Shown here in pieces: positions 1 to 64,000 of a DNA stretch of 64,000 nucleotides. Location of the stretch: positions 124,001 through 188,000 of the forward strand of contig NZ_BATR01000104.1 of assembly GCF_000739655.1 (NCBI RefSeq), in the 5' to 3' direction. The position numbers and the translations under genes are program-made. Origin of the DNA: Verrucomicrobium sp. BvORR106. Lineage in GTDB: Bacteria > Verrucomicrobiota > Verrucomicrobiia > Verrucomicrobiales > Verrucomicrobiaceae. The first letter of the stretch is position 1. Each line of letters starts with the position of its first letter. Below the pieces are notes generated by a model that worked only from the letters and a program-made list of their open reading frames with translations, did not search any database and was not told the origin of the DNA.

Positions 1-321
1 GCGGTGCACTGAGGTGTTGGCTGCCGCTGCCAAGGCTTGGCAGAAGGCGTCATGCCCCTCATTTCCAATACCAATCCAGTCCACCGCGCACAGCACAATC
101 GGCTCTTCCTGGCCCAGAATGACAATGCCGCGGGCTCGCAGGGTCAATTCATCCAACCGCTTCACCTTGTCGTAGGCCATGGCGGAACCTACTGGCGGTG
201 TCGCATCCACATCGAAAGTCGCGATCTTAATGGCTTCGGCACGGGCAAGCGGTTTGCAAACGAAGAGGGCTAACAGGAGCAGGGCAAGCTGCAGGAATGC
301 TCTGGGGACGATGGTGGGCAT
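1..321 (-). CDS. Ceramidase-like secreted protein, 5' part only (runs off window edge)
   Basis: The frame opens with ATG at 319-321 on the minus strand and stays open to base 1, giving 107 residues of a longer protein. Residues 1-29 form a signal peptide (basic start, hydrophobic [11 protein letters not shown] core, ARA-like cleavage site). The mature start ([20 protein letters not shown], then [10 protein letters not shown] and [19 protein letters not shown]) matches the N-terminus of the neutral/alkaline non-lysosomal ceramidase-like family that is common in Planctomycetota and Verrucomicrobiota. In that family this region is followed by a His-rich metal site, which lies outside the window. 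Substrate cannot be deduced; many members are probably not true ceramidases. It is divergent from the PEP-CTERM gene at 645. Confidence 0.75.
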
Positions 322-644
322 GAAGCCACATACGCGGGCCAGCCTTGGTGATTTTGTTGCGGGTAACTATCCGACTACAAGTCGGCAAAAGAGTATCACC
401 TGAGGTTTCAAGCGGCGGTGTGTGATGTGCTGGCGAGGCGCTCTTGGGGGTCGCAAAAAGGAGAAGGACTGCATGATGGAGAAGGTTGCAGGGTGGTTTC
501 TCACAATTGATAGGCACCATAGAGGGCGATATCCACAATAGGAGGCGCAAAAGAGAGAAAATTGCTGTAAATGCGATAATAAGGAGTTGCTTTTCTGATG
601 GAGTCTGTGAAAATTGAGAAATCAACCGCGCGGCACTATCAGCT
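322..644. promoter_or_regulatory. Divergent intergenic region
   Basis: A 323-bp stretch between the divergent ceramidase-like gene and the first PEP-CTERM gene, so promoters for both should lie here. I see no convincing reading frame on either strand and no strong hairpin. I looked for a sigma-54 type -24/-12 element, which controls some PEP-CTERM genes, and did not find a clear one. Confidence 0.4.
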
Positions 645-1469
645 ATGAGATTCTCCTTCCTGACCACCTTGGCTACCCTTCTGTTGGGTGCCTCCCTTCC
701 TGCAGCGGAGTCGGTAGATATTGAGTTCGACAACTTCTCCGGGAATCAAACCGGGACGCTGCAAGATCTCGGCCCGTACTACCAGTCCTCGGTGATGAAG
801 TTCACCAATGTGGCGAGCGTGGGAAATGTGTCAGTCGATCTCCGCGTGACGGCCTCTGCTTGGGGCACCTACGCTTTCACCGGTCACCTGCCTGACTACA
901 GCCAAAACTCCGCTCAGCCCAACGGCGACCTGGGCCTCTACTACACGGCCACTTCCTACGGTTCAGGTGGGTTGCACTACACGCTGGAGTTTTTCAAAGG
1001 TGGCACGAATTTTAGCACCACCTTTACGGTGAGTCAGTTTGACCTGCTCATCTATGATGTGGACGGCGAGGCCAGGCAAACGGAGGCCTTCCGCGCCTAT
1101 CTATCTGACGGTTTGACCTCTTACCGTCTGGCAGACAGCCCGAACAGTGTGTCGGCTTCCTACTTCACCAACGGAGTTCTCTTCAGCGGTCCTGGCTACA
1201 ACATCGCGGAGACCGACCCCTCGGCCGCAGCCATCCTGACCTATAACAACACCAACAAGATCACGCTCGACTTCGAGTCGAAAACAACCGGTGGCTCCTT
1301 GCCCAACGGCATCTTCACCGCCATTGACGGGGACTTGAGCCTTCTCAAGGGGGACACGAGTGATTTCGGCACTCCAGTCGCAGTGCCTGAGCCTTCCGGT
1401 TTGGTGTTTATCGCGGCAGCCGGCATGGTGCTGGTGCTGCGCCGTAAGCGCCGTGCGACTGCTGATTGA
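645..1469 (+). CDS. PEP-CTERM sorting domain protein
   Basis: A 274-residue exported protein. Residues 1-21 are a signal peptide (RFSFLTTLATLLLGASLPAA). The body is rich in Ser, Thr, Gly, Asn and aromatic residues, as in secreted beta-rich proteins, and has no enzyme motif I recognise. The C-terminus carries the tripartite sorting signal: VPEP at about residue 248, a hydrophobic helix (GLVFIAAAGMVLVL) and an RRKRR cluster. In known systems the exosortase/archaeosortase-type enzyme EpsH cleaves near PEP and the protein goes to the surface or the exopolysaccharide matrix. No exosortase gene lies in this window. A rho-independent terminator follows 21 bp after the stop, so the gene is probably monocistronic. 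Confidence 0.85.
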   Translation: MRFSFLTTLATLLLGASLPAAESVDIEFDNFSGNQTGTLQDLGPYYQSSVMKFTNVASVGNVSVDLRVTASAWGTYAFTGHLPDYSQNSAQPNGDLGLYYTATSYGSGGLHYTLEFFKGGTNFSTTFTVSQFDLLIYDVDGEARQTEAFRAYLSDGLTSYRLADSPNSVSASYFTNGVLFSGPGYNIAETDPSAAAILTYNNTNKITLDFESKTTGGSLPNGIFTAIDGDLSLLKGDTSDFGTPVAVPEPSGLVFIAAAGMVLVLRRKRRATAD

Positions 1470-1490
1470 TCGTCGCGCGTGAAAAGACTT

Positions 1491-1527
1491 CGCCTGGTCC
1501 ACGTTGCGTGGCCAGGCGTTTTTTGTT
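1491..1527 (+). terminator. Rho-independent terminator after PEP-CTERM gene 1
   Basis: Arms CGCCTGG(1491-1497) and CCAGGCG(1512-1518), extended by inner pairs, are followed directly by a run of six T, giving a classical intrinsic terminator for the upstream gene. Confidence 0.8.
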
Positions 1528-1596
1528 TTCTGGTCAAACGACTGGGAGCTTGGTCCTTTGGGCTTGCAGGGGCTGAGGATGTGGCGAAAAAAGGGC

Positions 1597-2232
1597 ATGC
1601 GGATTTCGCTCGCCTAAGGGGAAGGAAAGCTTGGGTTTGACCTTCCTGACCATGGGGTCACGGTTATCGAGCCCTCGCATCGGCCGGGTCTCCGTGACGA
1701 GAGAGGTGGGATGGAGCAGGCGTTGGCGTCTCCTATTGGGTGTGCTCCTCTGCGGGAGGGGCTCACTCCGGGGGCTTCGGTTTGCATTGTTTTTACGGAT
1801 ATCACGCGGGCGACGCCCAACCACCGCATCATACCCTGGCTCCTGGACTGGTTGGGTGCCGCTGGTGTGGAGAGGGAGGCCATCACGCTCCTCAATTCCA
1901 CCGGAACTCACCGGGGGAATACGCAACAAGAGCTGGAGGGGATGCTGACGCCAGAGGTGGTCAGAGGCTATCGGGTGATCAATCACGATTGTCATGCCCA
2001 GGAGGAGATGGTGGAGTTTGGAGAAACTCGGGGAGGTGCCAAGGCTCTCATCTCCAGGCGGGCCAGAGTGTTGCTCTACAGCAGCCTGACCCCGGATCTG
2101 GTGGAGGCGACACTTCTGGCGTCGTGTTCCGACATAGGCGCTGCCGTGCAGCAGGAGTTGGACGCCCTGGGAGGGCAGGGGCGGGTGGCAGTTTTGCCCC
2201 AAGGGCCCCTTACGATACCCTATATCGGCTGA
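1597..2232 (+). pseudogene. larA: Degenerate larA-type (lactate racemase family, DUF2088) gene
   Basis: LarA-family proteins (about 420 residues) are nickel-pincer cofactor racemases or related enzymes. Here ATG at 1597 starts MRISLA, then TAA at 1615-1617 stands exactly where the family has Tyr in its AYGxG motif, and the same frame continues as GEGKLGFDLPDHGVTVIEP. The N-terminal half goes on through DITRATPNHRIIP and GTHRGNT and VINHDCHAQEE, then jumps near 2040-2070 directly to the family's C-terminal end (ARVLLYSSLTPDLV ... VAVLPQGPLTIPYI). About 200 central residues are missing, including the region that holds the cofactor-binding Lys and His. The two lesions mean no active enzyme. A shorter protein could start at ATG 1711, but it would still lack the active site. 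No larB/larC/larE genes are nearby. Confidence 0.85.
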
Positions 2233-2280
2233 ATGGCCTGGAAGGGGGAGAGTGTGGTGGGCAACCGGTGGGGCTATCGT

Positions 2281-2493
2281 AAAAAGTTGCTCGATGCAGT
2301 AGTAAAAAATTTGTTCTTGAAAGCTGTTGAGCGTGTGGGCAATATAAGAACAGGTAATGTAAAAATTATCTACCCATAAGAAAACGTTCTTGTTTTTATA
2401 TTAAATTATCTACTATTATGCCGTCGTGCAAAGTAGAGCCATTAATGTAAGGCGTCCCCTTGGTGGCCTTCAACCCTTCATCCATTCAGCGTC
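2281..2493 (+). promoter_or_regulatory. AT-rich promoter region of PEP-CTERM gene 2
   Basis: The stretch 2281-2420 is markedly AT-rich against a GC-rich background. The 11-mer AAATTATCTAC occurs twice, at 2363-2373 and 2403-2413, exactly 40 bp apart. GTTCTTG also occurs twice, with a TAAGAAC in opposite orientation between them. Direct repeats at near-integral helical spacing suggest an operator or activator site for the downstream gene; this is inference. Confidence 0.45.
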
Positions 2494-3333
2494 ATGACTC
2501 CAAAAACTTTCTTCCAACGCGGTGCCGTTCCGGTGCTGGCTATGTTGCTGGGACTGACAGGTGTCGCTTCCGGCCAGGCCATCATCAATTCGGCGGACTT
2601 TTTTGATCCCGACTTCAGAGCGGAGCGGCCAGGCAGTGCGCCCGGACTGCTGACGTTGACGGTTGACACCAGTCTCTACAACCCAGGCTCTCAAACGGAC
2701 GGGAATGTGACGTGGACTCACCAGGCTGGCGGACTGGTAGAGCTGGACATCAGCGTGGTGGCTGGGGTGAACTTGGCGGCTTATACGCAAACGACAGGGA
2801 ACACGCTGGTGTTTGGACGCGAACTTACGACGACTGGCCTAGTTGGGTTATTGGGGCCGACGATATCTTCCGTGGTAGGGGCGAGTGCCATCAACTCCTG
2901 GGACAGTCAAGCGACCGTTGGAGGGCTGAGCCTTGGCTCAGGAAGCGCCTACACCGTCAGTTTCACAGTTGCCTCTGGTGGCGGGATCAACTTGAACGCA
3001 CTGAGTGCGGCGAACTTCGGGCTGAGCAGCAATGGAGTGGCCATCCAGGATATCAATACCGTGGAGACGCTCAATGTCCTCAACCTGCTGCAGCTCGGTG
3101 GTGGATTGACCAACATTGAATTCACCTTCATTGCACCGTCCAACCTGAATCAGCTGGAGTTCAGTTTTGATGCGGCCACGATTGCCAACGTCAGTCTTCT
3201 TGGCGGTATCACGGACAACCAAAACGTGCTGACCTTTAGCAACTTCGCAGTCACCCCAGTGCCGGAGCCCGGCAGTCTTACCCTGCTCGGTCTGGGCATC
3301 TACTTCCTGGTGCGCCGCCGCAATCGCGTCTGA
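2494..3333 (+). CDS. PEP-CTERM sorting domain protein
   Basis: A 279-residue exported protein with an N-terminal signal peptide (hydrophobic VPVLAMLLGLTGVASG after a basic start). The middle is a low-charge, Gly/Asn/Ser-rich beta-type sequence with no enzyme motif seen. The C-terminus has the sorting signal PVPEPGSL, a hydrophobic helix (TLLGLGIYFLV) and RRRNR. It resembles the protein encoded at 645 only in architecture. The broken larA lies between the two PEP-CTERM genes. An AT-rich upstream region with paired direct repeats and a perfect downstream terminator make it a single transcription unit. Confidence 0.85.
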   Translation: MTPKTFFQRGAVPVLAMLLGLTGVASGQAIINSADFFDPDFRAERPGSAPGLLTLTVDTSLYNPGSQTDGNVTWTHQAGGLVELDISVVAGVNLAAYTQTTGNTLVFGRELTTTGLVGLLGPTISSVVGASAINSWDSQATVGGLSLGSGSAYTVSFTVASGGGINLNALSAANFGLSSNGVAIQDINTVETLNVLNLLQLGGGLTNIEFTFIAPSNLNQLEFSFDAATIANVSLLGGITDNQNVLTFSNFAVTPVPEPGSLTLLGLGIYFLVRRRNRV

Positions 3334-3360
3334 GGCGGCTGTCGGGAAATCTCTCTTCTC

Positions 3361-3397
3361 AAATGGATGCCGGAATTCCGGCATCCATTTTTTTGTT
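3361..3397 (+). terminator. Perfect-palindrome terminator after PEP-CTERM gene 2
   Basis: Positions 3361-3390 are a perfect 30-bp palindrome (arm AAATGGATGCCGG, centre AATT) followed by more T residues. Because it starts with A and ends in T it could stop transcription in both directions, although no gene converges from the right. Confidence 0.85.
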
Positions 3398-3440
3398 TTT
3401 TTGAGTACGAATTCTCCGCGGATTTGCCTATGGATGAAGG

Positions 3441-4679
3441 ATGTCTTCGCAGCCCTCACCGAAAACGATCGCAGTCCTCGGCACACTTGATTCAAAAGGC
3501 GATGAGCATGCCTATGTGGCCGGAATCATTCGCAACAAAGGCCATCGGGTTCTCTTGATTGATGTCGGTTCTCTGGAGCCGCCCAAGGTGACCCCAGACA
3601 TTACCCGGGAAGAAGTGGCGGCCGCTGCGGGAGTGGACCTTGATGGGCTGCGTGCGAGGCAGGATCGGGGAGAGAGCGTGACGGCGATGGCGGGAGCGGC
3701 TGCCCAGTTGCTCGTGGGCTTGGTGAGCGCCGGGAAGATCGATGGGGTTATTTCCCTTGGCGGCGGCGGCGGCACAGCTATCGGCACCGCCGCGATGCGG
3801 GCTCTTCCAGTGGGCTTTCCCAAGGTGATGGTCAGCACTCTCGCCGCCGGGAACGTGGCCCCTTATGTTGGGACGAAGGACATCGTGATGTTCCCCAGCA
3901 TTGTGGATGTTTCGGGCCTGAACCGTCTTTCCCGAGTGCTGTTGGCAAGGGCTGCAGGAGCCATCTGTGGCATGGTGGAAGTGGTGCCGCCTGTGGTGGA
4001 TGAGAAGCCCTTGATCGTGGCTTCCATGTTCGGCAATACCACCCAGTGCGTGAGTTCTGCCAAGCAGATCCTTGAGGATGCGGGCTACGAGGTGTTGGTG
4101 TTTCACTCCACCGGCATAGGCGGGCGTATCATGGAGTCGCTTATTGAGAGCGGTCTGGTGACTGGTGTCCTTGACGTCACCACCACCGAGTGGGCGGACG
4201 AACTGGTGGGAGGGATCCTAGGCTCTGGGCCCACTCGCTTGGAGGCCGCCGGCAAAGCTGGTGTTCCGGCCGTGGTCGCTCCGGGCTGTCTGGACATGGT
4301 GAACTTCGGGGAGCCCGCAACCGTCCCGGCGAAATTCGCTGGTCGTCTTTTCTACCAGCACAATCCCCAGGTCACTCTGATGCGTACAAATGCGGAGGAG
4401 AATGCAGAGCTGGGGCGGATCCTGGCCGAAAAAATGAATGCCTACACGGCTCCTGCGACGCTGTTGCTTCCCTTGCGCGGGGTGAGTGTGATCAGCGCGG
4501 AAGGCGGATCTTTTTACCGGCCGGCCGCTGACCAAGCCTTGTTCGAGGCCGTGAGGCAGCATGTCAGCCCCGGTTTGCCCGTGCTTGAGGTGGACGCCAC
4601 GATCAATGATCCTGCGTTTGCGAAGGCGGCAGCAGAAGCTCTCTTGAAAAATATTGAGGCGTTCAGGCAGGCTTCCTAG
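3441..4679 (+). CDS. UPF0261 / Tm-1-like ATP-binding protein
   Basis: A 412-residue cytoplasmic protein. The start TIAVLGTLDSKGDEHAYVA and the Gly-rich stretch ISLGGGGGTAIGTAAMRALP, followed by GFPKVMVSTLAAGNVAPYVG and DIVMFPSIVDVSGLN, are hallmarks of the UPF0261 family. The plant member Tm-1 binds ATP and inhibits a tobamovirus replicase; the bacterial role is not established, though some members occur near TIM-barrel or hydrolase partners. Length is normal for the stand-alone bacterial form and the Gly-rich loop looks intact. It is followed 31 bp later by the DUF6429 gene, so the two are probably cotranscribed. Confidence 0.85.
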   Translation: MSSQPSPKTIAVLGTLDSKGDEHAYVAGIIRNKGHRVLLIDVGSLEPPKVTPDITREEVAAAAGVDLDGLRARQDRGESVTAMAGAAAQLLVGLVSAGKIDGVISLGGGGGTAIGTAAMRALPVGFPKVMVSTLAAGNVAPYVGTKDIVMFPSIVDVSGLNRLSRVLLARAAGAICGMVEVVPPVVDEKPLIVASMFGNTTQCVSSAKQILEDAGYEVLVFHSTGIGGRIMESLIESGLVTGVLDVTTTEWADELVGGILGSGPTRLEAAGKAGVPAVVAPGCLDMVNFGEPATVPAKFAGRLFYQHNPQVTLMRTNAEENAELGRILAEKMNAYTAPATLLLPLRGVSVISAEGGSFYRPAADQALFEAVRQHVSPGLPVLEVDATINDPAFAKAAAEALLKNIEAFRQAS

Positions 4680-4710
4680 TGTCATTTGATTCGTCTGGAG
4701 GATCGGAGCC

Positions 4711-4980
4711 ATGGCAAAGGAATTGGACTACGACGAAAGCAAGATTGATGAGGTTGTGCTGGCCTTGATGTACCTTACCTTGCACGGCCACGCTCGTGCC
4801 TGGAAGGGGTTTGATTGGGCATCGTTGGACAGACTCTCTGAAAAGGGGCTGATCTATGATGCCCAGAACAAGGCGAAATCCGTGGTGTTGACGGAGGAGG
4901 GGCTGAAACAGTGCGAGACCCTGTTTTACAAGCATTTTGGCCTGGAGGAGGGGCCTCGCGATGGGGGCACCCCGTCGTGA
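4711..4980 (+). CDS. DUF6429 family small protein
   Basis: An 89-residue soluble protein that I recognise as DUF6429 from LDYDESKIDEVVLALMYLT, ARAWKGFDWASLDRLSEKG and KSVVLTEEGLKQ. The family has no assigned function; the predicted helical fold and the Leu-Thr-Glu-Glu-Gly turn look winged-helix-like, but no DNA-binding claim can be made. A good Shine-Dalgarno site (GGAGG) precedes the ATG. It lies 31 bp after the UPF0261 gene on the same strand, suggesting one transcript. Confidence 0.8.
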   Translation: MAKELDYDESKIDEVVLALMYLTLHGHARAWKGFDWASLDRLSEKGLIYDAQNKAKSVVLTEEGLKQCETLFYKHFGLEEGPRDGGTPS

Positions 4981-5030
4981 ACCGGCATCTTTTCCGGAGT
5001 TCTGGTTTGGTTAAATAACCTCATCTGCCC

Positions 5031-5060
5031 GACCTCCTGCAGCAGTGGCTGCCGGAGGTC
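5031..5060 (+). promoter_or_regulatory. Strong hairpin between DUF6429 and the stress protein
   Basis: Arms GACCTCC (5031-5037) and GGAGGTC (5054-5060), with inner GCAGC/GCTGC pairs around an AGTG loop. No T-run follows, so it is not a standard terminator; it may be a leader structure of the downstream gene or a transcript end. The rest of 4981-5175 shows nothing coding. Confidence 0.5.
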
Positions 5061-5175
5061 GACCGCAATACCCGCCCTGTGATCCGCAGGATTGGTCGAG
5101 CCGAAGAGGCTGGGGAATACGATGCTATAGATGAACCAACGATGGGAGTGGTGTTACTCCCGGGAGGTGATTGCC

Positions 5176-6507
5176 ATGCATGTCTTGTGTCCCACGGATT
5201 TTTCGGAGTCCGCCCAGCGGGCGGCGGAAGTGGCTGCCTTGCTCGCGGCCAGGATGAATATGCCGCTCAAGCTTCAACACAGCGCCCCGGACGCGGTGGT
5301 GAGTGTGGAGATGCCGGTCATCAGTCAGATTGAGGAGCGAGCCAAGGCTGCCCTGGAGGAAGAGGCGTCCAGGCTGCGGGCGGCCTACGGCGTGGAGGTG
5401 GAGACGGACCTGCACTTTGGCCGGGCGGTGGATGATGTGGTGCACGGCACCCATCGGGAAAACACCCGGCTGGTGGTGCTGGGGTCTGCCGGGAGAGGGT
5501 TTGCGGGCCGCTGGCTGACCGGAAACGTGGCGGAACGCGTGGCCGAGACTGTGCCGGTGCCGACGCTGGTAGTGCGGCAACCCGCCCCGTTGCTCAAGTG
5601 GTTGCAGGAGGGAGATGCTCTCAAAGTCCTCTGCGGGGTGGATTTCTCCATCACTGCTGATGCCGCGCTGCTTGCCATCAAATCCCTCGCCAAAGTCGCC
5701 CCCTGCGAAGTGGATGCGGCGTTCATTGAATGGCCCCACGACTGGCCCTGGCAGGGCTCAGAGGAGGCGACTCCAGAGGGAGATGCGGAATGGCGGGAAA
5801 CGAAGGAGAGCCATCAGCGTGATCTCTGGGAACGGGTGAGTGGCCTGTTGGACGGTATTCCCGTGCGGGCTCATGTGAGAGGGACGGGCGGACGGCTCGA
5901 CTACGAATTCGTCCGACTCGCGGAGGAAATGTCCAGTGGCCTGCTGGTTGTGGGGGCGCATCAATGGCATGGATTGCAACGGCTCCGGGGGCCTTCATTC
6001 TCCCGTGGTGTCCTGGCGCAGGCGGCCCGGAATGTGTTGTGCGTGCCTCTGGCTTCCTACACGCCTGAGTTTTCGGTCTCACCCGTGAGAAGTGTGTTGG
6101 TCGCAACGGACTTTTCCAACAATGGCAACGGGGCGTTGCGGGTCGCCTACGGCATCTTGGAAAATGGTGGCAGTATTCACCTCTTTCATGTGGCTTCACT
6201 GGGCAAGGGGGATGCCGCCATCCTTGAGAATGGCGGTTTGCATTCTCAGGTCGAGGAGGCTCGACTCCAGGCGCTGGTGCCAAAGGAACTGGCCTCGCGC
6301 CGGGTGAAGGTGGACGTGAAAGCCGTGCACCGGCGCGATGTGGCGGGGGCAATTTGCGAAGAGGCCGAGCGCCGCCGGGTGGATCTCATCTGCATGGGCA
6401 CCCGGGGGCATTCCGGTGTGGTTTCGGCCGTGCTCGGCTCCGTGGCCCAGGCTGTCCTGGCCCACACGCGGATTCCCGTGCTGGCGGTTCCGACTCGGGA
6501 GGCCTGA
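5176..6507 (+). CDS. Universal stress protein with three tandem Usp domains
   Basis: A 443-residue protein. I chose ATG 5176 because an excellent Shine-Dalgarno site (GGGAGGTGA, 5162-5170) lies just upstream and the Usp fold begins at once with MHVLCPTDFSESAQRAAE; an in-frame upstream start at 5131 adds 15 unlikely residues. Domain 1 (about 1-145) ends with GSAGRGFAGRWLTGN and VPTLVVRQP, domain 2 (about 150-310) starts VLCGVDFSITADAAL, and domain 3 (about 320-443) starts VLVATDFSNNGNGAL and ends with GTRGHSGVVSAVLGS and IPVLAVP. Domains 1 and 3 keep the G2xG9xG[ST] ATP-binding pattern; domain 2 (GAHQWHGLQRLRG) does not. Most bacterial Usp proteins carry one or two domains. Confidence 0.85.
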   Translation: MHVLCPTDFSESAQRAAEVAALLAARMNMPLKLQHSAPDAVVSVEMPVISQIEERAKAALEEEASRLRAAYGVEVETDLHFGRAVDDVVHGTHRENTRLVVLGSAGRGFAGRWLTGNVAERVAETVPVPTLVVRQPAPLLKWLQEGDALKVLCGVDFSITADAALLAIKSLAKVAPCEVDAAFIEWPHDWPWQGSEEATPEGDAEWRETKESHQRDLWERVSGLLDGIPVRAHVRGTGGRLDYEFVRLAEEMSSGLLVVGAHQWHGLQRLRGPSFSRGVLAQAARNVLCVPLASYTPEFSVSPVRSVLVATDFSNNGNGALRVAYGILENGGSIHLFHVASLGKGDAAILENGGLHSQVEEARLQALVPKELASRRVKVDVKAVHRRDVAGAICEEAERRRVDLICMGTRGHSGVVSAVLGSVAQAVLAHTRIPVLAVPTREA

Positions 6508-6523
6508 AGTATTCAGCCAAGTC

Positions 6524-7087
6524 TCACTCTTCCACCGGAAGGGCGGCAGATCTGGCTTCCAGCATGTGCATGGCGCGGTCCACGATGCCCTCCACCGGCC
6601 ACAGGCGGCCGGAGCCCTCGTAGCCACAAGCCAGCATGCCTTCATCTGGGCCGATAAACTTGACTCCGCGTCCCTTCAGGGCGCTCACATTCTGCTGGGT
6701 GGCGGGGTGGGACCACATGTGGCCGTTCATCGCGGGGGCAATGAGCACAGGGGCCAGCGTAGCGAGGGCGATCGCGGAGAGGGCGTCGTTCGCGAAGCCG
6801 TGCGCCAGAGAGGCCAGGGTGTTGGCGGTGGCGGGGGCGATCAGGAGGAGATCGGCATGATCTGCCAGGTGGATGTGCCCCGGGCGCCAGCTCTCTTTTT
6901 CATCAAACAGCCCCGTCACCACTGGATTTCGTGACAATACCTGGAGGGTGAGGGGGGTGATGAATTCCTGAGCGCCGGCGGACATGATGCAGGTGACGGT
7001 GCAGCCCCGCTTCACAAGCTGGCTGGCGAGATCTGCGGCCTTGTAGGCGGCGATGGAGCCGGTAACACCCAGGAGGACATTTTTCAT
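6524..7087 (-). CDS. coaC: Phosphopantothenoylcysteine decarboxylase (CoaC domain, stand-alone)
   Basis: A 187-residue flavoprotein of the HFCD family that decarboxylates 4'-phosphopantothenoylcysteine to 4'-phosphopantetheine in coenzyme A synthesis. It opens with MKNVLLGVTGSIAAYKAADL (FMN-binding start), has the catalytic His region (HIHLADHADLLLIAPATANT), the PxMNxxMW signature as APAMNGHMW, and the substrate-clamp Cys motif LACGYEGSGRL. It is about half the length of bifunctional CoaBC, so the synthetase (CoaB) must be encoded elsewhere. The reading frame is open upstream to 7615, but that part is antisense to the SGNH gene; ATG 7087 gives the canonical start. It converges on the stress protein with a 16-bp gap. 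Confidence 0.9.
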   Translation of the reverse strand: MKNVLLGVTGSIAAYKAADLASQLVKRGCTVTCIMSAGAQEFITPLTLQVLSRNPVVTGLFDEKESWRPGHIHLADHADLLLIAPATANTLASLAHGFANDALSAIALATLAPVLIAPAMNGHMWSHPATQQNVSALKGRGVKFIGPDEGMLACGYEGSGRLWPVEGIVDRAMHMLEARSAALPVEE

Positions 7088-7207
7088 CTGTGCGGGAGCG
7101 TAGCGTGAAAGGCCTTTATTGCCAAGTACGCTGCAAATCGGCAGTCGGGTGGGGGTGTGATTTCGTGCTGGAAATGCCGCGCCCATGGTGGAAATAGCCT
7201 GTTCCCG

Positions 7208-9562
7208 ATGACCACCCCCCCAATGGCAACTTCCCTCATCCGTCTGGTTGTTTGTTTTGCCCTGCTGGCCACCCAGGGTCTCCAGGCCGCCAGTTATGAC
7301 CTTACCATGGAGCAGGAGGTGCGGCTGCGGAAGTTCGTACCCCGCGCCTATGCCAAGATGCTGCGCCGCCAGCCCATCCACGCCGTCTGTATTGGCGACA
7401 GTGTGATGAACATGCAGAGCAACGATGCGGACAGCGGCAACGCCCTGAAAGCCTGGAGTGGCGTGTTCCTGCAGGAGCTGGCGGACCAGTTTGCCTACAC
7501 GGGTGGGGTTCGCCTGATCCGCCCCCCCAAGGGGCAGCCTGAGAAACTGCACTCTCTGCACGGTCCGGAGTTCACGCTCCAGAACTTCTCCCGCGGCGGC
7601 CGTCTCATGCTGCATGCCACCCAGCCCCTCACCACCGTCGCATTTGAGAACAAGCCGGACATCGTGATTGTGAGCTACGGCATCAATGATGCGAACTCAG
7701 GGCTCCCTCTGGAGGTGTACCGCAGCTACGTGCAGCAGGTGGTGAACCTTGTCGCGGCGGCGAAGGCGGACCTGATCCTGTGCGGCCCCAGCATCATCAT
7801 GAGTGACGTTCCCGAGCAGGGGCTGGCTCACACACGGCCCTATGCGGATGTGATGAAGGAGGTGGCTGACGCCAACGGTGTGTTCTTTGCGGATCTGGGT
7901 GATCTCTCCTGGCTGCTCAGGCTGGATGACCGGAAGTCCCCCCTGGCTCCGCCGAAAAAGCCCAAGACGGACCCTGCCGCTGCCGCCCCCCCGGTGGCAG
8001 CGCCGCCTGTGGTGGCCCCGCCGGTGCCAACGGTGGACGGAACCCCGGCCCCTCCGCCTCTCCCGGCTCCCAAGGTCGAGAATCCTGTGGCGAAAGACTA
8101 CGATCCGGATCCTGACAAGATCGCGATGCGTCTCTTCCAGCAGGTGGTGGAAGCGATGAAGCAGCGGTTTCAACAGGCCAATCCTCCTGACTGGCTGCAC
8201 CCGAACAGCGTCACTCAGCGGGCCTTGGGCAAGCGGGTGTTTGCCGAGCTTCTGAATGGTCCCCGGACGGTGCCTTGGGAGGTAGGGGGCGCGACAGCAA
8301 ATCTGGTGAGCGGCGGCAAATGTGAGCTGGCCTACCGCCTGGAAAATCCGAGTCAGGAGGAGCGGACCTACACGGTGCTGCCTCTGGTGACCACCAGCCT
8401 GCGTCCGCTCAATGCACCCTCGCGCGTGACGCTGAAAGCGGGCAAGAAGGCGATGGTGAACATTACCTACGAGCGGGCTGCGGCCCCTGATCCCGCCTCA
8501 GGTGGGGGGAGGATGGATCTGCTGCCCAGCCAGGACTACTATCTCCGGCTGCCGGTGGTCATCACCAGTGGGGATAGTGCCCGCATCGAGGTGGTGCGGG
8601 CCACGATGACTCCTGTGGCCCTGTTGTGGAACACCGGGGTGCTCTACAATCAAGAGAACATCGCAGAACTCAGCGGCCGCCTCGTTAATACTAGTGCCCA
8701 GCCGTTGGAGGGGAAGTGGGAGGCCAAGTGGTTTGGTCAGGCTTGGGGCGGTGCCTTCAAGGCCGCGCCCAAGGGCGAGTCTACCCTGGCCATCCCTGTG
8801 AGGCTGCCGACGGGGTTTAATGCCCCTGCGCGTCAGAAAGGCACCCTGGCAATGACCGTGAGCGTGGGCGGGCAAGTGCTGAAGTTTGACCGGGAAATCG
8901 AGCTCGTTCGCAATCTGGGGCTCAAGGAAACGATGGTGCTGCTGAGTCCCTCGGCGTATGTGCGGGACCAGGTGGTGACGCCCCCGACCCCCGGGCCGGC
9001 CGCGCCCAGTGTGGCCTTCCGCGCGGATGCGGATTCGAATGCGCTCTACCTGACGTGGGATGTCTTCGGACTCAATTTGCAGGACAACCCCGGCGGTGGC
9101 GGAGCCCTGCAGGTGGACTTGAATCTGGACGCCCGAAGCTATGGCAAACGGCTCACGCAGGGCACCACGGACGTTGTCCGGGTTGCCGCCGCAGCCGCTG
9201 ACGGCGATGCCAAAGTCGGGCCTCTGCCACCGTGGGTGTTCGGCACGGGCTACGGCATGTTCTTCGATGAAAAGGCGGTGAAGGCCCGGTTGACGAGCCG
9301 TCCCGATGGTTCAAGGAGATTTGCGATGACGATTCCGCGTTCCTACCTCTACCTTCACGAGTGGGCCATGGGCAATGGCAACAGCCAGGTGGGCATCAAC
9401 ACGCAGTTCTCCCTCTGGCAGGCCAACGAGGGCGGCACCGGTGGGAGCTATCTGCCCTTTGTGCTGACCAGCAACGGCCGCTACCGTGATGACGCCGAAT
9501 CGCTGGCCGTCTTGGAACTGACAGACAAGCCGACGTCCCGCTGGACGGTACGCTTCTACTAA
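7208..9562 (+). CDS. Secreted SGNH/GDSL hydrolase with C-terminal carbohydrate-binding-like domain
   Basis: About 784 residues with an N-terminal signal peptide (TSLIRLVVCFALLATQGLQA). SGNH blocks are visible: GDS at about 63-65, GIND at about 158-161 and DWLHPN with the catalytic Asp/His near residue 330. A Pro/Ala-rich linker (about 255-290) interrupts the SGNH domain before the last block. After it come a beta-rich middle and a C-terminal domain (from about residue 610: SVAFRADADSNALYLTWDV) resembling family 9 carbohydrate-binding modules. The likely role is hydrolysis of ester groups on extracellular polysaccharide; the substrate is unknown. ATG 7208 and ATG 7223 are both possible starts. 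It is divergent from coaC. Confidence 0.75.
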   Translation: MTTPPMATSLIRLVVCFALLATQGLQAASYDLTMEQEVRLRKFVPRAYAKMLRRQPIHAVCIGDSVMNMQSNDADSGNALKAWSGVFLQELADQFAYTGGVRLIRPPKGQPEKLHSLHGPEFTLQNFSRGGRLMLHATQPLTTVAFENKPDIVIVSYGINDANSGLPLEVYRSYVQQVVNLVAAAKADLILCGPSIIMSDVPEQGLAHTRPYADVMKEVADANGVFFADLGDLSWLLRLDDRKSPLAPPKKPKTDPAAAAPPVAAPPVVAPPVPTVDGTPAPPPLPAPKVENPVAKDYDPDPDKIAMRLFQQVVEAMKQRFQQANPPDWLHPNSVTQRALGKRVFAELLNGPRTVPWEVGGATANLVSGGKCELAYRLENPSQEERTYTVLPLVTTSLRPLNAPSRVTLKAGKKAMVNITYERAAAPDPASGGGRMDLLPSQDYYLRLPVVITSGDSARIEVVRATMTPVALLWNTGVLYNQENIAELSGRLVNTSAQPLEGKWEAKWFGQAWGGAFKAAPKGESTLAIPVRLPTGFNAPARQKGTLAMTVSVGGQVLKFDREIELVRNLGLKETMVLLSPSAYVRDQVVTPPTPGPAAPSVAFRADADSNALYLTWDVFGLNLQDNPGGGGALQVDLNLDARSYGKRLTQGTTDVVRVAAAAADGDAKVGPLPPWVFGTGYGMFFDEKAVKARLTSRPDGSRRFAMTIPRSYLYLHEWAMGNGNSQVGINTQFSLWQANEGGTGGSYLPFVLTSNGRYRDDAESLAVLELTDKPTSRWTVRFY

Positions 9563-9609
9563 AGTCCCTTCTCACGGCCTGTCCGGCCAGCCCGCGTTCC
9601 ATCAATCGT

Positions 9610-9628
9610 TTCCTTCCTTCCTTCCTTC
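9610..9628 (+). repeat. TTCC tetranucleotide repeat
   Basis: Four tandem TTCC units plus a partial fifth end 9 bp before the GTG start of the ABC transporter gene. The tract occupies the place where a ribosome binding site would be expected, and no purine-rich site is visible. Confidence 0.6.
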
Positions 9629-9637
9629 TACTCAACT

Positions 9638-11428
9638 GTGTCGCGATCATCCACCTCCGAACGCAAAAGCAATCTCAAATCAGGCTTCAAAGCTGAGGCG
9701 GGCTTTTTTCTCAAGTACCTGAAGCCGCATGCGGCGGTATTCATCCCGGCGATGTTCGTGCTGATCATCACCGCGCTGCTGACGCTGGTGTTGCCGGAGT
9801 TCATGGGCAAGATCGTGGCGAGAGCCGTGCCGGCGCATGGGGAGGATGTCAGTCAGGCCCTGCACACCATCAATCACTACGCCCTGCTCATCGGCACGGT
9901 GTTGGGGGTGCAGGCGCTGCTGGCCTTCTGGCGCATCTTCTTCTTCAGCAAGGCGGCGGAGCGGGCGCTGGTGCAGGTCAGGCTGGACACGTTCAGCCGG
10001 ATTCTGAAGCTGCCCATGGCGGCGCTTCAGGCCCGGCGGGTGGGGGAGTTGGGGTCCCGGCTTGCCAACGACGTCGAGGTGATTCGCGAGACGCTGGTTT
10101 CCACGATCCCGCAGATCATCCGCCATAGCATCATGCTGGTGGCGGGGGTGGTTCTTGTCTTCACGAAGTCGGTGAAGCTCTCCCTCTTCATGCTGGCTTG
10201 CATCCCGGCCGCCGTGCTGCTGGTGGCCGTTTTTGGCGCGAGAATCCGTAAGGTTTCCCGGATGGCCCAGGATGAGCTGGCCGCCAGCCAGGTGGTGGTG
10301 GATGAGAGCCTCACGAGCATCACCAGTGTGAAGGCCTTTGCCAATGAGACCCAGGAAATCAGGCGTTACCACGGGTTCCTGGAAAGCTTCCTGAAGGCGG
10401 CCATGCGGGGGGCCTGGCTGCGGGCCGCGTTCGTCGCGTTCATCATCTTCGTTTTCACCAGTGTCCTGACGCTGTGCATCTGGTTCGGGGTGCGCATGGT
10501 GATCAACGGAGAGATCGATCGCGAGCGATTCATCCAACTCACTCTCTTCACCGCGGTCATGAGCGGCTCCATCGCGACACTGCCGGAACTGGTCTCCCAG
10601 CTACAGAAGGCCGTGGGCGCTCTGGAACGGGTACGGGAAATTCTGGAGGAACCGGAGGAAGAATTGCGGCCAGAGGAACCCGTTCGCTTGCACGGTGACA
10701 TCACCATGCAGGGCGTGTGGTTCCACTATCCCTCCCGCACGGACACCACGGTGCTGGCGGACTTCAACCTGGAAGCCAGAGCCGGGCAAAAGATCGCTCT
10801 CGTCGGTCCCAGTGGTGCAGGGAAGAGCACGGTGGTCAATCTGTTGTACAGGTTCTATGAGCCTGAGAGGGGAGCTGTCCTGCTGGACGGCCGCCCCGCC
10901 CGGGACTACCCCCTGGCCGCCCTGCGCAAGAACTTCTCGCTGGTTCCCCAGGAGGTGCTTCTCTTTGGTGGATCCATTCAGGAGAACATTCGCTATGGGC
11001 GGCCTGATGCGACGGATGCCGAAGTGGTGGAAGCGGCCCGCCAGGCCAATGCACACCTCTTTATTGAGAAGTTGCCCGAGGGTTATCAGACCCTAGTGGG
11101 AGAGCGTGGTACGCAACTGAGTGGAGGGCAGCGTCAGCGCGTGGCCATCGCCCGTGCCATCCTCGCCAACCCGGCGGTACTGGTGCTAGATGAGGCCACC
11201 AGCAGCCTGGATGCCGAGAGCGAGCGTCTTGTGCAAGAGGCGCTGGACAAGCTGATGGCCAATCGCACCAGCATCATCATTGCCCACCGTCTGAGCACCG
11301 TGCGCCGGGCCGACCAGATCCTCGTCATGAGCGGAGGCACTGTCATCGAGCGCGGGACGCATGATGAACTCTATGCGCGCGAGAACAGCCTGTATCGCAC
11401 GCTGGCCAAGCTCCAGTTGGAGGAGTGA
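9638..11428 (+). CDS. ABC transporter, fused permease/ATPase (exporter type)
   Basis: A 596-residue half-transporter. Residues about 25-320 form the six-helix type 1 exporter membrane domain; residues about 345-596 form the ATPase, with Walker A GPSGAGKST, Q-loop region LVPQEVLLFGGSIQENI, signature LSGGQRQRVAIARA, Walker B VLVLDEATSSLD and switch His in IIAHRLSTV. The family includes lipid A exporter MsbA and drug or peptide exporters; the substrate here cannot be told from sequence, though the high similarity in layout to MsbA/BmrA and the envelope context suggest a lipid or amphipathic substrate. The start is GTG; no in-frame ATG occurs before the membrane domain. It works as a dimer in the inner membrane. 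Confidence 0.85.
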   Translation: MSRSSTSERKSNLKSGFKAEAGFFLKYLKPHAAVFIPAMFVLIITALLTLVLPEFMGKIVARAVPAHGEDVSQALHTINHYALLIGTVLGVQALLAFWRIFFFSKAAERALVQVRLDTFSRILKLPMAALQARRVGELGSRLANDVEVIRETLVSTIPQIIRHSIMLVAGVVLVFTKSVKLSLFMLACIPAAVLLVAVFGARIRKVSRMAQDELAASQVVVDESLTSITSVKAFANETQEIRRYHGFLESFLKAAMRGAWLRAAFVAFIIFVFTSVLTLCIWFGVRMVINGEIDRERFIQLTLFTAVMSGSIATLPELVSQLQKAVGALERVREILEEPEEELRPEEPVRLHGDITMQGVWFHYPSRTDTTVLADFNLEARAGQKIALVGPSGAGKSTVVNLLYRFYEPERGAVLLDGRPARDYPLAALRKNFSLVPQEVLLFGGSIQENIRYGRPDATDAEVVEAARQANAHLFIEKLPEGYQTLVGERGTQLSGGQRQRVAIARAILANPAVLVLDEATSSLDAESERLVQEALDKLMANRTSIIIAHRLSTVRRADQILVMSGGTVIERGTHDELYARENSLYRTLAKLQLEE

Positions 11429-11444
11429 GAGTGAAGGGGGGGAG

Positions 11445-11526
11445 ACGTTATGAGTTATGGGTTATGAGACGATGAATTTCAACGTCAACCTGCCAACGTC
11501 TAACCCCTAACTCTTAACTCCTAACT
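11445..11526. repeat. Inverted GTTA-type short repeats
   Basis: Left arm (11445-11470) consists of GTTATGAG/GTTATGGG-like units; right arm (11496-11526) of CTAACCCC/CTAACTC/TTAACTC units. The reverse complement of the right arm resembles the left one, each arm being an imperfect array of 7-8 bp units. It fills the 112-bp gap between the ABC transporter and the transferase-like gene. Similar degenerate GTTA arrays are the kind of intergenic filler that occurs in several copies per genome, which cannot be tested here. Confidence 0.5.
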
Positions 11527-11540
11527 TTTACCCCTTCCCC

Positions 11541-12242
11541 ATGCCCCTCCCGCCGCTGATCTGGGATTCTGTGGACGCGGAGGCTGTGCCGCCGGAGGGC
11601 ATGGACCTGTTGTGGTCCACGGGCTGGAGGCATTTCGGAAAACAGTTTTTTCGGTACAGTGTGGCGGAGCATGCTGGTCAGTGGCAGGGGATTGTGCCGC
11701 TGCGGATTGACTTGCAGGCCTGTTCACTGAGCAAGAGTCAGCGCCGGGTGTTGAGAAAGAATGCCGATCTGACGGTGCTCTGGACGCCGGTGAGCGTTTC
11801 TGAGGAAACTGTGGCGATGTTCGAGCGGCACAAGGGTCGTTTTAAAGAGAACGTTCCGGAATCTCTATCCTGCTTTTTGGGGGAGTTGACTGAGAAAGGT
11901 CCGTGTCAATGTCTCGAACTCCAGTGCCGCCTGGGGGACAGGCTCGTCGCCGTCAGTTTTGTGGATGTGGGACATCGTGCCGTCTCCAGTGTGTACGGCA
12001 TCTTCGAGCCGGAGGAGTCACGCCGCAGTCTTGGCATCTTCACCATGCTGCTGGAGCTGGAATGGGCCCGGCAGCAAGGGTTCCGCTACCATTACCCTGG
12101 TTATGCCATGACAGGCCCCAGTCACTATGACTACAAGAAGCAGTTCAGCGCGATGGAGGGGCTGGACTGGGCGTCAGGGGAGTGGTTGCCATTGGGAAAG
12201 TCCGAGCTCAAGGAAGATGTACTTCTTGATGACGGGGCGTGA
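11541..12242 (+). CDS. Leucyl/arginyl-tRNA-protein transferase-like (Bpt/ATE C-terminal domain)
   Basis: A 233-residue protein, the usual length for bacterial Bpt, which attaches leucine to N-terminal Asp/Glu of proteins in the N-degron pathway. GWRHFGKQFFRYSV, SLSKSQRRVLRKNADL and YHYPGYAMTGPSHYDYKKQF align with Bpt landmarks (GFRR..., PSKSQKRLLK, LGYxIxxxxxMxYKxxF). The N-terminal cysteine cluster of true Bpt (CxYL, CxxCxxC) is missing; the position corresponds to QWQGIVPLRID. This suggests a diverged GNAT-fold aminoacyl or acyl transferase whose donor may differ. Its last 35 bp overlap the end of the convergent BNR gene. Confidence 0.65.
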   Translation: MPLPPLIWDSVDAEAVPPEGMDLLWSTGWRHFGKQFFRYSVAEHAGQWQGIVPLRIDLQACSLSKSQRRVLRKNADLTVLWTPVSVSEETVAMFERHKGRFKENVPESLSCFLGELTEKGPCQCLELQCRLGDRLVAVSFVDVGHRAVSSVYGIFEPEESRRSLGIFTMLLELEWARQQGFRYHYPGYAMTGPSHYDYKKQFSAMEGLDWASGEWLPLGKSELKEDVLLDDGA

Positions 12243-13164
12243 ACAAGTCGTCCGCTGCTATTTTTGCCAGGCGGATGGCGGTGCGGTTGACCGTGTATGC
12301 CAGCCAGATGTCCCGACCGTCAAAGTCCAACGCCGGGTAGGAAAACTCTCCACTATCGTTCGCGACAGTCAGCGTATCCCGCCAAGTCAGGCCATCGCTA
12401 CTTGTGGCCACCACAAGTGGTGTCCGGGAGGTAGTGGATCGGTTGTACGCGAGGACATGGCGGTCATGCGCCAGGCTGATCGCGCAGATGGCGGAGTCTG
12501 GATTTGGCAGCTTCGTGGGCCCCACTGAGTCCCAAGTGCATCCACCATCTATTGAGTGGGTTTGAACGATGAATCCCATGGAGCTGCGGGCCAAGGCCAG
12601 CAGGTGTTTTTTCCCCAGATCGAGGATGGCAGGCTGGATGCATCCTTCCACGCCAAGATGAGAGGCGGGGGCGACTCTCTTCCAGTGGCGACCGGTCGTT
12701 GTGAGTTCGAAGTGGACGGTGCAATCCGATCGTTCGTCACTGCTTCCACTCACGATCTGGTCTCCACAGATGACGGGCGGATTCTTGGTTGGGCCAACGA
12801 TACCCGCGGGGAGCGGTGCAGGATGAGACCACGTGTGCCCCCAATCGAGACTTTCCATCTCATAACCCCGCCAGCTTTGCGGCGACGTGCCTACCTTGAA
12901 GTAGAGTTTCAAAAGGTCTTTGCAGCGAAAGAGCACGGGGTTCCAACACGCCCGCTCCATGCCCGTGCAGACTTTTCCGTCTGCCAGTTTGCGGGGTGCT
13001 TTCCAGACGCCTGCTTCATAGACGGATATCCAGATCGCAGTACGGCGGTGCCCCTCATAGGGACCAGCGAAGTAGGCAACCAGCACCCGTGATTCGTGGA
13101 CACAAACCGTGGCCGCATGGCACGACGCATTCTGCCCAAAGCTTGGGATGTCCTCTTGAGTCAC
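12208..13164 (-). CDS. BNR-repeat sialidase-like protein
   Basis: A 318-residue protein of the sialidase/neuraminidase beta-propeller superfamily (BNR_2 type). Visible blades include IWISVYEAGVWKAPRKLADG, SLDWGHTWSHPAPLPAG, TTTGRHWKRVAP, SIDGGCTWDSVGP and SSDGLTWRDTL, with Asp-box-like SxDxGxTW motifs. There is no signal peptide, so it would be cytoplasmic, which is unusual for a glycan-cleaving sialidase. The full arginine triad could not be assigned. The GTG start overlaps the TGA of the upstream DUF6614 gene (GTGA), which supports this start and suggests translational coupling. The 3' end overlaps the convergent transferase gene by 35 bp. Confidence 0.7.
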   Translation of the reverse strand: MTQEDIPSFGQNASCHAATVCVHESRVLVAYFAGPYEGHRRTAIWISVYEAGVWKAPRKLADGKVCTGMERACWNPVLFRCKDLLKLYFKVGTSPQSWRGYEMESLDWGHTWSHPAPLPAGIVGPTKNPPVICGDQIVSGSSDERSDCTVHFELTTTGRHWKRVAPASHLGVEGCIQPAILDLGKKHLLALARSSMGFIVQTHSIDGGCTWDSVGPTKLPNPDSAICAISLAHDRHVLAYNRSTTSRTPLVVATSSDGLTWRDTLTVANDSGEFSYPALDFDGRDIWLAYTVNRTAIRLAKIAADDLFTPRHQEVHLP

Positions 13165-13505
13165 GAACCTCGAAATTCTCCAGGCTCCGGTATGGTGATT
13201 CCGCTAAACACCTCGACGTGGAATTGGTCGATGACTTCCAGCATCTGGCCGTGAAGTCCGTCGTGGATGCCTTCTTGGGCCTGTCGTTTTATGGCCGATC
13301 CCAGGGCTGCGGCGTCAGCGAAGCGAATTGCGGCATGGTAGGGTGGGAGTTTGGAGCGGGGTGGTTGGCCGTTGTTTTTGGCGAGATGGAAGTCCACTGC
13401 CCGGGACTCTGTGCACAGTCGTGTCAGGAACGCGGCCACAGCCTCCAATCCCTGTTGTTCGGGGATGTCCTGCTTGAAACTGAACCAAACGTGATAGTGG
13501 GTCAT
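13161..13505 (-). CDS. DUF6614 family protein
   Basis: A 114-residue small protein beginning MTHYHVWFSFKQDIPEQQG. The pattern (short beta strand, helix, HLAKNNGQPPRSKLPPYHAAIRFAD, helix, FHVEVFSGI) fits DUF6614, a dimeric ferredoxin-like alpha/beta-barrel type family without known function. An open frame extends upstream to 13823 but that part is antisense-like and lacks family similarity. The stop overlaps the start of the BNR gene by 4 bp. Two hairpins (13606-13634 and 13642-13659) lie upstream. Confidence 0.65.
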   Translation of the reverse strand: MTHYHVWFSFKQDIPEQQGLEAVAAFLTRLCTESRAVDFHLAKNNGQPPRSKLPPYHAAIRFADAAALGSAIKRQAQEGIHDGLHGQMLEVIDQFHVEVFSGITIPEPGEFRGS

Positions 13506-13605
13506 GGGCGTTGAACCGATGCTTGGGTCACAAGAAATCAGCTTTGATTTGATCCAGGTCAAACGGGGCTTCAGAGCCGCCGCGAGAGAAATACTTCGCC
13601 AGTGG

Positions 13606-13659
13606 GGTGTTTGCAAGCTTATGGCGTAAACACCGGGGGTGCCTGACTGGGGAGTCAGG
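13606..13659 (-). promoter_or_regulatory. Two adjacent hairpins upstream of DUF6614
   Basis: Arms GGTGTTT (13606-13612)/AAACACC (13628-13634) and CCTGAC (13642-13647)/GTCAGG (13654-13659). They sit in the 190-bp gap between the YCII gene and DUF6614 and have no T-run on either strand. They may be leader structure or an imperfect transcript end. Confidence 0.35.
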
Positions 13660-13695
13660 ATCGGGTTCAAGGAAAGTGCCGGTCCCCGTGCGGGC

Positions 13696-14106
13696 TCATC
13701 CCGCTGTGGCGAGTGCTTGCTGGGGCTGACGGAGGCTCGGGCACATGTCGGCCACAGGGCGGACCTCAACGGTGAGGCCAAGGCGCACACTGGGGCAGTC
13801 TCTGGCAATCTCCACGGCCTCATCCAGAGTCTTCACTGTCAGGAGAAAGTAGCCGCCGACCGCCTCCGTGGACTCCACGAAGGGGCCATCTACGGTGCGG
13901 CTTCCCGACCGGGAGACAACCCGGCCCGAGCCTTCCAGCGGATGTCCGCCTTCGAGTTTGCCCTGCGAGGAAAGGCGCTGGTACCACTCGTTCCATTGCT
14001 GGAGCAGCTCCTGGCGCTGATCAGGGGACATCTGGTGGTAGCTGGCGTTGCTATCGCGGAAAAGGAGCATGTACCGGGATGTGGAGGGGCCGGTGGTGGC
14101 GTTCAT
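13696..14106 (-). CDS. YCII-related (DGPF) domain protein
   Basis: A 136-residue cytoplasmic protein. RYMLLFRDSNASYHQMSP at the start and the signature TVDGPFVESTEAVGGYFLL identify the YCII/DGPF family of ferredoxin-like dimers, which are often encoded beside ECF sigma factors. Here no sigma factor adjoins it; the ECF gene at 36470 is far away. Its function is unknown. ATG 14106 was chosen over an upstream open frame because family similarity begins a few residues later. It heads a possible minus-strand unit with DUF6614 and the BNR gene. Confidence 0.8.
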   Translation of the reverse strand: MNATTGPSTSRYMLLFRDSNASYHQMSPDQRQELLQQWNEWYQRLSSQGKLEGGHPLEGSGRVVSRSGSRTVDGPFVESTEAVGGYFLLTVKTLDEAVEIARDCPSVRLGLTVEVRPVADMCPSLRQPQQALATAG

Positions 14107-14383
14107 GGAGAGTGGGTGGTTACAAGGGTCGTCAGCATGACGAATAAACGGGCTCAGATGGGACAGACACGAATTGTTTGCATCGGATTTCTGGCTGCCC
14201 GTGAGCGTGTCTGCTGGAGTGGGAACGACCAGTTCAAATAAAATGGTGGGGACTGTCCGAAACGACCGCCCCCATTCGTCGTCACGATGAAATGCCGGAA
14301 ACACCGGTTTTTCCCAACCTCATCCAACCGGGATCCTCCCGAGCAAGTCCAACCCTACCCTACCCAAACCAACTCAACTTGTT

Positions 14384-14860
14384 ATGAGCACGAACAAAGT
14401 AGAACCCGTACCCGCTGGCATGCATACCGTGACCCCGCACCTCATCTGTGATGGGGCGGCTGACGCGATTGAATTCTACAAGAAGGCCTTCGGTGCCACG
14501 GAGATCTGCCGCATGCCTTCGCCGGAAGGCAAGATCATGCACGCCGCGATCAACATCGGCGATTCCATGGTGATGCTGGTGGACCAGTATCCTGATTGGG
14601 GTTGCATGGGGCCGGCGGCCCTCAAGGGAGCCTCGGTGACGATTCACCTCCAGGTGGTGGATGCGGATGCCCTCTTCAAGCAGGCGGTGGACGCCGGTGC
14701 CAAGGTGATCATGCCGATCGAGGACGCCTTCTGGGGCGACCGCTATGGCAAAGTGGAAGATCCCTTTGGCCACCATTGGTCGATTGCCACCCACGTCCGA
14801 GACGTGTCTCCCGAGGAGATGCAGGAGGCCATGAAGGCCGGTTGTGGTGGCGAAGCCTGA
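14384..14860 (+). CDS. VOC-family (glyoxalase/PhnB-like) protein
   Basis: A 158-residue protein with the vicinal oxygen chelate fold. TVTPHLICDGAADAIEFYKKAFGA, MHAAINIGDSMVMLVDQYP and GDRYGKVEDPFGHHWSIATHV are typical of the PhnB-like subfamily (YP_0... style PhnB/3-dmu-9_3-mt type), which lacks a defined reaction. The charged positions of the metal site are only partly visible, so catalysis is uncertain. It is divergent from the YCII gene; PhnB-like and YCII proteins are frequent neighbours in ECF-linked clusters, which may explain the pairing. Confidence 0.8.
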   Translation: MSTNKVEPVPAGMHTVTPHLICDGAADAIEFYKKAFGATEICRMPSPEGKIMHAAINIGDSMVMLVDQYPDWGCMGPAALKGASVTIHLQVVDADALFKQAVDAGAKVIMPIEDAFWGDRYGKVEDPFGHHWSIATHVRDVSPEEMQEAMKAGCGGEA

Positions 14861-14885
14861 GTGGCGGCCTTGTGATTCGTTCCGC

Positions 14886-14920
14886 ATGCGGCATCTGGGG
14901 GAACCCGGTGCCGCATTTTG
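14886..14920. terminator. Terminator between convergent VOC and CHAD genes
   Basis: Arms ATGCGGCA (14886-14893) and TGCCGCAT (14909-14916) with an inner GGG/CCC pairing, followed by TTTTG. It ends just before the CHAD stop codon, so it mainly serves the plus-strand VOC gene. Confidence 0.65.
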
Positions 14921-14926
14921 TTTCTG

Positions 14927-15814
14927 TTACATCTCCAGGTCCGGAAGCTGGGACTTCACCTCTTGCTCCATCTCGTGGCAGGACTTGGCGTAAACTCGCG
15001 CCCCCTTCTTCTGGATTCTCGATAGCAGCTTATGGCGTCTGCCTTCGAGCACTGAGCGGGTTGACTCATCGATCTCCTGTGTCTGGACGAAGACATCGAG
15101 GTCGTGCACCTTGCCAAGCAGCGAACTGAGTCGGCGGGTGCGGCGCAACCGGCGGGGATGCCCCAGCCACACGTACAGTGCCAGCGTCTGGTAGTAGTGG
15201 TCCTTCACGACCTTCCTCCACGTATGCAGGGCCTCGGTGCCGGTTTCGCTGTCACTTCTCTCAGATGCCTTGTGCCCCTTGCGATAGGTCTTGGCATATG
15301 CCTCGGCCACGGTTTCCCAGGAGAGGGAAAAAAGCCGCAGCCGTCCCAGTCGGTCAGTCAGGCTGGAGGCTTGCCGGGTGAGTTGCTCTTGGGTGGCCTT
15401 GGTGAGCACAGTCGCACGCACGGACTTACGACGGATTTTCCGCCCGGCTGCATCCTTCGGGCAGATGCCATCGTGGTCGAGAGACTCCAGGAGTTGAGAC
15501 ATGACCACCTGATCTCGCTGGGTGGCCACGATGCGTTTGAGATTCCGAATTGCACCTTTGAGGGGGGCGAACTGCTCCACCGACAAGGCAGGGCGGGCGA
15601 GGCGCAGGAGTGCCAGGAGCTTCTTCATGCGTTTGCGCAGCGCATGGATGGCGGTATCCGGATGGGCCTCTACGCGATGAGCGTCCTGCTCCGCCAGCGT
15701 GGCCATATGCACGAGGAGACGTTTCAACCACACCGCGGCTTCAGGAGCGGCGGCATGAGCTTTTTCAGAAGTAGAGCACCGGGCGATCACAGACGTGAGC
15801 GGCTTCATTGCCAC
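14927..15814 (-). CDS. CHAD domain protein
   Basis: A 295-residue helical protein rich in Arg, Lys and His. VEAHPDTAIHALRKRMKKLLALLRL and ALHTWRKVVKDHYYQTLAL carry the conserved histidines (HxxRxxxKK-like) of the CHAD domain, which binds inorganic polyphosphate and is linked to polyphosphate granules in several bacteria. No CYTH domain is fused, unlike many relatives, and no polyphosphate kinase lies nearby. It is preceded by a 25-bp gap from an unrecognised gene on the same strand, so both may be cotranscribed. ATG at 15814 or 15808 could be the start. Confidence 0.85.
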   Translation of the reverse strand: MAMKPLTSVIARCSTSEKAHAAAPEAAVWLKRLLVHMATLAEQDAHRVEAHPDTAIHALRKRMKKLLALLRLARPALSVEQFAPLKGAIRNLKRIVATQRDQVVMSQLLESLDHDGICPKDAAGRKIRRKSVRATVLTKATQEQLTRQASSLTDRLGRLRLFSLSWETVAEAYAKTYRKGHKASERSDSETGTEALHTWRKVVKDHYYQTLALYVWLGHPRRLRRTRRLSSLLGKVHDLDVFVQTQEIDESTRSVLEGRRHKLLSRIQKKGARVYAKSCHEMEQEVKSQLPDLEM

Positions 15815-15839
15815 AGCGCGGCCTCCAGATGCCGGGAGG

Positions 15840-16346
15840 TTAGCGGCCTTCCCGAGTCAGCAAAAACTGACGTCTCTGAATACGGGTGGCCCGTATGTGT
15901 GCCATCTCCTGAGCTTCGGTCAACTCCCAGCGTCTGTCAGAAACGCCAACTTGCCAGTGACAGGCGCGGATGAGCACCCGCTGTCCTTGGGGGTTGAACC
16001 ACTCCAACAGCAGCATGTTTTTGAGCGTGGAGTTGTCGAAAACGAAACAGGGATGGCTTGGCCGGCAGCTTCTCTGCCAGAGCTGGCTCACTCGTCGAGA
16101 GGCGGACATCTCCCCGGCGGTTCCCGTCTGATGCGAGTGCATCGCGAGGGTGTCCTCGAGACTGGGCTCAGGGAAGGGATTGAAGAAACTGATCCGGCAC
16201 CCGGCGATGTCGCGGAGGAAATTACCCCGGAGTTCAACGATCACGGGCTCTGAACATCCGATCACCCACAGCCGTCCCCGGATATGGTGTGGCACCTCAT
16301 TGGAGAGGTAGCCGTGTGATACCGGATTGTTCAGGAGGATGTCCAT
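15840..16346 (-). CDS. Unrecognised protein upstream of CHAD
   Basis: A 168-residue soluble protein that I do not recognise. It begins MDILLNNPVSHGYLSNEVPHHI, then RGRLWVIGCSEPVIVELRGN and CRISFFNPFPEP, suggesting a beta-rich N-terminal domain, and ends with a basic helical tail (HIRATRIQRRQFLL). No signal peptide or membrane segment is visible. The upstream frame is open to 16466 but ATG 16346 has an AT-rich promoter-like sequence directly before it. It lies 25 bp from CHAD on the same strand, so a joint role with the polyphosphate-binding protein is possible but unproven. Confidence 0.6.
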   Translation of the reverse strand: MDILLNNPVSHGYLSNEVPHHIRGRLWVIGCSEPVIVELRGNFLRDIAGCRISFFNPFPEPSLEDTLAMHSHQTGTAGEMSASRRVSQLWQRSCRPSHPCFVFDNSTLKNMLLLEWFNPQGQRVLIRACHWQVGVSDRRWELTEAQEMAHIRATRIQRRQFLLTREGR

Positions 16347-16495
16347 TATAATAACTATAACGAAACAAAGACGTGTCGCAAGAGGAACTCTTAGCACATA
16401 TTTAGCTTTGCATGCAAATGCAAATGGCTTCTCACGGGTTGCATGGTCCGGAAATTTGTTGGACACATGACTATCGAACTTTTCCGCTGAATTGG
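16347..16495. promoter_or_regulatory. Divergent promoter region with TTTGCATGCAAA palindrome
   Basis: The 149-bp gap between the unknown gene (minus) and the glycosyltransferase gene (plus) is AT-rich. It contains the palindrome TTTGCATGCAAA at about 16407-16418, followed by a further GCAAATG, a plausible binding site for a regulator of one or both genes. Confidence 0.4.
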
Positions 16496-17275
16496 ATGCC
16501 GCTCCCTCTGTCTCTTTCCATCATTTCTTGTAACGAAGAAGCCAACCTGGGCCGGTGCCTCGCCAGTGCGGCGGACCTTGCGGAGGAGATTGTGCTGGTG
16601 GACTCGGGTTCCAAGGACCGAACTCGGGAGATTGCGGAGTCCTACGGGGCGCGCGTGGTGCATCAGGACTGGCTGGGTCACCGGGATCAAAAGAACGTGG
16701 CGCTCGGGTTATGTACCTGCCCTTGGGTGCTGGCATTGGATTGCGATGAGGAGCTCTCACTGGAACTTCGGGCCAGCATTCTGGAGTTCTTCCAGTCGGG
16801 CGAGGCGGAGCGCTTTGACGGTGGCATCTGCAATCGCAAGGTCTGGTTCCTGGGGCGCTGGATCACGCACGGCGACTGGTACCCGGACCGCAAGCTGCGC
16901 TTGTTCAAGCGGGAAGGGGCCCGGTGGGCGGGCAGCCCCGAGCATGATTACATCGAACTGAGCGGCCCGACGCAGCATCTGAAGGGGGACCTGCATCACT
17001 TCTCCTTCCCCAACATGAGCCGCTACGTGGACAAGATCAACGGCTTCGCGGACGTGTTCCTCGAACGCCAGAAGGCAGGAGGCAAGCAGTGGTCTCTGGC
17101 CTCCAATGTCTTCCGTCCCTGGTGGCGGTTTGTGCGTGCGTATATCTTGCGCAGGGGATTTCTGGATGGCTTTCCGGGGTTCTGGATCGCGGTGGCCACG
17201 TCTTTCTTTGCATTTGTGCGCTACAGCCGGAAGTATGAGGACGAGGTGGGATCCCAACCGCCACCCCGCGAATAG
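16496..17275 (+). CDS. Family 2 glycosyltransferase (WaaE/KdtX-like)
   Basis: A 259-residue GT-A fold enzyme. LSLSIISCNEEANLGRCLAS, EEIVLVDSGSKDRTREIAES, WLGHRDQKNVAL and VLALDCDEELS (DxD-like metal site) match the WaaE/KdtX subfamily, which adds a sugar to the inner core of LPS. A short amphipathic to hydrophobic stretch near residues 225-245 may contact the membrane. ATG 16496 was taken because the family motif starts immediately; an upstream frame to 16412 adds an unlikely leader. It is followed 6 bp later by a GT4 gene, so the pair forms a small LPS-type operon. Confidence 0.85.
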   Translation: MPLPLSLSIISCNEEANLGRCLASAADLAEEIVLVDSGSKDRTREIAESYGARVVHQDWLGHRDQKNVALGLCTCPWVLALDCDEELSLELRASILEFFQSGEAERFDGGICNRKVWFLGRWITHGDWYPDRKLRLFKREGARWAGSPEHDYIELSGPTQHLKGDLHHFSFPNMSRYVDKINGFADVFLERQKAGGKQWSLASNVFRPWWRFVRAYILRRGFLDGFPGFWIAVATSFFAFVRYSRKYEDEVGSQPPPRE

Positions 17276-17281
17276 CTCAAC

Positions 17282-18391
17282 ATGCGCATCGCTCTTATTT
17301 ATCATCAGTTTATCCCGCGTGGTGGTCTGGAAGGCTATCTCATGGAGTTTGCCATGAGGCTGAAGGCGGCCGGGCATGAGCTGGACGTGGTGACGGGTGA
17401 GATCCATCCCACGCTGGAGAAAGAACTGGATGCCCAGGTTCACCGGGTGCCACTCCTGAGGGGGTCTCCATTGCTGCGCATGTGGCAGTTCGAGCGGGAG
17501 GCCGCCCGGCTTGCCGGAGAGCTTCCCGTTTCCGTCACCATCGGATTTGGACGCACCACTGCTCATGATCTGCACCGTGCGGGTGGAGGATGCCATGCCG
17601 TGTACTCGCGGCTGCTGCCGCCATGGAAGCGCTGGTCGCTGAAGAATCTCCTCGAACTCAAGCTGGAGCGGCAGCTCTACACTTCAGGACGGACCCGCCA
17701 GTTTGTGGTAAACTCCGCGCAGGTGGCGGTCCAGTTGCAGGAGATCTACGGCACACCTGCCGATCAGTTTCAGGTGATCCACACGGCAGTGGATACCACC
17801 CGCTTTCAGCCGGCGGCAGACCGGGCCGCGGCAAAGGCGGCCGTCTGCAAACAACTGGGGAGCGATCCCAAGCGGCCGGCGTTTCTGTTTGTTTCACTGA
17901 GCCATCGGCGCAAAGGGCTGGACCCTCTGCTGGAGGCCTGGCGCGGGGTGGAGGCGGATCTGTGGATCGTGGGCAAGCCGCTGAACGCCCACTACCGGTC
18001 CTTGATCGCGAGGCATGGTCTGGAGGGTCGGGTCAAAACCATGGCTCCGCAGTCGAATGTGGCCCTGATCTACCAGTCGGCCGACTGGTTCATCCACCCG
18101 ACGCAGTATGATGCCTGCGCCAATACGGTGCTGCAAAGCATGGCCTGTGGACTCCCCGGTCTGATTTCCGTGCATGATGGGGTCATTGATTTGCTGGAGG
18201 ACGGGCGCAATGGCCTGCTCCTGAGCCAGCCCGGGGATCCGGGTGCGATCCGCGCTGCCGTAGGGCGGGCCATGGAGCTGGGTGAAGATGGGCGCAGGGT
18301 GATGGGGGAGGCCGCGCGGGAGACGGTGGTACCGCTCACCTGGGAGGCCCATTTGCGAAAGTGGATGCTGCTGATTGAAAAAATGGGCTAG
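17282..18391 (+). CDS. Family 4 glycosyltransferase (WaaG-like)
   Basis: A 369-residue GT-B enzyme. The N-terminal half starts MRIALIYHQFIPRGGLEGYL and includes TIGFGRTTAHDLHRAGGGCHA, a WaaG-like acceptor region; the C-terminal half has FVSLSHRRKGLDPLLEAW, SADWFIHPTQYDACANTVLQSMACG and LPGLISVHDGVIDLLEDG, with the expected Glu replaced by the DACANT...M context seen in WaaG relatives. WaaG glucosylates heptose I of the LPS core. It follows the GT2 gene after 6 bp. Together they likely build part of the LPS core; acceptor and donor sugars are inferred only from family. Confidence 0.85.
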   Translation: MRIALIYHQFIPRGGLEGYLMEFAMRLKAAGHELDVVTGEIHPTLEKELDAQVHRVPLLRGSPLLRMWQFEREAARLAGELPVSVTIGFGRTTAHDLHRAGGGCHAVYSRLLPPWKRWSLKNLLELKLERQLYTSGRTRQFVVNSAQVAVQLQEIYGTPADQFQVIHTAVDTTRFQPAADRAAAKAAVCKQLGSDPKRPAFLFVSLSHRRKGLDPLLEAWRGVEADLWIVGKPLNAHYRSLIARHGLEGRVKTMAPQSNVALIYQSADWFIHPTQYDACANTVLQSMACGLPGLISVHDGVIDLLEDGRNGLLLSQPGDPGAIRAAVGRAMELGEDGRRVMGEAARETVVPLTWEAHLRKWMLLIEKMG

Positions 18392-18489
18392 GTACCAGAT
18401 GTTGGGTCGGGGGTGACGATCTTGTCACACTCGGAGGTTTGTTGAGCTCGACGAATCCGTCACATTCAAGGGGATACCCCAACACTCCT

Positions 18490-19197
18490 ATGTCTGACAA
18501 ATCACTCATTCTCATCGCGGACGACGAAGAAGATGTTCGCGAACTCGTCGGGATGAATCTCCGACGGGCTGGATATGACACTGTCGAGGCGGCGGACGGG
18601 CTGCAGACGCTGGCCCAAGTAAGAAGACGCAAGCCGGATGCCATCGTGCTAGACGTGATGATGCCAGGCCGGGATGGCTTTGGCGTCTGCCAGGAACTGC
18701 GGGAGGATGAAAATACCCGGCACATTCCTGTGATCATGCTCACAGCCAAGGGGCAAACGCAGGACCGCATCGCTGGTCTGGAGCGTGGTGCGGATGACTA
18801 CCTTTCCAAGCCCTTCAGCCCCAAAGAGCTGGTGCTGCGGGTGCAGGCGCTGCTGCGCCGGGCCGCTACGGTGGTCTCCGGGTCCGAGCTGAAAGAGGGG
18901 CCCTTCGAATTTGACCTCTCCGGAGTGAAGCTGAATCTGGGGGGGCAACCCATGGATTTGACACTTCTGGAGTTCAAGCTGCTGCATCTGCTCGCCAGCC
19001 GGAAGGGCGAGGTGGTGGAGCGCGACTTCATTCTGCGTGAAGTGTGGGGATACACCGAGCAAGTGCGCACCCGCACGCTCGACACCCACGTGAAGCGCTT
19101 GCGTGAAAAGCTGGGCGAGCATGCTGAGTGGCTGCAGACGTCTCGTGGCTTCGGCTACATCTTCAAGGAACCTTCGCCTGTGGCGGTTGCCGTTTAG
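18490..19197 (+). CDS. Two-component response regulator, PhoB/OmpR type
   Basis: A 235-residue regulator. Receiver domain (1-120): acidic pocket ADDEED, phospho-acceptor Asp in VLDVMMPG, Thr in MLTAKG and Lys in LSKPFSP. Winged-helix DNA-binding domain (130-225): LTLLEFKLLHLLASRKGEVV, and RTLDTHVKRLREKL with SRGFGYIF. ATG 18490 fits the receiver start; an upstream frame from 18439 is not needed. The histidine kinase gene follows after 41 bp. The pair resembles PhoB/PhoR, but there are no phosphate transport genes here, so the signal is open. Two GTCACA motifs 35 bp apart precede it (18424 and 18459), possibly an autoregulatory site. Confidence 0.85.
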   Translation: MSDKSLILIADDEEDVRELVGMNLRRAGYDTVEAADGLQTLAQVRRRKPDAIVLDVMMPGRDGFGVCQELREDENTRHIPVIMLTAKGQTQDRIAGLERGADDYLSKPFSPKELVLRVQALLRRAATVVSGSELKEGPFEFDLSGVKLNLGGQPMDLTLLEFKLLHLLASRKGEVVERDFILREVWGYTEQVRTRTLDTHVKRLREKLGEHAEWLQTSRGFGYIFKEPSPVAVAV

Positions 19198-19238
19198 ATT
19201 CGGTTTCGCATCGTGGCACCCCGGCCTTTATCGTTCAA

Positions 19239-20504
19239 ATGACCGCTTTTGCTATCGGGGTGCTGTTTACGTTGGTGGTGTGCAGCTGGCTATGGCTGCG
19301 ATCTCGGATTCACGTGCGTGAGCTGGAAGCAGACCTGATGAAGAAGCTGAAGGTGGAAGAGAGCTTTGTGCAGCGAAATCAACGCCGGGCGGAAATGCTG
19401 CACCAGCTGGTGGACGGCATTGACGATGGATTGTTCATCGTCAGCCCCGAGCTCAAAGTTATTTTCGTGAACCGCGGTGCCATGCGGTTCTTTCAGCCGG
19501 TGTCAGAGCCGGTGGGGCGCACTCTGCTGGAGTGCGTGCGGGATCACCGCATCGTGGAACTAGTGGCCACCGCTGCCGAAAAGGGAACACGGGTGAAGGA
19601 GGAGTTCCTGGTGGCCATGAGCGGCCAGGCCAAGACGATCGAGGATCGTGTGTACTCTGTGGAAGTGCTTTCCCTGCGGGCCACGATGCCAACCGAAATG
19701 GACGGCGCGCTTCTCATGGTGCTACGGGATGAGACTGACAAGCATGCGCTGGAGAAGATCCGCAAGGATTTCGTGGCGAATGCCTCTCATGAACTGCGTA
19801 CGCCGCTGTCCATCATCAATGGGTATCTCGAGAACCTGGTGGAAGGCGATATCGAGACACCAGAAGAGGCGAAGCGTGCCTACATGGTGATGAAGAAGCA
19901 TGGCGACCGCCTGGCTTCCACGGTGGAAGATCTGCTGGTCATCAGCCGCATGGAGTCGGGTGAGCACGATGCCGTGCGTGCGGAGGAGTTCGACTTCCGT
20001 GCCTGCGCGCAGGACGTGGTGCATCGCCTCAGCCCGGTGATTCAGAGTAAAGATGCCAGTGTGACGCTGGATATGGAGGAGGGCTCCGCAGTGATCTCCG
20101 GCGACCGCTACTACTGGGACCAGATCCTCTTCAATCTGGTGAGCAACGCCCTCAAGGAAAACCTGGCAAAGGGCTTGGAGGTTGTGATCCGACTTCGCCA
20201 GGAGGCGGAGTCGTCGGAGATTCAGGTGCGGGACAACGGCGTGGGCATTCCGCATGCTGATCTGCCGTTTGTCTTCAAGCGCTTCTATCGGGTGGCTCGC
20301 CACCATTCCCAGGAGATCAAGGGGACGGGGCTGGGGCTTTCCATTGTGAAACGGGCTGTGGAAGCCCATCGTGGCACCATCACGCTGCACAGCCGTCCTG
20401 GCATCGAGACTGTCTTCACCATTCGCATCCCGCGCAAAGGCGGGGACTTGCTGGTCACGGAAGAGACCCAGTCAGCTGTTCCTCAGCTGCTGTCCGCCGA
20501 TTGA
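19239..20504 (+). CDS. Sensor histidine kinase, PhoR-like
   Basis: A 421-residue kinase. A single N-terminal membrane helix (AFAIGVLFTLVVCSWLWL), a PAS-like domain (LVDGIDDGLFIVSPELKVIFVN), a HisKA domain with ASHELRTPLSIINGYLENL (His phospho-acceptor), then HATPase_c with N box LFNLVSNALKEN, G1 VRDNGVGIP, F box region FKRFYRV and G2 GTGLGLSIV. There is no periplasmic sensor loop, which is PhoR-like, and sensing probably occurs in the cytoplasm through PAS or a partner protein. ATG 19239 puts the membrane helix at the N-terminus. It pairs with the regulator encoded just upstream. Confidence 0.85.
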   Translation: MTAFAIGVLFTLVVCSWLWLRSRIHVRELEADLMKKLKVEESFVQRNQRRAEMLHQLVDGIDDGLFIVSPELKVIFVNRGAMRFFQPVSEPVGRTLLECVRDHRIVELVATAAEKGTRVKEEFLVAMSGQAKTIEDRVYSVEVLSLRATMPTEMDGALLMVLRDETDKHALEKIRKDFVANASHELRTPLSIINGYLENLVEGDIETPEEAKRAYMVMKKHGDRLASTVEDLLVISRMESGEHDAVRAEEFDFRACAQDVVHRLSPVIQSKDASVTLDMEEGSAVISGDRYYWDQILFNLVSNALKENLAKGLEVVIRLRQEAESSEIQVRDNGVGIPHADLPFVFKRFYRVARHHSQEIKGTGLGLSIVKRAVEAHRGTITLHSRPGIETVFTIRIPRKGGDLLVTEETQSAVPQLLSAD

Positions 20505-20533
20505 GCGTGGTTCAAGGTATCGAGACTCAGGGG

Positions 20534-20580
20534 CGGGCTGGGAAGCCCGTAGGTTCATCCACCTTCCTATGAAGGTGGAT
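20534..20580. terminator. Twin hairpins between convergent genes
   Basis: Hairpin 1: CGGGCT/AGCCCG (20534-20549, GGGA loop). Hairpin 2: ATCCACCTTC/GAAGGTGGAT (20557-20580, CTAT loop), a perfect 10-bp stem. They lie between the convergent histidine kinase and NlpC/P60 genes and probably end transcripts from one or both sides, although neither has a T-run. Confidence 0.5.
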
Positions 20581-20595
20581 TCAGAGCGGCCCAGA

Positions 20596-21381
20596 TCACC
20601 GTGACTTGCCGCCGCGGATCTTCTCCCAGGCCGCACTGGGCAGCGGAGCGTAGCCGTAGAACTCTGCGGGGCTGCCCGGCTTGGGCAGGGGAAAGTCGAA
20701 GACGCTGACCCCGTTCTGACGTTCGCCATCGAAGGAGCGGCCGTCGCTGGCGCCAAAGATGACAGGCTTGCCGTTCTCCTTGCGCTTCCCGAGGTAGATC
20801 ATCACGTGAGTGACTGGCGTGGAGCGGGGAGCATTGCTCTCATAGGTCCCGGTCCAGAAAAGCAGATCTCCGGGCTTCATCGCGGAGAAGGCCGGGTCCT
20901 TGAGATTCCCGACGTGCTCGGTCCGGTAGAGCATGCTCTGGCGCATGGTCCAGTCGCAGACTTCGCTGGACTGGCGGGGTACGTCAGAGACGCCCAGCTT
21001 GTGCAGCAGGTGGTAAATGGTGCCAGAGCAGTCCATGCCTCCAGATTTGGGATCCGAAGAGCCGAACTGGTAGCGCAGATTCAGCTTGGTGAGGGCCAGT
21101 GCCTCGGTGACCAGAGTCTGCAGAGGGGCTGGATAGCCGTCGTACCCCTCGATCTCATCGGGCGAAAGGGTGGCGACGTGGGCCGCCTTGGCCGATCCAG
21201 CAGGTTTGATGACGGTGGACAACGACTCCTCAGGCTCCGCGACCTTGGCCCGCGGGGCCGCGGTGGGCAGGGGAGGAATGGGGAGGGTGTTGCTGGCGGA
21301 ATCCTGGGCACGCAGGACCGGGGCGGATAGCAGACCGGCCAGCAGGCATGCCAGGCAGGTGGAAGGCGTCACGGGGTGCAT
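20596..21381 (-). CDS. NlpC/P60 family cell-wall hydrolase
   Basis: A 261-residue exported protein with signal peptide (TCLACLLAGLLSAPVLRA). After a Pro-rich linker (about 28-70) comes an NlpC/P60-type papain-like domain: catalytic Cys in GGMDCSGTIYHLL, His in VTHVMIYLG, and a third polar position in FGASDGRSF. The family cleaves peptide bonds in peptidoglycan stems. The spacing between Cys and His (about 75 residues, including MKPGDLLFWTG) is normal. It lies 31 bp downstream of opgH on the same strand and may be cotranscribed with the periplasmic glucan operon. Confidence 0.8.
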   Translation of the reverse strand: MHPVTPSTCLACLLAGLLSAPVLRAQDSASNTLPIPPLPTAAPRAKVAEPEESLSTVIKPAGSAKAAHVATLSPDEIEGYDGYPAPLQTLVTEALALTKLNLRYQFGSSDPKSGGMDCSGTIYHLLHKLGVSDVPRQSSEVCDWTMRQSMLYRTEHVGNLKDPAFSAMKPGDLLFWTGTYESNAPRSTPVTHVMIYLGKRKENGKPVIFGASDGRSFDGERQNGVSVFDFPLPKPGSPAEFYGYAPLPSAAWEKIRGGKSR

Positions 21382-21412
21382 GCGTGGATGCTACCAGACG
21401 ATTTCAAATGGC

Positions 21413-23575
21413 TCAAGCCGTCACTTCCTTCTGCGCAAGCAGATGGGTGAAGGGATTGGGGGCCACGAGGTTGTACTGCCGGATCGCGAGCCGCCAGAAC
21501 GGTGCGAGGTTCTCATCCGCCGCCGACCAGAGCTGGTAGTGCAGGTGGGTGACCGAATCCTGATCGTAGAGCACCGCCACGAGCTCCTTGGAGCTCAGCG
21601 AATTGGGCCCTTGGGCGACCAGCTTCTGCGCCAGGTAGGCGAAGTACTCCCGGGAGTGGTGCGGGTGCTTCCTGCGACGCAGCAGGCTCACGTGCAGACC
21701 GTTCACGTAGGGATCCAGGCAGACTTGGATGAGACCGTAGCGCTGCTCCATTTCGGGCTGCATCTTCGGGCGGTCCTTCACCTCCTTGAGGTGCTGGTTC
21801 AGCGCCTGAAGCACCGGCGGCGGGTGCAGTTCCTCAGGGGTGAGGAACAGGCCAAACCGCTGAAGGGAGCGGTTGCTGGAGGTCATGATGGCAAAGGGAA
21901 TGGCCACCACCAGGGCGAGCAGCACAGGGCTGATCCAGAGGAGGAAGTTCGAAGAGATGAAAAAGGCCAGGACTCCCCAGGCGACGCCGAGGATGGAAGT
22001 GCCCCCGAAGGTGAGAATTGGTTCCCGCCAGTCGATGCCGGAGCCCAGCTTGCGGCGCTGGGCCACCCAGCTGACGCCTTGGCCCAGGATGGTCTTCATC
22101 ACAAACTTGCTGTGGAAGATCATCATCACGGGGGCCATGAACGTGAAGAGCAGCGTATCAAGCAGGCTGCTGAAGGCAGTCAGCATGCGAAGACGGAAGG
22201 GTTTGAACATGCGCCCCGTGACCACTTCATCCATGACGATAACGGTCTTCGGCAGGAAGATGAACATGAGCGTAAGCAGGAGAAGGAGCTGACCGGCAAA
22301 GCTGGCCTGCTGCCCCATCACCCCCTCACCCATGCCAGCCATGATCGTGCCCAGCACCAGGAAGATCAGCCACAGCGGGGAGCTCACATAGCTCATGATG
22401 CCGTGGAAGAAGTTCAGCCGGCTGATCGGATGCCAGCCGCGGGCGAAAAGCAGCCAGAAGTGCTGCATGTTGCCCAGGCACCAGCGGCGGTCACGCTTGA
22501 GCATGTCGATGAGCGTGGGAGGGCCCTCCTCATAGCTGCCGTGGTCTGTGGGGATCAGCCGTACGGCATACCCAGCTTTTCGCATGAGCGCGGCTTCCAC
22601 GAAGTCGTGACTCATGATGTGCCCGCCAAAGGGAACCTTGGCCGGCAGCGGCGGTAGGGCACAGTATTCGATGAAAGGGGCGAGACGGATGATGGCATTG
22701 TGGCCCCAGAAGTTGGCCTCACCACACTGCCAGTAGTTGAGCCCCGCGATGAAGGCCGGGCCGTAGAGCGCCTGCGCGAACTGCATGACACGGCCCAGGA
22801 AGGTGTCCGCTCCGATCTGTTTGGGAAAGGTCTGAAGAATGCCCACGCCAGGGTTCTTCTCCATGATGCGGACCATGTTCACCATGAGTGAGCCACTCAT
22901 GACGCTGTCCGCGTCGAACACGATCATGTAACGGTAGCGCTTGCCCCAGCGCCGGCAGAAGTCGCTCACGTTGCCGCTCTTGCGGTTGATGGGCGTGCGT
23001 CGCTTGCGGTAGAAGATGCGGCCGAAGGCGTTGAGTTGGCGGCAGAGCTCCAGCCACCCCGTTTCCTCCTCGATCCACTTGTTGGAATCGTCGGAGTCGC
23101 TCAGGATGAAAAAGTCGAAATGCTCGAGCTTGCCGGTCTTGTTCAGCGAGTTGTAAACCGCACGAAGGCCTTCAAAGACGCGGGTGACGTCTTCGTTGTA
23201 CACCGGGATGATGATGGCCGTGGTGGCGTGCAGCGGAGCATCAAGGTCGTCCTTGGTGATGGTGCGGAAGAGGTCAACGGGATCCGGTTTGGCCCGGTTC
23301 ATGATCCACACCCCAATCAAGGCCGTCCAGAAGCCGACGTTGAGCTGGTAGTAGAGGGGGATGAAGACCAGGATGATGCCCACTTCATACCAGGCCATGC
23401 CATCCACCTGCAGCATGAGAAACAGCAGCCAGATGCCGATGACGGTGCCCAGAAATACGAACGAGAAGAACGTGGCCCGACGCATCCGTGAAGTCGTGAC
23501 GGAGGGCAACCCTGCATGAGATGCAAGCTGCGCGGTGCGGCTACCCATGGGTGGGTGAACGGCGGGGGTACTCAT
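21413..23575 (-). CDS. opgH: Glucans biosynthesis glucosyltransferase H
   Basis: A 720-residue inner-membrane GT2 enzyme that polymerises UDP-glucose into the backbone of osmoregulated periplasmic glucans. Two N-terminal helices are followed by the catalytic domain with IIIPVYNEDVTRVFEGL, DSDDSNKW, DADSVMSG and RRWCLGN (the RxxRW-type motif), then several more helices (about 400-590) and a cytoplasmic tail. GGHIMSHDFVEAALMRKAGY and SYEEGPPTLIDMLKRDRRW are near-diagnostic for MdoH/OpgH. It lacks part of the long N-terminal extension of E. coli OpgH (847 residues). Its ATG overlaps the stop of the upstream unknown gene by 4 bp, implying translational coupling. Confidence 0.92.
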   Translation of the reverse strand: MSTPAVHPPMGSRTAQLASHAGLPSVTTSRMRRATFFSFVFLGTVIGIWLLFLMLQVDGMAWYEVGIILVFIPLYYQLNVGFWTALIGVWIMNRAKPDPVDLFRTITKDDLDAPLHATTAIIIPVYNEDVTRVFEGLRAVYNSLNKTGKLEHFDFFILSDSDDSNKWIEEETGWLELCRQLNAFGRIFYRKRRTPINRKSGNVSDFCRRWGKRYRYMIVFDADSVMSGSLMVNMVRIMEKNPGVGILQTFPKQIGADTFLGRVMQFAQALYGPAFIAGLNYWQCGEANFWGHNAIIRLAPFIEYCALPPLPAKVPFGGHIMSHDFVEAALMRKAGYAVRLIPTDHGSYEEGPPTLIDMLKRDRRWCLGNMQHFWLLFARGWHPISRLNFFHGIMSYVSSPLWLIFLVLGTIMAGMGEGVMGQQASFAGQLLLLLTLMFIFLPKTVIVMDEVVTGRMFKPFRLRMLTAFSSLLDTLLFTFMAPVMMIFHSKFVMKTILGQGVSWVAQRRKLGSGIDWREPILTFGGTSILGVAWGVLAFFISSNFLLWISPVLLALVVAIPFAIMTSSNRSLQRFGLFLTPEELHPPPVLQALNQHLKEVKDRPKMQPEMEQRYGLIQVCLDPYVNGLHVSLLRRRKHPHHSREYFAYLAQKLVAQGPNSLSSKELVAVLYDQDSVTHLHYQLWSAADENLAPFWRLAIRQYNLVAPNPFTHLLAQKEVTA

Positions 23576-24186
23576 TTGTCAATGGTCAACCGGTAAACTG
23601 CTGTAAGGACGGCGGCCACAAACAACAACAACACGAAATAGCGGACGAAGGCGAAGGGGCGACGGTCGGTCTCATCTTCCTCCTCATCACCGAACAACCC
23701 GAGGTCGATGGCGCGAGGAGTCATCTTGGAGACCTGGAGACGGGGGCCAGAGGCCCGGATGGCGGAGCGCATGGCTTCGGCCATATCGGGCGGGAGGTTG
23801 TCCCGATCGATGAAGAAATGGGGCCAGCGGGTGGGCCCATCGCAAAGGTGGAAGCCGAGGCGGCCTGAACCTTCGATCTGGGACTCCGTCAATTCCATGC
23901 CTTCATAGATCTGCCCCAGCCACTCACGCAGCATGAGACGAGCCTGCTCGATGGCATGGGCGGTCGGAGTCCGTTTGGGGTCAGCCTCGTGGGCATCTGC
24001 CGCACGGCGCAGCGTTTCCAGAATGAGCTGTGTCCTCCGAATGCGATTGTGCAGGCGGAAGGACCGGAAGTAGTCAGCCAGCCGGGCGTAGGCCTCGTTC
24101 CATTCCTCCTCCGAGCCCGTCTTGGGCGCGAAGTGGATGGTGACGGCCTCCATCGGGAGGGCGGATTGAAGATCAGATAGCGACAT
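23572..24186 (-). CDS. Unrecognised membrane-anchored protein between opgG and opgH
   Basis: A 204-residue protein that I do not recognise. From ATG 24186 it has a mostly helical, charged N-terminal region (EEEWNEAYARLADYFRSFRLHNR; then ILETLRRAADAH and ARLMLREWLGQIYEGME), a short beta-type part (GRLGFHLCDGPTRWPHFFIDRD), an acidic hinge (GDEEEDETDRRP) and one C-terminal membrane helix (FVLLLFVAAVLTAVYRL), so it is likely tail-anchored facing the cytoplasm. It sits 62 bp after opgG and overlaps opgH by 4 bp (ATGA). The placement suggests a subunit, regulator or localisation factor of the OpgH synthase. An in-frame upstream start at 24228 is possible. Confidence 0.7.
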   Translation of the reverse strand: MSLSDLQSALPMEAVTIHFAPKTGSEEEWNEAYARLADYFRSFRLHNRIRRTQLILETLRRAADAHEADPKRTPTAHAIEQARLMLREWLGQIYEGMELTESQIEGSGRLGFHLCDGPTRWPHFFIDRDNLPPDMAEAMRSAIRASGPRLQVSKMTPRAIDLGLFGDEEEDETDRRPFAFVRYFVLLLFVAAVLTAVYRLTIDK

Positions 24187-24248
24187 GGAAGAACGGGACC
24201 GCGGGCCGGAAAGGTGATACTGACGCAAACCCGCGGCAACTTATTCTA

Positions 24249-25922
24249 CTATCGACGCCATTGGTAGTTCCAGCGCTCGGAAATGGGATTTTTGTCGTCG
24301 AGCAGGTCAGAAGTGATTTCCAGCAACTTGGTGGCGGGCGGAATATCGAGCTTGAAGAACGCACGCCAGCCGCCGGTTTCCGGGTTGGCCATCACCCGCT
24401 TGTCCAACACCTTTGCATCTCCCTGAATATTGACCGCGACGTCCGGCACCCAGCCCGCAGGCTTGTTGGCAGGTACGGGACCTCTTGTGAAGTCCAGGAC
24501 GAACACGAAGTCGTTCGGGATCTCCGTGGTGGCGACACCTTCACCCCAGCGGGTGGCGGTGACCTTGGCCAGGCCGTGCTCGTGTTCCTTCAGCCAGTTG
24601 AGCTTGTAGGCAAACCGAAGCGGTTCTGTGGAGGTGGGGAAAATGTCTGGTTCCCAGAGGGTGACCACGTTGTCCCAAGTCTCTTCACCGGTGGGGATTT
24701 CAATCAAGTGCAGCTTGCCGCGGCCGAAGCCTTCGATGGGCTCCACCCACACGGCAACGCGCTCGTGGTAACGGGCCTCAAGGTCTTCGAAGTTCTTGAA
24801 CTCGCGGTCACGCTTCTGCAGACCGAAGCCTTTGATACCTTCGATGGCGAAAACGCTGTGGCGAAGTTCCCGTCCGTTGTCCAAGGGACGCCAGAGAGTG
24901 GGCGCGTGGGCTTGCTCGATGAGCAGCCCGTCGGAGTCGTGCACTTCAGGGCGGAAGTCGAGTGGCTTGGGGTGCGTGTTCTCCCCGTACCAGAACATGC
25001 TGGAGAAAGGAGCCAGACCCAGAAGCTTCACTACCTTGCGTAGGAAGATGGAGCCACTGATGCGCATGACGGTGGTTTCACCGGGCTCGATTTCAAACTC
25101 GTAGGCTCCGGTCACGCTGGGGCCATTCAGCAGGGCGTAGAAGTGGAACACCTTGTCACCCGGTTTAGGGGTGAGGAACCAGAAGTGGGTGAAGTCAGGG
25201 AACTCCTCGGGCTCGCCCCCTACGGTGTTGATGGCCAGACCGCGGGCGGAGAGGCCCCAGCCCTGCTTGGAGGTGACGGCGCGGAAGTAGCTGGCTCCCA
25301 TGAACACCATGAACTCAAAACGCTTGTCGAGCAGCGTGTCCGGAGCCAGGAGGCGCATGCCGCTGTAGCCGTTCGGATAGATCGCCTGATCGGGAACCTT
25401 CAGATCGCCATAGTTGAAGAGCGTTTTGTCGAAGGGGATGAAGGTGGGCTGGCCGCCGTCAATCTGGAAGTATTCGACGGGTTTCCGGAACATCCAACCG
25501 GGATGGAAAAACTCCACCTTGTAGGAATGGTCCACATCGCCATAGAGCGCCTTGTCAGGCTTGAACCGAATTTGACGGTGGCCGTCATACTTCAGGCTCT
25601 CGAAAAACGGATCCAGTTTCATGGTCGGAGCCACATAGGGCTTCTGAGCCAACTGGGATGCGTAGGCCTCGAGGTCGAGGTAGGTGCGAATGGGTGGGAT
25701 GCCCGCCACGGGCGATGGAGCAACCTCCACGGGGACGGCTGGCGCTGGCGCTGGCGCCGGAGCGGGTGCTGGCGCAGGTGTAGGCGCCGGAGCCGGGTTG
25801 TTGGGTACGGCTTGCGGGGCGGGCGCAGGCGCTGGAGAGGGTGCCGGTGCGGGAGTTTGCGCCACGGCGGGCAGCGACAAGACCAACGAGCACAGACCTG
25901 CGAGAGTGTAACGGCGATGCAT
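24249..25922 (-). CDS. opgG: Glucans biosynthesis protein G (periplasmic)
   Basis: About 557 residues; OpgG acts in the periplasm on the glucan backbone made by OpgH (OpgG-family proteins have recently been linked to beta-glucan-active enzymes). A signal peptide (LAGLCSLVLSLPAVAQ) is followed by an unusual Ala-Pro repeat linker (about 23-75), then the MdoG domain: LEAYASQLAQKPYVAP, KLDPFFESLKYDGHRQIRF, FMVFMGASYFRAV, GYSGMRLL and APFSSMFWYGENT. The Ala-Pro linker is absent from E. coli OpgG and may span the periplasm or peptidoglycan. ATG 25922 gives the signal peptide at once; a GTG at 25937 is the alternative. It is first in the opgG-unknown-opgH operon. Confidence 0.92.
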   Translation of the reverse strand: MHRRYTLAGLCSLVLSLPAVAQTPAPAPSPAPAPAPQAVPNNPAPAPTPAPAPAPAPAPAPAVPVEVAPSPVAGIPPIRTYLDLEAYASQLAQKPYVAPTMKLDPFFESLKYDGHRQIRFKPDKALYGDVDHSYKVEFFHPGWMFRKPVEYFQIDGGQPTFIPFDKTLFNYGDLKVPDQAIYPNGYSGMRLLAPDTLLDKRFEFMVFMGASYFRAVTSKQGWGLSARGLAINTVGGEPEEFPDFTHFWFLTPKPGDKVFHFYALLNGPSVTGAYEFEIEPGETTVMRISGSIFLRKVVKLLGLAPFSSMFWYGENTHPKPLDFRPEVHDSDGLLIEQAHAPTLWRPLDNGRELRHSVFAIEGIKGFGLQKRDREFKNFEDLEARYHERVAVWVEPIEGFGRGKLHLIEIPTGEETWDNVVTLWEPDIFPTSTEPLRFAYKLNWLKEHEHGLAKVTATRWGEGVATTEIPNDFVFVLDFTRGPVPANKPAGWVPDVAVNIQGDAKVLDKRVMANPETGGWRAFFKLDIPPATKLLEITSDLLDDKNPISERWNYQWRR

Positions 25923-25949
25923 AGTGCGATGCTTCACAGAAAAAGGTGC

Positions 25950-25978
25950 GGAAGCGCGGCAAGAATGCCGCGACTTCC
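25950..25978 (-). promoter_or_regulatory. Leader hairpin upstream of opgG
   Basis: GGAAG/CTTCC outer arms and CGCGGCA/TGCCGCG inner arms around a 4-base loop, with a single bulge, located 28 bp before the opgG start. Its position in the presumed 5' untranslated region makes a role in opgG translation or mRNA stability possible. The rest of 25979-26142 is AT-richer and must hold the divergent promoters of opgG and the ClC gene. Confidence 0.45.
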
Positions 25979-26142
25979 ATTTCCGTCAAGCGTTGCGCGT
26001 GCCATGTTCAAAATGGAATATGCTGTGCAGGTTGCGGCAGACGGTTGCCGCGCTTAATTGCTATACACAAGCTAATGAATTCAGTGTTCATCATGGCAAG
26101 GGATGCTGGCAACTCACGGGGCGAGGGGGCCTGTTTTGAGGC

Positions 26143-27482
26143 ATGAACGTGGCGGGCGCAGAGCGTCGGTGGGCGACTGAGTTTGTCCAGATGTTCAGGG
26201 GCATACTCCTGGCCCTTCCGGTCGCCTTGCTGGCTGGCAGTGCGAGTGCCTTGTTTCTCCAAGCGCTGGACTGGGTCACTGCCTTGCAATGGGCTCACCC
26301 CCGGCTGCTTTGGGGGTTGCCAGCGGGAGGGCTGCTGGTGGGGGTGCTCTATCACTTTTGGGGGCGGGGTTCGGACAAGGGAAACAATCTGATCCTGGAG
26401 GAGATCCATACTCCTGGGGGAGGCGTGCCAGCCCGCATGGCTCCTTTGGTGCTCGTTGGAACCCTGGTCACTCACTTGTTCGGTGGCTCAGCGGGCCGGG
26501 AGGGGACGGCGGTGCAGATGGGAGGAAGTCTGGCTTCTCTGTTGTCCCGCTGGTTTCGACTGGGGCCAGCCCCGCGTCGGATGATGCTGATGTGTGGCGT
26601 TTCAGCGGGGTTCGGCTCCGTTTTTGGCACGCCGTTGGCCGGGGCGGTCTTTGCCATGGAGGTGCTGGTGGTGGGCCGGGTGCAATATGATGCATTGGTC
26701 CCGGTGCTGGTCGCCAGCATCGTGGGGGATGCCACCTGTGCCGCCTGGGGTGTGCATCACACGATTTATCATCTGGATGTCGCGCCCGGGTCCGGCAGCC
26801 ATGCCGCATTCAATGCGCTCTTGCTCTTGAAGGTGGCTGGTGCGGCCATTTGTTTTGGTCTGGCGAGCCGCCTGTTTTCAGAAGTGACACACGGGCTGCA
26901 GCGTGGCTTTGCCAGGATACTGCCTTTTGCTCCGCTTCGTCCGGTGCTGGGGGGGGGGTGGTGATCGGCTTAGTGTTTCTCTGTGGGACCCGGGATTTTC
27001 TTGGGTTGGGGGTGCATGCTCCGCCCGGTGGGGCGGTGTCCATCTTGTCCTCGTTTGAACCAGGCGGGGCATCCGGCTGGAGCTGGCTGGGGAAGCTAGT
27101 GTTCACCGGAGTGACCTTGGCCAGTGGATTTAAAGGGGGCGAGGTGACGCCGCTTTTTTATGTGGGGGCGACGCTGGGAAATGCACTGGGAGCGCTGCTC
27201 AATGAGCCTGTGGGCCTGTTTGCGGCACTCGGTTTCATTGCCATCTTTGCGGGGGCGGCAAACACGCCGCTGGCCTGCACCCTCATGGGTGTGGAGCTGT
27301 TTGGGGCGCACTATGCCGTCTATTTTGCCGTCGCCTGTTTTGTGGCATTCGTCTCCAGCGGGCATTCGGGCATCTACCTGTCGCAACGCATGGCGACGGG
27401 AAAGGGATCCCTGCCGGGGGACATGGGCAAGAGCGGGGTGAGCTTGCGCGATTGGAACAAGCCGCCGCCACCCCAGGGCTGA
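26143..27482 (+). pseudogene. ClC-type chloride channel/antiporter, frameshifted at a G10 tract
   Basis: The frame from ATG 26143 encodes the first half of a ClC protein: GSAGREGTAVQMGGSLASLL (GREGP-type motif with the gating Glu) and GSVFGTPLAGAVFAMEV. It ends at a TGA right after a run of ten G (26949-26958). The other half continues in a second frame ([16 protein letters not shown], then [22 protein letters not shown], the GGxFxPxxxxGA motif) to 27482. With eight or eleven G the protein would be a normal 445-446 residues. ClC proteins move chloride, fluoride or nitrate, often in exchange for protons. This is either a sequencing error, a recent null mutation, or a phase-variable tract. I typed it as a pseudogene because the frame as given is broken. 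Confidence 0.8.
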
Positions 27483-27539
27483 GGAAAGCAGTTGCCGCGA
27501 ACCAGGGTCTGGCGTTGCGAAGGAGACTGAAGAAGATAC

Positions 27540-27569
27540 AAAAACGGCCCGGTTCAAGGAACCGGGCCG
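27540..27569 (-). terminator. Rho-independent terminator of dapL
   Basis: Perfect 11-bp arms CGGCCCGGTTC (27545-27555)/GAACCGGGCCG (27559-27569) with a 3-base loop. On the minus strand the stem is followed by TTTTT, so it ends the dapL transcript; it can also block the convergent ClC transcript. Confidence 0.85.
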
Positions 27570-27615
27570 ACAAGATTCTGGTGCGGGCTCTGATGAGCCA
27601 CGGGGGTGATGAGGG

Positions 27616-28851
27616 CTATTTCAGCGCGGCGATGCGGCGGCAGACTTCCTCCACATTGGCGCGGCTGTTGAAGGCGCTGATGCGGAAGTAACCTTCACCG
27701 GCGCTGCCGAAGCCGCTGCCAGGAGTGATCACGACGTTCGCTTCGTTGAGCATCTTGTCGAACATCTGCCAGCTGGTGAGGCCAGCAGGGCAGCCGACCC
27801 AAACGTAGGGGGCGTTGACCCCGCCGAACACCGGAAGTCCGGCGTTTTTGCATGCTTCGACGAGCAGGGCGGCATTACCCATATAGTGCTCGATGAGCGC
27901 CTTGGTTTGAGTCTTGCCTTCAGCGGAGTAGAGAGCCTCTGCACCCTTCTGCACAATGTAGCTGGCACCATTGAACTTGGTGCTGTGGCGGCGGGACCAC
28001 AGAGGGTGCAGTGCCAGGGCTTCGCCATTCTTCTTGCGGCCCATGAGGGACTTGGGAATCACCACGTAGGCGCAGCGCACGCCGGTGAATCCGCCGTTCT
28101 TGGAGAAGCTGCGGAACTCAATGGCGCAGTCGCGGGCTCCTTCGATTTCAAAGATCGAATGGGGAATGGCAGGGTCTTGGATAAAGGCCTCGTAAGCGGC
28201 ATCATAGAACAGCACGGAGCCGTTCTCGCGGGCGTACTTCACCCATGCCTCAAGCTGGGCGCGTGTGGCGACAGCACCCGTAGGGTTGTTGGGATAGCAA
28301 AGATAAATCAGGTCCGCTTTCTCCTGGGGGATATCCGGCACAAACCCGTTCTCGGGCGTGCACTTGAGGTACACAAGACCGGCGTAGGCGCCGTTTTCGT
28401 CTGCCTCGCCAGTGTTGCCGATCATCACGTTGGTGTCCACGTACACGGGGTACACGGGGTCAGTGATGGCGATCGTGTTGCCCTGGCCAAAGATGTCCAG
28501 AATGTTGCCGGTGTCGCACTTGCTGCCATCACTGATGAAGATTTCATCGGCCTCGATCTGCAGACCGCGGGCCTTGTAGTCGTTGTCGGCAATGGCGTTG
28601 CGCAGGAAGTCGTAGCCCTGTTCCGGACCGTAGCCCTTGAAGGTGGAGCGGTTGCCAAGTTCATCCACCGCCTCGTGCATGGCGTAGCGAACGGCCTCAG
28701 GAAGGGCCTCGGTCACGTCACCGATACCGCAGCGGATGAGGCGCTTGGCGGCCTCAGGATTGCCCTCAGTGAAGGCTTTGACGCGGCGTGCGATTTCCGG
28801 GAAAAGGTAACCAGCCTTGAGCTTGAGGTAGTTTTCGTTGATGAGGGCCAT
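27616..28851 (-). CDS. dapL: LL-diaminopimelate aminotransferase
   Basis: A 411-residue PLP enzyme that converts tetrahydrodipicolinate directly to LL-diaminopimelate, the short lysine/peptidoglycan route used by Verrucomicrobiota, Chlamydiae and plants. [76 protein letters not shown] and the PLP-lysine motif [12 protein letters not shown] are all present, and length is typical for the family. ATG 28851 coincides with the family start; the longer frame to 28959 reads into a repeat. A strong terminator follows. Confidence 0.95.
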
Positions 28852-28929
28852 GACGTGAACGGGTGATAGAGGGGAGTGAGGATAGCGAAGGTTGGGGGAA
28901 TGCCAAGTGATTCTAAAAAGGGAAGGGAG

Positions 28930-29197
28930 GAGGGGGAGTTTCGAAACTTCAAAAACCAAAATTCAAACTTCAAAGGGGTGCGCGAGAGTCAGGGATCAAT
29001 TGCGCGATGCGCTCTCCCTACAGTCTCCTAGGGTGATTGAATGTTGGGCCGGGCCGGGCCGGAATATCCCTCGCTCGGTTTTCTGAACGCTTCGTTGGGC
29101 GCGAACTCCTGCGCGGGGAGTTCAGATCTTTCGTCTGGGCTGGGCCGCCCTCAACTTGAGGATTGAATTTTGATTTTTGAAGTTTTGATATCCCTCC
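28930..29197. repeat. Inverted-repeat-bounded noncoding element
   Basis: The left arm at about 28930-28971 and the right arm at about 29160-29197 are imperfect inverted copies (core AATTTTGRTTTTTGAAGTTT, roughly 26 of 30 positions by eye, and a shared CTCCC edge). They enclose about 190 bp with no reading frame. Inside are a GGGCC triplication (about 29046-29062), a CCCTCGCTCGG motif and the hairpin GAACTCC/GGAGTTC (29103-29123), which resemble parts of the hairpin repeats at 34.6 and 51.9 kb. The element fills most of the 350-bp gap between dapL and the DUF421 gene and looks like a nonautonomous mobile or intergenic repeat unit. Confidence 0.55.
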
Positions 29198-29201
29198 GTA
29201 G

Positions 29202-29678
29202 TTAATCTGAGGCTTTCATTTTCTGCACCACGCTGATTTCCCCATTGTTCTCCAGCACCGCCAGACGGACTTCAGCCGGGGAGGTGCAGCCGTGGCGGCG
29301 GAGGGCGAGTTCCAATTCGTGCCGCGTAAGTTTGGCGTCGGACATGATTGCGTCATCCACCTGGCCTTTGTGAATGAGGACCTGGGGTTTGCCTTCGATG
29401 AGTGTCTCCAGCTTGCGGCTCTTGAAGGTGGCCAGACTGAAGAGGTAGTTAAGGCCCACCAGGGTGGCGGCGAGGACGAGGCCTCCGGTGATGGAGTTGT
29501 CTCCTCCGTTCATGGAGTTCTGCACTGCGTTGGAAAGAAGCAGGAGCAGGACGAGGTCGAAGGGCGCGAGCTGTCCTACTTGCCGCTTTCCGGTGACGCG
29601 TAGCATGAGCAGCACCAGCACGTACACCACCGCAGCGCGGACGACGAATTCCCACCAGGGCAGGGAGATAGACCACAT
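29202..29678 (-). CDS. DUF421 membrane protein (YetF-like)
   Basis: A 158-residue protein from ATG 29678. Two to three N-terminal membrane helices (FVVRAAVVYVLVLLMLRV; FDLVLLLLLSNAVQNSM; GGLVLAATLVGLNYLF) precede a cytoplasmic YetF-type domain (ESLIEGKPQVLIHKGQ-like: LETLIEGKPQVLIHKGQVDD; then RHELELALRRHGC and RLAVLENNGEISV). GKRQVGQLAPFDLV is a family hallmark. Function is unknown; YetF-type proteins in spore formers affect germination or spore traits. A terminator separates it from the upstream isomerase gene. Confidence 0.85.
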   Translation of the reverse strand: MWSISLPWWEFVVRAAVVYVLVLLMLRVTGKRQVGQLAPFDLVLLLLLSNAVQNSMNGGDNSITGGLVLAATLVGLNYLFSLATFKSRKLETLIEGKPQVLIHKGQVDDAIMSDAKLTRHELELALRRHGCTSPAEVRLAVLENNGEISVVQKMKASD

Positions 29679-29715
29679 GTCACCAGCATGTCCAAAATCG
29701 TGCCCTGCGAAAACG

Positions 29716-29747
29716 AAAAAAAGGCCCACCCCGCAATGGGATGGGCC
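29716..29747 (-). terminator. Rho-independent terminator of the isomerase gene
   Basis: On the minus strand the arms GGCCCAYCCC-type pair around a short loop (plus coordinates GGCCCA at 29723 to TGGGCC at 29747) and are followed by seven T. Confidence 0.8.
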
Positions 29748-29783
29748 AAAGGCAAAACAGGCAGGGAGGGACGGATCTTCAGA

Positions 29784-30701
29784 TCACGCCAGTTGAGCTC
29801 CCACCTTCTTGAGCAGGGTCTCAAGCTGGCGACCGTACTTCACATAGCTGTCGTACTGCTCCTTGGCCTTGGCCTCAGGGGAAAGGTCGTCGGCTGCGCC
29901 GGCACCGTGGAAGACGACGGCGACGTGCGGCTCGATGCTGATGTAGCCATCGTAACCGCTGGCAACTACGTCTGAGAGGATCTTTTCCACCTGACCGTCG
30001 CCTTCACCGGGGAAAGTATAGTCGGCATCGTTCTTCTCTTTGTTCCAGCGGCCGTCTTTGACGTGGATGTGCACCATGTGGGGCTTGATGGCCTGGTACA
30101 TCTCCCATGCGTCCTGCTTCTGGCCGGGACGGTCACGGTCGTCGATGAAAACGGGATTGCCGGTGTCGAACACCCATTTGATGCCGGGAACAGCTTCGTT
30201 CATGCGATTCACGTAGCTCACGCTCATGCCGCCCCAGTTCATGCAGTTCTCATGCACCACAGTCAGACCAGCGTCGTTGAAGCGCTTGTTGATCTCACGC
30301 ATGCGTTTGATGCGCTCGTCGGCCAGCTGGTCTTCCAGATCCTTGCCCGCTTCGTCTTTGCGCACGGCGTAGCTCATCACGCGGATCAACTTCGTGCCCA
30401 GCTTCTGCATGCGGGGGATGGCGCGGGCGATCTCCGCATCGGTGATGGAAAAGTCGTCTTCGATCTTGTGAGCCCAGTTGGCGATGATCGAACCGAAACC
30501 GCTGACCTTCATATTGGCGGCAGCGAGGGTTTCGCAGGCCTTTTCAAAGGTGGCCTCGGGCACCTCGTGCAGGTTGCCTTTCACGCCGTCGATCTCGATG
30601 ACGCGGGATTCGATGCTGTCCCATCCCAGTTCCTGGTGGGCCTTGATTTGCACGTCGAGGGACGCGCCTGCTTCGTCTGCGATGCCGGTGAGCTTGATCA
30701 T
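29784..30701 (-). CDS. Sugar phosphate isomerase/epimerase (xylose isomerase-like TIM barrel)
   Basis: A 305-residue cytoplasmic protein of the AP-endonuclease-2/xylose isomerase-like fold. LTGIADEAGASLDVQIKAH, IRVMSYAVRKDE, TVVHENCMNWGG (metal Glu), WVFDTGNPVF (metal Asp), MVHIHVKDGRW (metal His/Asp) and GYISIEPH (metal Glu) give the usual divalent-metal site. Members isomerise or epimerise sugars such as inosose or 3-keto-sugars; the exact substrate is unknown. It is followed by a strong terminator. Verrucomicrobia carry many such genes, often beside Gfo/Idh/MocA oxidoreductases; the one here (48555) is not adjacent. Confidence 0.85.
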   Translation of the reverse strand: MIKLTGIADEAGASLDVQIKAHQELGWDSIESRVIEIDGVKGNLHEVPEATFEKACETLAAANMKVSGFGSIIANWAHKIEDDFSITDAEIARAIPRMQKLGTKLIRVMSYAVRKDEAGKDLEDQLADERIKRMREINKRFNDAGLTVVHENCMNWGGMSVSYVNRMNEAVPGIKWVFDTGNPVFIDDRDRPGQKQDAWEMYQAIKPHMVHIHVKDGRWNKEKNDADYTFPGEGDGQVEKILSDVVASGYDGYISIEPHVAVVFHGAGAADDLSPEAKAKEQYDSYVKYGRQLETLLKKVGAQLA

Positions 30702-30834
30702 GGAACGTCAGAATTGGAACGATCCCCAACGGGGTGCAAGTACGGATTTCTCTCAATATGTGACAGGTTCTCCTGGCCGTGTGATCTTGTGATGGGCGGA
30801 TTTTTTGGGATGGTCCCGTGAAGCCGAACTGAAA

Positions 30835-31026
30835 ATGGACAAATCTCAGTATCTCCACACCCTCCAGTCCGCCCCACGGGCCTTCCCCAAGGCGGCGGGA
30901 TGGGGGCCGCCAGATCCAGCGTGGATCGCAGAGGCTTGGGATCTGCCAGAGGTGCAGAGTACGGTGGCAGCTGACTTTCCAGAGGAAGTCTACGGAGATC
31001 GTCAGTTTGGGGAGGCTTCTCCATGA
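30835..31026 (+). CDS. Small unrecognised protein coupled to DUF3142 lipoprotein
   Basis: A 63-residue soluble protein (MDKSQYLHTLQSAPRAFPKA, then GWGPPDPAWIAEAWDLPEVQ) that I do not recognise. Its TGA overlaps the ATG of the DUF3142 gene (ATGA at 31023-31026), and a GGGGAGG site for that gene lies inside its last codons. The overlap and the sensible amino-acid composition argue for a real gene. An in-frame alternative start lies at 30805. Confidence 0.5.
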   Translation: MDKSQYLHTLQSAPRAFPKAAGWGPPDPAWIAEAWDLPEVQSTVAADFPEEVYGDRQFGEASP

Positions 31027-32339
31027 ACAGGCTGGGTGCATTGGCGCTGCTGGCGGGAATCTCCAGCCTTTTGATCCTCTCTGGATGTCGGCAGGAGCAG
31101 CGGGCGAACGGTGATCTGATCCCGTCTCAATCACCTGCGGACCTCCCGCAACGGGCCTATGTGTGGCAGCGGGACTGGAGTGCTCCAGTGGCGAGGTCAC
31201 TTCGGGAGGGGAAGGACGTGCTGGCAGGTTGTGTGGTGCTGGGGGCCGAGGTGGAGTGGCGGAATGGTTCCCCTTTTCCGGTTCGACCCAAGATCGACTG
31301 GGATGCGCTGCGGTCCTTTGGGAAACCCATCGGTCTGGCTCTGAGAGTGGCTCCATACCCCGGTCCCTTCAGTGGAGAGGGGAGCGTGGTGGCCAGCCTG
31401 CAACAGGTGGCACAGGGCCTTCTCGCAGAGGCCCGCAGGGAAGGAGTGGAGGTTCAGGAGTTTCAGCTCGATTTCGATTGTGCCCAGAAGAAGCTCACCG
31501 GTTATGCCGCATGGGTGAAGGCGCTGCGACAAAGCGTAGGCTCCATGCCGCTGGTCATCACGGCGCTGCCTTCCTGGCTGTCGGAGCCCGCCTTTCCCAT
31601 CCTCGCCCGCGAAGCGAGGCGCTATGTGCTCCAAGTGCATTCGGTGTCCTCTCCTCTGGGTGATGACAGGACCCAGATCTGTGATCCTGCTCAGGCCAGG
31701 CGATGGGTGGCGCAGGCGTCGGCGATTGGGGTGCCGTTTGAAATCGCGCTGCCCACCTATCGGTCCTACGTGGGATACAGCCCGGAGGGCAAACTGGTGG
31801 GCGTGGCGTCAGATTCCGTGCGTCCCTCCTGGCCATCAGGCACCCGGATCAAGGAGTACGGGCTGGATGAGATCGCCATGGCGGCCATGATGAAAGAGTG
31901 GCTGATGAAGAGGCCTGCTCATGTGGAGGGCATCATGTGGTACCGCCTTCCCGTGGCCACGGATGAAAACAACTGGCGCTGGCCGACCCTGCGGGCGGTG
32001 ATGGAAGGACGCCCACCCAGCCAGAACTGGAAGGTGAGAGTGGAGGGGAGCAGTCACGCAGGAGGTGACTTGCCGAACCCGGTCGATCTGGTGTTGAGCA
32101 ATGCGGGTGAGTCAGACGAAGCTCCGAGCTGCCGGGTGGAAGTTCGCTGGGACACTGATGCCACCGCCGTTGCCGAGTCTCTGCCGGGTTGGGAGGTGCG
32201 GAAGGGGAAAAGGTCCGTCGTGTTTTTCCGTGCCGTTGGGAATGCGAGACGATTGCCGCCCGGAGGGGATTGTGCTATCGGCTGGCTGCGTCTGGAACCC
32301 GGCGCTCCAATCCATGTTGAAGTTGTCCCTGTCCGCTAG
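31023..32339 (+). CDS. DUF3142 family lipoprotein
   Basis: A 438-residue lipoprotein. The signal peptide ends in the lipobox LILSGC, so Cys22 would be lipidated and the protein anchored in a membrane. YVWQRDWSAPV, FQLDFDCAQKKLTGYAAWV, LVITALPSWLSEPAF, YVLQVHSVSSP, IALPTYRSYVGYS and GIMWYRLPVATDENNWRW match DUF3142, a probable TIM-barrel glycoside-hydrolase-like family without a characterised member known to me. The conserved Asp/Glu-type positions (FDxD in QLDFDC) look intact. It overlaps the small gene upstream by 4 bp and the TPR-like gene downstream by 26 bp, so the three genes form a tight operon. Confidence 0.85.
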   Translation: MNRLGALALLAGISSLLILSGCRQEQRANGDLIPSQSPADLPQRAYVWQRDWSAPVARSLREGKDVLAGCVVLGAEVEWRNGSPFPVRPKIDWDALRSFGKPIGLALRVAPYPGPFSGEGSVVASLQQVAQGLLAEARREGVEVQEFQLDFDCAQKKLTGYAAWVKALRQSVGSMPLVITALPSWLSEPAFPILAREARRYVLQVHSVSSPLGDDRTQICDPAQARRWVAQASAIGVPFEIALPTYRSYVGYSPEGKLVGVASDSVRPSWPSGTRIKEYGLDEIAMAAMMKEWLMKRPAHVEGIMWYRLPVATDENNWRWPTLRAVMEGRPPSQNWKVRVEGSSHAGGDLPNPVDLVLSNAGESDEAPSCRVEVRWDTDATAVAESLPGWEVRKGKRSVVFFRAVGNARRLPPGGDCAIGWLRLEPGAPIHVEVVPVR

Positions 32340-34551
32340 AGTTGGGTTGTTGGTAGTATTTGCTGGTGCTTCGGCACAGGTCTTTGCCACGGGGATGTGG
32401 ATGCCCCGTTCCTGGATCGGTGAGCGTGGGGAACCTCTGGTGGCGGCACCGGAGTTCTTCTGGGAACTGGAGGTCAAACGTCTGGCCGCAGAACAAGAAG
32501 CGGCTGAGGAACTGGTCCCGGCGCCCTATCCAGAAGACTCCACGGATCAGGAGGCCTTTGAGGGCTATCGACAGGCTTTCACTGCCAAGGTGGACGTCGA
32601 GGAGTTCGAAGCTGCTCTCAAGTCGGGCGGCGTGAAGGCTGCGGATCCGGCCAAGGCCCTCCAAGCTCACCGGCATGCCAGGCAAAAGCTGAGCGGCCTT
32701 GCCAAAGGCGAGGCCGAAGTGCCCGCGGCAGAAGAAGCGCCGGGCGAATTTGCCGACTATCATGCAGGAGCGCTCGCCATGGATAGCGACAAAGCCAAGG
32801 CCAAGGCAGCATGGGAAGCTTTGCTGCAGCGTCCGGCGGAAGATCGCAAATACCGCTCCACCTGGGCGGCCTCCATGCTGGGCAAGCTGGCGCTGGGCGA
32901 GAAGAAATATGACGAGGCGGTGAAGCGGTTTCAGGAAACACGCAAACTGGTCAAAGATGGATACGCTGATGCCTTGGGGCTGGCGGCGGAGAGTTATGGG
33001 TGGGAAGCCCTGGCGGAGATGGAGTCTGGCCATACCGCGCAGTCGGCCCGGCTCTACCTGACCCAGTTGTCCCTTGGTGATGTCTCCGCGGTGGTCTCGC
33101 TGAAGTATCTGGTGCCGGATCGCGATTCGTCCCCGTATTCAGACAATGATCCGGTGAAGGTGTCACCCGTGGTTGGAACGGCCTATGCTGTGGAGACAAC
33201 GGAGGCCGCACTGGCCAAAGCTGCTGCGGATCCCGTGCTGCGTCGTCTGGTGACTACCCACGTTCTTGCGGTTGGCGTCGGCTCCACCTGGGACAACGAT
33301 AGCGGAGTATCCAAGCCAGATCCCTCCCGGCAGACCCGGTGGCTGGCGGCCGTCGCCAAGACCGGTGTGAAGTCCACGCCGGATGCCGAGTATCTGGGTT
33401 GGGTGGCCTACAGCATGGGCAAGTATGAAGATGCCGGTCGCTGGTTGAAGCTCTCGGAAGGGACCAGTCCGGCCGCTCGTTGGCTGAAGGCGAAGCTTGC
33501 CCGGCGTGCCGGGGACCTGAAACTGGCGGCGACGTTGATGGCCGAGGTGGTGCGCGACCTGCCTGAGAAGGAGGAATTGGAGAACTCGTTAGGAGAAGAC
33601 TCGTATCCCATGCCGCTCAGCCGGAGCGCAAGTTGCGATCTGGGAATGATCCAGCTCACGCGAGGCGACTATCTGGCCGCGCTCGATTCCTTCCTGGCGG
33701 TGAACATGTGGGATGATGCCGCCTATGTGGCCGAGAGGGTGTTGACCACCCAAGAACTGCTCGCTTACGTGGCTGAGCACTTCCCTGAGGTGCCCAAGCC
33801 AAAGGATCCGGACAACTACACGGAGGAGGAGGCGAAGCAGCATGACGAAGCCACCCGGATCCGTTCGCTGCTGGGGCGACGCCTGATGCGGGAGGATCGC
33901 TATGCCGAGGCTCGGCCCTATCTTCCAGAGAATCAATGGCCCAATCATGACCGCTACGTGGCGGCATTGAAGGCGGCGGCGAATGAGAAGGCGTCCAAGC
34001 AGGAGCGGGCTCGCGCCTTGTTCACGGCGGCGTGGGTGGCCCGTTATCACGGTATGGAGTTGATGGGGACAGAGGGCGGTCCAGATTCCAGCTCCACGGC
34101 TGGGGACTTTATCTCACCCAACACGGCCATGGAGCGCCTGACTGGGCAGAAGCAGAAGATCGGTTACTCTGACGATGAAGAAGAGCCGGATTTCAAGCCC
34201 GGACCTGCGGGTCTGGTCGTGCCGGTCAGCCCGGATGAAAAGAAGCGTCTGACGAACACGAAGCTCAATCCGGAAAAGCGTTATCACTATCGCCACGTGG
34301 CCGCAGGCTTGGCCTGGAAGGCGGCTGGGTTGTTGCCCGACCAGTCGGAAATCACCGCTGATGTGCTGAACACGGCAGGTGGGTGGCTCAAAGGTCGCTA
34401 CCCCAAGGAGGCGGATCGTTTCATCCAGGCCATCGAACGGCGGTGTTACAAGACCGAAATCGGCAAGGAAGCCGGCAAAAAGCACTGGTTCGTGGAAATG
34501 GACGGCCCCTGGAGCAAGGAGGAGGAAGCGGTGGATCCGGTGCCGCAGTAG
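32314..34551 (+). CDS. Large secreted helical-repeat protein
   Basis: A 745-residue exported protein. ATG 32314 gives a clean signal peptide (ARVGLLVVFAGASAQVFA); the open frame further upstream lies inside the DUF3142 gene. The body is Ala/Glu/Lys-rich and helical with TPR- or Sel1-like elements, for example YRSTWAASMLGKLALGEKKYDEAVKRF, WVAYSMGKYEDAGRWLKL and LTRGDYLAALDSFLAVNMWDDAAYVA. No catalytic motif is seen. The 26-bp overlap with DUF3142 suggests coupled translation and a shared role, perhaps as a scaffold for the lipoprotein in the periplasm. Large TPR-like exported proteins next to DUF3142 genes are plausible partners; the family is unnamed to me. Confidence 0.7.
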   Translation: MLKLSLSARVGLLVVFAGASAQVFATGMWMPRSWIGERGEPLVAAPEFFWELEVKRLAAEQEAAEELVPAPYPEDSTDQEAFEGYRQAFTAKVDVEEFEAALKSGGVKAADPAKALQAHRHARQKLSGLAKGEAEVPAAEEAPGEFADYHAGALAMDSDKAKAKAAWEALLQRPAEDRKYRSTWAASMLGKLALGEKKYDEAVKRFQETRKLVKDGYADALGLAAESYGWEALAEMESGHTAQSARLYLTQLSLGDVSAVVSLKYLVPDRDSSPYSDNDPVKVSPVVGTAYAVETTEAALAKAAADPVLRRLVTTHVLAVGVGSTWDNDSGVSKPDPSRQTRWLAAVAKTGVKSTPDAEYLGWVAYSMGKYEDAGRWLKLSEGTSPAARWLKAKLARRAGDLKLAATLMAEVVRDLPEKEELENSLGEDSYPMPLSRSASCDLGMIQLTRGDYLAALDSFLAVNMWDDAAYVAERVLTTQELLAYVAEHFPEVPKPKDPDNYTEEEAKQHDEATRIRSLLGRRLMREDRYAEARPYLPENQWPNHDRYVAALKAAANEKASKQERARALFTAAWVARYHGMELMGTEGGPDSSSTAGDFISPNTAMERLTGQKQKIGYSDDEEEPDFKPGPAGLVVPVSPDEKKRLTNTKLNPEKRYHYRHVAAGLAWKAAGLLPDQSEITADVLNTAGGWLKGRYPKEADRFIQAIERRCYKTEIGKEAGKKHWFVEMDGPWSKEEEAVDPVPQ

Positions 34552-34590
34552 CCGGTGCGTCGGTGCGTCGGTGTTGCGCGTGTTATCTCA

Positions 34591-34689
34591 TGAACCCGGA
34601 GGGTTCGCCAAACGTAGCCATGGGTCGGCCGAGCGGAGCGAGGACTACCCATGGTGGACCGGGTTGGGAATTCTACCGCGCAGCGGTAG
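34591..34689 (+). repeat. Hairpin repeat, copy 1
   Basis: Three hairpins in a row: A, GAACCC/GGGTTC (34592-34606); B, CCATGGGT (34618-34625)/ACCCATGG (34647-34654) around CGGCCGAGCGGAGCGAGGAC; C, CTACCGC/GCGGTAG (34673-34689). An inverted second copy lies 70 bp downstream. The arms of B differ between copies but stay complementary. Confidence 0.75.
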
Positions 34690-34759
34690 GCCTGGAGGGA
34701 CCAAATGACGGATGAGATGTATCGCGGGATGTCGTCTGGGGTCCGGCAACTCGATGGGC

Positions 34760-34858
34760 CTACCGCTCCGTGGTAGAGCGGCGGGCGGGAACGTTCCAGT
34801 GGTAGCCCTCGCTATGCTCGGTCGACCACTGGCTATTCATGGTGAACCCTCCGGGTTC
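34760..34858 (-). repeat. Hairpin repeat, copy 2 (inverted)
   Basis: The same A-B-C order read on the minus strand: C, CTACC/GGTAG (34760-34776); B, CCAGTGGT (34796-34803)/ACCACTGG (34825-34832); A, GAACCC/GGGTTC (34844-34858). In B both arms changed relative to copy 1 with base pairing kept; the loop (AGCCCTCGCTATGCTCGGTCG) is similar to copy 1. Confidence 0.75.
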
Positions 34859-34916
34859 GGGGGGCGAATGTGGAGGGCCGCAGCATCGGGGTTTCGGATG
34901 TGTACAGGGTGTGGTA

Positions 34917-35108
34917 TCAGAGACCTGTGTCGGCTTTCGAGCTGAGGACGAATCGGAATGTCTTTTGGTCGGGTGCTAGCGCCACCCATGATCGTCTCGC
35001 CTTGTAGAGAAATGCAGGGAACTCAAGCAGGGCCGAGGATTTGGGAATACTGACTCGACGATGGCTCAGCACATCTTCTTTGTTGAAGTAGTAGCTGACG
35101 ATTTGCGG
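34917..35108 (-). pseudogene. Remnant of an unrecognised gene (3' fragment)
   Basis: A 63-codon open stretch on the minus strand with protein-like sequence (IVSYYFNKEDVLSHRRVSIP, then FPAFLYKARRSWVALAP and TFRFVLSSK) ending in TGA at 34917-34919. It begins directly after an in-frame stop, has no convincing start (GTG at 35072 is the first), and lies 26 bp beyond the stop of the gene at 35135. I read it as the C-terminal remnant of a decayed gene. The surrounding stretch 34552-35134 is otherwise noncoding and holds the hairpin repeats. Confidence 0.4.
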
Positions 35109-35134
35109 TCATGGAGGAGGGGAAGGCCTAATCA

Positions 35135-35764
35135 TCACTGCTTTGATGCATCGCCCCGATGCCTCTCCTGCGGAGGCAGGTCGGTCGGAATTCCCGCAGC
35201 AGTGAGGATGGCATTGAAGTGTTTGTTCTGCTTCTCGTGCTGCACTTGATCGTATTGGTCGGAGGAGAGATAAATGGTTCCCATCAGCACGGAGTCTTTG
35301 TAGATTTGAGCTGAGGCGCATTCGTAACAGATGAGCAGGTCGTGTACGGTGCTATCCACCTTCGCTGGTATTCCGTGCCGGGGACTGAAGCAGGAGACGA
35401 CTCCTCCTGACCAAAGTTTGCCAGATTTGTCCAGATCGGTGACAATGGCTCGGAGGTCGGGGGTAACGGAGGTTGTCGTCTTGCCAAGAACGGGATGGTC
35501 GTAAAATAGCTCAGGGCCTGCAGTCGCGTTGTCGCTGGGCGCAGGGGACTCTTCAGGATACACCTGCCCGGGAGATAGCGAGAAGAGCGTCCACTCAGTT
35601 GCTTTGAAGAAGGGGAGCAACTGGTCGGACTGGTATGTGGGATCTTGAAAGATGTGGGGCTGCCAGCGGACAAGGTACCATCCACCCGCGGCGATCAGTC
35701 CCAGAAGCGAGACCAGCACGATGAAGACTCTGAGGAGCCAACGACGAATCAAGGGGACATTCAT
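35135..35764 (-). CDS. Unrecognised membrane-anchored protein
   Basis: A 209-residue protein with one N-terminal membrane helix (VFIVLVSLLGLIAAGGWYLV) and a periplasmic domain containing two paired Cys (DLLICYECASAQIY), a pattern I associate with uncharacterised exported proteins whose CxxC-like pair may form a disulfide. No family name can be given. GC content and codon use look lower in GC than the housekeeping genes, as in the neighbouring small genes, which would fit an accessory region. It is divergent from the CMD gene at 35897. Confidence 0.6.
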   Translation of the reverse strand: MNVPLIRRWLLRVFIVLVSLLGLIAAGGWYLVRWQPHIFQDPTYQSDQLLPFFKATEWTLFSLSPGQVYPEESPAPSDNATAGPELFYDHPVLGKTTTSVTPDLRAIVTDLDKSGKLWSGGVVSCFSPRHGIPAKVDSTVHDLLICYECASAQIYKDSVLMGTIYLSSDQYDQVQHEKQNKHFNAILTAAGIPTDLPPQERHRGDASKQ

Positions 35765-35896
35765 GGAGAAAAAAAGGATTGTACTGGAATCACCCGTGCT
35801 GGGGAAGTGGGAGTTGAGGTGCGGACAGCGCGAAGTTCCTAAAAAAACAGAGGGTGCCGGTCACACTCTGCCCGTCGGTCTCGTCATAAGGGCGTT

Positions 35897-36436
35897 ATGA
35901 ACGACACTCTAAATACCACTGACCGCATCAACACGTCCCGAGCCTCCATCCGAGCCTTCGGGCAGCACTATGATTATGACGTCAGCTACCTGGACGAGCT
36001 GATGGATGTCTCTCCTGAAGCCTTCCTGGCCTTTGAAGGAGCCATGGGCATGAGCCAGTATCACAACGTGGCCCCGCTGGATCTCCTGACCGTCGCCAAG
36101 CTCACGGCCGCCCGTTCGGAAGACTGTGGGCCGTGCACCCTGCTCGGCGTGAAAATGGCCCGTGAAGCGGGCGTGCCGGAGGAGGTCATCCAAGGAGCCT
36201 TGCGCGGTGGCAAGGGGCTGAGCGCCGACCAATTGGAAGTGCACCAGTATGCCCAGGCGGTGGCGACCAATGAATCGCTCGATCCTGAACTTTTGACCCG
36301 CCTCGAACAGCGCTTGGGCAAGGAAGTGATCGCAGAGCTGGCACTCGCCATTGTGGCCGCTAAAATTTACCCCACTCTCAAGCGTGGTCTTGGGCATGCC
36401 TCCAGTTGCTCCCTGATCCCCGAACTGGCTGCCTGA
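35897..36436 (+). CDS. Carboxymuconolactone decarboxylase (CMD/AhpD-like) protein
   Basis: A 179-residue protein with an AhpD-like redox motif: the segment LTVAKLTAARSEDCGPCTLL carries CxxC, followed by GALRGGKGLSADQLEVHQYA. AhpD-like proteins reduce partners or peroxides through this Cys pair. The gene lies 33 bp upstream of an ECF41-type sigma factor. CMD genes are the best-known targets of ECF41 factors, so it is likely both cotranscribed with and controlled by that sigma factor. Confidence 0.85.
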   Translation: MNDTLNTTDRINTSRASIRAFGQHYDYDVSYLDELMDVSPEAFLAFEGAMGMSQYHNVAPLDLLTVAKLTAARSEDCGPCTLLGVKMAREAGVPEEVIQGALRGGKGLSADQLEVHQYAQAVATNESLDPELLTRLEQRLGKEVIAELALAIVAAKIYPTLKRGLGHASSCSLIPELAA

Positions 36437-36469
36437 CGTACCCCACTCTCAATCCCCTTCCTCGCTGTC

Positions 36470-37366
36470 ATGAAAAGTCTGGACCCGCATGTGGACGCCT
36501 TTGAATCGCATCGTAGCCTCCTCACGGGAGTGGCGTACCGTATGCTGGGCTCCGTGAGTGACGCGGAAGACATGGTGCAGGAGGCATGGCTGCGCTGGCG
36601 GGGTGTGGATGTCGCCACGGTCAACGCTCCACGCAGCTGGCTGCTGACGGTGGTGAGTCGGCTGTGTCTGGACCGGCTCAAGTCGGCCCAGGTGCAACGG
36701 GAGCAATACTTTGGCACGTGGTTGCCGGAGCCCTTGGTGGGCAGTGTCGAGCCTCAGCAGGCAGCTCAGGTGGATGAAAGCGTCTCGATCGCCTTGCTGC
36801 TGGTCTTGGAGAAGCTCTCACCGGTGGAGCGGGCGGGGTTCCTGCTGCATGAGGTGTTTGGTCACACCTTTGATGAGATTGGCGAGATTCTGGGGAAGCC
36901 CGCTGTGAACTGTCGCAAGCTGGTCTCTCGTGCCCGGGAAAGGGTGCGTGCGGACAAACCCCGCTTCACCGCCACACGCGGAGAGCACGAAGAACTGCTG
37001 AAGCGGTTTCTGAATGCCTGCAGGGTAGGGGAAATAGAGCCTCTGATGAATTTGTTGGGTGAAGATGCTGCGCTCCATTCCGATGGCGGTGGCAAGGCCC
37101 AGGCGGTGGCCACCGTCCTGCATGGGCGCGACAAGATTGCGCGTTTCTTTGCCGGCATCATGCGCGGCAGCGAAGCGGGGGAGTCAGGCTATGGGGTGCG
37201 GGAAACAACCTTCAACGGTGCTCCGGGGGTGTTGCTGTTCTCGGGAGGAAAGCTTGTCACTGCCATGACGGTCGAAGTCCGTGATGGAAAGATCGCTGCC
37301 ATCTTTGCCCACCGCAACCCTGACAAGCTCAAGTGGTTTTCCGAGAGCGATGGGGCAGGTGGGTAG
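36470..37366 (+). CDS. ECF41-family RNA polymerase sigma factor (SigJ-like)
   Basis: A 298-residue sigma factor. Region 2 (HRSLLTGVAYRMLGSVSDAEDMVQEAWLRW) and region 4 (LSPVERAGFLLHEVFGHTFDEIGEIL, CRKLVSRARERV) are followed by a SnoaL-like C-terminal extension that replaces an anti-sigma factor. ECF41 marks are visible: WLPEPL in the linker, DGGGK (SDGGGKAQAV) and NPDKL (RNPDKLKWF). In ECF41 proteins this extension both enables and restrains activity. The upstream CMD gene matches the usual genomic context. The signal is unknown. Confidence 0.9.
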   Translation: MKSLDPHVDAFESHRSLLTGVAYRMLGSVSDAEDMVQEAWLRWRGVDVATVNAPRSWLLTVVSRLCLDRLKSAQVQREQYFGTWLPEPLVGSVEPQQAAQVDESVSIALLLVLEKLSPVERAGFLLHEVFGHTFDEIGEILGKPAVNCRKLVSRARERVRADKPRFTATRGEHEELLKRFLNACRVGEIEPLMNLLGEDAALHSDGGGKAQAVATVLHGRDKIARFFAGIMRGSEAGESGYGVRETTFNGAPGVLLFSGGKLVTAMTVEVRDGKIAAIFAHRNPDKLKWFSESDGAGG

Positions 37367-37401
37367 CTTGCGGTAAGCCGAATTCACGGTATATTGACCA
37401 A

Positions 37402-37875
37402 GTGGTCCCGCTATCGAGCAGTTCGAGGTACTGGCTTCTGTATGTTGGCCAAATGAGTTGGGCCCTCTTCATGGCCATCGGTGGCGGGGCTGTCATTGTA
37501 GGAGCCGTTCTTGAAAGGCTTGGGAGAGGAGAACCGTGGTTGCTTGTTCTCATCATAGGCTGACTCTTTCTTGCGGCTTTTGAGGGCATTGCTTTCTGTT
37601 CGATCCGGTTTGTGCGCAAGTTTGCGAGTCGGGTTGCACTCGACCCTGAAACCGTGCGGATTAGGATTCGCCGCCGAGGGCTTTCGAGTGATGCGCCAAT
37701 TGCCGACCTCGTAAAAGTGGGCTACATCAGATACGGTGCCATGGGATATGTGGAAATGACTTTCCGATCGGGGAAAGTGTACCGAGTCGTTCCCGATTTG
37801 TTTGACGATCTGGATATAAAACGCCGGGGCATCAAAACTTGGTGGGAAGGGAAACTTGCCAGCGCAAGGCTCTGA
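37402..37875 (+). pseudogene. Small membrane protein gene with in-frame TGA
   Basis: Two open stretches in the same frame are separated only by TGA at 37561-37563: VPLSSSSRYWLLYVGQMSWALFM..., ending LLVLIIG, and then LFLAAFEGIAFCSIRFVRKF with a soluble C-terminal part (RIRIRRRGLSSD, YIRYGAMGYVEMTF). Together they give two membrane helices and a domain of about 85 residues, a sensible small membrane protein of about 157 residues starting at GTG 37402. TGG (Trp) to TGA is one base change. There is no sign of a selenocysteine element. It is either a nonsense mutation or a sequence error. I do not recognise the family. Confidence 0.55.
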
Positions 37876-37940
37876 GGTCCTTGAAGCTGAGACCGAGTGA
37901 ACTGACGAGAATGCCCTGATCCCAGTTTTTGGATGGCGAG

Positions 37941-39065
37941 TCAGATCGAATGCGGAACTCTTCTCTGTCGCCAGCGATCCAGTCTATTTTCGACCAAGGA
38001 GGCTAGTGCGGCTGCGAGAGTGATCGATACGACCGTGCAGATGGCGGTGAAAAGCAAGTGCCCCTGAGTTGTGGTGACGAGGGCTTTCTTCAGCCCTAGT
38101 TGATCCCCAATCCTGATGACACTAACATGGACGAGATACACTGGGTAGGAGAGGTTGCCCAGCCAGCGATCCCATCCCAGTTTGCTGGATCGGGAGAAAA
38201 GGGCGGGCAGGGCCAGGATAGTCAGAAAGTAGAGCATCAACTCAGAACCCGTGTAGCTGATGGAGCTGGCAGGAGTGAAAGCCAGCATCAATACCACCAA
38301 GGGCACGACGAGGGCGAGCTGGACCGATGGTGGCAAGAACTCCATGCGAGGGCGGAGGACGTGATAAGCCACCATTCCACCGAGGAAGTACCCCATCTGC
38401 ATCAGAGACAGGAAGTCTGAAGAGACGCTCGCGACATTTCCCGGGAGCCAGTAGTAGCTGGTGAAGCCCATCCCCATCGTGATCAACCACAGTCCGACAA
38501 GCCAGTGTGAACGAAGGCGGTTAAGGAACGGGGCCATCGCGTAGAACAGCAACTCACAGGAGATGGTCCACATGTGCCCCATCGGGTAAGGCTTCCATCC
38601 CCGGAACTCTCCAGGGCCGGCAGGACCGTGATAGAATTCCAGCGCGGCCTCCTTGGTGATGTTGAACAGGAACATGACGTCCACCCCAATGGCGGAAACC
38701 TGACTCACAACATAGGCGCTGACGAGGTCCCATTTCCCATGATCCACGAGAAACTGAAAAGCGGGCATCCACGGGGAGTCCGCGGGAGCCATCCCCATCG
38801 AGTAGAAAGTCAAACTCGCGATGACCTCCAGGGTCAGTACAATCCAGAAAGGTGGAAAGATCCTCAGAGCGCGGTTCGAGTAAAATAGCCACTTGCGCCG
38901 ATCTCCTTCGTTGTACTTTTCCGAGAGGATCATGGCCATGTAGAAGCCAGAGATGACGAAGAAGATCCGGACGGCGTGCTTGCCACCGATAAAGGGGAGC
39001 AGGCCACTCGCACTGGTGTGTGCGACAATGACCACACAAGCCAGGAAAAGACGAAGGGCGCCCAT
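37941..39065 (-). CDS. Membrane acyltransferase (acyltransferase 3 family)
   Basis: About 374 residues with around ten membrane helices. The start MGALRLFLACVVIVAHTSAS holds the His of the family's RxxxxxxVxxxH-like motif, followed by FFVISGFYMAMIL, NRALRIFPPFWIVL and MGHMWTISCELLFYAMAPFL (conserved E) and GNLSYPVYLVH. Such enzymes O-acetylate or acylate LPS, exopolysaccharide or peptidoglycan. A longer form with a TTG start at 39143 adds 26 residues with no clear role, so I chose ATG 39065. It stands alone between a broken gene and the pilT terminator. Confidence 0.85.
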   Translation of the reverse strand: MGALRLFLACVVIVAHTSASGLLPFIGGKHAVRIFFVISGFYMAMILSEKYNEGDRRKWLFYSNRALRIFPPFWIVLTLEVIASLTFYSMGMAPADSPWMPAFQFLVDHGKWDLVSAYVVSQVSAIGVDVMFLFNITKEAALEFYHGPAGPGEFRGWKPYPMGHMWTISCELLFYAMAPFLNRLRSHWLVGLWLITMGMGFTSYYWLPGNVASVSSDFLSLMQMGYFLGGMVAYHVLRPRMEFLPPSVQLALVVPLVVLMLAFTPASSISYTGSELMLYFLTILALPALFSRSSKLGWDRWLGNLSYPVYLVHVSVIRIGDQLGLKKALVTTTQGHLLFTAICTVVSITLAAALASLVENRLDRWRQRRVPHSI

Positions 39066-39273
39066 GACGAATGCGAAATCAGGGCTGATGCAAGCTCCCG
39101 CCCGACCCCCGCTTTTATTGGCCAGTAAATGGTTGCTGGTCAAGTCGATGCAGCGGATTGCATGACATTGGCTTATCGATTCAGCAGAATGGGGCTAATT
39201 ATGGAGAAACTAGAGTGAGCAGGTGTCGATATAATGGGGAGGGGTTGATGCCGGAGTTCCGAAAGGTGAAGAC

Positions 39274-39308
39274 AAAAAAACACCCCAGACCTTGCTGGTC
39301 AGGGGTGT
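39274..39308 (-). terminator. Rho-independent terminator of the pilT operon
   Basis: On the minus strand arms ACACCCC and GGGGTGT plus inner TGACC/GGTC pairs around a short loop are followed by seven T, a strong terminator 41 bp after the pilT stop. The remainder of 39066-39349 shows no gene. Confidence 0.88.
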
Positions 39309-39349
39309 CGGTAAGTCGGGCAGCGGAAACTGGGCGTATCGCCCCGGAA

Positions 39350-40453
39350 TTACTTGTTTGCTTCGGCACCCGAAGCCACAGCCACCGCGGCTTCGTCGGG
39401 CGGTAGGAAGGCCTTGAAGCGGTTCTTGTCGATGGCCTTCATGTAGGCCTCCATTGGGCTGATGTAGCCGTCGCGGAGTTTCTCCCAGATGGCCTCGTCC
39501 ATGAATTGCATGCCCTGTGCTTTGCCGCCGATGATGACGTCGTAAAGCTTCTGGGTGGCACCTTCACGAATGATGGCGCCCACGGCTGGCGTGGAGACCA
39601 TGATTTCGTTCACGGCAGCACGGCCTTTGCCGTCGGCTTTCTTCACCAGGAGCTGGGCCACCACCCCGCGGAGGGATGCGGCAAGCATGGTGCGCACCTG
39701 GCTCTGCTGATCGGCAGGGAACACGTCCACAATACGGTCGCAGGTCTTGCGGGCGTTGTTCGTGTGCAGGGTGCCGAAGACGAGCAGACCGGTCTCAGCG
39801 GCCGTCAGGGCCAGGGAGATGGTTTCATAGTCTCGCATTTCCCCCACCAGCACGATGTCGGCGTCTTCACGGAGAGCGGCCCGGAGACCGTCTGAGAAGG
39901 TCGGCGTCTGGATGGGCACCTCACGCTGGGTGATGATGCTCTTCTTGTTCCGGTGCACAAATTCGATCGGCTCCTCAACCGTGATGATGTGACGGTTGAA
40001 GTTGGAATTGATGTAGTCGATGAGCGCGGCCAGCGTGGTGGACTTGCCGGAACCCGTGGGGCCGGTGACGAGCACCAGACCGCTGCGCATGTGACCGAAC
40101 TCCTTGACCACTGGAGGAATGCCGAGCTGTTCGAGCGAGGCGATCTTCGTGGGAATGATACGGAAGACCGCGCCGTAGCCGCTGATCTGACGAAGGTAGT
40201 TGCAACGGAAGCGGGAATCCGCGTCCATTTCATAAGCGAAGTCGAGGTCGCCACGTTCGCGGTAGCGTTCCCAAGCGCGAGGCTCGCAGATCTCGCGCAT
40301 CATGGTTTCCATGTATGCTTCGGTGAGAATCTCGTCAGCGATCGGCTTGATGCTGCCGTGCACACGCACCTTGGCGGGCTGGCCCTGGGTGAGGTGAAGA
40401 TCCGAACCGCCCAGTTCGATGAGGCGGCGGAAGTAGTCGTCAATGATGGGCAT
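39350..40453 (-). CDS. pilT: PilT-type twitching ATPase
   Basis: A 367-residue hexameric ATPase that depolymerises type IV pili. DDYFRRLIELGGSDLHLTQG (N-terminal PAS-like part), Walker A GPTGSGKSTTLAAL, Asp box TVEEPIEFVH, Walker B LREDADIVLVGEMRD and His box ETGLLVFGTLHTN are all intact. The AIRNLIRE-type motif required for retraction in known PilT is altered (AVGAIIREG). No pilin or pilus assembly genes lie in the window. It is the last gene of a five-gene minus-strand run and is followed by a strong terminator; a second PilT-like gene lies 71 bp upstream. Confidence 0.9.
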   Translation of the reverse strand: MPIIDDYFRRLIELGGSDLHLTQGQPAKVRVHGSIKPIADEILTEAYMETMMREICEPRAWERYRERGDLDFAYEMDADSRFRCNYLRQISGYGAVFRIIPTKIASLEQLGIPPVVKEFGHMRSGLVLVTGPTGSGKSTTLAALIDYINSNFNRHIITVEEPIEFVHRNKKSIITQREVPIQTPTFSDGLRAALREDADIVLVGEMRDYETISLALTAAETGLLVFGTLHTNNARKTCDRIVDVFPADQQSQVRTMLAASLRGVVAQLLVKKADGKGRAAVNEIMVSTPAVGAIIREGATQKLYDVIIGGKAQGMQFMDEAIWEKLRDGYISPMEAYMKAIDKNRFKAFLPPDEAAVAVASGAEANK

Positions 40454-40524
40454 GGTAGAAAAAGGAAAAAGAGTCGTTAGGAGGGTGGTGGGAGCAGTCG
40501 GTGGTGCGCCCCGGTCACGTTCAC

Positions 40525-41658
40525 TCAGCTTTCGAGGAACTTCTTCATGCTCATCTTGTCATCGGCGCGGCCGAAGCACTCGTCGCGGGAGATGTAGCCC
40601 TGGGAGTACAGCGTCTTCAGGGAGTCATCCATGGTAACCATGCCGACGGATTTACCCGTCTGCATGATGCCGGGCAGCATGAAGGTCTTGCCTTCACGGA
40701 TGCAGTTCGCCACAGCCGGAGTGTTCACCAGGATTTCCAGGGCCATGATACGGCCCTGACCGTCCTGCCGGGGGATAAGTTGCTGCGAAATGATGCCGCG
40801 CAAGGACTCGCTCACCATGATGCGGATCTGGTCGCGCTGGTCAGAGGGGAACACGTCCAGCACACGGTCCAGGGTACGTGGGGCGTTGCCCGTGTGCAGG
40901 GTTCCGAGCACCAAGTGACCCGTTTCTGCAGCCGTAATGGCCAGGGAAATGGTCTCAAGGTCGCGCATTTCCCCCACCATGATCACGTCCGGGTCTTCAC
41001 GGAGGGCACCGCGGAGGGCGGCGGCGAAACTTTGCGTATGGGAGCCCACTTCACGTTGGTTCACGTGGCAGCCTTTGGCTGCGAACACGAACTCGATGGG
41101 GTCTTCCAAGGTGATGATGTGGTCTTCACGTTCCTTGTTCACCTCGTCCACGAGGGCGGCCAGGGTGGTGGACTTGCCGGAGCCGGTGGCACCGGTCACC
41201 AGCACCAGGCCGTTGTGATAGCGGGTCAACGTGCGACAGGTCTCAGGAAGGGCCAGATCTTCAATGGAGCGAATGCTCGTGCTGATGACTCGGAAAACCA
41301 TGTCAATGCCGAGGCGCTGCTGCACAACCGAGCAGCGGAACCGGCCATAATTCGGAGAGTAGGCGAAATCCACGTCTCCGCGCTTTTCCAAGGTCTTGAT
41401 GTGACCGTCGGTGAGGAAGGCGTAGGCCAGGCGCTGGGCCTCCTCAGCTGTGATGAGGGAGGCGTTGTTCCAGATGGGCTGAAGGGTGCCGTACCGGCGC
41501 CACATGGGCGGGGATCCGGTGGCGAGGTGAAGATCGGAACAGTCGTACTGCTGGGCAAGCTGCAAGTACTCGTCCACGGACGAAAGCGTGGCCACCTTGG
41601 GAGATTCATCTTCCACGGAGACGGCAACGGCAACGGCTTCTTCTTGGTCTTGACTCAT
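40525..41658 (-). CDS. PilT/PilU-type ATPase, second copy
   Basis: A 377-residue paralogue of the product of the gene at 39350. After an acidic N-terminal extension it has DEYLQLAQQYDCSDLHLATG, Walker A GATGSGKSTTLAAL, Asp box TLEDPIEFVF, Walker B LREDPDVIMVGEMRD and His box ETGHLVLGTLHTG. The AIRNLIRE equivalent is ANCIREGK. Tandem PilT-like genes often encode a main and an accessory retraction motor (PilT/PilU). ATG 41658 overlaps the stop of the upstream unknown gene by 4 bp; the open frame to 41769 is not needed. Confidence 0.88.
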   Translation of the reverse strand: MSQDQEEAVAVAVSVEDESPKVATLSSVDEYLQLAQQYDCSDLHLATGSPPMWRRYGTLQPIWNNASLITAEEAQRLAYAFLTDGHIKTLEKRGDVDFAYSPNYGRFRCSVVQQRLGIDMVFRVISTSIRSIEDLALPETCRTLTRYHNGLVLVTGATGSGKSTTLAALVDEVNKEREDHIITLEDPIEFVFAAKGCHVNQREVGSHTQSFAAALRGALREDPDVIMVGEMRDLETISLAITAAETGHLVLGTLHTGNAPRTLDRVLDVFPSDQRDQIRIMVSESLRGIISQQLIPRQDGQGRIMALEILVNTPAVANCIREGKTFMLPGIMQTGKSVGMVTMDDSLKTLYSQGYISRDECFGRADDKMSMKKFLES

Positions 41659-42056
41659 TCGAAAGTTTCTTGCTTCGGGGGTGACTGGAATCGGGACAAA
41701 TATTGAAGGGCGATCGGCATCAAGTGTTGTGCGGCAAGGCCGAACAACGGCTCGCGCGCCAAATTCCAAATATTTGACAATAGGAAGCTGGCGAGCGTGC
41801 GTTTTCTAGCGGGTTTTGCAGAAGTGTCACGACTATTCTGCCGGGAGCCAAAAATCATTCGAGTGGCAATAAATCCTGCAACGGCGGCACTGATTATTAC
41901 GGCGAGCCGATGCTTCTCGACGCTCTGCTGAATCAGGTGTCTGGGGTGCCACTGTTCCCGTACCTGAACGATCTCTCCCCCAAGGGAGGCCCGGGCAAGG
42001 TCCAGAGAGTGAATCACCTGCGCTTTTAGCGCTTTCCTGTCTGTCGGGCCAGCCAT
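41655..42056 (-). CDS. Unrecognised membrane protein upstream of PilT2
   Basis: A 133-residue basic protein with one central hydrophobic segment (HRLAVIISAAVAGFIATRMI) and amphipathic flanks (QVIHSLDLARASLGGEIVQV; then IWNLAREPLFGLAAQHLMPIAL). It overlaps the holin-like gene by 31 bp and the second pilT by 4 bp, so all three are probably translated together. In DUF883/holin-like modules a third small membrane protein is common; I do not recognise this one by name. Confidence 0.7.
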   Translation of the reverse strand: MAGPTDRKALKAQVIHSLDLARASLGGEIVQVREQWHPRHLIQQSVEKHRLAVIISAAVAGFIATRMIFGSRQNSRDTSAKPARKRTLASFLLSNIWNLAREPLFGLAAQHLMPIALQYLSRFQSPPKQETFE

Positions 42057-42436
42057 GCGCGGTCTTTCTTGAATTCGTTAAGGGTGTCTGCGAACCAGCG
42101 CATGGAGGATAGGCGCTTGGACATGGCCAGGAGGAAGATGAAGGCTACGAGGAGGTTCCCGCCGCCCACGACCGTGGCCGCCTTGAGCCAATGCCAGCCG
42201 GATTGCTCCACGAGAAGGCCGATCAGAGCGGCCACCAGTAGACCCCAACCGGTGAGTGAGGCGATGCCGCCGACGATAGCGAAGACCAAGGTTCGCAAAA
42301 CCTGCTGAACAGCCTCCTGGGCTTCAATCGTCAGCAGCACGCTGCGAGCTTCCAAGTAGGCCGCCAATGACGAGGAGAGTCCCTCCGGTGGATGGGGGGC
42401 GGCGGAAGGTTTGGATACCGGCGGGGCCGTGTCCAT
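42026..42436 (-). CDS. Phage holin family protein (DUF1469-like)
   Basis: A 136-residue protein with two membrane helices (TLVFAIVGGIASLTGWGLLVAALIGLLV and AATVVGGGNLLVAFIFLLAM) and a C-terminal charged helix (FADTLNEFKKDRAWLAR), matching the so-called phage holin family/DUF1469 that is widespread in nonphage genomes next to DUF883 genes. A lytic role is unlikely; a role in membrane stress is the usual guess. It overlaps the downstream gene by 31 bp and follows the DUF883-like gene by 75 bp. Confidence 0.8.
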   Translation of the reverse strand: MDTAPPVSKPSAAPHPPEGLSSSLAAYLEARSVLLTIEAQEAVQQVLRTLVFAIVGGIASLTGWGLLVAALIGLLVEQSGWHWLKAATVVGGGNLLVAFIFLLAMSKRLSSMRWFADTLNEFKKDRAWLARQTGKR

Positions 42437-42511
42437 GTAGGAAATGAAAGGGACGTGGAAATGCGGTCCGGCAGACCGTTCTGCCGAACCTGCAGGGAAG
42501 AAACTCGGAGA

Positions 42512-42859
42512 TCAGCGCTTGAAGATGGCACCCAGCACAAATCCCACCCCGAAAGCGGTAAGGAGAGCCTGGAGAGGCTTCTCACGGGCGAATTTCTCCG
42601 CTTCTGTAGTGAAATCCTTGGCCTGAGTGCGGGCTCCATCCCAGGCCTTGCCTGCGTAGTCCTTGAACTCCGCGGCCTTTTCGCCGGCGGCTTCCTTGAA
42701 ATGTTGCGCCTGGTTTTCGGCCACGGAGCGGAACTCTTCCGCTTTGGCGGCAGCGGCTGCTCGCAATTCCTCGGCGGCTTTCAGAGCGCTTGCCTTGGCG
42801 GAGGCAAAAGGATCGCTGCCGGGTGCAGCGCCGAAGGTGTCGTTTGGCAGATCACTCAT
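42512..42859 (-). CDS. DUF883/YtxH-like membrane-anchored coiled-coil protein
   Basis: A 115-residue protein: Ala/Glu/Lys-rich amphipathic helices (ASALKAAEELRAAAAAKAEE, then GEKAAEFKDYAGKAWDGART) and one C-terminal membrane helix (ALLTAFGVGFVLGAIFKR), the ElaB/YqjD/YgaM layout. In E. coli such proteins bind ribosomes or protect membranes in stationary phase. It heads the five-gene run DUF883, holin-like, unknown, PilT2, PilT1. ATG 42859 is preferred to an in-frame ATG two codons upstream. Confidence 0.75.
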   Translation of the reverse strand: MSDLPNDTFGAAPGSDPFASAKASALKAAEELRAAAAAKAEEFRSVAENQAQHFKEAAGEKAAEFKDYAGKAWDGARTQAKDFTTEAEKFAREKPLQALLTAFGVGFVLGAIFKR

Positions 42860-43056
42860 GGTCAAGAGGGTGGAGGATTGAGTGTAAAAAATCGTGTTGA
42901 GGGATTCAACTACAAGATGCCCGTGAAGCGAGGAAAACTTGATTTACTTTGATACGGGCCTGACAGCCTCGCTGGCCCCTTGTTTCCATTTGCCCGGTGC
43001 GGGAGGGCTGGCATACTCCGCGCTTCCACTTTCATCCTCCTTCCCTTCGCAACAAC

Positions 43057-44991
43057 ATGTGTGGCATCTACGGTTTCGCCGGTTTCAGAGAAGAAAATTT
43101 GCTCGACCGGATGGGGAAGATCATCCATCACCGGGGGCCGGATGGCCAGGGCCGCTATGAGGCTCCGAACGGCGTGCCGTTCAGCATGGGCATGCAGCGG
43201 CTCTCCATCATCGATCTGGAGGGGGGATGGCAGCCAGTTTACAACGAAGATTCCACGGTGGCAGTGTGCTACAACGGGGAGACTTACAACTACGTGGAAC
43301 TCCGGCAGGAACTGGTAGCCAAGGGGCACCGGTTCAGCACCCACAGCGACACGGAATGCATCGTCCATGGCTACGAGGAGTGGGGGATCGAGGGGCTGCT
43401 GCGCCGCATGAACGGCATGTTTGCCTTCTGCCTCTATGACGTGCGCAAACGGGAGTTCTTCATCGCCCGCGACCGGTGCGGGCAGAAGCCGCTCTACTAC
43501 CACCAGGCCAACGGGCGCTTCCTGTTTGGGAGCGAGGCAAAGTCTCTGCTGGAGAGTGTGCATGTCACCGCTGAACCCAACCTGGAGGCGATCGACCCGT
43601 ACCTGACGCTGCGGAATGTTCCTGAACCGGAGACCATGTTCAAGGGCATCTACAAGCTGCCCACCAGCCACTACCTTCACTACAAGCTGGCGAACAACTC
43701 ACTGGAGATCCAGCGTTACTGGGAGGTCCAGTTGCTGGATGCCCGCACTGCCAAGTACAAGAGCGAGGGGGAGTACTTTGAGGCGTTGGAGGAGGTCTTC
43801 AACGATGCCGTGCGCCTCTGCATGCGCAGTGATGTGCCGGTGGGCGCCTACTTGAGTGCGGGGGTGGATTCATCCCTTACGGTGGCCGCGATGACGAAGC
43901 ATTCTTCCAACATCAACACCTATTCGGTGGGGTTCAACTCACCTGTTGATGAGACGCCTGCGGCGCGTGAAACGGCGGCATTTCTGGGAACCAAGCACCA
44001 CGAAATCATCTGTCAGCCGGAAGATTTTGATCTCCTGCCAAAGATCGTCTGGCACATGGACCGGCCTGTGGGGGATGCCTTGCTGATTGCGTTCTACAAA
44101 CTGGCTCAGGGGGCAAGCAAGGATCTCAAAGTCGTGCTGGGAGGCGAAGGGGCCGATGAGGCCTTTGCTGGGTACTCGTTCCAGGGCGTGATCACGAAGG
44201 TGGAAAAGATGCGGCGGAAGATCCCTGGCGTGACCAGCCTCGCCGCCCCGATTTTCGCGGCAACGCCGGCGAGCATCCTCAACAAATTTTTCAAGTTTCC
44301 CGCAGATCTGGGCAGCCAGGGTAAGAAACGGGTGGTGGAGTTCCTGGCGGGATACACCCGTCGGGATCTGAATCACAACTTCAACGCCCTGCGCACGCTG
44401 TGGAGCCAAGATGAGCGGCATGACGTTTATGCGGACAGCTACAAGCGTCTGGCCACCGATGAGTGGATGGCCAAGGAGAAGGACAAAGACAAGGGCGGGC
44501 CGTTCCTGGATCGACTTCTGAAACTCCAGTATGACGAATGGCTGCAGGACTGGGCCCTGATCCGTCAGGACAAGAACACCATGGCCCACAGCCTGGAATA
44601 CCGTCTGCCTTTCCTCGATCACCGCCTCATTGACCTGGCATTCACCATGCCGGCAGAGATGAAGATCAACAACGGCACGGACAAGTACATCGAGCGGAAG
44701 CTGGCGGACAAGATCTTCCCCGCCCACATCGCGCGGCGGCCCAAGATTCCCTTCTACCTCCCGGTGGAGTACTTCCTGGACAAGCCGCAGTTCCGCAATC
44801 TGGTGGCAGAGACGCTGAACGAAAGCGCTGTGAAACGCCGTGGTTACTTCGAACCTGCCAAGGTCAAAAACCTGGTGGACAACATGAATCGCACCCGTGA
44901 GTTCGTGTACTGCAAGCAGGTGGTGTCCCTGGTGATTCTGGAATTGTGGCACCAGGTGTTTGTGGACAAGAAGTTCTCGTTTGGACGCTAG
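43057..44991 (+). CDS. asnB: Asparagine synthase (glutamine-hydrolysing)
   Basis: A 644-residue enzyme with N-terminal class II amidotransferase (Cys2 in MCGIYGFAGF, HRGPDGQG, and CYNGETYNYVELR) and a C-terminal synthetase domain with the PP-loop (LSAGVDSSL, slightly variant of SGGxDS), GGEGADEAFAGY and LPFLDHRLIDLAFTMP. The family makes asparagine from aspartate, glutamine and ATP, but many paralogues modify peptides, sugars or lipids in exopolysaccharide clusters. Length and motifs fit the general AsnB type. ATG 43057 is fixed because Cys2 must become N-terminal. It is divergent from the DUF883 gene. Confidence 0.88.
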   Translation: MCGIYGFAGFREENLLDRMGKIIHHRGPDGQGRYEAPNGVPFSMGMQRLSIIDLEGGWQPVYNEDSTVAVCYNGETYNYVELRQELVAKGHRFSTHSDTECIVHGYEEWGIEGLLRRMNGMFAFCLYDVRKREFFIARDRCGQKPLYYHQANGRFLFGSEAKSLLESVHVTAEPNLEAIDPYLTLRNVPEPETMFKGIYKLPTSHYLHYKLANNSLEIQRYWEVQLLDARTAKYKSEGEYFEALEEVFNDAVRLCMRSDVPVGAYLSAGVDSSLTVAAMTKHSSNINTYSVGFNSPVDETPAARETAAFLGTKHHEIICQPEDFDLLPKIVWHMDRPVGDALLIAFYKLAQGASKDLKVVLGGEGADEAFAGYSFQGVITKVEKMRRKIPGVTSLAAPIFAATPASILNKFFKFPADLGSQGKKRVVEFLAGYTRRDLNHNFNALRTLWSQDERHDVYADSYKRLATDEWMAKEKDKDKGGPFLDRLLKLQYDEWLQDWALIRQDKNTMAHSLEYRLPFLDHRLIDLAFTMPAEMKINNGTDKYIERKLADKIFPAHIARRPKIPFYLPVEYFLDKPQFRNLVAETLNESAVKRRGYFEPAKVKNLVDNMNRTREFVYCKQVVSLVILELWHQVFVDKKFSFGR

Positions 44992-45007
44992 AGCCCCAGG
45001 GGGGCTC
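44991..45007 (+). terminator. Short hairpin after asnB
   Basis: GAGCCCC/GGGGCTC with a 3-base loop overlaps the asnB stop codon by one base. There is no T-run, so termination is only suggested; it also lies downstream of the convergent gene at 45054. Confidence 0.35.
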
Positions 45008-45053
45008 GTGGCGTTCAAGATGAGGTTGCCAGTTGGCGCTGGTCATTCCCAGC

Positions 45054-45551
45054 CTACTTGCGCGAAACTTCCTCGAACTCTGACTCGACCGCCGCCCAGG
45101 TGTTTTTGTCGGAGTCGAACTGCCACAGCGTGGCCTTGAGTCTGGCTTTGCCCGACTTCCGGCCGATGAGTTTCCATGCTGTCAGCGGCGGGTAGGGTTC
45201 TTTGCGGTTCGCAGGCGGAAAGAAGGTGAGCAGACCGGTGCCGCGGATTTCGAGAAGTTCCGTGTTTTTGGCTTTGGGATCCTTCTTCAAGACAGCAGCG
45301 AAAGGGAGCTTGGACTCGGGGCTGTCCTCATCGTCCTGGCTGTAAATTTCCACGGCCCCGGAGGCGAACTCATTGGCCTCATCGAACTGGTGGAAAACCA
45401 CCCGGTAGGTGTGCTTCAGCCCCCCGTTCTCCAGCACCATGGCCGGTGGCTCGGCAGCCTGAAGAGGAGAGGGGACGAGGGTGGCAAGGCTGACAACAAT
45501 CAACGCCGACAGGAGGATGAGGCGCGTCAGATGGGACAACAAGCTGCTCAT
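45054..45551 (-). CDS. Unrecognised secreted protein
   Basis: A 165-residue protein with a signal peptide (LTRLILLSALIVVSLATLVPSPLQA). The mature part (MVLENGGLKHTYRVVFHQFD, then FASGAVEIYSQDDEDS and WKLIGRKSGKARLKATLWQF) looks like a single beta-sandwich domain. I do not recognise the family. An open frame continues upstream to 45905, but that part is antisense to the DUF1549 gene. It is divergent from that gene by 136 bp, and convergent to asnB. Confidence 0.65.
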   Translation of the reverse strand: MSSLLSHLTRLILLSALIVVSLATLVPSPLQAAEPPAMVLENGGLKHTYRVVFHQFDEANEFASGAVEIYSQDDEDSPESKLPFAAVLKKDPKAKNTELLEIRGTGLLTFFPPANRKEPYPPLTAWKLIGRKSGKARLKATLWQFDSDKNTWAAVESEFEEVSRK

Positions 45552-45687
45552 GGCACAGCATGTGGGCAGATGGGCTGGCGGCAAGCAGGATGATGGAAAA
45601 ATCCCGGAAGAGTGTGGGTGTCGCCTAATACATCTCGCGCGGCATTCGTTTGGGTGATGCAGTTGTGTTGCTCCATTGAACCACCCT

Positions 45688-47547
45688 ATGCGCTCCTCAT
45701 TGATGACTCTCTTGGTGGCGCTCGTGGCCGTGTTTGGCCCGGCGGGTCTCCCCGCCAGTGTGCCGGGGATCATGGTCGCGGCACAGTCCGGCTCGTTCCC
45801 GATGACGCCGGAAGCCGTGGCCGGACGGATTGACCAGGCCATCCTGCAGATGGAGGGAGACATCTGGCGGCAACAAAACGCAAAGGTTGAACCAGCGCAG
45901 CGCAAGCCGCTGAAACTGCCTCCTCAGGTTTCAGACGAGGTCTTCATCCGACGTGCTTACCTGGATCTGCACGCCAGGTTGCCAGATGCCGCTACGGTGC
46001 GCTCTTTCCTGGTTAGTACCCATCCGCAGAAGCGGCAGGTGCTGGTGGACCGGTTGCTGATGGATCCCATGTCCGGAGCCCGGCGGTTTCTCAGGCTGGC
46101 AGATATGCTCCGGGTCAAGGACGTGGTTTTGGGGTATCCCATGCGGTCGTATGTGGAGTGGCTGAGGGCGGCTGCAGCGAACGACATGCCCTATGACAGA
46201 ATGGTCCGAGCCCTCCTGACCTCGTCAGGCGATGTCGGCAAGGTGCCGGCTGCAGGATTCCTGATGACAGATGGTGGCCTCATGGAGGTGACCATGCAGG
46301 AGATTGTGAGGGTGTTTCTGGATGAGAACATTCAATGCGCGACCTGTCATGATCACCCCTTCGCGGATACCACCCAGATGCAATATTATCAGCTGGCGGC
46401 CTCTCTCACCGGCGTGGAGGTGACCAAGGGAGTGCCCGGGGCGGTGCAACCGCAGCGCTTGTGGCCGGCTCGTGGGGCAATGGCGGAGCCAGACCGTCTC
46501 GTGATGCCGGGCGAGCAACTCGCGACCCAACCCGCCAAGGCTCGGGTGCCGATCTTTCTCCCCAATGATTACCTTTACCGCGATGGCAAACCTGGTGATG
46601 CGGTGAAACCAGGGCTGCCGGTCTGGACACCCAAGGGTATGGGGGTTCCCAGAGCTTTTGTGCCCGCAACGGGCAGAAATGGGGAGGTGGCAGTCGAGCT
46701 GGCGGAGTGGGTGATCGGGAGCGCCCGCTTTGCCGAAGTGGCGGCGTTGCGGACGTGGCAGGAGCTTTTTGGGCTCCCTGCACAGGCCGCGGATGTCTTG
46801 ATCAAGGAAGACTTCGCTACGGGGAAGACAGCGGTGGAGGTTTATCAGTCCCGATCCTGTGAAGGGGCGGGGCCGCGGACTGAGACGGGCGGCTACATGG
46901 GATATGGCAATCGTTTTAGCACGTTTGTCGGGGATTCTACCAACGAACCCCACAGGCGCTTTACGCAAGTGTTGGCAGCGGAGTTGGTGCGGATGAAGTA
47001 CAACCTGCGGGAGTTCGAGCGGGCACTGTGCCACACCCAGGCCTATCAACGTCAGGCGCAGGTGGTCGCGTTGGGGGAGCCTGGCCATGCCTTTTCCCCA
47101 GCCTTCCGCCGACTCCGTGCGGAGACGATTTGGAACAACCTGGTGCTGGTGCAGACGGACGGGGCGGCGGTCGGCAAAGCCCTGCTGAGCCACGAGCTGC
47201 CCCAAGTGCCAGAGATTGAGCATCCTTCCCGCGCTCTCGGGCGGGCAGATCGGGCTTGGGGGGATGATTCGCTGCGGACCATCACTCATCGTCTGGTGCA
47301 GACGTTGATGACAGGGGATACGGTAAAGCAGGCGAGTGCCAAGGACGGTCCGCTGGTGCAGCGGCTCAAGAATACGCAGCCTGGAGATCTTGCCGTGGAG
47401 GAGGCCTTCCTGGCGGTGCTGGGCCGCCTGCCCACACACGTGGAGAAGATGAAGACTCTGGACTACTGCCTGGAGAACCTGGGAACTGGGTGGAGTGACA
47501 CGGTGTGGTCACTGCTCAACACAAGTGAGTTTGTGTTCCAGTATTAG
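45688..47547 (+). CDS. DUF1549/DUF1553 protein with c-type haem-like motif
   Basis: A 619-residue exported protein. A signal peptide leads to a DUF1549-type domain (DEVFIRRAYLDLHARLPDA, FLRLADMLRVKD, YVEWLRAAAANDMPYDRMVR, then ENIQCATCHDHPF) and a DUF1553-type C-terminus (RRLRAETIWNNLVLVQ, EAFLAVLGRLPT, VWSLLNTSEFVFQY). These domains are typical of Planctomycetota/Verrucomicrobiota, usually with an N-terminal PSCyt1 cytochrome domain and a DUF1501 partner gene; both are missing here. CATCH could bind haem c or a metal. Function is unknown. ATG 45688 gives a cleaner signal peptide than the TTG at 45676. Confidence 0.85.
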   Translation: MRSSLMTLLVALVAVFGPAGLPASVPGIMVAAQSGSFPMTPEAVAGRIDQAILQMEGDIWRQQNAKVEPAQRKPLKLPPQVSDEVFIRRAYLDLHARLPDAATVRSFLVSTHPQKRQVLVDRLLMDPMSGARRFLRLADMLRVKDVVLGYPMRSYVEWLRAAAANDMPYDRMVRALLTSSGDVGKVPAAGFLMTDGGLMEVTMQEIVRVFLDENIQCATCHDHPFADTTQMQYYQLAASLTGVEVTKGVPGAVQPQRLWPARGAMAEPDRLVMPGEQLATQPAKARVPIFLPNDYLYRDGKPGDAVKPGLPVWTPKGMGVPRAFVPATGRNGEVAVELAEWVIGSARFAEVAALRTWQELFGLPAQAADVLIKEDFATGKTAVEVYQSRSCEGAGPRTETGGYMGYGNRFSTFVGDSTNEPHRRFTQVLAAELVRMKYNLREFERALCHTQAYQRQAQVVALGEPGHAFSPAFRRLRAETIWNNLVLVQTDGAAVGKALLSHELPQVPEIEHPSRALGRADRAWGDDSLRTITHRLVQTLMTGDTVKQASAKDGPLVQRLKNTQPGDLAVEEAFLAVLGRLPTHVEKMKTLDYCLENLGTGWSDTVWSLLNTSEFVFQY

Positions 47548-47558
47548 GGTGCGCTGGC

Positions 47559-48449
47559 TCACGCATCCGGGTGATTCATGGCGTGGGCATACTCGGGGTA
47601 GAGCCTCCGCACACAGTCGGGACAGATGCTGTGGGAGAATTCCGCTTCGGTGTGCCGCTGAACGTAGGATTCAATCTTTTCCCAATGGCCATGGCCGTCG
47701 TGGATGCTCTTGCAGGAAGCGCAGATGGGCAACATGCCGCGCAGGACTTTGATCTCGGCAAGTCGTGCGGTGAGTTCGGCTTCGGAATCAGCCAGTTCTT
47801 CCTCGAGCCGCTGGCTGTTGACGAGCAGGAAGGCCATGCCCATGCCCATTTCCCCGAGGATGGCCCCCAGCACGTAGGGGGCGTGGAAGCCGGGGGCTTC
47901 GAAAAGGCCAGCTTGGGGATGCATGCACCAGAGGACGGCCCTGATGAGCATGACGACCGCAAACGCCGCCATCATGAAGGAGATGGCGCGGTACAAGACC
48001 AGGCGCCGGGCGCCAGCGTGGCGGAGGAACTCCCAGGCCATCTTCAGGCAGAGGCCCGCGACAGCCAAACTGATGGCGAGGTTCCGCAAACTGATGCTGG
48101 GCTCTATGAAATAGAACCACGCCAGGATCCCGGTGACGACAGGTATGAGGAGATAATACGCGCGGCTGGCCGGAACTCCGTCCAGGAATCGTGAGGTGGC
48201 TTCCAGGCGAAGCACTGCCGTGAGGACGAAGAGCGCATTTCCCAGGAGAATGCTGAGGGCTTCGTGGCCGGACAGACGGGCCAGGAGGGCGACGTAGCCG
48301 CAGATGGCCACCACATTGCCAGCCAGCCAGTAGTCAAAGCCGGCATACGTTTTGAGGTGGACCCGGCAGAACAGCAGCACCAGGGCGACAAACCCCACCA
48401 TGCCGACATGGCAGACGGCGATCGTCTTGAGATCCAGACCTTCGAGCAT
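47559..48449 (-). CDS. 7TM-type sensor-like protein with C-terminal Cys4 module
   Basis: A 296-residue membrane protein: seven hydrophobic helices (about 10-215, for example HVGMVGFVALVLLFC, YYLLIPVVTGILAWFYFI, ISFMMAAFAVVMLIRAVLWC), a coiled coil (LVNSQRLEEELADSEAELTA) and a C-terminal Cys4 module (LPICASCKSIHDGHGHWEKI ... SHSICPDCVRRLYPEY). That module normally caps PAS, GGDEF, receiver or kinase proteins and may bind zinc; here it directly follows the helices and coiled coil, with no kinase or cyclase domain. It may act as a receptor that passes a signal to a partner. It converges on the DUF1549 gene with an 11-bp gap. Confidence 0.75.
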   Translation of the reverse strand: MLEGLDLKTIAVCHVGMVGFVALVLLFCRVHLKTYAGFDYWLAGNVVAICGYVALLARLSGHEALSILLGNALFVLTAVLRLEATSRFLDGVPASRAYYLLIPVVTGILAWFYFIEPSISLRNLAISLAVAGLCLKMAWEFLRHAGARRLVLYRAISFMMAAFAVVMLIRAVLWCMHPQAGLFEAPGFHAPYVLGAILGEMGMGMAFLLVNSQRLEEELADSEAELTARLAEIKVLRGMLPICASCKSIHDGHGHWEKIESYVQRHTEAEFSHSICPDCVRRLYPEYAHAMNHPDA

Positions 48450-48485
48450 GAGCAGCGTGGGGGTTGAAGAAGACGGGGGCGGAAG

Positions 48486-48525
48486 AAAAAGGGGGCGGTG
48501 ACCGTGCTCTGCGGTCACCGCCCCC
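48486..48525 (-). terminator. Rho-independent terminator of the oxidoreductase gene
   Basis: Perfect 14-bp arms starting GGGGGCGGTGACCG around a 7-base loop; on the minus strand they are followed by TTTTT. The transcript of the Gfo/Idh/MocA gene ends here, so the 7TM gene downstream needs its own promoter. Confidence 0.88.
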
Positions 48526-48554
48526 ACATGACTGATACGCGCGAAGCGAGCTGC

Positions 48555-49712
48555 CTAGCGGAAGCTCTTCGCGAAGTCGTCCGAAGTGGCCTTGGCGGCG
48601 ACTTTGGTCTTCTGGAAGGTGCTGTTCTCGGACTTGTCCTTGAGGATGGTTTCGTAGTCGCTGGCGGCCATTGGCAGCTCAATCGTGGCGTCCTTCCATG
48701 TGGATAGGAGAATGGCATTGGCCAGTTCCACGCTGCGAATGCCTTCCTCAGCCGGGGAAAGGAGTTTCTCACCCTTCAAGATGGCGCCGGCGAAGTTCTG
48801 GAGGATCTCTACGTGCTGGCCACCAGAGTTGTCCACGGGGATGTCCATGTGCCAGCTTTCCGGCATGGCGAAGGCGGCTTCTGCGGTCATGCAGAATTCA
48901 CTCATGGGCTGGCGGTTCCGCTGGAAGTGGATGTGCGTGCCGTCTTTGACGGTCAGGCGGCCCTTCTCAGCCGAGATTTCCAGCACGTTGCGGCCAGGAG
49001 CTTCCCCGGTGGAGGTGACGAAGGTGGCGGTGGTGCCATTGTCGTACTGGAACACGGCGGTGACGTCGTCTTCCACTTCGATTTCATGGAACCGGCCGAA
49101 CTGGCAGAACCCGCGGACACGCTGGGGCATGCCGAAGAGCCACTGAAAGAGGTCCAGGTTATGGGGACACTGGTTCATGAGAACGCCACCGCCTTCACCC
49201 TTCCAGGTGCCGCGCCAGCCACCAGTGGCATAGTAGTAGTTTGTGCGGAACCAGTTCGTCACTTCCCAGTGAACGCGGCGCACTTCACCCAGTTCACCGC
49301 TGTCGATCAGGTCCTTGACCTTCTTGAACACGGCGTTGGTGCGCATGTTGAACATGGCGGCGAAGATCTTCTTCTTGTCCGTGTGGGCGGCGATCAGGCG
49401 CTCGCAATCCGCCTTGTGTACGGAGATTGGCTTCTCCACCAGGACGTGCAGGCCGGTCTTGAGGGCCTCGATGCCGATGGAGGTGTGGGAGTAGTGGGGG
49501 GTGCAGATGAGGATGGCGTCAATCTTGCCACTGTGGATCATGGCATTGACGTCGGTGTAGGCGCTTTCACCCTCGAGCAGCTTCGGCAGGGTGCCGACGC
49601 TTTCACAGAGGCAGGTGACGCGCAGGCCTTCCACCTTGCCCGCACGAATATTCGCAAGGTGAGCCTTGCCCATGTTTCCGAGTCCAACGATGCCGAGTCT
49701 AACAGTATCCAT
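48555..49712 (-). CDS. Gfo/Idh/MocA family oxidoreductase
   Basis: A 385-residue NAD(P)-dependent dehydrogenase. Rossmann start VRLGIVGLGNMGKAHLANI, cofactor/catalytic motif VEKPISVHKADCERL (EKP), and the substrate-domain motif GGVLMNQCPHNLDLFQWLFG with the catalytic-type His (PHNLD). The family oxidises or reduces sugars, inositols and related compounds; no substrate can be assigned. ATG 49712 agrees with the Rossmann start. It is divergent from galE across 244 bp and ends in a strong terminator, so it is monocistronic. Confidence 0.9.
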   Translation of the reverse strand: MDTVRLGIVGLGNMGKAHLANIRAGKVEGLRVTCLCESVGTLPKLLEGESAYTDVNAMIHSGKIDAILICTPHYSHTSIGIEALKTGLHVLVEKPISVHKADCERLIAAHTDKKKIFAAMFNMRTNAVFKKVKDLIDSGELGEVRRVHWEVTNWFRTNYYYATGGWRGTWKGEGGGVLMNQCPHNLDLFQWLFGMPQRVRGFCQFGRFHEIEVEDDVTAVFQYDNGTTATFVTSTGEAPGRNVLEISAEKGRLTVKDGTHIHFQRNRQPMSEFCMTAEAAFAMPESWHMDIPVDNSGGQHVEILQNFAGAILKGEKLLSPAEEGIRSVELANAILLSTWKDATIELPMAASDYETILKDKSENSTFQKTKVAAKATSDDFAKSFR

Positions 49713-49956
49713 GGGCGGCGAGGGTAGAGGGAAAGGGCGGAGGGTCAAGGAGAGTTGCTCTTTCGTGGGGTGCGGCGGACAAATTCCTTGACCCCCGAGA
49801 AGCGAAATTGGCTAAAAGTGCCACAAAATGAGACATTTATGCCTCAATTGGAGATTTCTGGATTCCGTGAGGGGTTTGGCGCCCTGGCCCATTCCAACTG
49901 CAATCCCCTTGCAGGTGACCGTTGCATTTGAGTGGGGGGCGTGCTGAGTTGGCCCA
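49713..49956. promoter_or_regulatory. Divergent promoter region of oxidoreductase and galE
   Basis: A 244-bp noncoding stretch between two divergent sugar-metabolism genes. It holds a small hairpin CTGCAA/TTGCAG (49898-49914) 42 bp before galE. No other clear structure is visible. Confidence 0.4.
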
Positions 49957-50973
49957 ATGCAAAAAAAGGGCACTCTCCTCATTACCGGCGGCGCGGGCTA
50001 TATTGGTTCCCACACCGTCAAGCATCTGCTGAAACAGGGTGAAAAAGTCGTGGTCGTGGACAACATGGTCTTCGGTCACAGCGAGGCTCTGGACCTGGAT
50101 CGGGTGACGCTGGTGAAGGGAGACTTGGGTGACGCTGAGCTGATGGATCGGGTCTTTGCCGAGCACCAGCCCGAGGCAGTCCTGCACTTCGCAGCCTATG
50201 CCTTCGTCGGGGAGTCGGTGGAGCAGCCGCTCAAATACTACCAGAACAATGTGACGGCACCTCTGGCACTGCTGGAGGCCATGAAGAAGCACGGCACCCG
50301 TCGGTTCATTTTCTCCTCCACTTGCGCGACCTACGGGAATCCTCAGTACATGCCGATGGACGAAAACCACCCGCAGGTGCCGGTGAATCCCTACGGCGCC
50401 AGCAAGCTGATGCTGGAGCGCGTTCTGCTGGATTGCGGCGTGGCCTGGGGCCTGCAGAGTGTTTTCCTCCGTTACTTCAATGCCAGCGGCGGAGACTTGG
50501 AAGGGGAGATCGGTGAAGATCACACCCCCGAGACGCACTTGATCCCCCGCATTCTCATGGCAGCGAAGGGTGAAATTGAGCACATCACGGTGTTTGGCAC
50601 GGACTACGCCACTCCAGATGGCACCTGTATCCGCGACTACATTCATGTGAATGACCTCGCGCGGGCCCATGCACTGGCCTTGAACCATCTGCGTGCTGGC
50701 GGTGAGACCACGGCTGTGAACTTGGGAACTGGGCGCGGCTTCAGTGTTCGGGAGATCCTGGCCACTGCCGAAGCCGTGACCGGGCGCACCATTCCGGTAT
50801 CCTATGGTCCGCGCCGGGCGGGCGATCCGCCGGAACTTGTGGCGAATCCCGCCAAGGCCAAGGAGGTCCTGGGCTGGGAGGCGGAGTACAAAGATCCGCG
50901 TCAGCACATTGAATCTGCATGGAAATGGATCGCAGGGCCCCGAGGTGGACGTTATAGGAACAGTGGGCAATAA
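49957..50973 (+). CDS. galE: UDP-glucose 4-epimerase
   Basis: A 338-residue extended SDR that interconverts UDP-glucose and UDP-galactose. NAD motif LITGGAGYIGSHTVKHL, FAAYAFVGESVEQPLKYYQN, catalytic Ser in IFSSTCATYG, YxxxK as NPYGASK, LRYFNASGG and IRDYIHVNDLA are all canonical. It supplies galactose donors for envelope glycans, fitting the glycosyltransferases and OpgH in the window. It is followed by the M50-like gene after 36 bp. Confidence 0.95.
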   Translation: MQKKGTLLITGGAGYIGSHTVKHLLKQGEKVVVVDNMVFGHSEALDLDRVTLVKGDLGDAELMDRVFAEHQPEAVLHFAAYAFVGESVEQPLKYYQNNVTAPLALLEAMKKHGTRRFIFSSTCATYGNPQYMPMDENHPQVPVNPYGASKLMLERVLLDCGVAWGLQSVFLRYFNASGGDLEGEIGEDHTPETHLIPRILMAAKGEIEHITVFGTDYATPDGTCIRDYIHVNDLARAHALALNHLRAGGETTAVNLGTGRGFSVREILATAEAVTGRTIPVSYGPRRAGDPPELVANPAKAKEVLGWEAEYKDPRQHIESAWKWIAGPRGGRYRNSGQ

Positions 50974-51009
50974 TAGATTTTGGATCGCAACAAAGAGAGT
51001 GTGCCCGGT

Positions 51010-51894
51010 ATGCCGTCTCCCATGAGCGCCGTCAGCAAGAGCCAGCGCAAACGCCGCAAACTGCTCAAAGAGCAGAGTGAGGCCAAGCTGCGCATCAAGG
51101 AACTGCAAGACGCGGCGGGAATGACCCGGGGGAAATCCGCCATCATCAGCGTGGAGCAGGATGATGGGGAGGAACTGCCGACTTGGCGGAAGCGGAAGGC
51201 AGTGATGGGGGTGCTGTTGCTGCCGGTGTGCCTGCTGGCCTCCGTGATCTTCATGGAGCTGCTCTTCAATGCGGCCGTGGACAAGGCCTTCTGGAAGTCA
51301 GAGGGTTTTTGGTTCTTTGCCTTTGGCTGCGTCTTCTGGCTGAGCCTCGGCTGGGTGAACCTGCAGCCGGCGGTGGCATACGTCTTTGCCCATGAGATGA
51401 CCCATGTCATCACGGCCCGTCTGAGCGGGGGGGAGGTGCATGGCATGCACGTCGATGAATCGGGCGGGTACGTGGAAACAGACGCTTCAAACACGCTGGT
51501 GACACTCTCGCCGTACATGGTGCCTTTTTACACCGTGATCGTGTTTGCTCTGTATGGCTTCTTCTGCCTCTTTGTGGACATGCATCGGCCGGTGACGATC
51601 CCGTTGATCGTCTGGTCCATGGAGTTCAAGTGGATCTGGATCTTTTACTGGCTGGTCGGCGTCACGTGGTGCTTCCACATCACTTTCACGCTTCAGGTGC
51701 TTCGTACTGAGCAGAGTGACCTACTGCTAAACGGAGAGTTCTTCTCCATGATGCTGATCTTCCTGGCGAACATTGCCCTGCTTGGGGCGCTGTTCATCAG
51801 CGCCTCCCCGACTTTAGGGTGGACCGATGTGTGGGAGGACGCTAGGGGAATTGTGATCACTCTCTGGGGGTGGATGAAGAGTGTGGCGACGTGA
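51010..51894 (+). CDS. M50-like membrane metallopeptidase
   Basis: A 294-residue protein with a basic cytoplasmic N-terminus (SKSQRKRRKLLKEQ) and about six membrane helices. The helix VAYVFAHEMTHVITARLSGG carries HExxH, the zinc motif of site-2-type (M50) proteases, and GMHVDESGGYVETDASN resembles the region after it in M50-like proteins of the peptidase family with DUF3267-type neighbours. A third ligand (NPDG-like) is not obvious, so activity is uncertain. It may cleave membrane-bound regulators. It lies 36 bp behind galE; a TTG at 50980 is an alternative start. Confidence 0.65.
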   Translation: MPSPMSAVSKSQRKRRKLLKEQSEAKLRIKELQDAAGMTRGKSAIISVEQDDGEELPTWRKRKAVMGVLLLPVCLLASVIFMELLFNAAVDKAFWKSEGFWFFAFGCVFWLSLGWVNLQPAVAYVFAHEMTHVITARLSGGEVHGMHVDESGGYVETDASNTLVTLSPYMVPFYTVIVFALYGFFCLFVDMHRPVTIPLIVWSMEFKWIWIFYWLVGVTWCFHITFTLQVLRTEQSDLLLNGEFFSMMLIFLANIALLGALFISASPTLGWTDVWEDARGIVITLWGWMKSVAT

Positions 51895-51930
51895 GCGTGG
51901 GGCGGGTGCTGGCACAATCCGACCGCCACA

Positions 51931-52000
51931 ACTCCTTCGGAGTAAGAGTTCTGTCTCCGGATACCCAACGTAGACTCGCTTGAAGCTCGTCAACGTTGGG
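51931..52000 (+). repeat. Hairpin repeat, copy 3
   Basis: A-type hairpin ACTCC/GGAGT (51931-51943) followed by a B-type hairpin CCCAACGT (51964-51971)/ACGTTGGG (51993-52000). Read in reverse, the B loop is TGACGAGCTTCAAGCGAGTCT, similar to the loops of copies 1 and 2 (GAGC-n-GCGAG core), while the arms are different but again complementary. It sits in the 314-bp noncoding gap (51895-52208) between the M50-like gene and an SDR gene. Nothing else is evident in that gap. Confidence 0.65.
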
Positions 52001-52208
52001 CTTGTGACCGCATCCTCTTCGAGGAAGAGCTTCCAGTCGCCACCCCGCTACCGCATCCATGCTGATTGGAGTATGGGCGGCCACTCGTCCGGGTCCTTGG
52101 GCCGTTCAGCCGGGTGGGTAGCCGTTCCACCTTTTCTTGCGGTGACGGTCCTGGCTTGCGGTAGCCTTCGGCGCAAAGAACCCCCGAAAAAAGACCCCGC
52201 AAACCCCC

Positions 52209-52949
52209 ATGAAAAACATAGCCCTGGTGACTGGTGCCGGGTCCGAGCTTGGACGCGAAGTCGTTGGTGAACTGCTGACCCAGGGCTGGGGCGTCGTCGC
52301 TGCCTGCAAAGATGGCGACGGCGTCCCGATGGGGCGCGAGGGGATACTGGCGGTGACGCTGGACATCTCCCGCCATGCCACGGTAGTGGAGGCGGTGGCG
52401 AAGGGCTTGTCGGAATTCGGTCGGATCGACTGTCTGATCAACATCCCGGAGATCGACGAGGATCTGCTGGAGCGCGGCGATTTTACGCGGGGCATTCAGG
52501 CAGTGTTTCAGACGGGTATTGCCTCTGGGCTCAACGCCACCCTGGCGCTGGTGCCGTTGTTTCGGCATCAGGGGTTTGGTGCCGTTGTCCAGGTGATCGT
52601 ACAACAGCATGGTCCTCCCGGTCCTTTGAGTTCTGCCTGGGAAGTCGTCCGTTGCGTAGGGGAACGCATGGCGGATCTCGTCAAGTCTGCGCCCCGCGGA
52701 CTCAACGTCGCGGTGGGACTGGCGGAACTGGACTGGAGTGACTCCTGGGCCCGGCGTGTTTCGCAGCCATTCAACTTCTCCCAACAACCAACACCCCATC
52801 CCCGGCGGGAGGCGGTCGGCAATATTGTCACGGAAGCCTGCCGCGCCCTCACGGAGGCTCGTGCCGCCTTCCGCCGGGGATCTGCTCTGACTCCCGCCCA
52901 GTATCGATGGCTGGAGAGCTGGAAGAATGCGGCGACGAGCGCGGTGTAG
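52209..52949 (+). CDS. SDR-fold protein without the catalytic Tyr-Lys pair
   Basis: A 246-residue protein with the short-chain dehydrogenase NAD(P) start IALVTGAGSELGREVVGELL and DISRHATVVEAVAKGLSEFG, but the active-site region reads SSAWEVVRCVGERMADLVKS where YxxxK is expected, and the usual NNAG is NIPEID. It is probably a pseudoenzyme or a binding protein derived from an SDR. It is followed by a His-rich lipoprotein gene and a canonical SDR gene on the same strand. Confidence 0.75.
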   Translation: MKNIALVTGAGSELGREVVGELLTQGWGVVAACKDGDGVPMGREGILAVTLDISRHATVVEAVAKGLSEFGRIDCLINIPEIDEDLLERGDFTRGIQAVFQTGIASGLNATLALVPLFRHQGFGAVVQVIVQQHGPPGPLSSAWEVVRCVGERMADLVKSAPRGLNVAVGLAELDWSDSWARRVSQPFNFSQQPTPHPRREAVGNIVTEACRALTEARAAFRRGSALTPAQYRWLESWKNAATSAV

Positions 52950-53051
52950 TCGCGCTGATCGGTCAATGCGCCTGAAAGGCGGTCTCGCTTCGGGAGGCTT
53001 GCAGGGGCGCCTGTCTGATCCACATGGTTTCAAATAACCCCCAAAAAATAC

Positions 53052-53273
53052 ATGCATCATCTGAAAGCCATCAGACTCTGTCTGCTGCTCGCTGGCGTCG
53101 CGGTTGTGCTGCCATCCTGCGTGATTCCCTATGACTCTCATCACGATCATGATCACGGCCACGGTCACGGGCGTGGACATCACCATCATGATCACGATGA
53201 CCGTGACCATCATCATCATGGCAAGGGGCGGGACCGGGATCGTGATCGGGACCGTGGTCCATGGCGCTATTGA
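53052..53273 (+). CDS. His/Asp-rich small lipoprotein
   Basis: A 73-residue protein. The signal peptide LCLLLAGVAVVLPSC has a lipobox with Cys23, then the mature part is almost pure His, Asp, Gly and Arg (SHHDHDHGHGHGRGHHHH and RDHHHHGKGRDRDRDRD). Such composition suggests binding of Zn, Ni, Cu or Co at the membrane surface. The coding DNA is a CATGATCAC-type low-complexity repeat, which changes length easily. It lies between two SDR genes, and a hairpin follows. Confidence 0.7.
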   Translation: MHHLKAIRLCLLLAGVAVVLPSCVIPYDSHHDHDHGHGHGRGHHHHDHDDRDHHHHGKGRDRDRDRDRGPWRY

Positions 53274-53296
53274 TTGCCTGACCTGGCCTTCATCCA

Positions 53297-53329
53297 GCAC
53301 AAAGCCGCTTGAGCATCAGGCGGCTGTGC
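53297..53329 (+). terminator. Terminator-like hairpin after the His-rich gene
   Basis: GCAC-AGCCGC arms (53297-53308) pair with GCGGCT-GTGC (53320-53329) with two unpaired A. Only a short T-run follows a few bases later, so termination is tentative. Confidence 0.4.
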
Positions 53330-53363
53330 CGGATGTTTCCCCAAACCCCATCTGACTTGCCTC

Positions 53364-54074
53364 ATGAACACAGTCTCCCCGCGCACGGCGGTGATTGCAG
53401 GTGCCTCTTCTGGCATTGGCCTCGCATTGGCACGCTTGCTCGCATCTCGCGGCTACCGACTGGTTCTGCTGGCCCGTCGGCGGGAATTGCTGGAGCAGAT
53501 TGCAGAGGAGTTGCCGGTTGAGGTGGTCATCAAAGTGATGGATGTGGGCGATGCGAATGCGCCGGAAGCTTTCTCCGAACTGCTCGATCAGCAGAGCGCC
53601 GTGGACCAGATCTACTTAAGCGCGGGCACCGGGCATCTCAATCCCAGTCTGGACTGGGCGCTGGAGGAAGAGACGTTTCGGGTGAATGCGCTAGGATTTG
53701 CAGGCATGGCGGCAGCGGCCTATCGCTACTTCGAGCGGCAGGGGCGCGGACACCTCGTTGGGATCACTTCCATCGCTGCCCTGTTGGGGTCACCTGAAGC
53801 ACCGGCTTACAACGCCTCCAAGGCCTGTGCCTCGCGCTACCTGGATGGACTGCGCATGCGGGCCAGAGCTGCGAAACTGCCGGTGTATGTCACAGACATT
53901 CTCCCCGGCTTCGTGGATACAGCGATGATGAAGGCAGAGAAGCCCTTCTGGGTGGCCAGTCCGGAAAAGGCCGCCGCGCAGATTGTCTCTGCGGTGGATC
54001 GGAAGAAGGGGCGGGCGTACGTGTCACGACGGTGGGGCGTTGTTGCGCTGATCCTTCGTCTGCTGATGAAGTAG
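53364..54074 (+). CDS. Short-chain dehydrogenase/reductase
   Basis: A 236-residue classical SDR: cofactor loop AVIAGASSGIGLALARLLAS, LSAGTGHLN (NNAG equivalent), Ser in GITSIAALLG and the catalytic YxxxK in PAYNASKACASRYLDGLR; FVDTAMMKAEKPFW follows. It resembles the YqjQ/DltE-like group that acts on small molecules or lipids. The last 51 bp overlap the convergent gene at 54024. No substrate can be assigned. Confidence 0.85.
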   Translation: MNTVSPRTAVIAGASSGIGLALARLLASRGYRLVLLARRRELLEQIAEELPVEVVIKVMDVGDANAPEAFSELLDQQSAVDQIYLSAGTGHLNPSLDWALEEETFRVNALGFAGMAAAAYRYFERQGRGHLVGITSIAALLGSPEAPAYNASKACASRYLDGLRMRARAAKLPVYVTDILPGFVDTAMMKAEKPFWVASPEKAAAQIVSAVDRKKGRAYVSRRWGVVALILRLLMK

Positions 54075-54698
54075 CTTGGTGGCGACGTAAGCGGTGAGCA
54101 TGCCGCCCGCTCCCCAACTAAGGCCCAGTAATAGGTGGCTTAGGAAATACTCGGTGTAGGTTTCCTCAATCGGGGTCCATTGAGCGGGAAATGAGGCGGA
54201 CCAGCTCAATGGGAACAGCGCGCTTGATATGGCGGTTCCGGCCAAGCAGGAGCTGGCAACAATTCGGAAATTCTTGCGGCACAATCGGGCAGCCAACCGG
54301 AAGTAGCAAAAGCCGGTAAAGGCGGTGAAGCTGATCATGGCGCGCCATTGGTAGGGAATGCCACTGTCATTGAACGCAGGGTTGAAGTACTGGATGCTCG
54401 GAACGCAGTGCCAAACAGCTGGGGTAGCCCACCTGGAATCCATGGTGCCGAACACTGCAGCGAGCGGAACTGCGACCAAGAAGAGTATCAACACTCCTTC
54501 GAGCAAGCAAAAGGCGCAGCGCTCCCTTGAACGATCAATGACGGCCGGAGTCACGATCAATGTCGAGGGAAGGAGGATAGACACCGGTGAACAACCCACT
54601 GTCGCGGCGAGCAATCCCATGATCAATGCTGTGCTGACTGGGTTCCGGAAAGAACCCAACTTTCGAGGTTCCAATTCCAGATGCTGAACGCTACTCAT
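54024..54698 (-). CDS. Unrecognised multi-helix membrane protein
   Basis: A 224-residue protein with about five hydrophobic segments (for example STALIMGLLAATVGCSPVSI, LEGVLILFLVAVPLAAVF, IVASSCLAGTAISSALFPL, LLLGLSWGAGGMLTAYVA). I do not recognise it. It is the last of a run of small minus-strand unknown genes (56108 down to 54024), overlaps the preceding one by 8 bp, and its 3' end overlaps the convergent SDR gene by 51 bp. The base composition is lower in GC than in neighbouring housekeeping genes. Confidence 0.6.
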   Translation of the reverse strand: MSSVQHLELEPRKLGSFRNPVSTALIMGLLAATVGCSPVSILLPSTLIVTPAVIDRSRERCAFCLLEGVLILFLVAVPLAAVFGTMDSRWATPAVWHCVPSIQYFNPAFNDSGIPYQWRAMISFTAFTGFCYFRLAARLCRKNFRIVASSCLAGTAISSALFPLSWSASFPAQWTPIEETYTEYFLSHLLLGLSWGAGGMLTAYVATKLLHQQTKDQRNNAPPS

Positions 54699-55248
54699 TC
54701 AGAGAGGAAAGGTAGGCTTCGTTTTCAGCGATTGTTTTGGTCAATGACGTCCTGAGGGATTCTCCGTCTTGATTCAAGATATCGGACACGACCCAATCTT
54801 GATCCGACCGATCCAAGACTAAGACGATGGTCCATCGATAAGGAGGCCTTGAGACAAGGTACTCTAAATGGACAGGGACCTTGACGGTTCCGCTTTTCAG
54901 GATCGGGATACCCACCGCGAAAGTGTCGAAGCTTTCTGCAATCGAGGCAAAGAGGTCGCCTTCCTTGCTCCAGGCGCTCTTCAGCACCGGAGGATGGGGG
55001 GCGTTCTTGTATTTGCGTTTGATGCTCGCCTGTTCACGAGCCTTCTGTGATTCTGCCTTCTTGAAAATCTTGATGAGTCCCTTGCCCAGGAGAGGAGAGA
55101 GTTGGTTGATCTCCCTGGCATCGGGGGCACCGCGAATTTCCCATTTGTAGAGAGAATGGAAAAAGCGCTTGGTGAATTGCGATGGGGATTCCGCCCTCGT
55201 TGAGGTCAGGCAGAAGAGAAAAGCCGCCAGGATAAAGATCTTCCTCAT
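54691..55248 (-). CDS. Unrecognised secreted protein
   Basis: A 185-residue protein with a signal peptide (KIFILAAFLFCLTSTRA). The mature part (SQFTKRFFHSLYKWEIRGAP, HLEYLVSRPPYRWTIVLVLD and DWVVSDILNQDGESLRTSLT) resembles exported DUF3828-type or NTF2-like proteins with a C-terminal WVVSDI strand; the assignment is weak. It overlaps the next gene by 8 bp and follows the DUF6717 gene by 3 bp, so it is probably in one transcript with them. Confidence 0.6.
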   Translation of the reverse strand: MRKIFILAAFLFCLTSTRAESPSQFTKRFFHSLYKWEIRGAPDAREINQLSPLLGKGLIKIFKKAESQKAREQASIKRKYKNAPHPPVLKSAWSKEGDLFASIAESFDTFAVGIPILKSGTVKVPVHLEYLVSRPPYRWTIVLVLDRSDQDWVVSDILNQDGESLRTSLTKTIAENEAYLSSLNE

Positions 55249-55251
55249 GGC

Positions 55252-55593
55252 CTAACGGGCGGAGACCTTCACAAAAAGTTCCTGAGGAGCAGACTCGAAG
55301 TACTTGAACAAGGCCGGGCAGAGCCAACCCTCCATGTTCCGCTCCGGCCAGGAGTACCAGTTGCCGCCATACTCAGGTCGGTTCCAGGCAAAGCGGGCAT
55401 GGAAACCTGGGAACGGATCGGGTGAGAAGACTAACTGGAAGCCTTCGGCGGCGTTCGGGATGTCTGCTGTGAGCACATCAATGATGGTATCCGCGCCGCT
55501 GACGAACGGTTCTTGAGTCAGGCCGACACGCGGGTCATCAAAGACCCAGATGCCCTCGTACTTGTACGGGGCGATGATGAAGAGGGAGTTCAT
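55252..55593 (-). CDS. DUF6717 family protein
   Basis: A 113-residue protein that I recognise as DUF6717 from MNSLFIIAPYKYEGIWVFDD, FVSGADTIIDVLTADIPNA and MEGWLCPALFKYFESAP. It is a cytoplasmic beta-rich small protein without known function, common in Planctomycetota and Verrucomicrobiota. ATG 55593 agrees with the family start; the longer frame to 55797 is spurious. It lies 3 bp before the secreted-protein gene at 55248 on the same strand. Confidence 0.75.
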   Translation of the reverse strand: MNSLFIIAPYKYEGIWVFDDPRVGLTQEPFVSGADTIIDVLTADIPNAAEGFQLVFSPDPFPGFHARFAWNRPEYGGNWYSWPERNMEGWLCPALFKYFESAPQELFVKVSAR

Positions 55594-55679
55594 GGGGGTT
55601 TTTGCTACTATACATGCACCCAATGTGGAGGGGCCACTGGTTTCTCGTGCAACCGCTGACGAGAGCAGGCCGAGACTGA

Positions 55680-56108
55680 TCAGAGTGCGGCGTAAGTGTC
55701 GCGCATCAGAATGAGGATTTGCTCCTTGATCGCTGGGGTGCATCGGTCCTCGCGAAATCCTGGCCATCGCGGGCAGCGAACTCGGAGATAGTCCCACGAT
55801 TCACGACAACGGTCGTAGTCTACGCCTTCAATCTTTATACCATCGATGAGGAAGAGGCGGTAGATAAAGGGATCTTGATAGCGTTCCGACCGAAAGTGGA
55901 AGTGTGCAATCACGAACGCTTCGTAAGCTTCATCCGTCCACGTGGGAGTTCCGCTGACCAACTCAATGCTTGGAGTGGCCTCTGCATTCCACTTGGCTTG
56001 ACGGAATGCCTGGACGGCAGCTTGGGGAATGAGGGGAGTTCTGGGATAGCCGGTGAGCAGTCGGTGACAAAGGTTTTCCAGCGCATCTTTGATCAAGATT
56101 GAGTTCAT
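55680..56108 (-). CDS. Unrecognised small protein
   Basis: A 142-residue soluble protein, mostly helical (ALENLCHRLLTGYPRTPL; WTDEAYEAFVIAHFHFRSER; RESWDYLRVRCPRWPGF; AIKEQILILMRDTYAAL). No motif or family is recognised. It begins a run of four small minus-strand genes and lies 34 bp downstream of moeA on the same strand. Trp/Tyr/Arg-rich composition and lower GC suggest an accessory gene. Confidence 0.55.
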   Translation of the reverse strand: MNSILIKDALENLCHRLLTGYPRTPLIPQAAVQAFRQAKWNAEATPSIELVSGTPTWTDEAYEAFVIAHFHFRSERYQDPFIYRLFLIDGIKIEGVDYDRCRESWDYLRVRCPRWPGFREDRCTPAIKEQILILMRDTYAAL

Positions 56109-56142
56109 GGCGTTGCCCCAGTCAGACGTGGTCTGATCCCAA

Positions 56143-57360
56143 TCAAGAGACGAGCAGCACCTGCCCGATGAAATCTCCTTCGTTCAATACTTGGTCCGCC
56201 TCCATTCGCAGCAGTGCATTGGCACGGCTGAGGCCAAAGAGGGCGTGAGATTGCTGGATGCCCAGAGGTGTGAACCGCCCGCTTTCATAGAACCCGCGTA
56301 CATAGTGGGGGCGGTCCCCGCTATTGAAAAGGGGGCTGGAGAGGGTGGCGCTGACGATAGGGAGACTGAGGTGCTTGCCCGCAGCCCCCATGGCCTTGAG
56401 CAGGGCCGGTCGCACAAAGAGCAGGAAGGTCACGAATGACGACACAGGATTGCCTGGAAGCCCGAAGATGTGGCAGATGCCGCCGTCAGACCGCTGGGCT
56501 TGGACATAGAGGAGGGGCTTCCCCGGCTTCACCTTCACGCGCCAGAACTCGACCGGGTGCCCCAAGGCCTGCAGCGCCGGCTTGATGCAATCGTGGTCCC
56601 CCACGGAGACACCGCCCGAGAGGATGAGGAAATCATGGGTGGCGATCAGTTCACCGAGGGCGGTAGTGGTGGCGTCCAGATCATCAGGCAGATGCTGGCT
56701 GTGAACCTCACATGCACTGACCTGGCGGACCAGGCTCTCAAGCATGAGTCCGTTGGAATTGTAGAGCTGCCCGGGCTGAAGGGGGAGTCCTGCGGGTACG
56801 AGTTCATCTCCGGTCGTCACCACTGCCACCTTGGCGGGTGGATGGACCCAAACCTCGCGCAAGCCTTGCGATGCCAGTACCCCCAGCACCGTGGGGGTCA
56901 GTGCTGTGCCCGCCTCAAGGAGTTTCTGCCCCATGCAGAGGTCGCTGCCTGCACGGCGGATGTTTTCATCCAATTCAACGGGCTCCCGGCAGACGATGCG
57001 GGGGCCTGAGGGAGAAGCCTGGACGTCCACGTCCTCCTGCATGATGACGGCATCCGCCCTTGCGGGCACAGGCGCGCCAGTGAAAATGCGGATGGCCGCT
57101 CCGGAGGGAAGGGTGAGATTGAGGGAAGGCCCGGCAGGTTGCTCCCCGACAACAGCCAGTGGGGTGTCTGATCGGGTGTCGGCCGCATGCACTGCGTAGC
57201 CATCCATTGAGGAGTTGTCGAAGCCAGGCAGAGGCACACTGGCATGCACCGGCTTTCCGGCAAAACAGCCGAGCAGGGATGAAGTGAGGGGTTGGGCGGT
57301 GGGTGGGAGGGGCGTGACGCCTGCCAGAACCCTCTCCAAGGCGGCCTGTTCAGTGAGCAT
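56143..57360 (-). CDS. moeA: Molybdopterin molybdenumtransferase
   Basis: A 405-residue enzyme that inserts molybdate into adenylylated molybdopterin. PLPGFDNSSMDGYAVHA, FTGAPVPARADAVIMQEDV, VAVVTTGDELVPAG, LILSGGVSVGDHDCI (GGVSxGDxD), KVKPGKPLLY and FGLPGNPVSSFVTF are all canonical, and the C-terminal domain IV is present. The start MLTEQAALERVLAGV is as in the family. No other moa/mob genes lie in the window. The frameshifted lipoprotein gene ends 11 bp upstream. Confidence 0.95.
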   Translation of the reverse strand: MLTEQAALERVLAGVTPLPPTAQPLTSSLLGCFAGKPVHASVPLPGFDNSSMDGYAVHAADTRSDTPLAVVGEQPAGPSLNLTLPSGAAIRIFTGAPVPARADAVIMQEDVDVQASPSGPRIVCREPVELDENIRRAGSDLCMGQKLLEAGTALTPTVLGVLASQGLREVWVHPPAKVAVVTTGDELVPAGLPLQPGQLYNSNGLMLESLVRQVSACEVHSQHLPDDLDATTTALGELIATHDFLILSGGVSVGDHDCIKPALQALGHPVEFWRVKVKPGKPLLYVQAQRSDGGICHIFGLPGNPVSSFVTFLLFVRPALLKAMGAAGKHLSLPIVSATLSSPLFNSGDRPHYVRGFYESGRFTPLGIQQSHALFGLSRANALLRMEADQVLNEGDFIGQVLLVS

Positions 57361-57371
57361 GAGTGCGTGGC

Positions 57372-58036
57372 TCAGTTGATCGGTGGCGGAAGCGCGTCCG
57401 TGGGTCCCTCAGCGGCACCGCCTTTGACATCGGCTGGCACCTTGATGGAAGGGGCCTTTTGGACAGGCTGAACTGGCTGGACAGGCAACTGGGGGACGGC
57501 AGGCGCAGGGGTGGGAGCCACTGGCTGACCTGACGGATCGCGGGTGAAGGCGGGTGGCTGCAGTGAGCCATGGGAGGCCTGCCCGGGCATGACACCAGGG
57601 ATCATGGCCTCCGGGCCTGCAGGAGCGCCGGAAGCGGTGCCGGGCGCTCCGACGGCAGGTGGCTGGCCCGCCACCGGGAGGATCACCACATCCCCGCGCT
57701 TGGGGAAGCCTTCCACGATGTCTGCGGAGATGAAGTTCTGTTTGGACTCCGGTGTGACGATGAGTGACGCCTTGTTGCCAGTCTGGGGCTGGGTAATGAG
57801 CTTGGTGCCGGGGGGAGCGTCATTCGGGATTCCGTCCGGACCAGGACGAACTGCTGCTCCGGATTGACCACCTCCACCAGCCCGATGGCCATGTCCTGCT
57901 TGGGCGGCTCCTCTTTGGCTGCTTCGGCTGGCTTTTCCTGCTTGGTTTTGTGCATCAACTTGCTCACGGTGCCGCAGCTGGTACACGCGAAGGTGGCCAG
58001 TCCGAGGGCGAGCAGGATGGAATTCTGAAGGAGCAT
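57372..58036 (-). pseudogene. Lipoprotein gene with a frameshift
   Basis: From ATG 58036 the first frame gives a lipoprotein N-terminus (LLALGLATFACTSCGTV), a Lys/Glu/Pro linker and GLVEVVNPEQQFVLVRT, then becomes nonsense. A second frame takes over near 57840 with GIPNDAPPGTKLITQP, SADIVEGFPKRGDVVILPVA and a Pro/Ala-rich tail to 57372. One extra base near 57840-57850 (VLVPDGIPND) would join them into about 221 residues. The NPEQQFVLV plus GxxL pattern resembles exported proteins with a small beta-barrel. It may be a real mutation or a sequence error. Confidence 0.65.
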
Positions 58037-58126
58037 GGCGGGATGCTAGTCGGACATCTTCGTTTGGAAATTAAAAATGCCGAAATGCGGGGTGGAAAGG
58101 GCGGGGCTCCCCGCTACGATTGGCGG

Positions 58127-60121
58127 GTGAGTTATCAGGTTTTCGCCCGCAAATACCGGCCGCGCACGTTTGAAGACGTGCTGGGGCAGGACCACGTCGT
58201 GCGCACGTTGCGCAATGCCATCGCCCAGAACCGTTTGGCGCATGCCTACCTCTTTGTCGGGCCCCGTGGAACGGGCAAGACCAGTACGGCTCGTATCTTT
58301 GCGAAGGCGCTGAACTGCCCCAACGGACCCCGGGTGGACTTTGACCCGGACGACGAGGTCTGTGTGGAGATCGAAAAGGGGATCAGCCTCGATGTCCGCG
58401 AGATTGACGGTGCCAGCAACAACGGGGTGGAGCAGGTGCGCGAACTGCGTGAGGAGGTGAAATTTGCCCCCACCCGCTGTCGGTACAAGATCTACTACAT
58501 CGATGAGGTGCACATGCTGAGCACCGCCGCCTTCAACGCCCTGTTGAAGACGCTCGAGGAGCCGCCGGAGCACGTGAAGTTCATCTTCGCCACGACAGAG
58601 GCTCACAAGGTCCTGCCCACGATCATCAGCCGCTGTCAGCGGTTCGACCTGCGCCGCATCCCGGCCGGACTGATCGCCAAGCACCTGCTGCACATCGCCA
58701 CTCTGGAAAAGGTGGCCTTGAGCGAGAAGGCGGCCTATGCCATCGCGAAGGGGGCGGAAGGCGGGATGCGCGATGCGCAGTCTATGCTGGACCAGCTCGT
58801 GGCGTTCTGCGGGGAGAGGATCGAGGAGCAGGATGTACTGGACATCTTCGGGTTCACCCGGGGTGAGACGGTGGCCAACCTGGCCTCCCGAATCCTGGAC
58901 CGCGACACGGTTGGCGCTCTGAAGGAACTTCATTCTCAAGCGGATACGGGCAAAGATCTTGGCCGCCTGCTGACCGATCTCATTCAGCACTTCCGCACGC
59001 TGTTGGTTCACCAGGTGGACCCGGCTGCCGCCGAAGAGGATCTGTCGCCAGAAGTGGCGGAGATGGTCCGACAACAGTCCGCCATGGTGCAGGCTGAATC
59101 CCTGCTGCGGGTGATGGATGGCCTTGCCGAGGTGGATGCCCGCATGCGCTGGGCCAGCAACAAGCTGCTGCACCTGGAGATTGGCGTCATTCAGGCGGTG
59201 CAGACCCTTGGCGAAGTGACCCTGAGCGAGGTGATTGAGGCTCTGGGTGGGGCACCCAGTCCGGATCTGATCGCCCGCCGCGCTGCTCCTCCCGTGACGT
59301 CCCGAGCGGTGGTGGAGGCTCCGGCTGCGGAACGTCCGCGCCCGGCTCCTGTTGCCGCACCGACGCCGACACCGGCACCGGCTCCCGTGTCCATTTCGGC
59401 GCCGACGCCCGCGCTCGCGCCAGCACCTGTGGCAGAACCTGCGCCGCTTCCGCCGCTTTTCCGTGAGGAACCAGCTCCCCCGGCCCCCGTGCCGCCGCTG
59501 TTCCGCGATGAGCCGCCTCAGTCGGACCGACCCGCAGCGGTCATCGCTCCTGCGGCTCCACCGCCGGTGGCTGCTCCTGTGGAGGCACCGCCCGTCATAG
59601 AAGCGCCCGCCCCGGCACCCGTGGCAGAGGTTCCGGCTTCTCCGCCTGCCGCTCCTTCTTCCGCGGGGGCAACTCCAGAAGAGCAGTGGCATCAGATCAA
59701 AGAGCGATTCCGCAGCAAGAGCCCGCTCAAGGCGGACTATCTGGATGTGGCGGCGCTTCAGTCCTGTGAAGGCAAGACGTTGCGCATTGGCATGCCCACC
59801 TCTGAGGCCGGACATCGTGATGCGTTGCTCTACGCTCCCGTCCGCAAGGCACTGGAGGAGATCATGTCAGATGTGATCGGGCGTCCCATGATGCTGGAGA
59901 TCAACCTGGATCCCACCATGGAACCGCCGCCCATGGCGGAGCCCATGTTCACGTTCTCCGATCCGGAGCCTGCCCCTGCGAAGGCTGCCGCACCGAAGCC
60001 CGAGGCCAAGGCTGAAGTCAAAGCCGAGGCGGCCAAACCGGCCATTAATGAAGATTTCTATAATGACCCGCTGATCCAGGAGGCCTTGGTCAAATTCAAA
60101 GCCACCTTGGTGAAGCCGTAA
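58127..60121 (+). CDS. dnaX: DNA polymerase III subunit gamma/tau
   Basis: A 664-residue clamp-loader ATPase. SYQVFARKYRPRTFEDVLGQ, Walker A VGPRGTGKTSTARIFA, IDGASNNGVEQVRELREEVK, Walker B IYYIDEVHML, TLEEPPEHVKFIFATTEAHK and sensor ISRCQRFDLRR are standard. The zinc module is altered: CPNGPRVDFDPDDEVC keeps only two of four Cys. A long Pro/Ala-rich linker (about 400-540, including PPLFREEP and PPLFRDEP repeats) precedes a C-terminal domain. GTG 58127 is the family start; open frame continues upstream. ybaB follows after 59 bp, the usual order. Confidence 0.93.
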   Translation: MSYQVFARKYRPRTFEDVLGQDHVVRTLRNAIAQNRLAHAYLFVGPRGTGKTSTARIFAKALNCPNGPRVDFDPDDEVCVEIEKGISLDVREIDGASNNGVEQVRELREEVKFAPTRCRYKIYYIDEVHMLSTAAFNALLKTLEEPPEHVKFIFATTEAHKVLPTIISRCQRFDLRRIPAGLIAKHLLHIATLEKVALSEKAAYAIAKGAEGGMRDAQSMLDQLVAFCGERIEEQDVLDIFGFTRGETVANLASRILDRDTVGALKELHSQADTGKDLGRLLTDLIQHFRTLLVHQVDPAAAEEDLSPEVAEMVRQQSAMVQAESLLRVMDGLAEVDARMRWASNKLLHLEIGVIQAVQTLGEVTLSEVIEALGGAPSPDLIARRAAPPVTSRAVVEAPAAERPRPAPVAAPTPTPAPAPVSISAPTPALAPAPVAEPAPLPPLFREEPAPPAPVPPLFRDEPPQSDRPAAVIAPAAPPPVAAPVEAPPVIEAPAPAPVAEVPASPPAAPSSAGATPEEQWHQIKERFRSKSPLKADYLDVAALQSCEGKTLRIGMPTSEAGHRDALLYAPVRKALEEIMSDVIGRPMMLEINLDPTMEPPPMAEPMFTFSDPEPAPAKAAAPKPEAKAEVKAEAAKPAINEDFYNDPLIQEALVKFKATLVKP

Positions 60122-60180
60122 GCATTCCAACCGGGTCTCCAGAGCACTTTTCCAACCAACCACACACCCACCTTTCCCGC

Positions 60181-60495
60181 ATGAACATTCAGAAGATGAT
60201 GAAGCAAATGCAGCAGATGCAGTCCAAGATGGCTCAGACCCAGGACGATCTTGCTGGCAAGACCATGGAAGTGAGCTCCGGCGGCGGCCGCGTCACGGTC
60301 ACCGTCACAGGCGCGCAGGAAATTACCGGCATCAAGATCAACAAAGAGATCGTCGATCCTGAAGACGTGGACATGCTGGAAACCCTGGTGCTGACCGCCG
60401 TACAGCAAGCCCTGGCCAAGAGCAAGGAAATGGCCGCCGGTGAAATGGGCAAGCTGACCCAAGGGATGGGGCTGCCTCCCGGCATGGGATTCTAA
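60181..60495 (+). CDS. ybaB: YbaB/EbfC nucleoid-associated protein
   Basis: A 104-residue dimeric DNA-binding protein. It starts MNIQKMMKQMQQMQSKMAQT (Met/Gln-rich helix), continues VSSGGGRVTVTVTGAQEITG and IDPEDVDMLE-like VDPEDVDMLETLVLTAVQQAL, and ends GKLTQGMGLPPGMGF. It follows dnaX as in most bacteria, but recR, the usual third gene, is not next; a GFA gene is. Confidence 0.92.
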   Translation: MNIQKMMKQMQQMQSKMAQTQDDLAGKTMEVSSGGGRVTVTVTGAQEITGIKINKEIVDPEDVDMLETLVLTAVQQALAKSKEMAAGEMGKLTQGMGLPPGMGF

Positions 60496-60521
60496 TAGTG
60501 ATGCTGTAAGATTCGCACTCT

Positions 60522-60552
60522 CCCAGGTGTTGCTTCGCTGAAGGCACCTGGG
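60522..60552 (+). terminator. Hairpin after ybaB
   Basis: CCCAGGTG (60522-60529)/CACCTGGG (60545-60552) around TTGCTTCGCTGAAGG. The loop is reminiscent of the hairpin-repeat loops and a GAACTCCC-like motif follows, so this may be a diverged repeat copy serving as transcript end. There is no T-run. Confidence 0.45.
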
Positions 60553-60666
60553 GAGTGAGGTGAACTCCCGGTGGGGTTGATCCCTGCGCGGGTGTCGAAA
60601 AGGTGGCGCACTCGCTTGGTAGCAGCGAGGCACGCTCGCAAGCAGTGCGGAGCGATACCTTTGAGT

Positions 60667-61074
60667 ATGAAAGATCCCATACTCAAATTCACTGGTGGAT
60701 GCCTCTGTGGAAAGACCCGGTACGAAGCCGCAGGGAGCCCGCACGACATCACTCACTGTCATTGCGAGGACTGCCGACGGAGCTCTGGCTCGGCCTTTGT
60801 GACTTGGGCATCGTTCCGCAGCGCTGACTTCGCTTTCACATCCGGTGACCCCAAGACGCTGGAGTGGGCAAGTAGGTTCAGGGGCTTTTGTCCCGAGTGT
60901 GGGACGCCTCTTACCTTTCAGGCTGAACCTGGTGCTGATGACGTGGCCGTCACGGTGGCCAGCTTGGATGAGCCCGGAGTGGTCATACCCGCGGACCATA
61001 CCTGGACGCAGGATCGATTGCCCTGGATCCATCTCGATGATGGGCTGCCAGAGTATCTGACGGACCGACGATGA
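60667..61074 (+). CDS. GFA family (glutathione-dependent formaldehyde-activating-like) protein
   Basis: A 135-residue zinc protein: FTGGCLCGKTRYEAAG, THCHCEDCRRSSGSAFVTWA and GFCPECGTPLTF carry the three Cys pairs of the GFA/Mss4-like fold. Most bacterial members are small zinc proteins whose substrate is unknown; formaldehyde activation is shown for only a few. ATG 60667 was chosen because family similarity begins there. It lies 172 bp after ybaB behind a hairpin and so may have its own promoter. Confidence 0.88.
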   Translation: MKDPILKFTGGCLCGKTRYEAAGSPHDITHCHCEDCRRSSGSAFVTWASFRSADFAFTSGDPKTLEWASRFRGFCPECGTPLTFQAEPGADDVAVTVASLDEPGVVIPADHTWTQDRLPWIHLDDGLPEYLTDRR

Positions 61075-61119
61075 CGTGGAGAGGTTGACGGACGTGGCGC
61101 AGGTTTGTACGATGCACTC

Positions 61120-61665
61120 ATGAGTCAGTTTGGCCGGTCACTGTTTGGAGGAACGACCTGGATCTTCTGGGTGTTGTCTCCAATAGCCTTCGTCTGCGCG
61201 TTGCTGTTCTCGCTGGTGGCCTACGGTGGGCTGCGTGCGGGCGACTGGGTGGCGGGCGGAGTCGCGCTCGTGCTGACGATCTCTTGTGTGCTCTTGATCC
61301 TGGCTCTCTGGGGTCGGGGCTTGGCCTGGGCGGGGAGGGGACTTTGTGGGATCGTCGCTTTGGCCTATCTGGTTTACCTGGTCCATGAATGGGGCTGGAA
61401 TCGCGAATCGCTTCCCGACTATCGCGGTAGAGGGGACGCTCATCCCATCAATGCCACGTTGGGCTTTCTTATCATCGGGGTGCCCTGTGCGCTCTATGCT
61501 GTGCTTGGCAGGTTTAGCTGGAGGGCGGAGCAGGCGATGGAAGTTGTGGAGGGCGATGATGCGGATGATGAAGACGGGCTTGATGATGAGGCCCTGGAGG
61601 AGCTGGAGGCACCAGAAGCGCAAGGTCGAGACGAAGGGGAACGGTTGGGGCGTGAGCGGGGTTAG
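61120..61665 (+). CDS. Unrecognised membrane protein with acidic tail
   Basis: A 181-residue protein with about four hydrophobic segments (WIFWVLSPIAFVCALLFSLVAY; WVAGGVALVLTISCVLLILAL; GLCGIVALAYLVYLVHEW; LGFLIIGVPCALYAVLG) and a strongly acidic C-terminus (EGDDADDEDGLDDEALEELE). I do not recognise the family. The last codons lie in the first, partial unit of a tandem DNA repeat, so the present C-terminus may have been set by repeat insertion. ATG 61120 is preferred to a TTG at 61105. Confidence 0.55.
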   Translation: MSQFGRSLFGGTTWIFWVLSPIAFVCALLFSLVAYGGLRAGDWVAGGVALVLTISCVLLILALWGRGLAWAGRGLCGIVALAYLVYLVHEWGWNRESLPDYRGRGDAHPINATLGFLIIGVPCALYAVLGRFSWRAEQAMEVVEGDDADDEDGLDDEALEELEAPEAQGRDEGERLGRERG

Positions 61666-61940
61666 GGAATTGTGCTCCTGAGTCCGGGGGCAGGTCTTGA
61701 GGTGGTATGGCTGCGGAGCAGAGGAGGCGAGGTCTCCGGCCCCGCGGTCTGTTGGGTGGGCGGAGCGGGGAGGGCATCAAGGGACGTTTGGGGCGTGAGC
61801 GGGGCTGGGAACCCCCGCCTCCTGTACCTGAAAGAGCTGCTCGTGACTTGGCTGCGGAGTAAAGGAGGCGGGGTCTCCGGCCCCGCGGTCTGTTGGGCGG
61901 GCGGAGCGGGGAGGGCATCAAGGGACGTTTGGGGCGTGAG
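61645..61940 (+). repeat. About 142-bp tandem GC-rich repeat, 2.3 copies
   Basis: Copies at 61708-61800 and 61849-61940 are over 90 percent alike by eye (shared landmarks TCTCCGGCCCCGCGGTCTGT, GCGGAGCGGGGAGGGCATCA and GGGACGTTTGGGGCGTGAGC), 141 bp apart. A partial unit (TTGGGGCGTGAGCGGGG) starts at 61645, inside the preceding gene. The spacer halves are less alike. No long reading frame is believable here. The gap 61666-62126 holds only this repeat, a CCGGTTG/CAACCGG hairpin (about 61940-61956) and the pgm terminator. Confidence 0.75.
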
Positions 61941-62064
61941 CCGGTTGGCACAACCGGACTACGCCTGTGGTGTGGCTGCGGGAGTAGTCTGGACGTGTCG
62001 TCCGGGAGCGGCAGCGGAGGGGGGCGTTACCGGCTGAAAGCCACTGACCAGCGGTGAAACGAAA

Positions 62065-62099
62065 CAGGCGTCCTGCTGGCAGGGCCAGCAGAACGCCTG
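62065..62099 (-). terminator. Terminator of the phosphohexomutase gene
   Basis: Arms CAGGCGT...GCTGGC and GCCAGC...ACGCCTG form a long stem; read on the minus strand it is followed by TTTCGTTTC, a fair T-rich tract. Confidence 0.75.
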
Positions 62100-62126
62100 A
62101 AATGATCAACAAGTTGACGGCTAGAA

Positions 62127-64000
62127 CTACGCGAGGCGGGCGTCGATGTCCTTCTCGATGGCGCTCCAGAGAGTCTTCAGACTGCTGCTGACCTTCTCCT
62201 TGGCGGCGGAGAGTTCTTCGGCAGTGAACTTGCCACCGGAGGGCTGCTGGCGGCCATAGAGGTAGTATTTGATCTTGGGCTCCGTGCCGCTCGGGCGCAC
62301 CGCAAAGGCGCGGCCGTCGGCAGTGAAGACCCAGAGCATCTTCTCCTTGGGGATGGTGTCACCTTCTTCATCAAGGTGGCCGCCCTTGCTGTAGTCCACA
62401 GTGCGAATCACCGGGCTGCCGTCAAACTCGGTCGGAGGCTGGTTGGCGTAGGAGTCGGCGAGTTTCTGGATCTTGGCAGCGCCTTCCGCACCTTCGAAGG
62501 TTTTGCTGTGGTTGCTTTCGAGGAAATAGCCGAATTCGGCGTAGATGTCGTCCAGCAGTTCGATGAGAGTCTTGCCCTGTGATGCAGCGTACGCGGCCAC
62601 TTCTGCAAACATGACCACCGCTCCGTTGCCGTCCTTGTCACGGGTGGAGTCGGTGCCGAGGTAGCCGTAGCTTTCCTCACCACCGAAGACGAAGAACTTG
62701 CTGTGCTCCAGACGGGCGGTACGGGTTTCCGCATCCGTCATGTCGCGGTACTTGGCGCGAATGTCGGCAGGAAGGGCCTGCTCGTATTTCTCCAGCTTGG
62801 CGCTGATGTATTTGAAGCCGGTCAGGGTGTTCACCACGCCGATGCCGAAGCCTTCCGCCACGGCGGACTGGAGATCGGTGGTGACGAAGGTTTTGATCAG
62901 TACGGCGTTCTTCTTGTTGGCGTCGTTGATGATGCCGAGATCAAAGAAGGTCTTGATGCGATACCAGCCGATGAGAGAGCCGATCTGGTTGCCGGTGAGA
63001 AGCTGCATCTTGCCATCGAGACCACGCACACCCACGCCCATGCGGTCGCAGTCCGGGTCCGTGCCGATGACGATGTCTGCGCCCTCTTTGTCCGCAAGGG
63101 CCACTGCCATGGCCAGGGTCGGGGCGTTCTCCGGGTTCGGGGAGGCAACGGTAGGGAAGCGTCCGTCGAAGATGTCCTGCTCCGGCACGGTGAGGGTGTT
63201 GAAGCCCAGCTTGCGAAGAATCCGTGGGACGAGCACGCCGCCCGCACCGTGGAGGGCGGTGTACACGATCTTCAGATTCCGGGCCTTCTCCAGGAGCTCG
63301 GGCTGGAGCATGAGGGCTTCCACCCGCTTGAGATAGATCTGATCCATCTCCTCACCCAGAATGGTAAGGGTGCCGCGCTGGTCTTCCGGAAGGGGCGTGT
63401 AGGCCTCGCTCTTGATGGCGTTTACTTCCGTGATGATGCCCGTGGCGTGAGGCTCCACGATGCCGGCGCCGTCCGCGTAGTTGACCTTGTAGCCGTTGTC
63501 ATGGGCAGGGTTGTGGGAGGCGGTGAGCATGACGCCAGCATCGGCACGAAGCTGACGGACGGAGAAGGACATCTCCGGCGTGGCGCGGGGACCGTCGAAG
63601 AGGTACACGTCGCAGCCAAGGTCGGTGGCGATTTTGGCGCAGTCTTTGGCGAATTCCGGGGAGAAATGACGCGTGTCGTGGGAGAAAACAATCTTGGGCT
63701 TGCCCGCGAGGCCGGCGTTGGCGCGGTACTTGATCGCGTAGGCCACGAGTCCCTGAGTGGCGCGGGAGACGTTGTACTCATTCATCGAGTTGGTGCCCAC
63801 GCAGGCATACTCGGGTCGGGCGTCGGCAGCGGCGTTGCCACGCTCTGCGGCGGTGACGATCTTGCCGATCGTACGACCGCGGAGGCCCCCGGTGCCAAAC
63901 TTGAGGGCGGCGTAGAAGCGGTCATTCAGCTCCGTCCACTGGCCGACGTTGGCCAGCTCTTCGACGCTGGCGCGGTACACGGGATTGACGCTGCCCGCGA
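62127..64000 (-). CDS. Phosphoglucomutase/phosphomannomutase, 5' end outside the window
   Basis: The frame is open to base 64000, so the start lies outside; 624 codons are seen. Alpha-D-phosphohexomutase landmarks: KFGTGGLRGRTIG, active-site Ser in TASHNPAHDNGYKVNY, metal loop GTDPDCDRMGVGVR, sugar loop GGEESYGYLGTDSTRDKDG and phosphate loop RPSGTEPKIKYYL. It interconverts 1- and 6-phosphates of glucose or mannose and feeds nucleotide-sugar synthesis, alongside galE and OpgH. The variant GGLRG at the start places it in the PGM2-like, phosphopentomutase-related group, so ribose phosphate is a possible substrate. Confidence 0.92.
   Translation of the reverse strand, partial: AGSVNPVYRASVEELANVGQWTELNDRFYAALKFGTGGLRGRTIGKIVTAAERGNAAADARPEYACVGTNSMNEYNVSRATQGLVAYAIKYRANAGLAGKPKIVFSHDTRHFSPEFAKDCAKIATDLGCDVYLFDGPRATPEMSFSVRQLRADAGVMLTASHNPAHDNGYKVNYADGAGIVEPHATGIITEVNAIKSEAYTPLPEDQRGTLTILGEEMDQIYLKRVEALMLQPELLEKARNLKIVYTALHGAGGVLVPRILRKLGFNTLTVPEQDIFDGRFPTVASPNPENAPTLAMAVALADKEGADIVIGTDPDCDRMGVGVRGLDGKMQLLTGNQIGSLIGWYRIKTFFDLGIINDANKKNAVLIKTFVTTDLQSAVAEGFGIGVVNTLTGFKYISAKLEKYEQALPADIRAKYRDMTDAETRTARLEHSKFFVFGGEESYGYLGTDSTRDKDGNGAVVMFAEVAAYAASQGKTLIELLDDIYAEFGYFLESNHSKTFEGAEGAAKIQKLADSYANQPPTEFDGSPVIRTVDYSKGGHLDEEGDTIPKEKMLWVFTADGRAFAVRPSGTEPKIKYYLYGRQQPSGGKFTAEELSAAKEKVSSSLKTLWSAIEKDIDARLA

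Follow-up and report, generated by a model that had tools for sequence, protein, structure and literature searches.

Three-hairpin inverted doublets of Verrucomicrobium sp. BvORR106 as REPIN-like elements probably mobilised by IS200-like transposases

The window analysed here, a stretch of 64,000 nucleotides on contig C106 of the 8.69-Mb draft assembly (G000) of Verrucomicrobium sp. BvORR106, carries an intergenic element of about 267 bp at 34592–34858, flanked by the convergent ORFs 32101–34551 (+) and 35135–35764 (−). The element has the form of a REPIN-like doublet, in which a half of 98 nt is followed by a spacer and an inverted half, with a gap of exactly 70 nt (34690–34759). Both halves contain three hairpins in identical order, namely A (GAACCCGGAGGGTTC), B, and C (CTACCGCGCAGCGGTAG / CTACCACGGAGCGGTAG). 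The left half (34592–34689, +) is of the G type, with GGTTCG and a preceding T, and matches the covariance model R1 at 102.4 bits, whereas the right half (34760–34858, −) is of the A type, with GGTTCA and a preceding C, and matches at 97.8 bits. Sequence and DNA folding place hairpin A of the left half at 34592–34606 (+; GAACCC-GGA-GGGTTC), hairpin B at 34618–34654 (+), with arms CCATGGGT/ACCCATGG, tandem G.A mismatches and a GGA loop, and hairpin C at 34673–34689 (+; CTACCGC-GCA-GCGGTAG), while hairpin B of the right half lies at 34796–34832 (−), with arms CCAGTGGT/ACCACTGG. On the strand that matches the model, hairpin B consists of arms of eight pairs, inner tandem G.A mismatches and an nnA loop, and hairpin C reads CTACCGC-GnA-GCGGTAG or a near variant, the right half carrying the same on the opposite strand. 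The initial annotation had described two inverted three-hairpin copies 70 bp apart, whose hairpin B arms differ while pairing is kept and whose B loop core (GAGC-nnA-GCGAG) is common to both, and our analysis agrees in each of these respects. When single halves were folded as DNA, they were beaten by only 0–2 of 200 shuffles.

The element is one of many in this genome. BLAST of the element returned 109 matching pieces, including more than 20 near full-length copies, and a search with R1, which was built from 30 halves, gave at least some 130 halves at E ≤ 1e-3; this number is a lower bound since only 150 candidates were scored. A genome holding these copies alone would have refuted the proposed repeat family, and this outcome did not occur. 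Among 42 close pairs of halves, 34 were inverted (+ −), and in 28 of those the spacer was 69–73 nt long, indicating that the usual unit is a doublet of fixed size; spacer length is thus conserved, while conservation of its sequence is weak. Fourteen measured copies were 263–268 bp long. For 21 full copies a left neighbour was found, and most of these copies lie directly past the stop codon of a gene, often between convergent genes.

The pairing of the three hairpins was analysed in several sets of halves. In alignment A1, 97.4% of the cells were paired and seven pairs had changed on both sides, as compared to 2.7 in shuffles, with none of 500 shuffles as high. Slid structures on the same alignment paired at 33–43%, a comparison that favours the proposed structure, since it was written down from the same sequences; RNAalifold, unaided, recovered the same three hairpins. 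As the doublet can also form one long hairpin in silico, local and long-range pairing were compared at the three most variable pairs of stem B in 24 full doublets, giving 141/144 paired locally versus 87/144 between halves. The two halves differed at these pairs in 21 of the 24 elements, each half retaining its own pairing, and it is therefore the small hairpins that are kept, so that one long inter-half hairpin was rejected as the selected structure. Among 59 halves near transposase genes, double changes were seen in 24 of 26 pairs, and 96.2% of the positions were paired as compared to 68.5% when shuffled and 33–42% when slid, although this test is lenient because the alignment was fitted to the model. 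Read without a model-fitted alignment, 30 distinct A hairpins were 94% paired, whereas shuffled ones reached a mean of 63% and a maximum of 75%. Lack of covariation once more copies were aligned had been named as a second outcome that would speak against selection on structure, and it was not what we observed. The pairing of the local hairpins is under selection and is maintained by compensatory changes, as the annotation had inferred from the pairing kept across copies.

A third copy, previously placed at 51931–52000, was recovered at 51929–52026 (−) with an R1 score of 39 bits (E 1.4e-6 in the 64-kb window). It is a genuine copy, with its own A, B (CCCAACGT/ACGTTGGG) and C hairpins, in which the stems have changed and the architecture is the same, but it is a single half and belongs to another family. 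This family has at least 40 single-half relatives in the same genome and at least 40 in a congener, in units of about 113 bp, and the ends closest to it are those of the TnpA locus L139 in genome G001 (80% identity). The third copy is common to BvORR106 and G001 and is largely absent from G003, a complete congener of 8,220,857 bp. Units of a further family (GATCCCAGTATGGGATC .. AGCCCAAGGTTGG ..), which resemble the ends of the TnpA loci L031 and L119, were seen about 50–700 nt from units of the third-copy type (L294, L300, L301, L314, L317, L318, and L320).

The bases before and after hairpin A are linked in the main family, with T..G at 60, C..A at 58 and other combinations at 10 of 128 ends from G000 and G003, and they mark two end types. 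Wobble-like pairs are possible for T.G as well as for C.A, so an extra pair at the foot or a preference of the cleavage site are possible readings, neither of which is backed by test data. T..G ends often bear TTATNNCAT on the outside, and many copies have in addition a tandem array of heptamers or octamers that begins at the neighbouring gene's stop codon or close to it. In the window, the left flank (34552–34591, +) starts directly after the stop codon of ORF 32101–34551 and consists of an octamer array, (CGGTGCGT)n, followed by GTTATCTCAT. This arrangement is common to many G-type copies, and whether it belongs to the element is unsettled. Further arrays were seen to the left of the element at L003, L009, L011, L013, L016, L017, and L027, and the unit of 7 or 8 nt varies by locus (GGTGCGTC, TTCTTGG, CTTGGGT, CTTGGTG), the arrays ending in TTATNNCAT beside the element. 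The data do not support the array as a constant component of the element: at the window locus, G001 retains it but has no element, and elsewhere (L011 compared to L269) the element of G003 comes without the 120-nt array.

A search with Pfam Y1_Tnp gave 18 matches in the BvORR106 genome, seven of them short and IS200-like, with a length of about 150 aa in complete copies. Six of these seven genes (L031, L032, and L034–L037) lie between a + half and a − half recognised by R1, each locus with its own flavour, the halves of L032 scoring low; the seventh, L033, had weak R1 matches only. The long Y1 genes that served for contrast (L038–L042 and L044) gave no flanking pair of halves in the scan. Two long Y1 genes of a different kind, L042 and L043, are adjacent (G000:C151:2749-4111; frames of 300 and 351 aa, YYHCISRVVDRRF), have many similar genes in G003, and are likewise without a flanking pair. 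Most short TnpA genes of five relatives also lie between inverted halves, while L121, L122, and L125 among them gave no clear R1 match. In G003, the tnpA of locus L134 is bordered by GAACCC halves scoring 92.8 and 100.1 bits, and judged by its sequence this locus may be an autonomous, intact-looking relative or parent of the main GAACCC family. Short TnpA genes broken by stops were observed between recognisable halves at L139 (G001:C95; TGA) and L132 (G048:C20; TAG), which may be signs of decay after spread.

The halves vary together with the protein that they flank. Across 23 loci, protein identity and half identity were correlated (Mantel r 0.69), with none of 5000 permutations as high; for protein pairs below 55% identity the correlation was only 0.30, so that closer relatives account for much of the signal. 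Half identity was 81% within a locus versus 55% between loci, and for 18 of 23 left halves no right half of another locus was closer than its own. These observations bear on an alternative in which the element is an ordinary MITE, with long terminal inverted repeats read as double-stranded DNA by an unrelated (e.g., DDE) transposase and the Y1 genes being incidental. Units of fixed size with inverted repeats and no coding sequence are what such an element would look like; however, the Y1 gene itself lies between matching halves at many independent loci and in many genera, the halves follow the protein in sequence, and compensatory changes preserve small hairpins within each end, a feature that double-strand recognition would not need. 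No target-site duplication was seen by eye in the flanks, although a clean empty site for comparison was lacking. We consider a MITE of this kind very unlikely.

The evidence on the history of the element is indirect. The window locus holds a decayed copy in G003 and no element in G001, and the element boundaries could not be read from G001 because its downstream flank has diverged; comparison of this locus with G001 and G003 gave neither a target-site rule nor a clean empty site. At many loci G000 and G003 both carry an element, in a comparison for which the G003 stretches were chosen around elements. The picture is one of an old, inherited and partly decaying element population, for which there is no direct evidence of movement. 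No close homologue of the L134 TnpA was found in the BvORR106 assembly, the best match being 42% identical; since the intact-looking parent is found in G003, the main-family population of BvORR106 is probably inherited and largely orphaned.

The annotation had left it open whether the repeat is an RNA element or a REP-like mobile unit. Dispersed inverted doublets, compensatory changes and Y1 genes with the same ends bear out the mobile unit, while nothing was found for an RNA element: Rfam 15 gave no match on the element at gathering thresholds or up to E 10, and the co-varying partner is a transposase of single-stranded DNA. Modules acting as RNA, be it as mRNA stabilisers, bidirectional terminators or small RNAs in 3′-UTRs and intergenic regions, with pairing selected at the RNA level, would fit the very stable RNA fold and the position of most full copies directly past a stop codon, often between convergent genes. 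Such a 3′ position is also expected if insertions that disrupt genes are selected against, however, and the modules pair off with a DNA transposase, also beside its gene and in both orientations. We regard a primary function as RNA as unlikely. REPs have secondary RNA roles, and a side effect on transcripts is therefore compatible with a mobile element.

The short TnpAs match solved TnpA structures of the IS200/IS605 family, including those of ISDra2 and IS608 (E 1e-17 to 1e-15), and all 21 members match PF01797 and NF033573, the NCBI IS200/IS605 model. Invariant residues in alignment A2 include the two histidines of HUH, WQ, the tyrosine and, four residues after it, a Q, as well as the second histidine in the HH that comes next. 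Y---Q--HH was also present in 77 of 80 homologues among the matches listed from a wider search, the signature not being part of the search pattern, and the TnpAs of BvORR106 are diverged (36–50% identical to L031). In the survey of Quentin et al. (2018; PMC6006769), subclass 1.2 of TnpA-Y1 was described by Y---Q--HH, WQ, a length of about 148 aa, low copy number and low identity between copies; its members lacked REPs and generally the terminal structure of IS200, and came mostly from Cyanobacteria and Bacteroidetes. The short TnpAs appear to fit this subclass by signature, WQ, length, low copy number and low identity between copies, without placement in a tree. In contrast to the survey, which reported no terminal structures, they have three-hairpin inverted flanks and a far wider range; the absence of such structures was a survey result of 2018 and not part of the definition.

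A RAYT-type transposase had been suggested as the gene to look for, and a Y1 gene family flanked by the same ends is indeed present, but its proteins are not strict RAYTs (class 2, Y---NP). Inverted doublets, a single cognate Y1 gene for each family, a TAG preceding stem B in the main family (GTAGCC or ATAGCC) and the match of 15 of 21 TnpAs to the NCBI REP-associated model (best E 3e-7 versus 8e-21 for the IS200 model) could all be expected of a canonical GTAG-tagged REP/REPIN system with a class 2 RAYT. That system has one hairpin instead of three and Y---NP instead of Y---Q--HH (definitions in PMC6006769), and its strict GT[AG]G foot is absent, stem B standing on GTAG or ATAG in the main family and on ACAG, CAAG or other bases in other families. 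A canonical system was rejected on the foot and the protein signature and is extremely unlikely.

Nevertheless, the likeness to REPINs and their RAYT/TnpAREP partners (Nunvar et al., 2010, PMC2817692; Bertels and Rainey, 2011, PMC3116915) is extensive, comprising non-autonomous, extragenic, high-copy inverted doublets of palindromes with a spacer, single units as likely remnants, a Y1 gene between the same units, and one repeat type per transposase. The REPINs described there are built from one palindrome of 20–40 nt, whereas the module found here is about 98 nt long, has three hairpins and no strict GTAG foot, and goes with a short IS200-like Y---Q--HH protein that is not of class 2. IS200/IS605 elements of subclass 1.1 (IS608, ISDra2) have in common with the units studied here an HUH/Y1 TnpA of about 150 aa, hairpins at both ends, and tnpA as the only coding sequence; they differ in having one subterminal hairpin per end on the same strand, as opposed to three per end and inverted, and near-identical tnpA copies per genome in place of diverged ones, and in BvORR106 doublets without tnpA dominate. 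TIRYTs and TIRtrons (Di Nocera et al., 2013; PMC3733652) are likewise Y1 genes between long inverted repeats, some of them self-complementary and some with dispersed dimers in the genome, but their TIRs share the motif GGGGWSAS, and the text describes no order of three hairpins. The 26 described TIRYTs belong to subclasses 2.1, 2.2, and 2.5, and none to 1.2 (Quentin et al., 2018; PMC6006769). The papers listed by a literature search for the repeat sequences were all unrelated ones on oligonucleotides, and no paper linking subclass 1.2 to three-hairpin ends was found in a search without most subscription journals. Subject to the literature not searched, two things are new: inverted ends with three hairpins each, and a link to a DNA partner for a TnpA subclass that had been an orphan.

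When GTDB species genomes were searched with the TnpA alignment, at least 80 loci were obtained, and the matches listed came from Verrucomicrobiota, Planctomycetota, Bacteroidota, Acidobacteriota, Armatimonadota, Fibrobacterota, and other phyla, with no Cyanobacteria among the 80 listed. At the loci listed, triloop hairpins occurred beside the gene at 2.45 per 260 nt, as compared to 0.54 in distal and 0.34 in shuffled sequence, and hairpins with a GNA loop at 0.80, as compared to 0.07 and 0.02. A strict A-B-C scan, written after these flanks had been viewed, hit 40 of 67 loci among the matches listed on one or both sides and 19 of them on both, whereas distal controls gave 1/56 for one side and 0/56 for both and shuffled ones 0/201; the flank of a Kaistella locus (L212; GCCACGAAGTGGC / CATAGGGTAAAACCCTATG / GGTCTGAAAGACC) is an example. 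It is likely that three-hairpin ends are the DNA target of the subclass 1.2 group. On balance, though with considerable room for doubt, we favour the broader proposal that TnpA-Y1 subclass 1.2 generally has three-hairpin inverted ends as its DNA partner in Verrucomicrobiota, Planctomycetota, Bacteroidota, Acidobacteriota and others, and that copies without tnpA make up a large unexplained class of short palindromes, such as the AGCCCAGGGC..GCCCTGGG and GCCCTGAAAGGGC types. As a separate observation, the open frame of L033 and repeats in L205, L209, and L219 give peptide motifs like TSPGQRPG when the repeat is read through; motifs of this kind are common in predicted proteins of these phyla.

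In conclusion, the doublets of BvORR106 are very likely REPIN-like non-autonomous elements mobilised by IS200-like TnpAs with the subclass 1.2 signature, and movement is probably as single-stranded DNA, although neither transposition nor cleavage has been shown. As we infer it, the three-hairpin module would fold when the DNA is single-stranded, for example on the lagging-strand template, and a TnpA dimer may bind two modules. The TnpA tyrosine would then cut near the outer hairpin and rejoin the DNA, by which either units bearing tnpA or, in trans, doublets and singles without tnpA might be moved.

Subclass 1.2 was set apart in 2018 as kin of IS200 without IS features or a known DNA partner, and a partner is now proposed. 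The proposed substrate is testable: a module of about 98 nt that forms three hairpins, the arms of which vary together with the enzyme. The category of REPIN-type mobile elements thereby comes to include many short palindromic repeats found in Verrucomicrobiota and probably in several further phyla. This raises the mechanistic question of how an IS200-like dimer handles inverted ends that carry three hairpins and not one.
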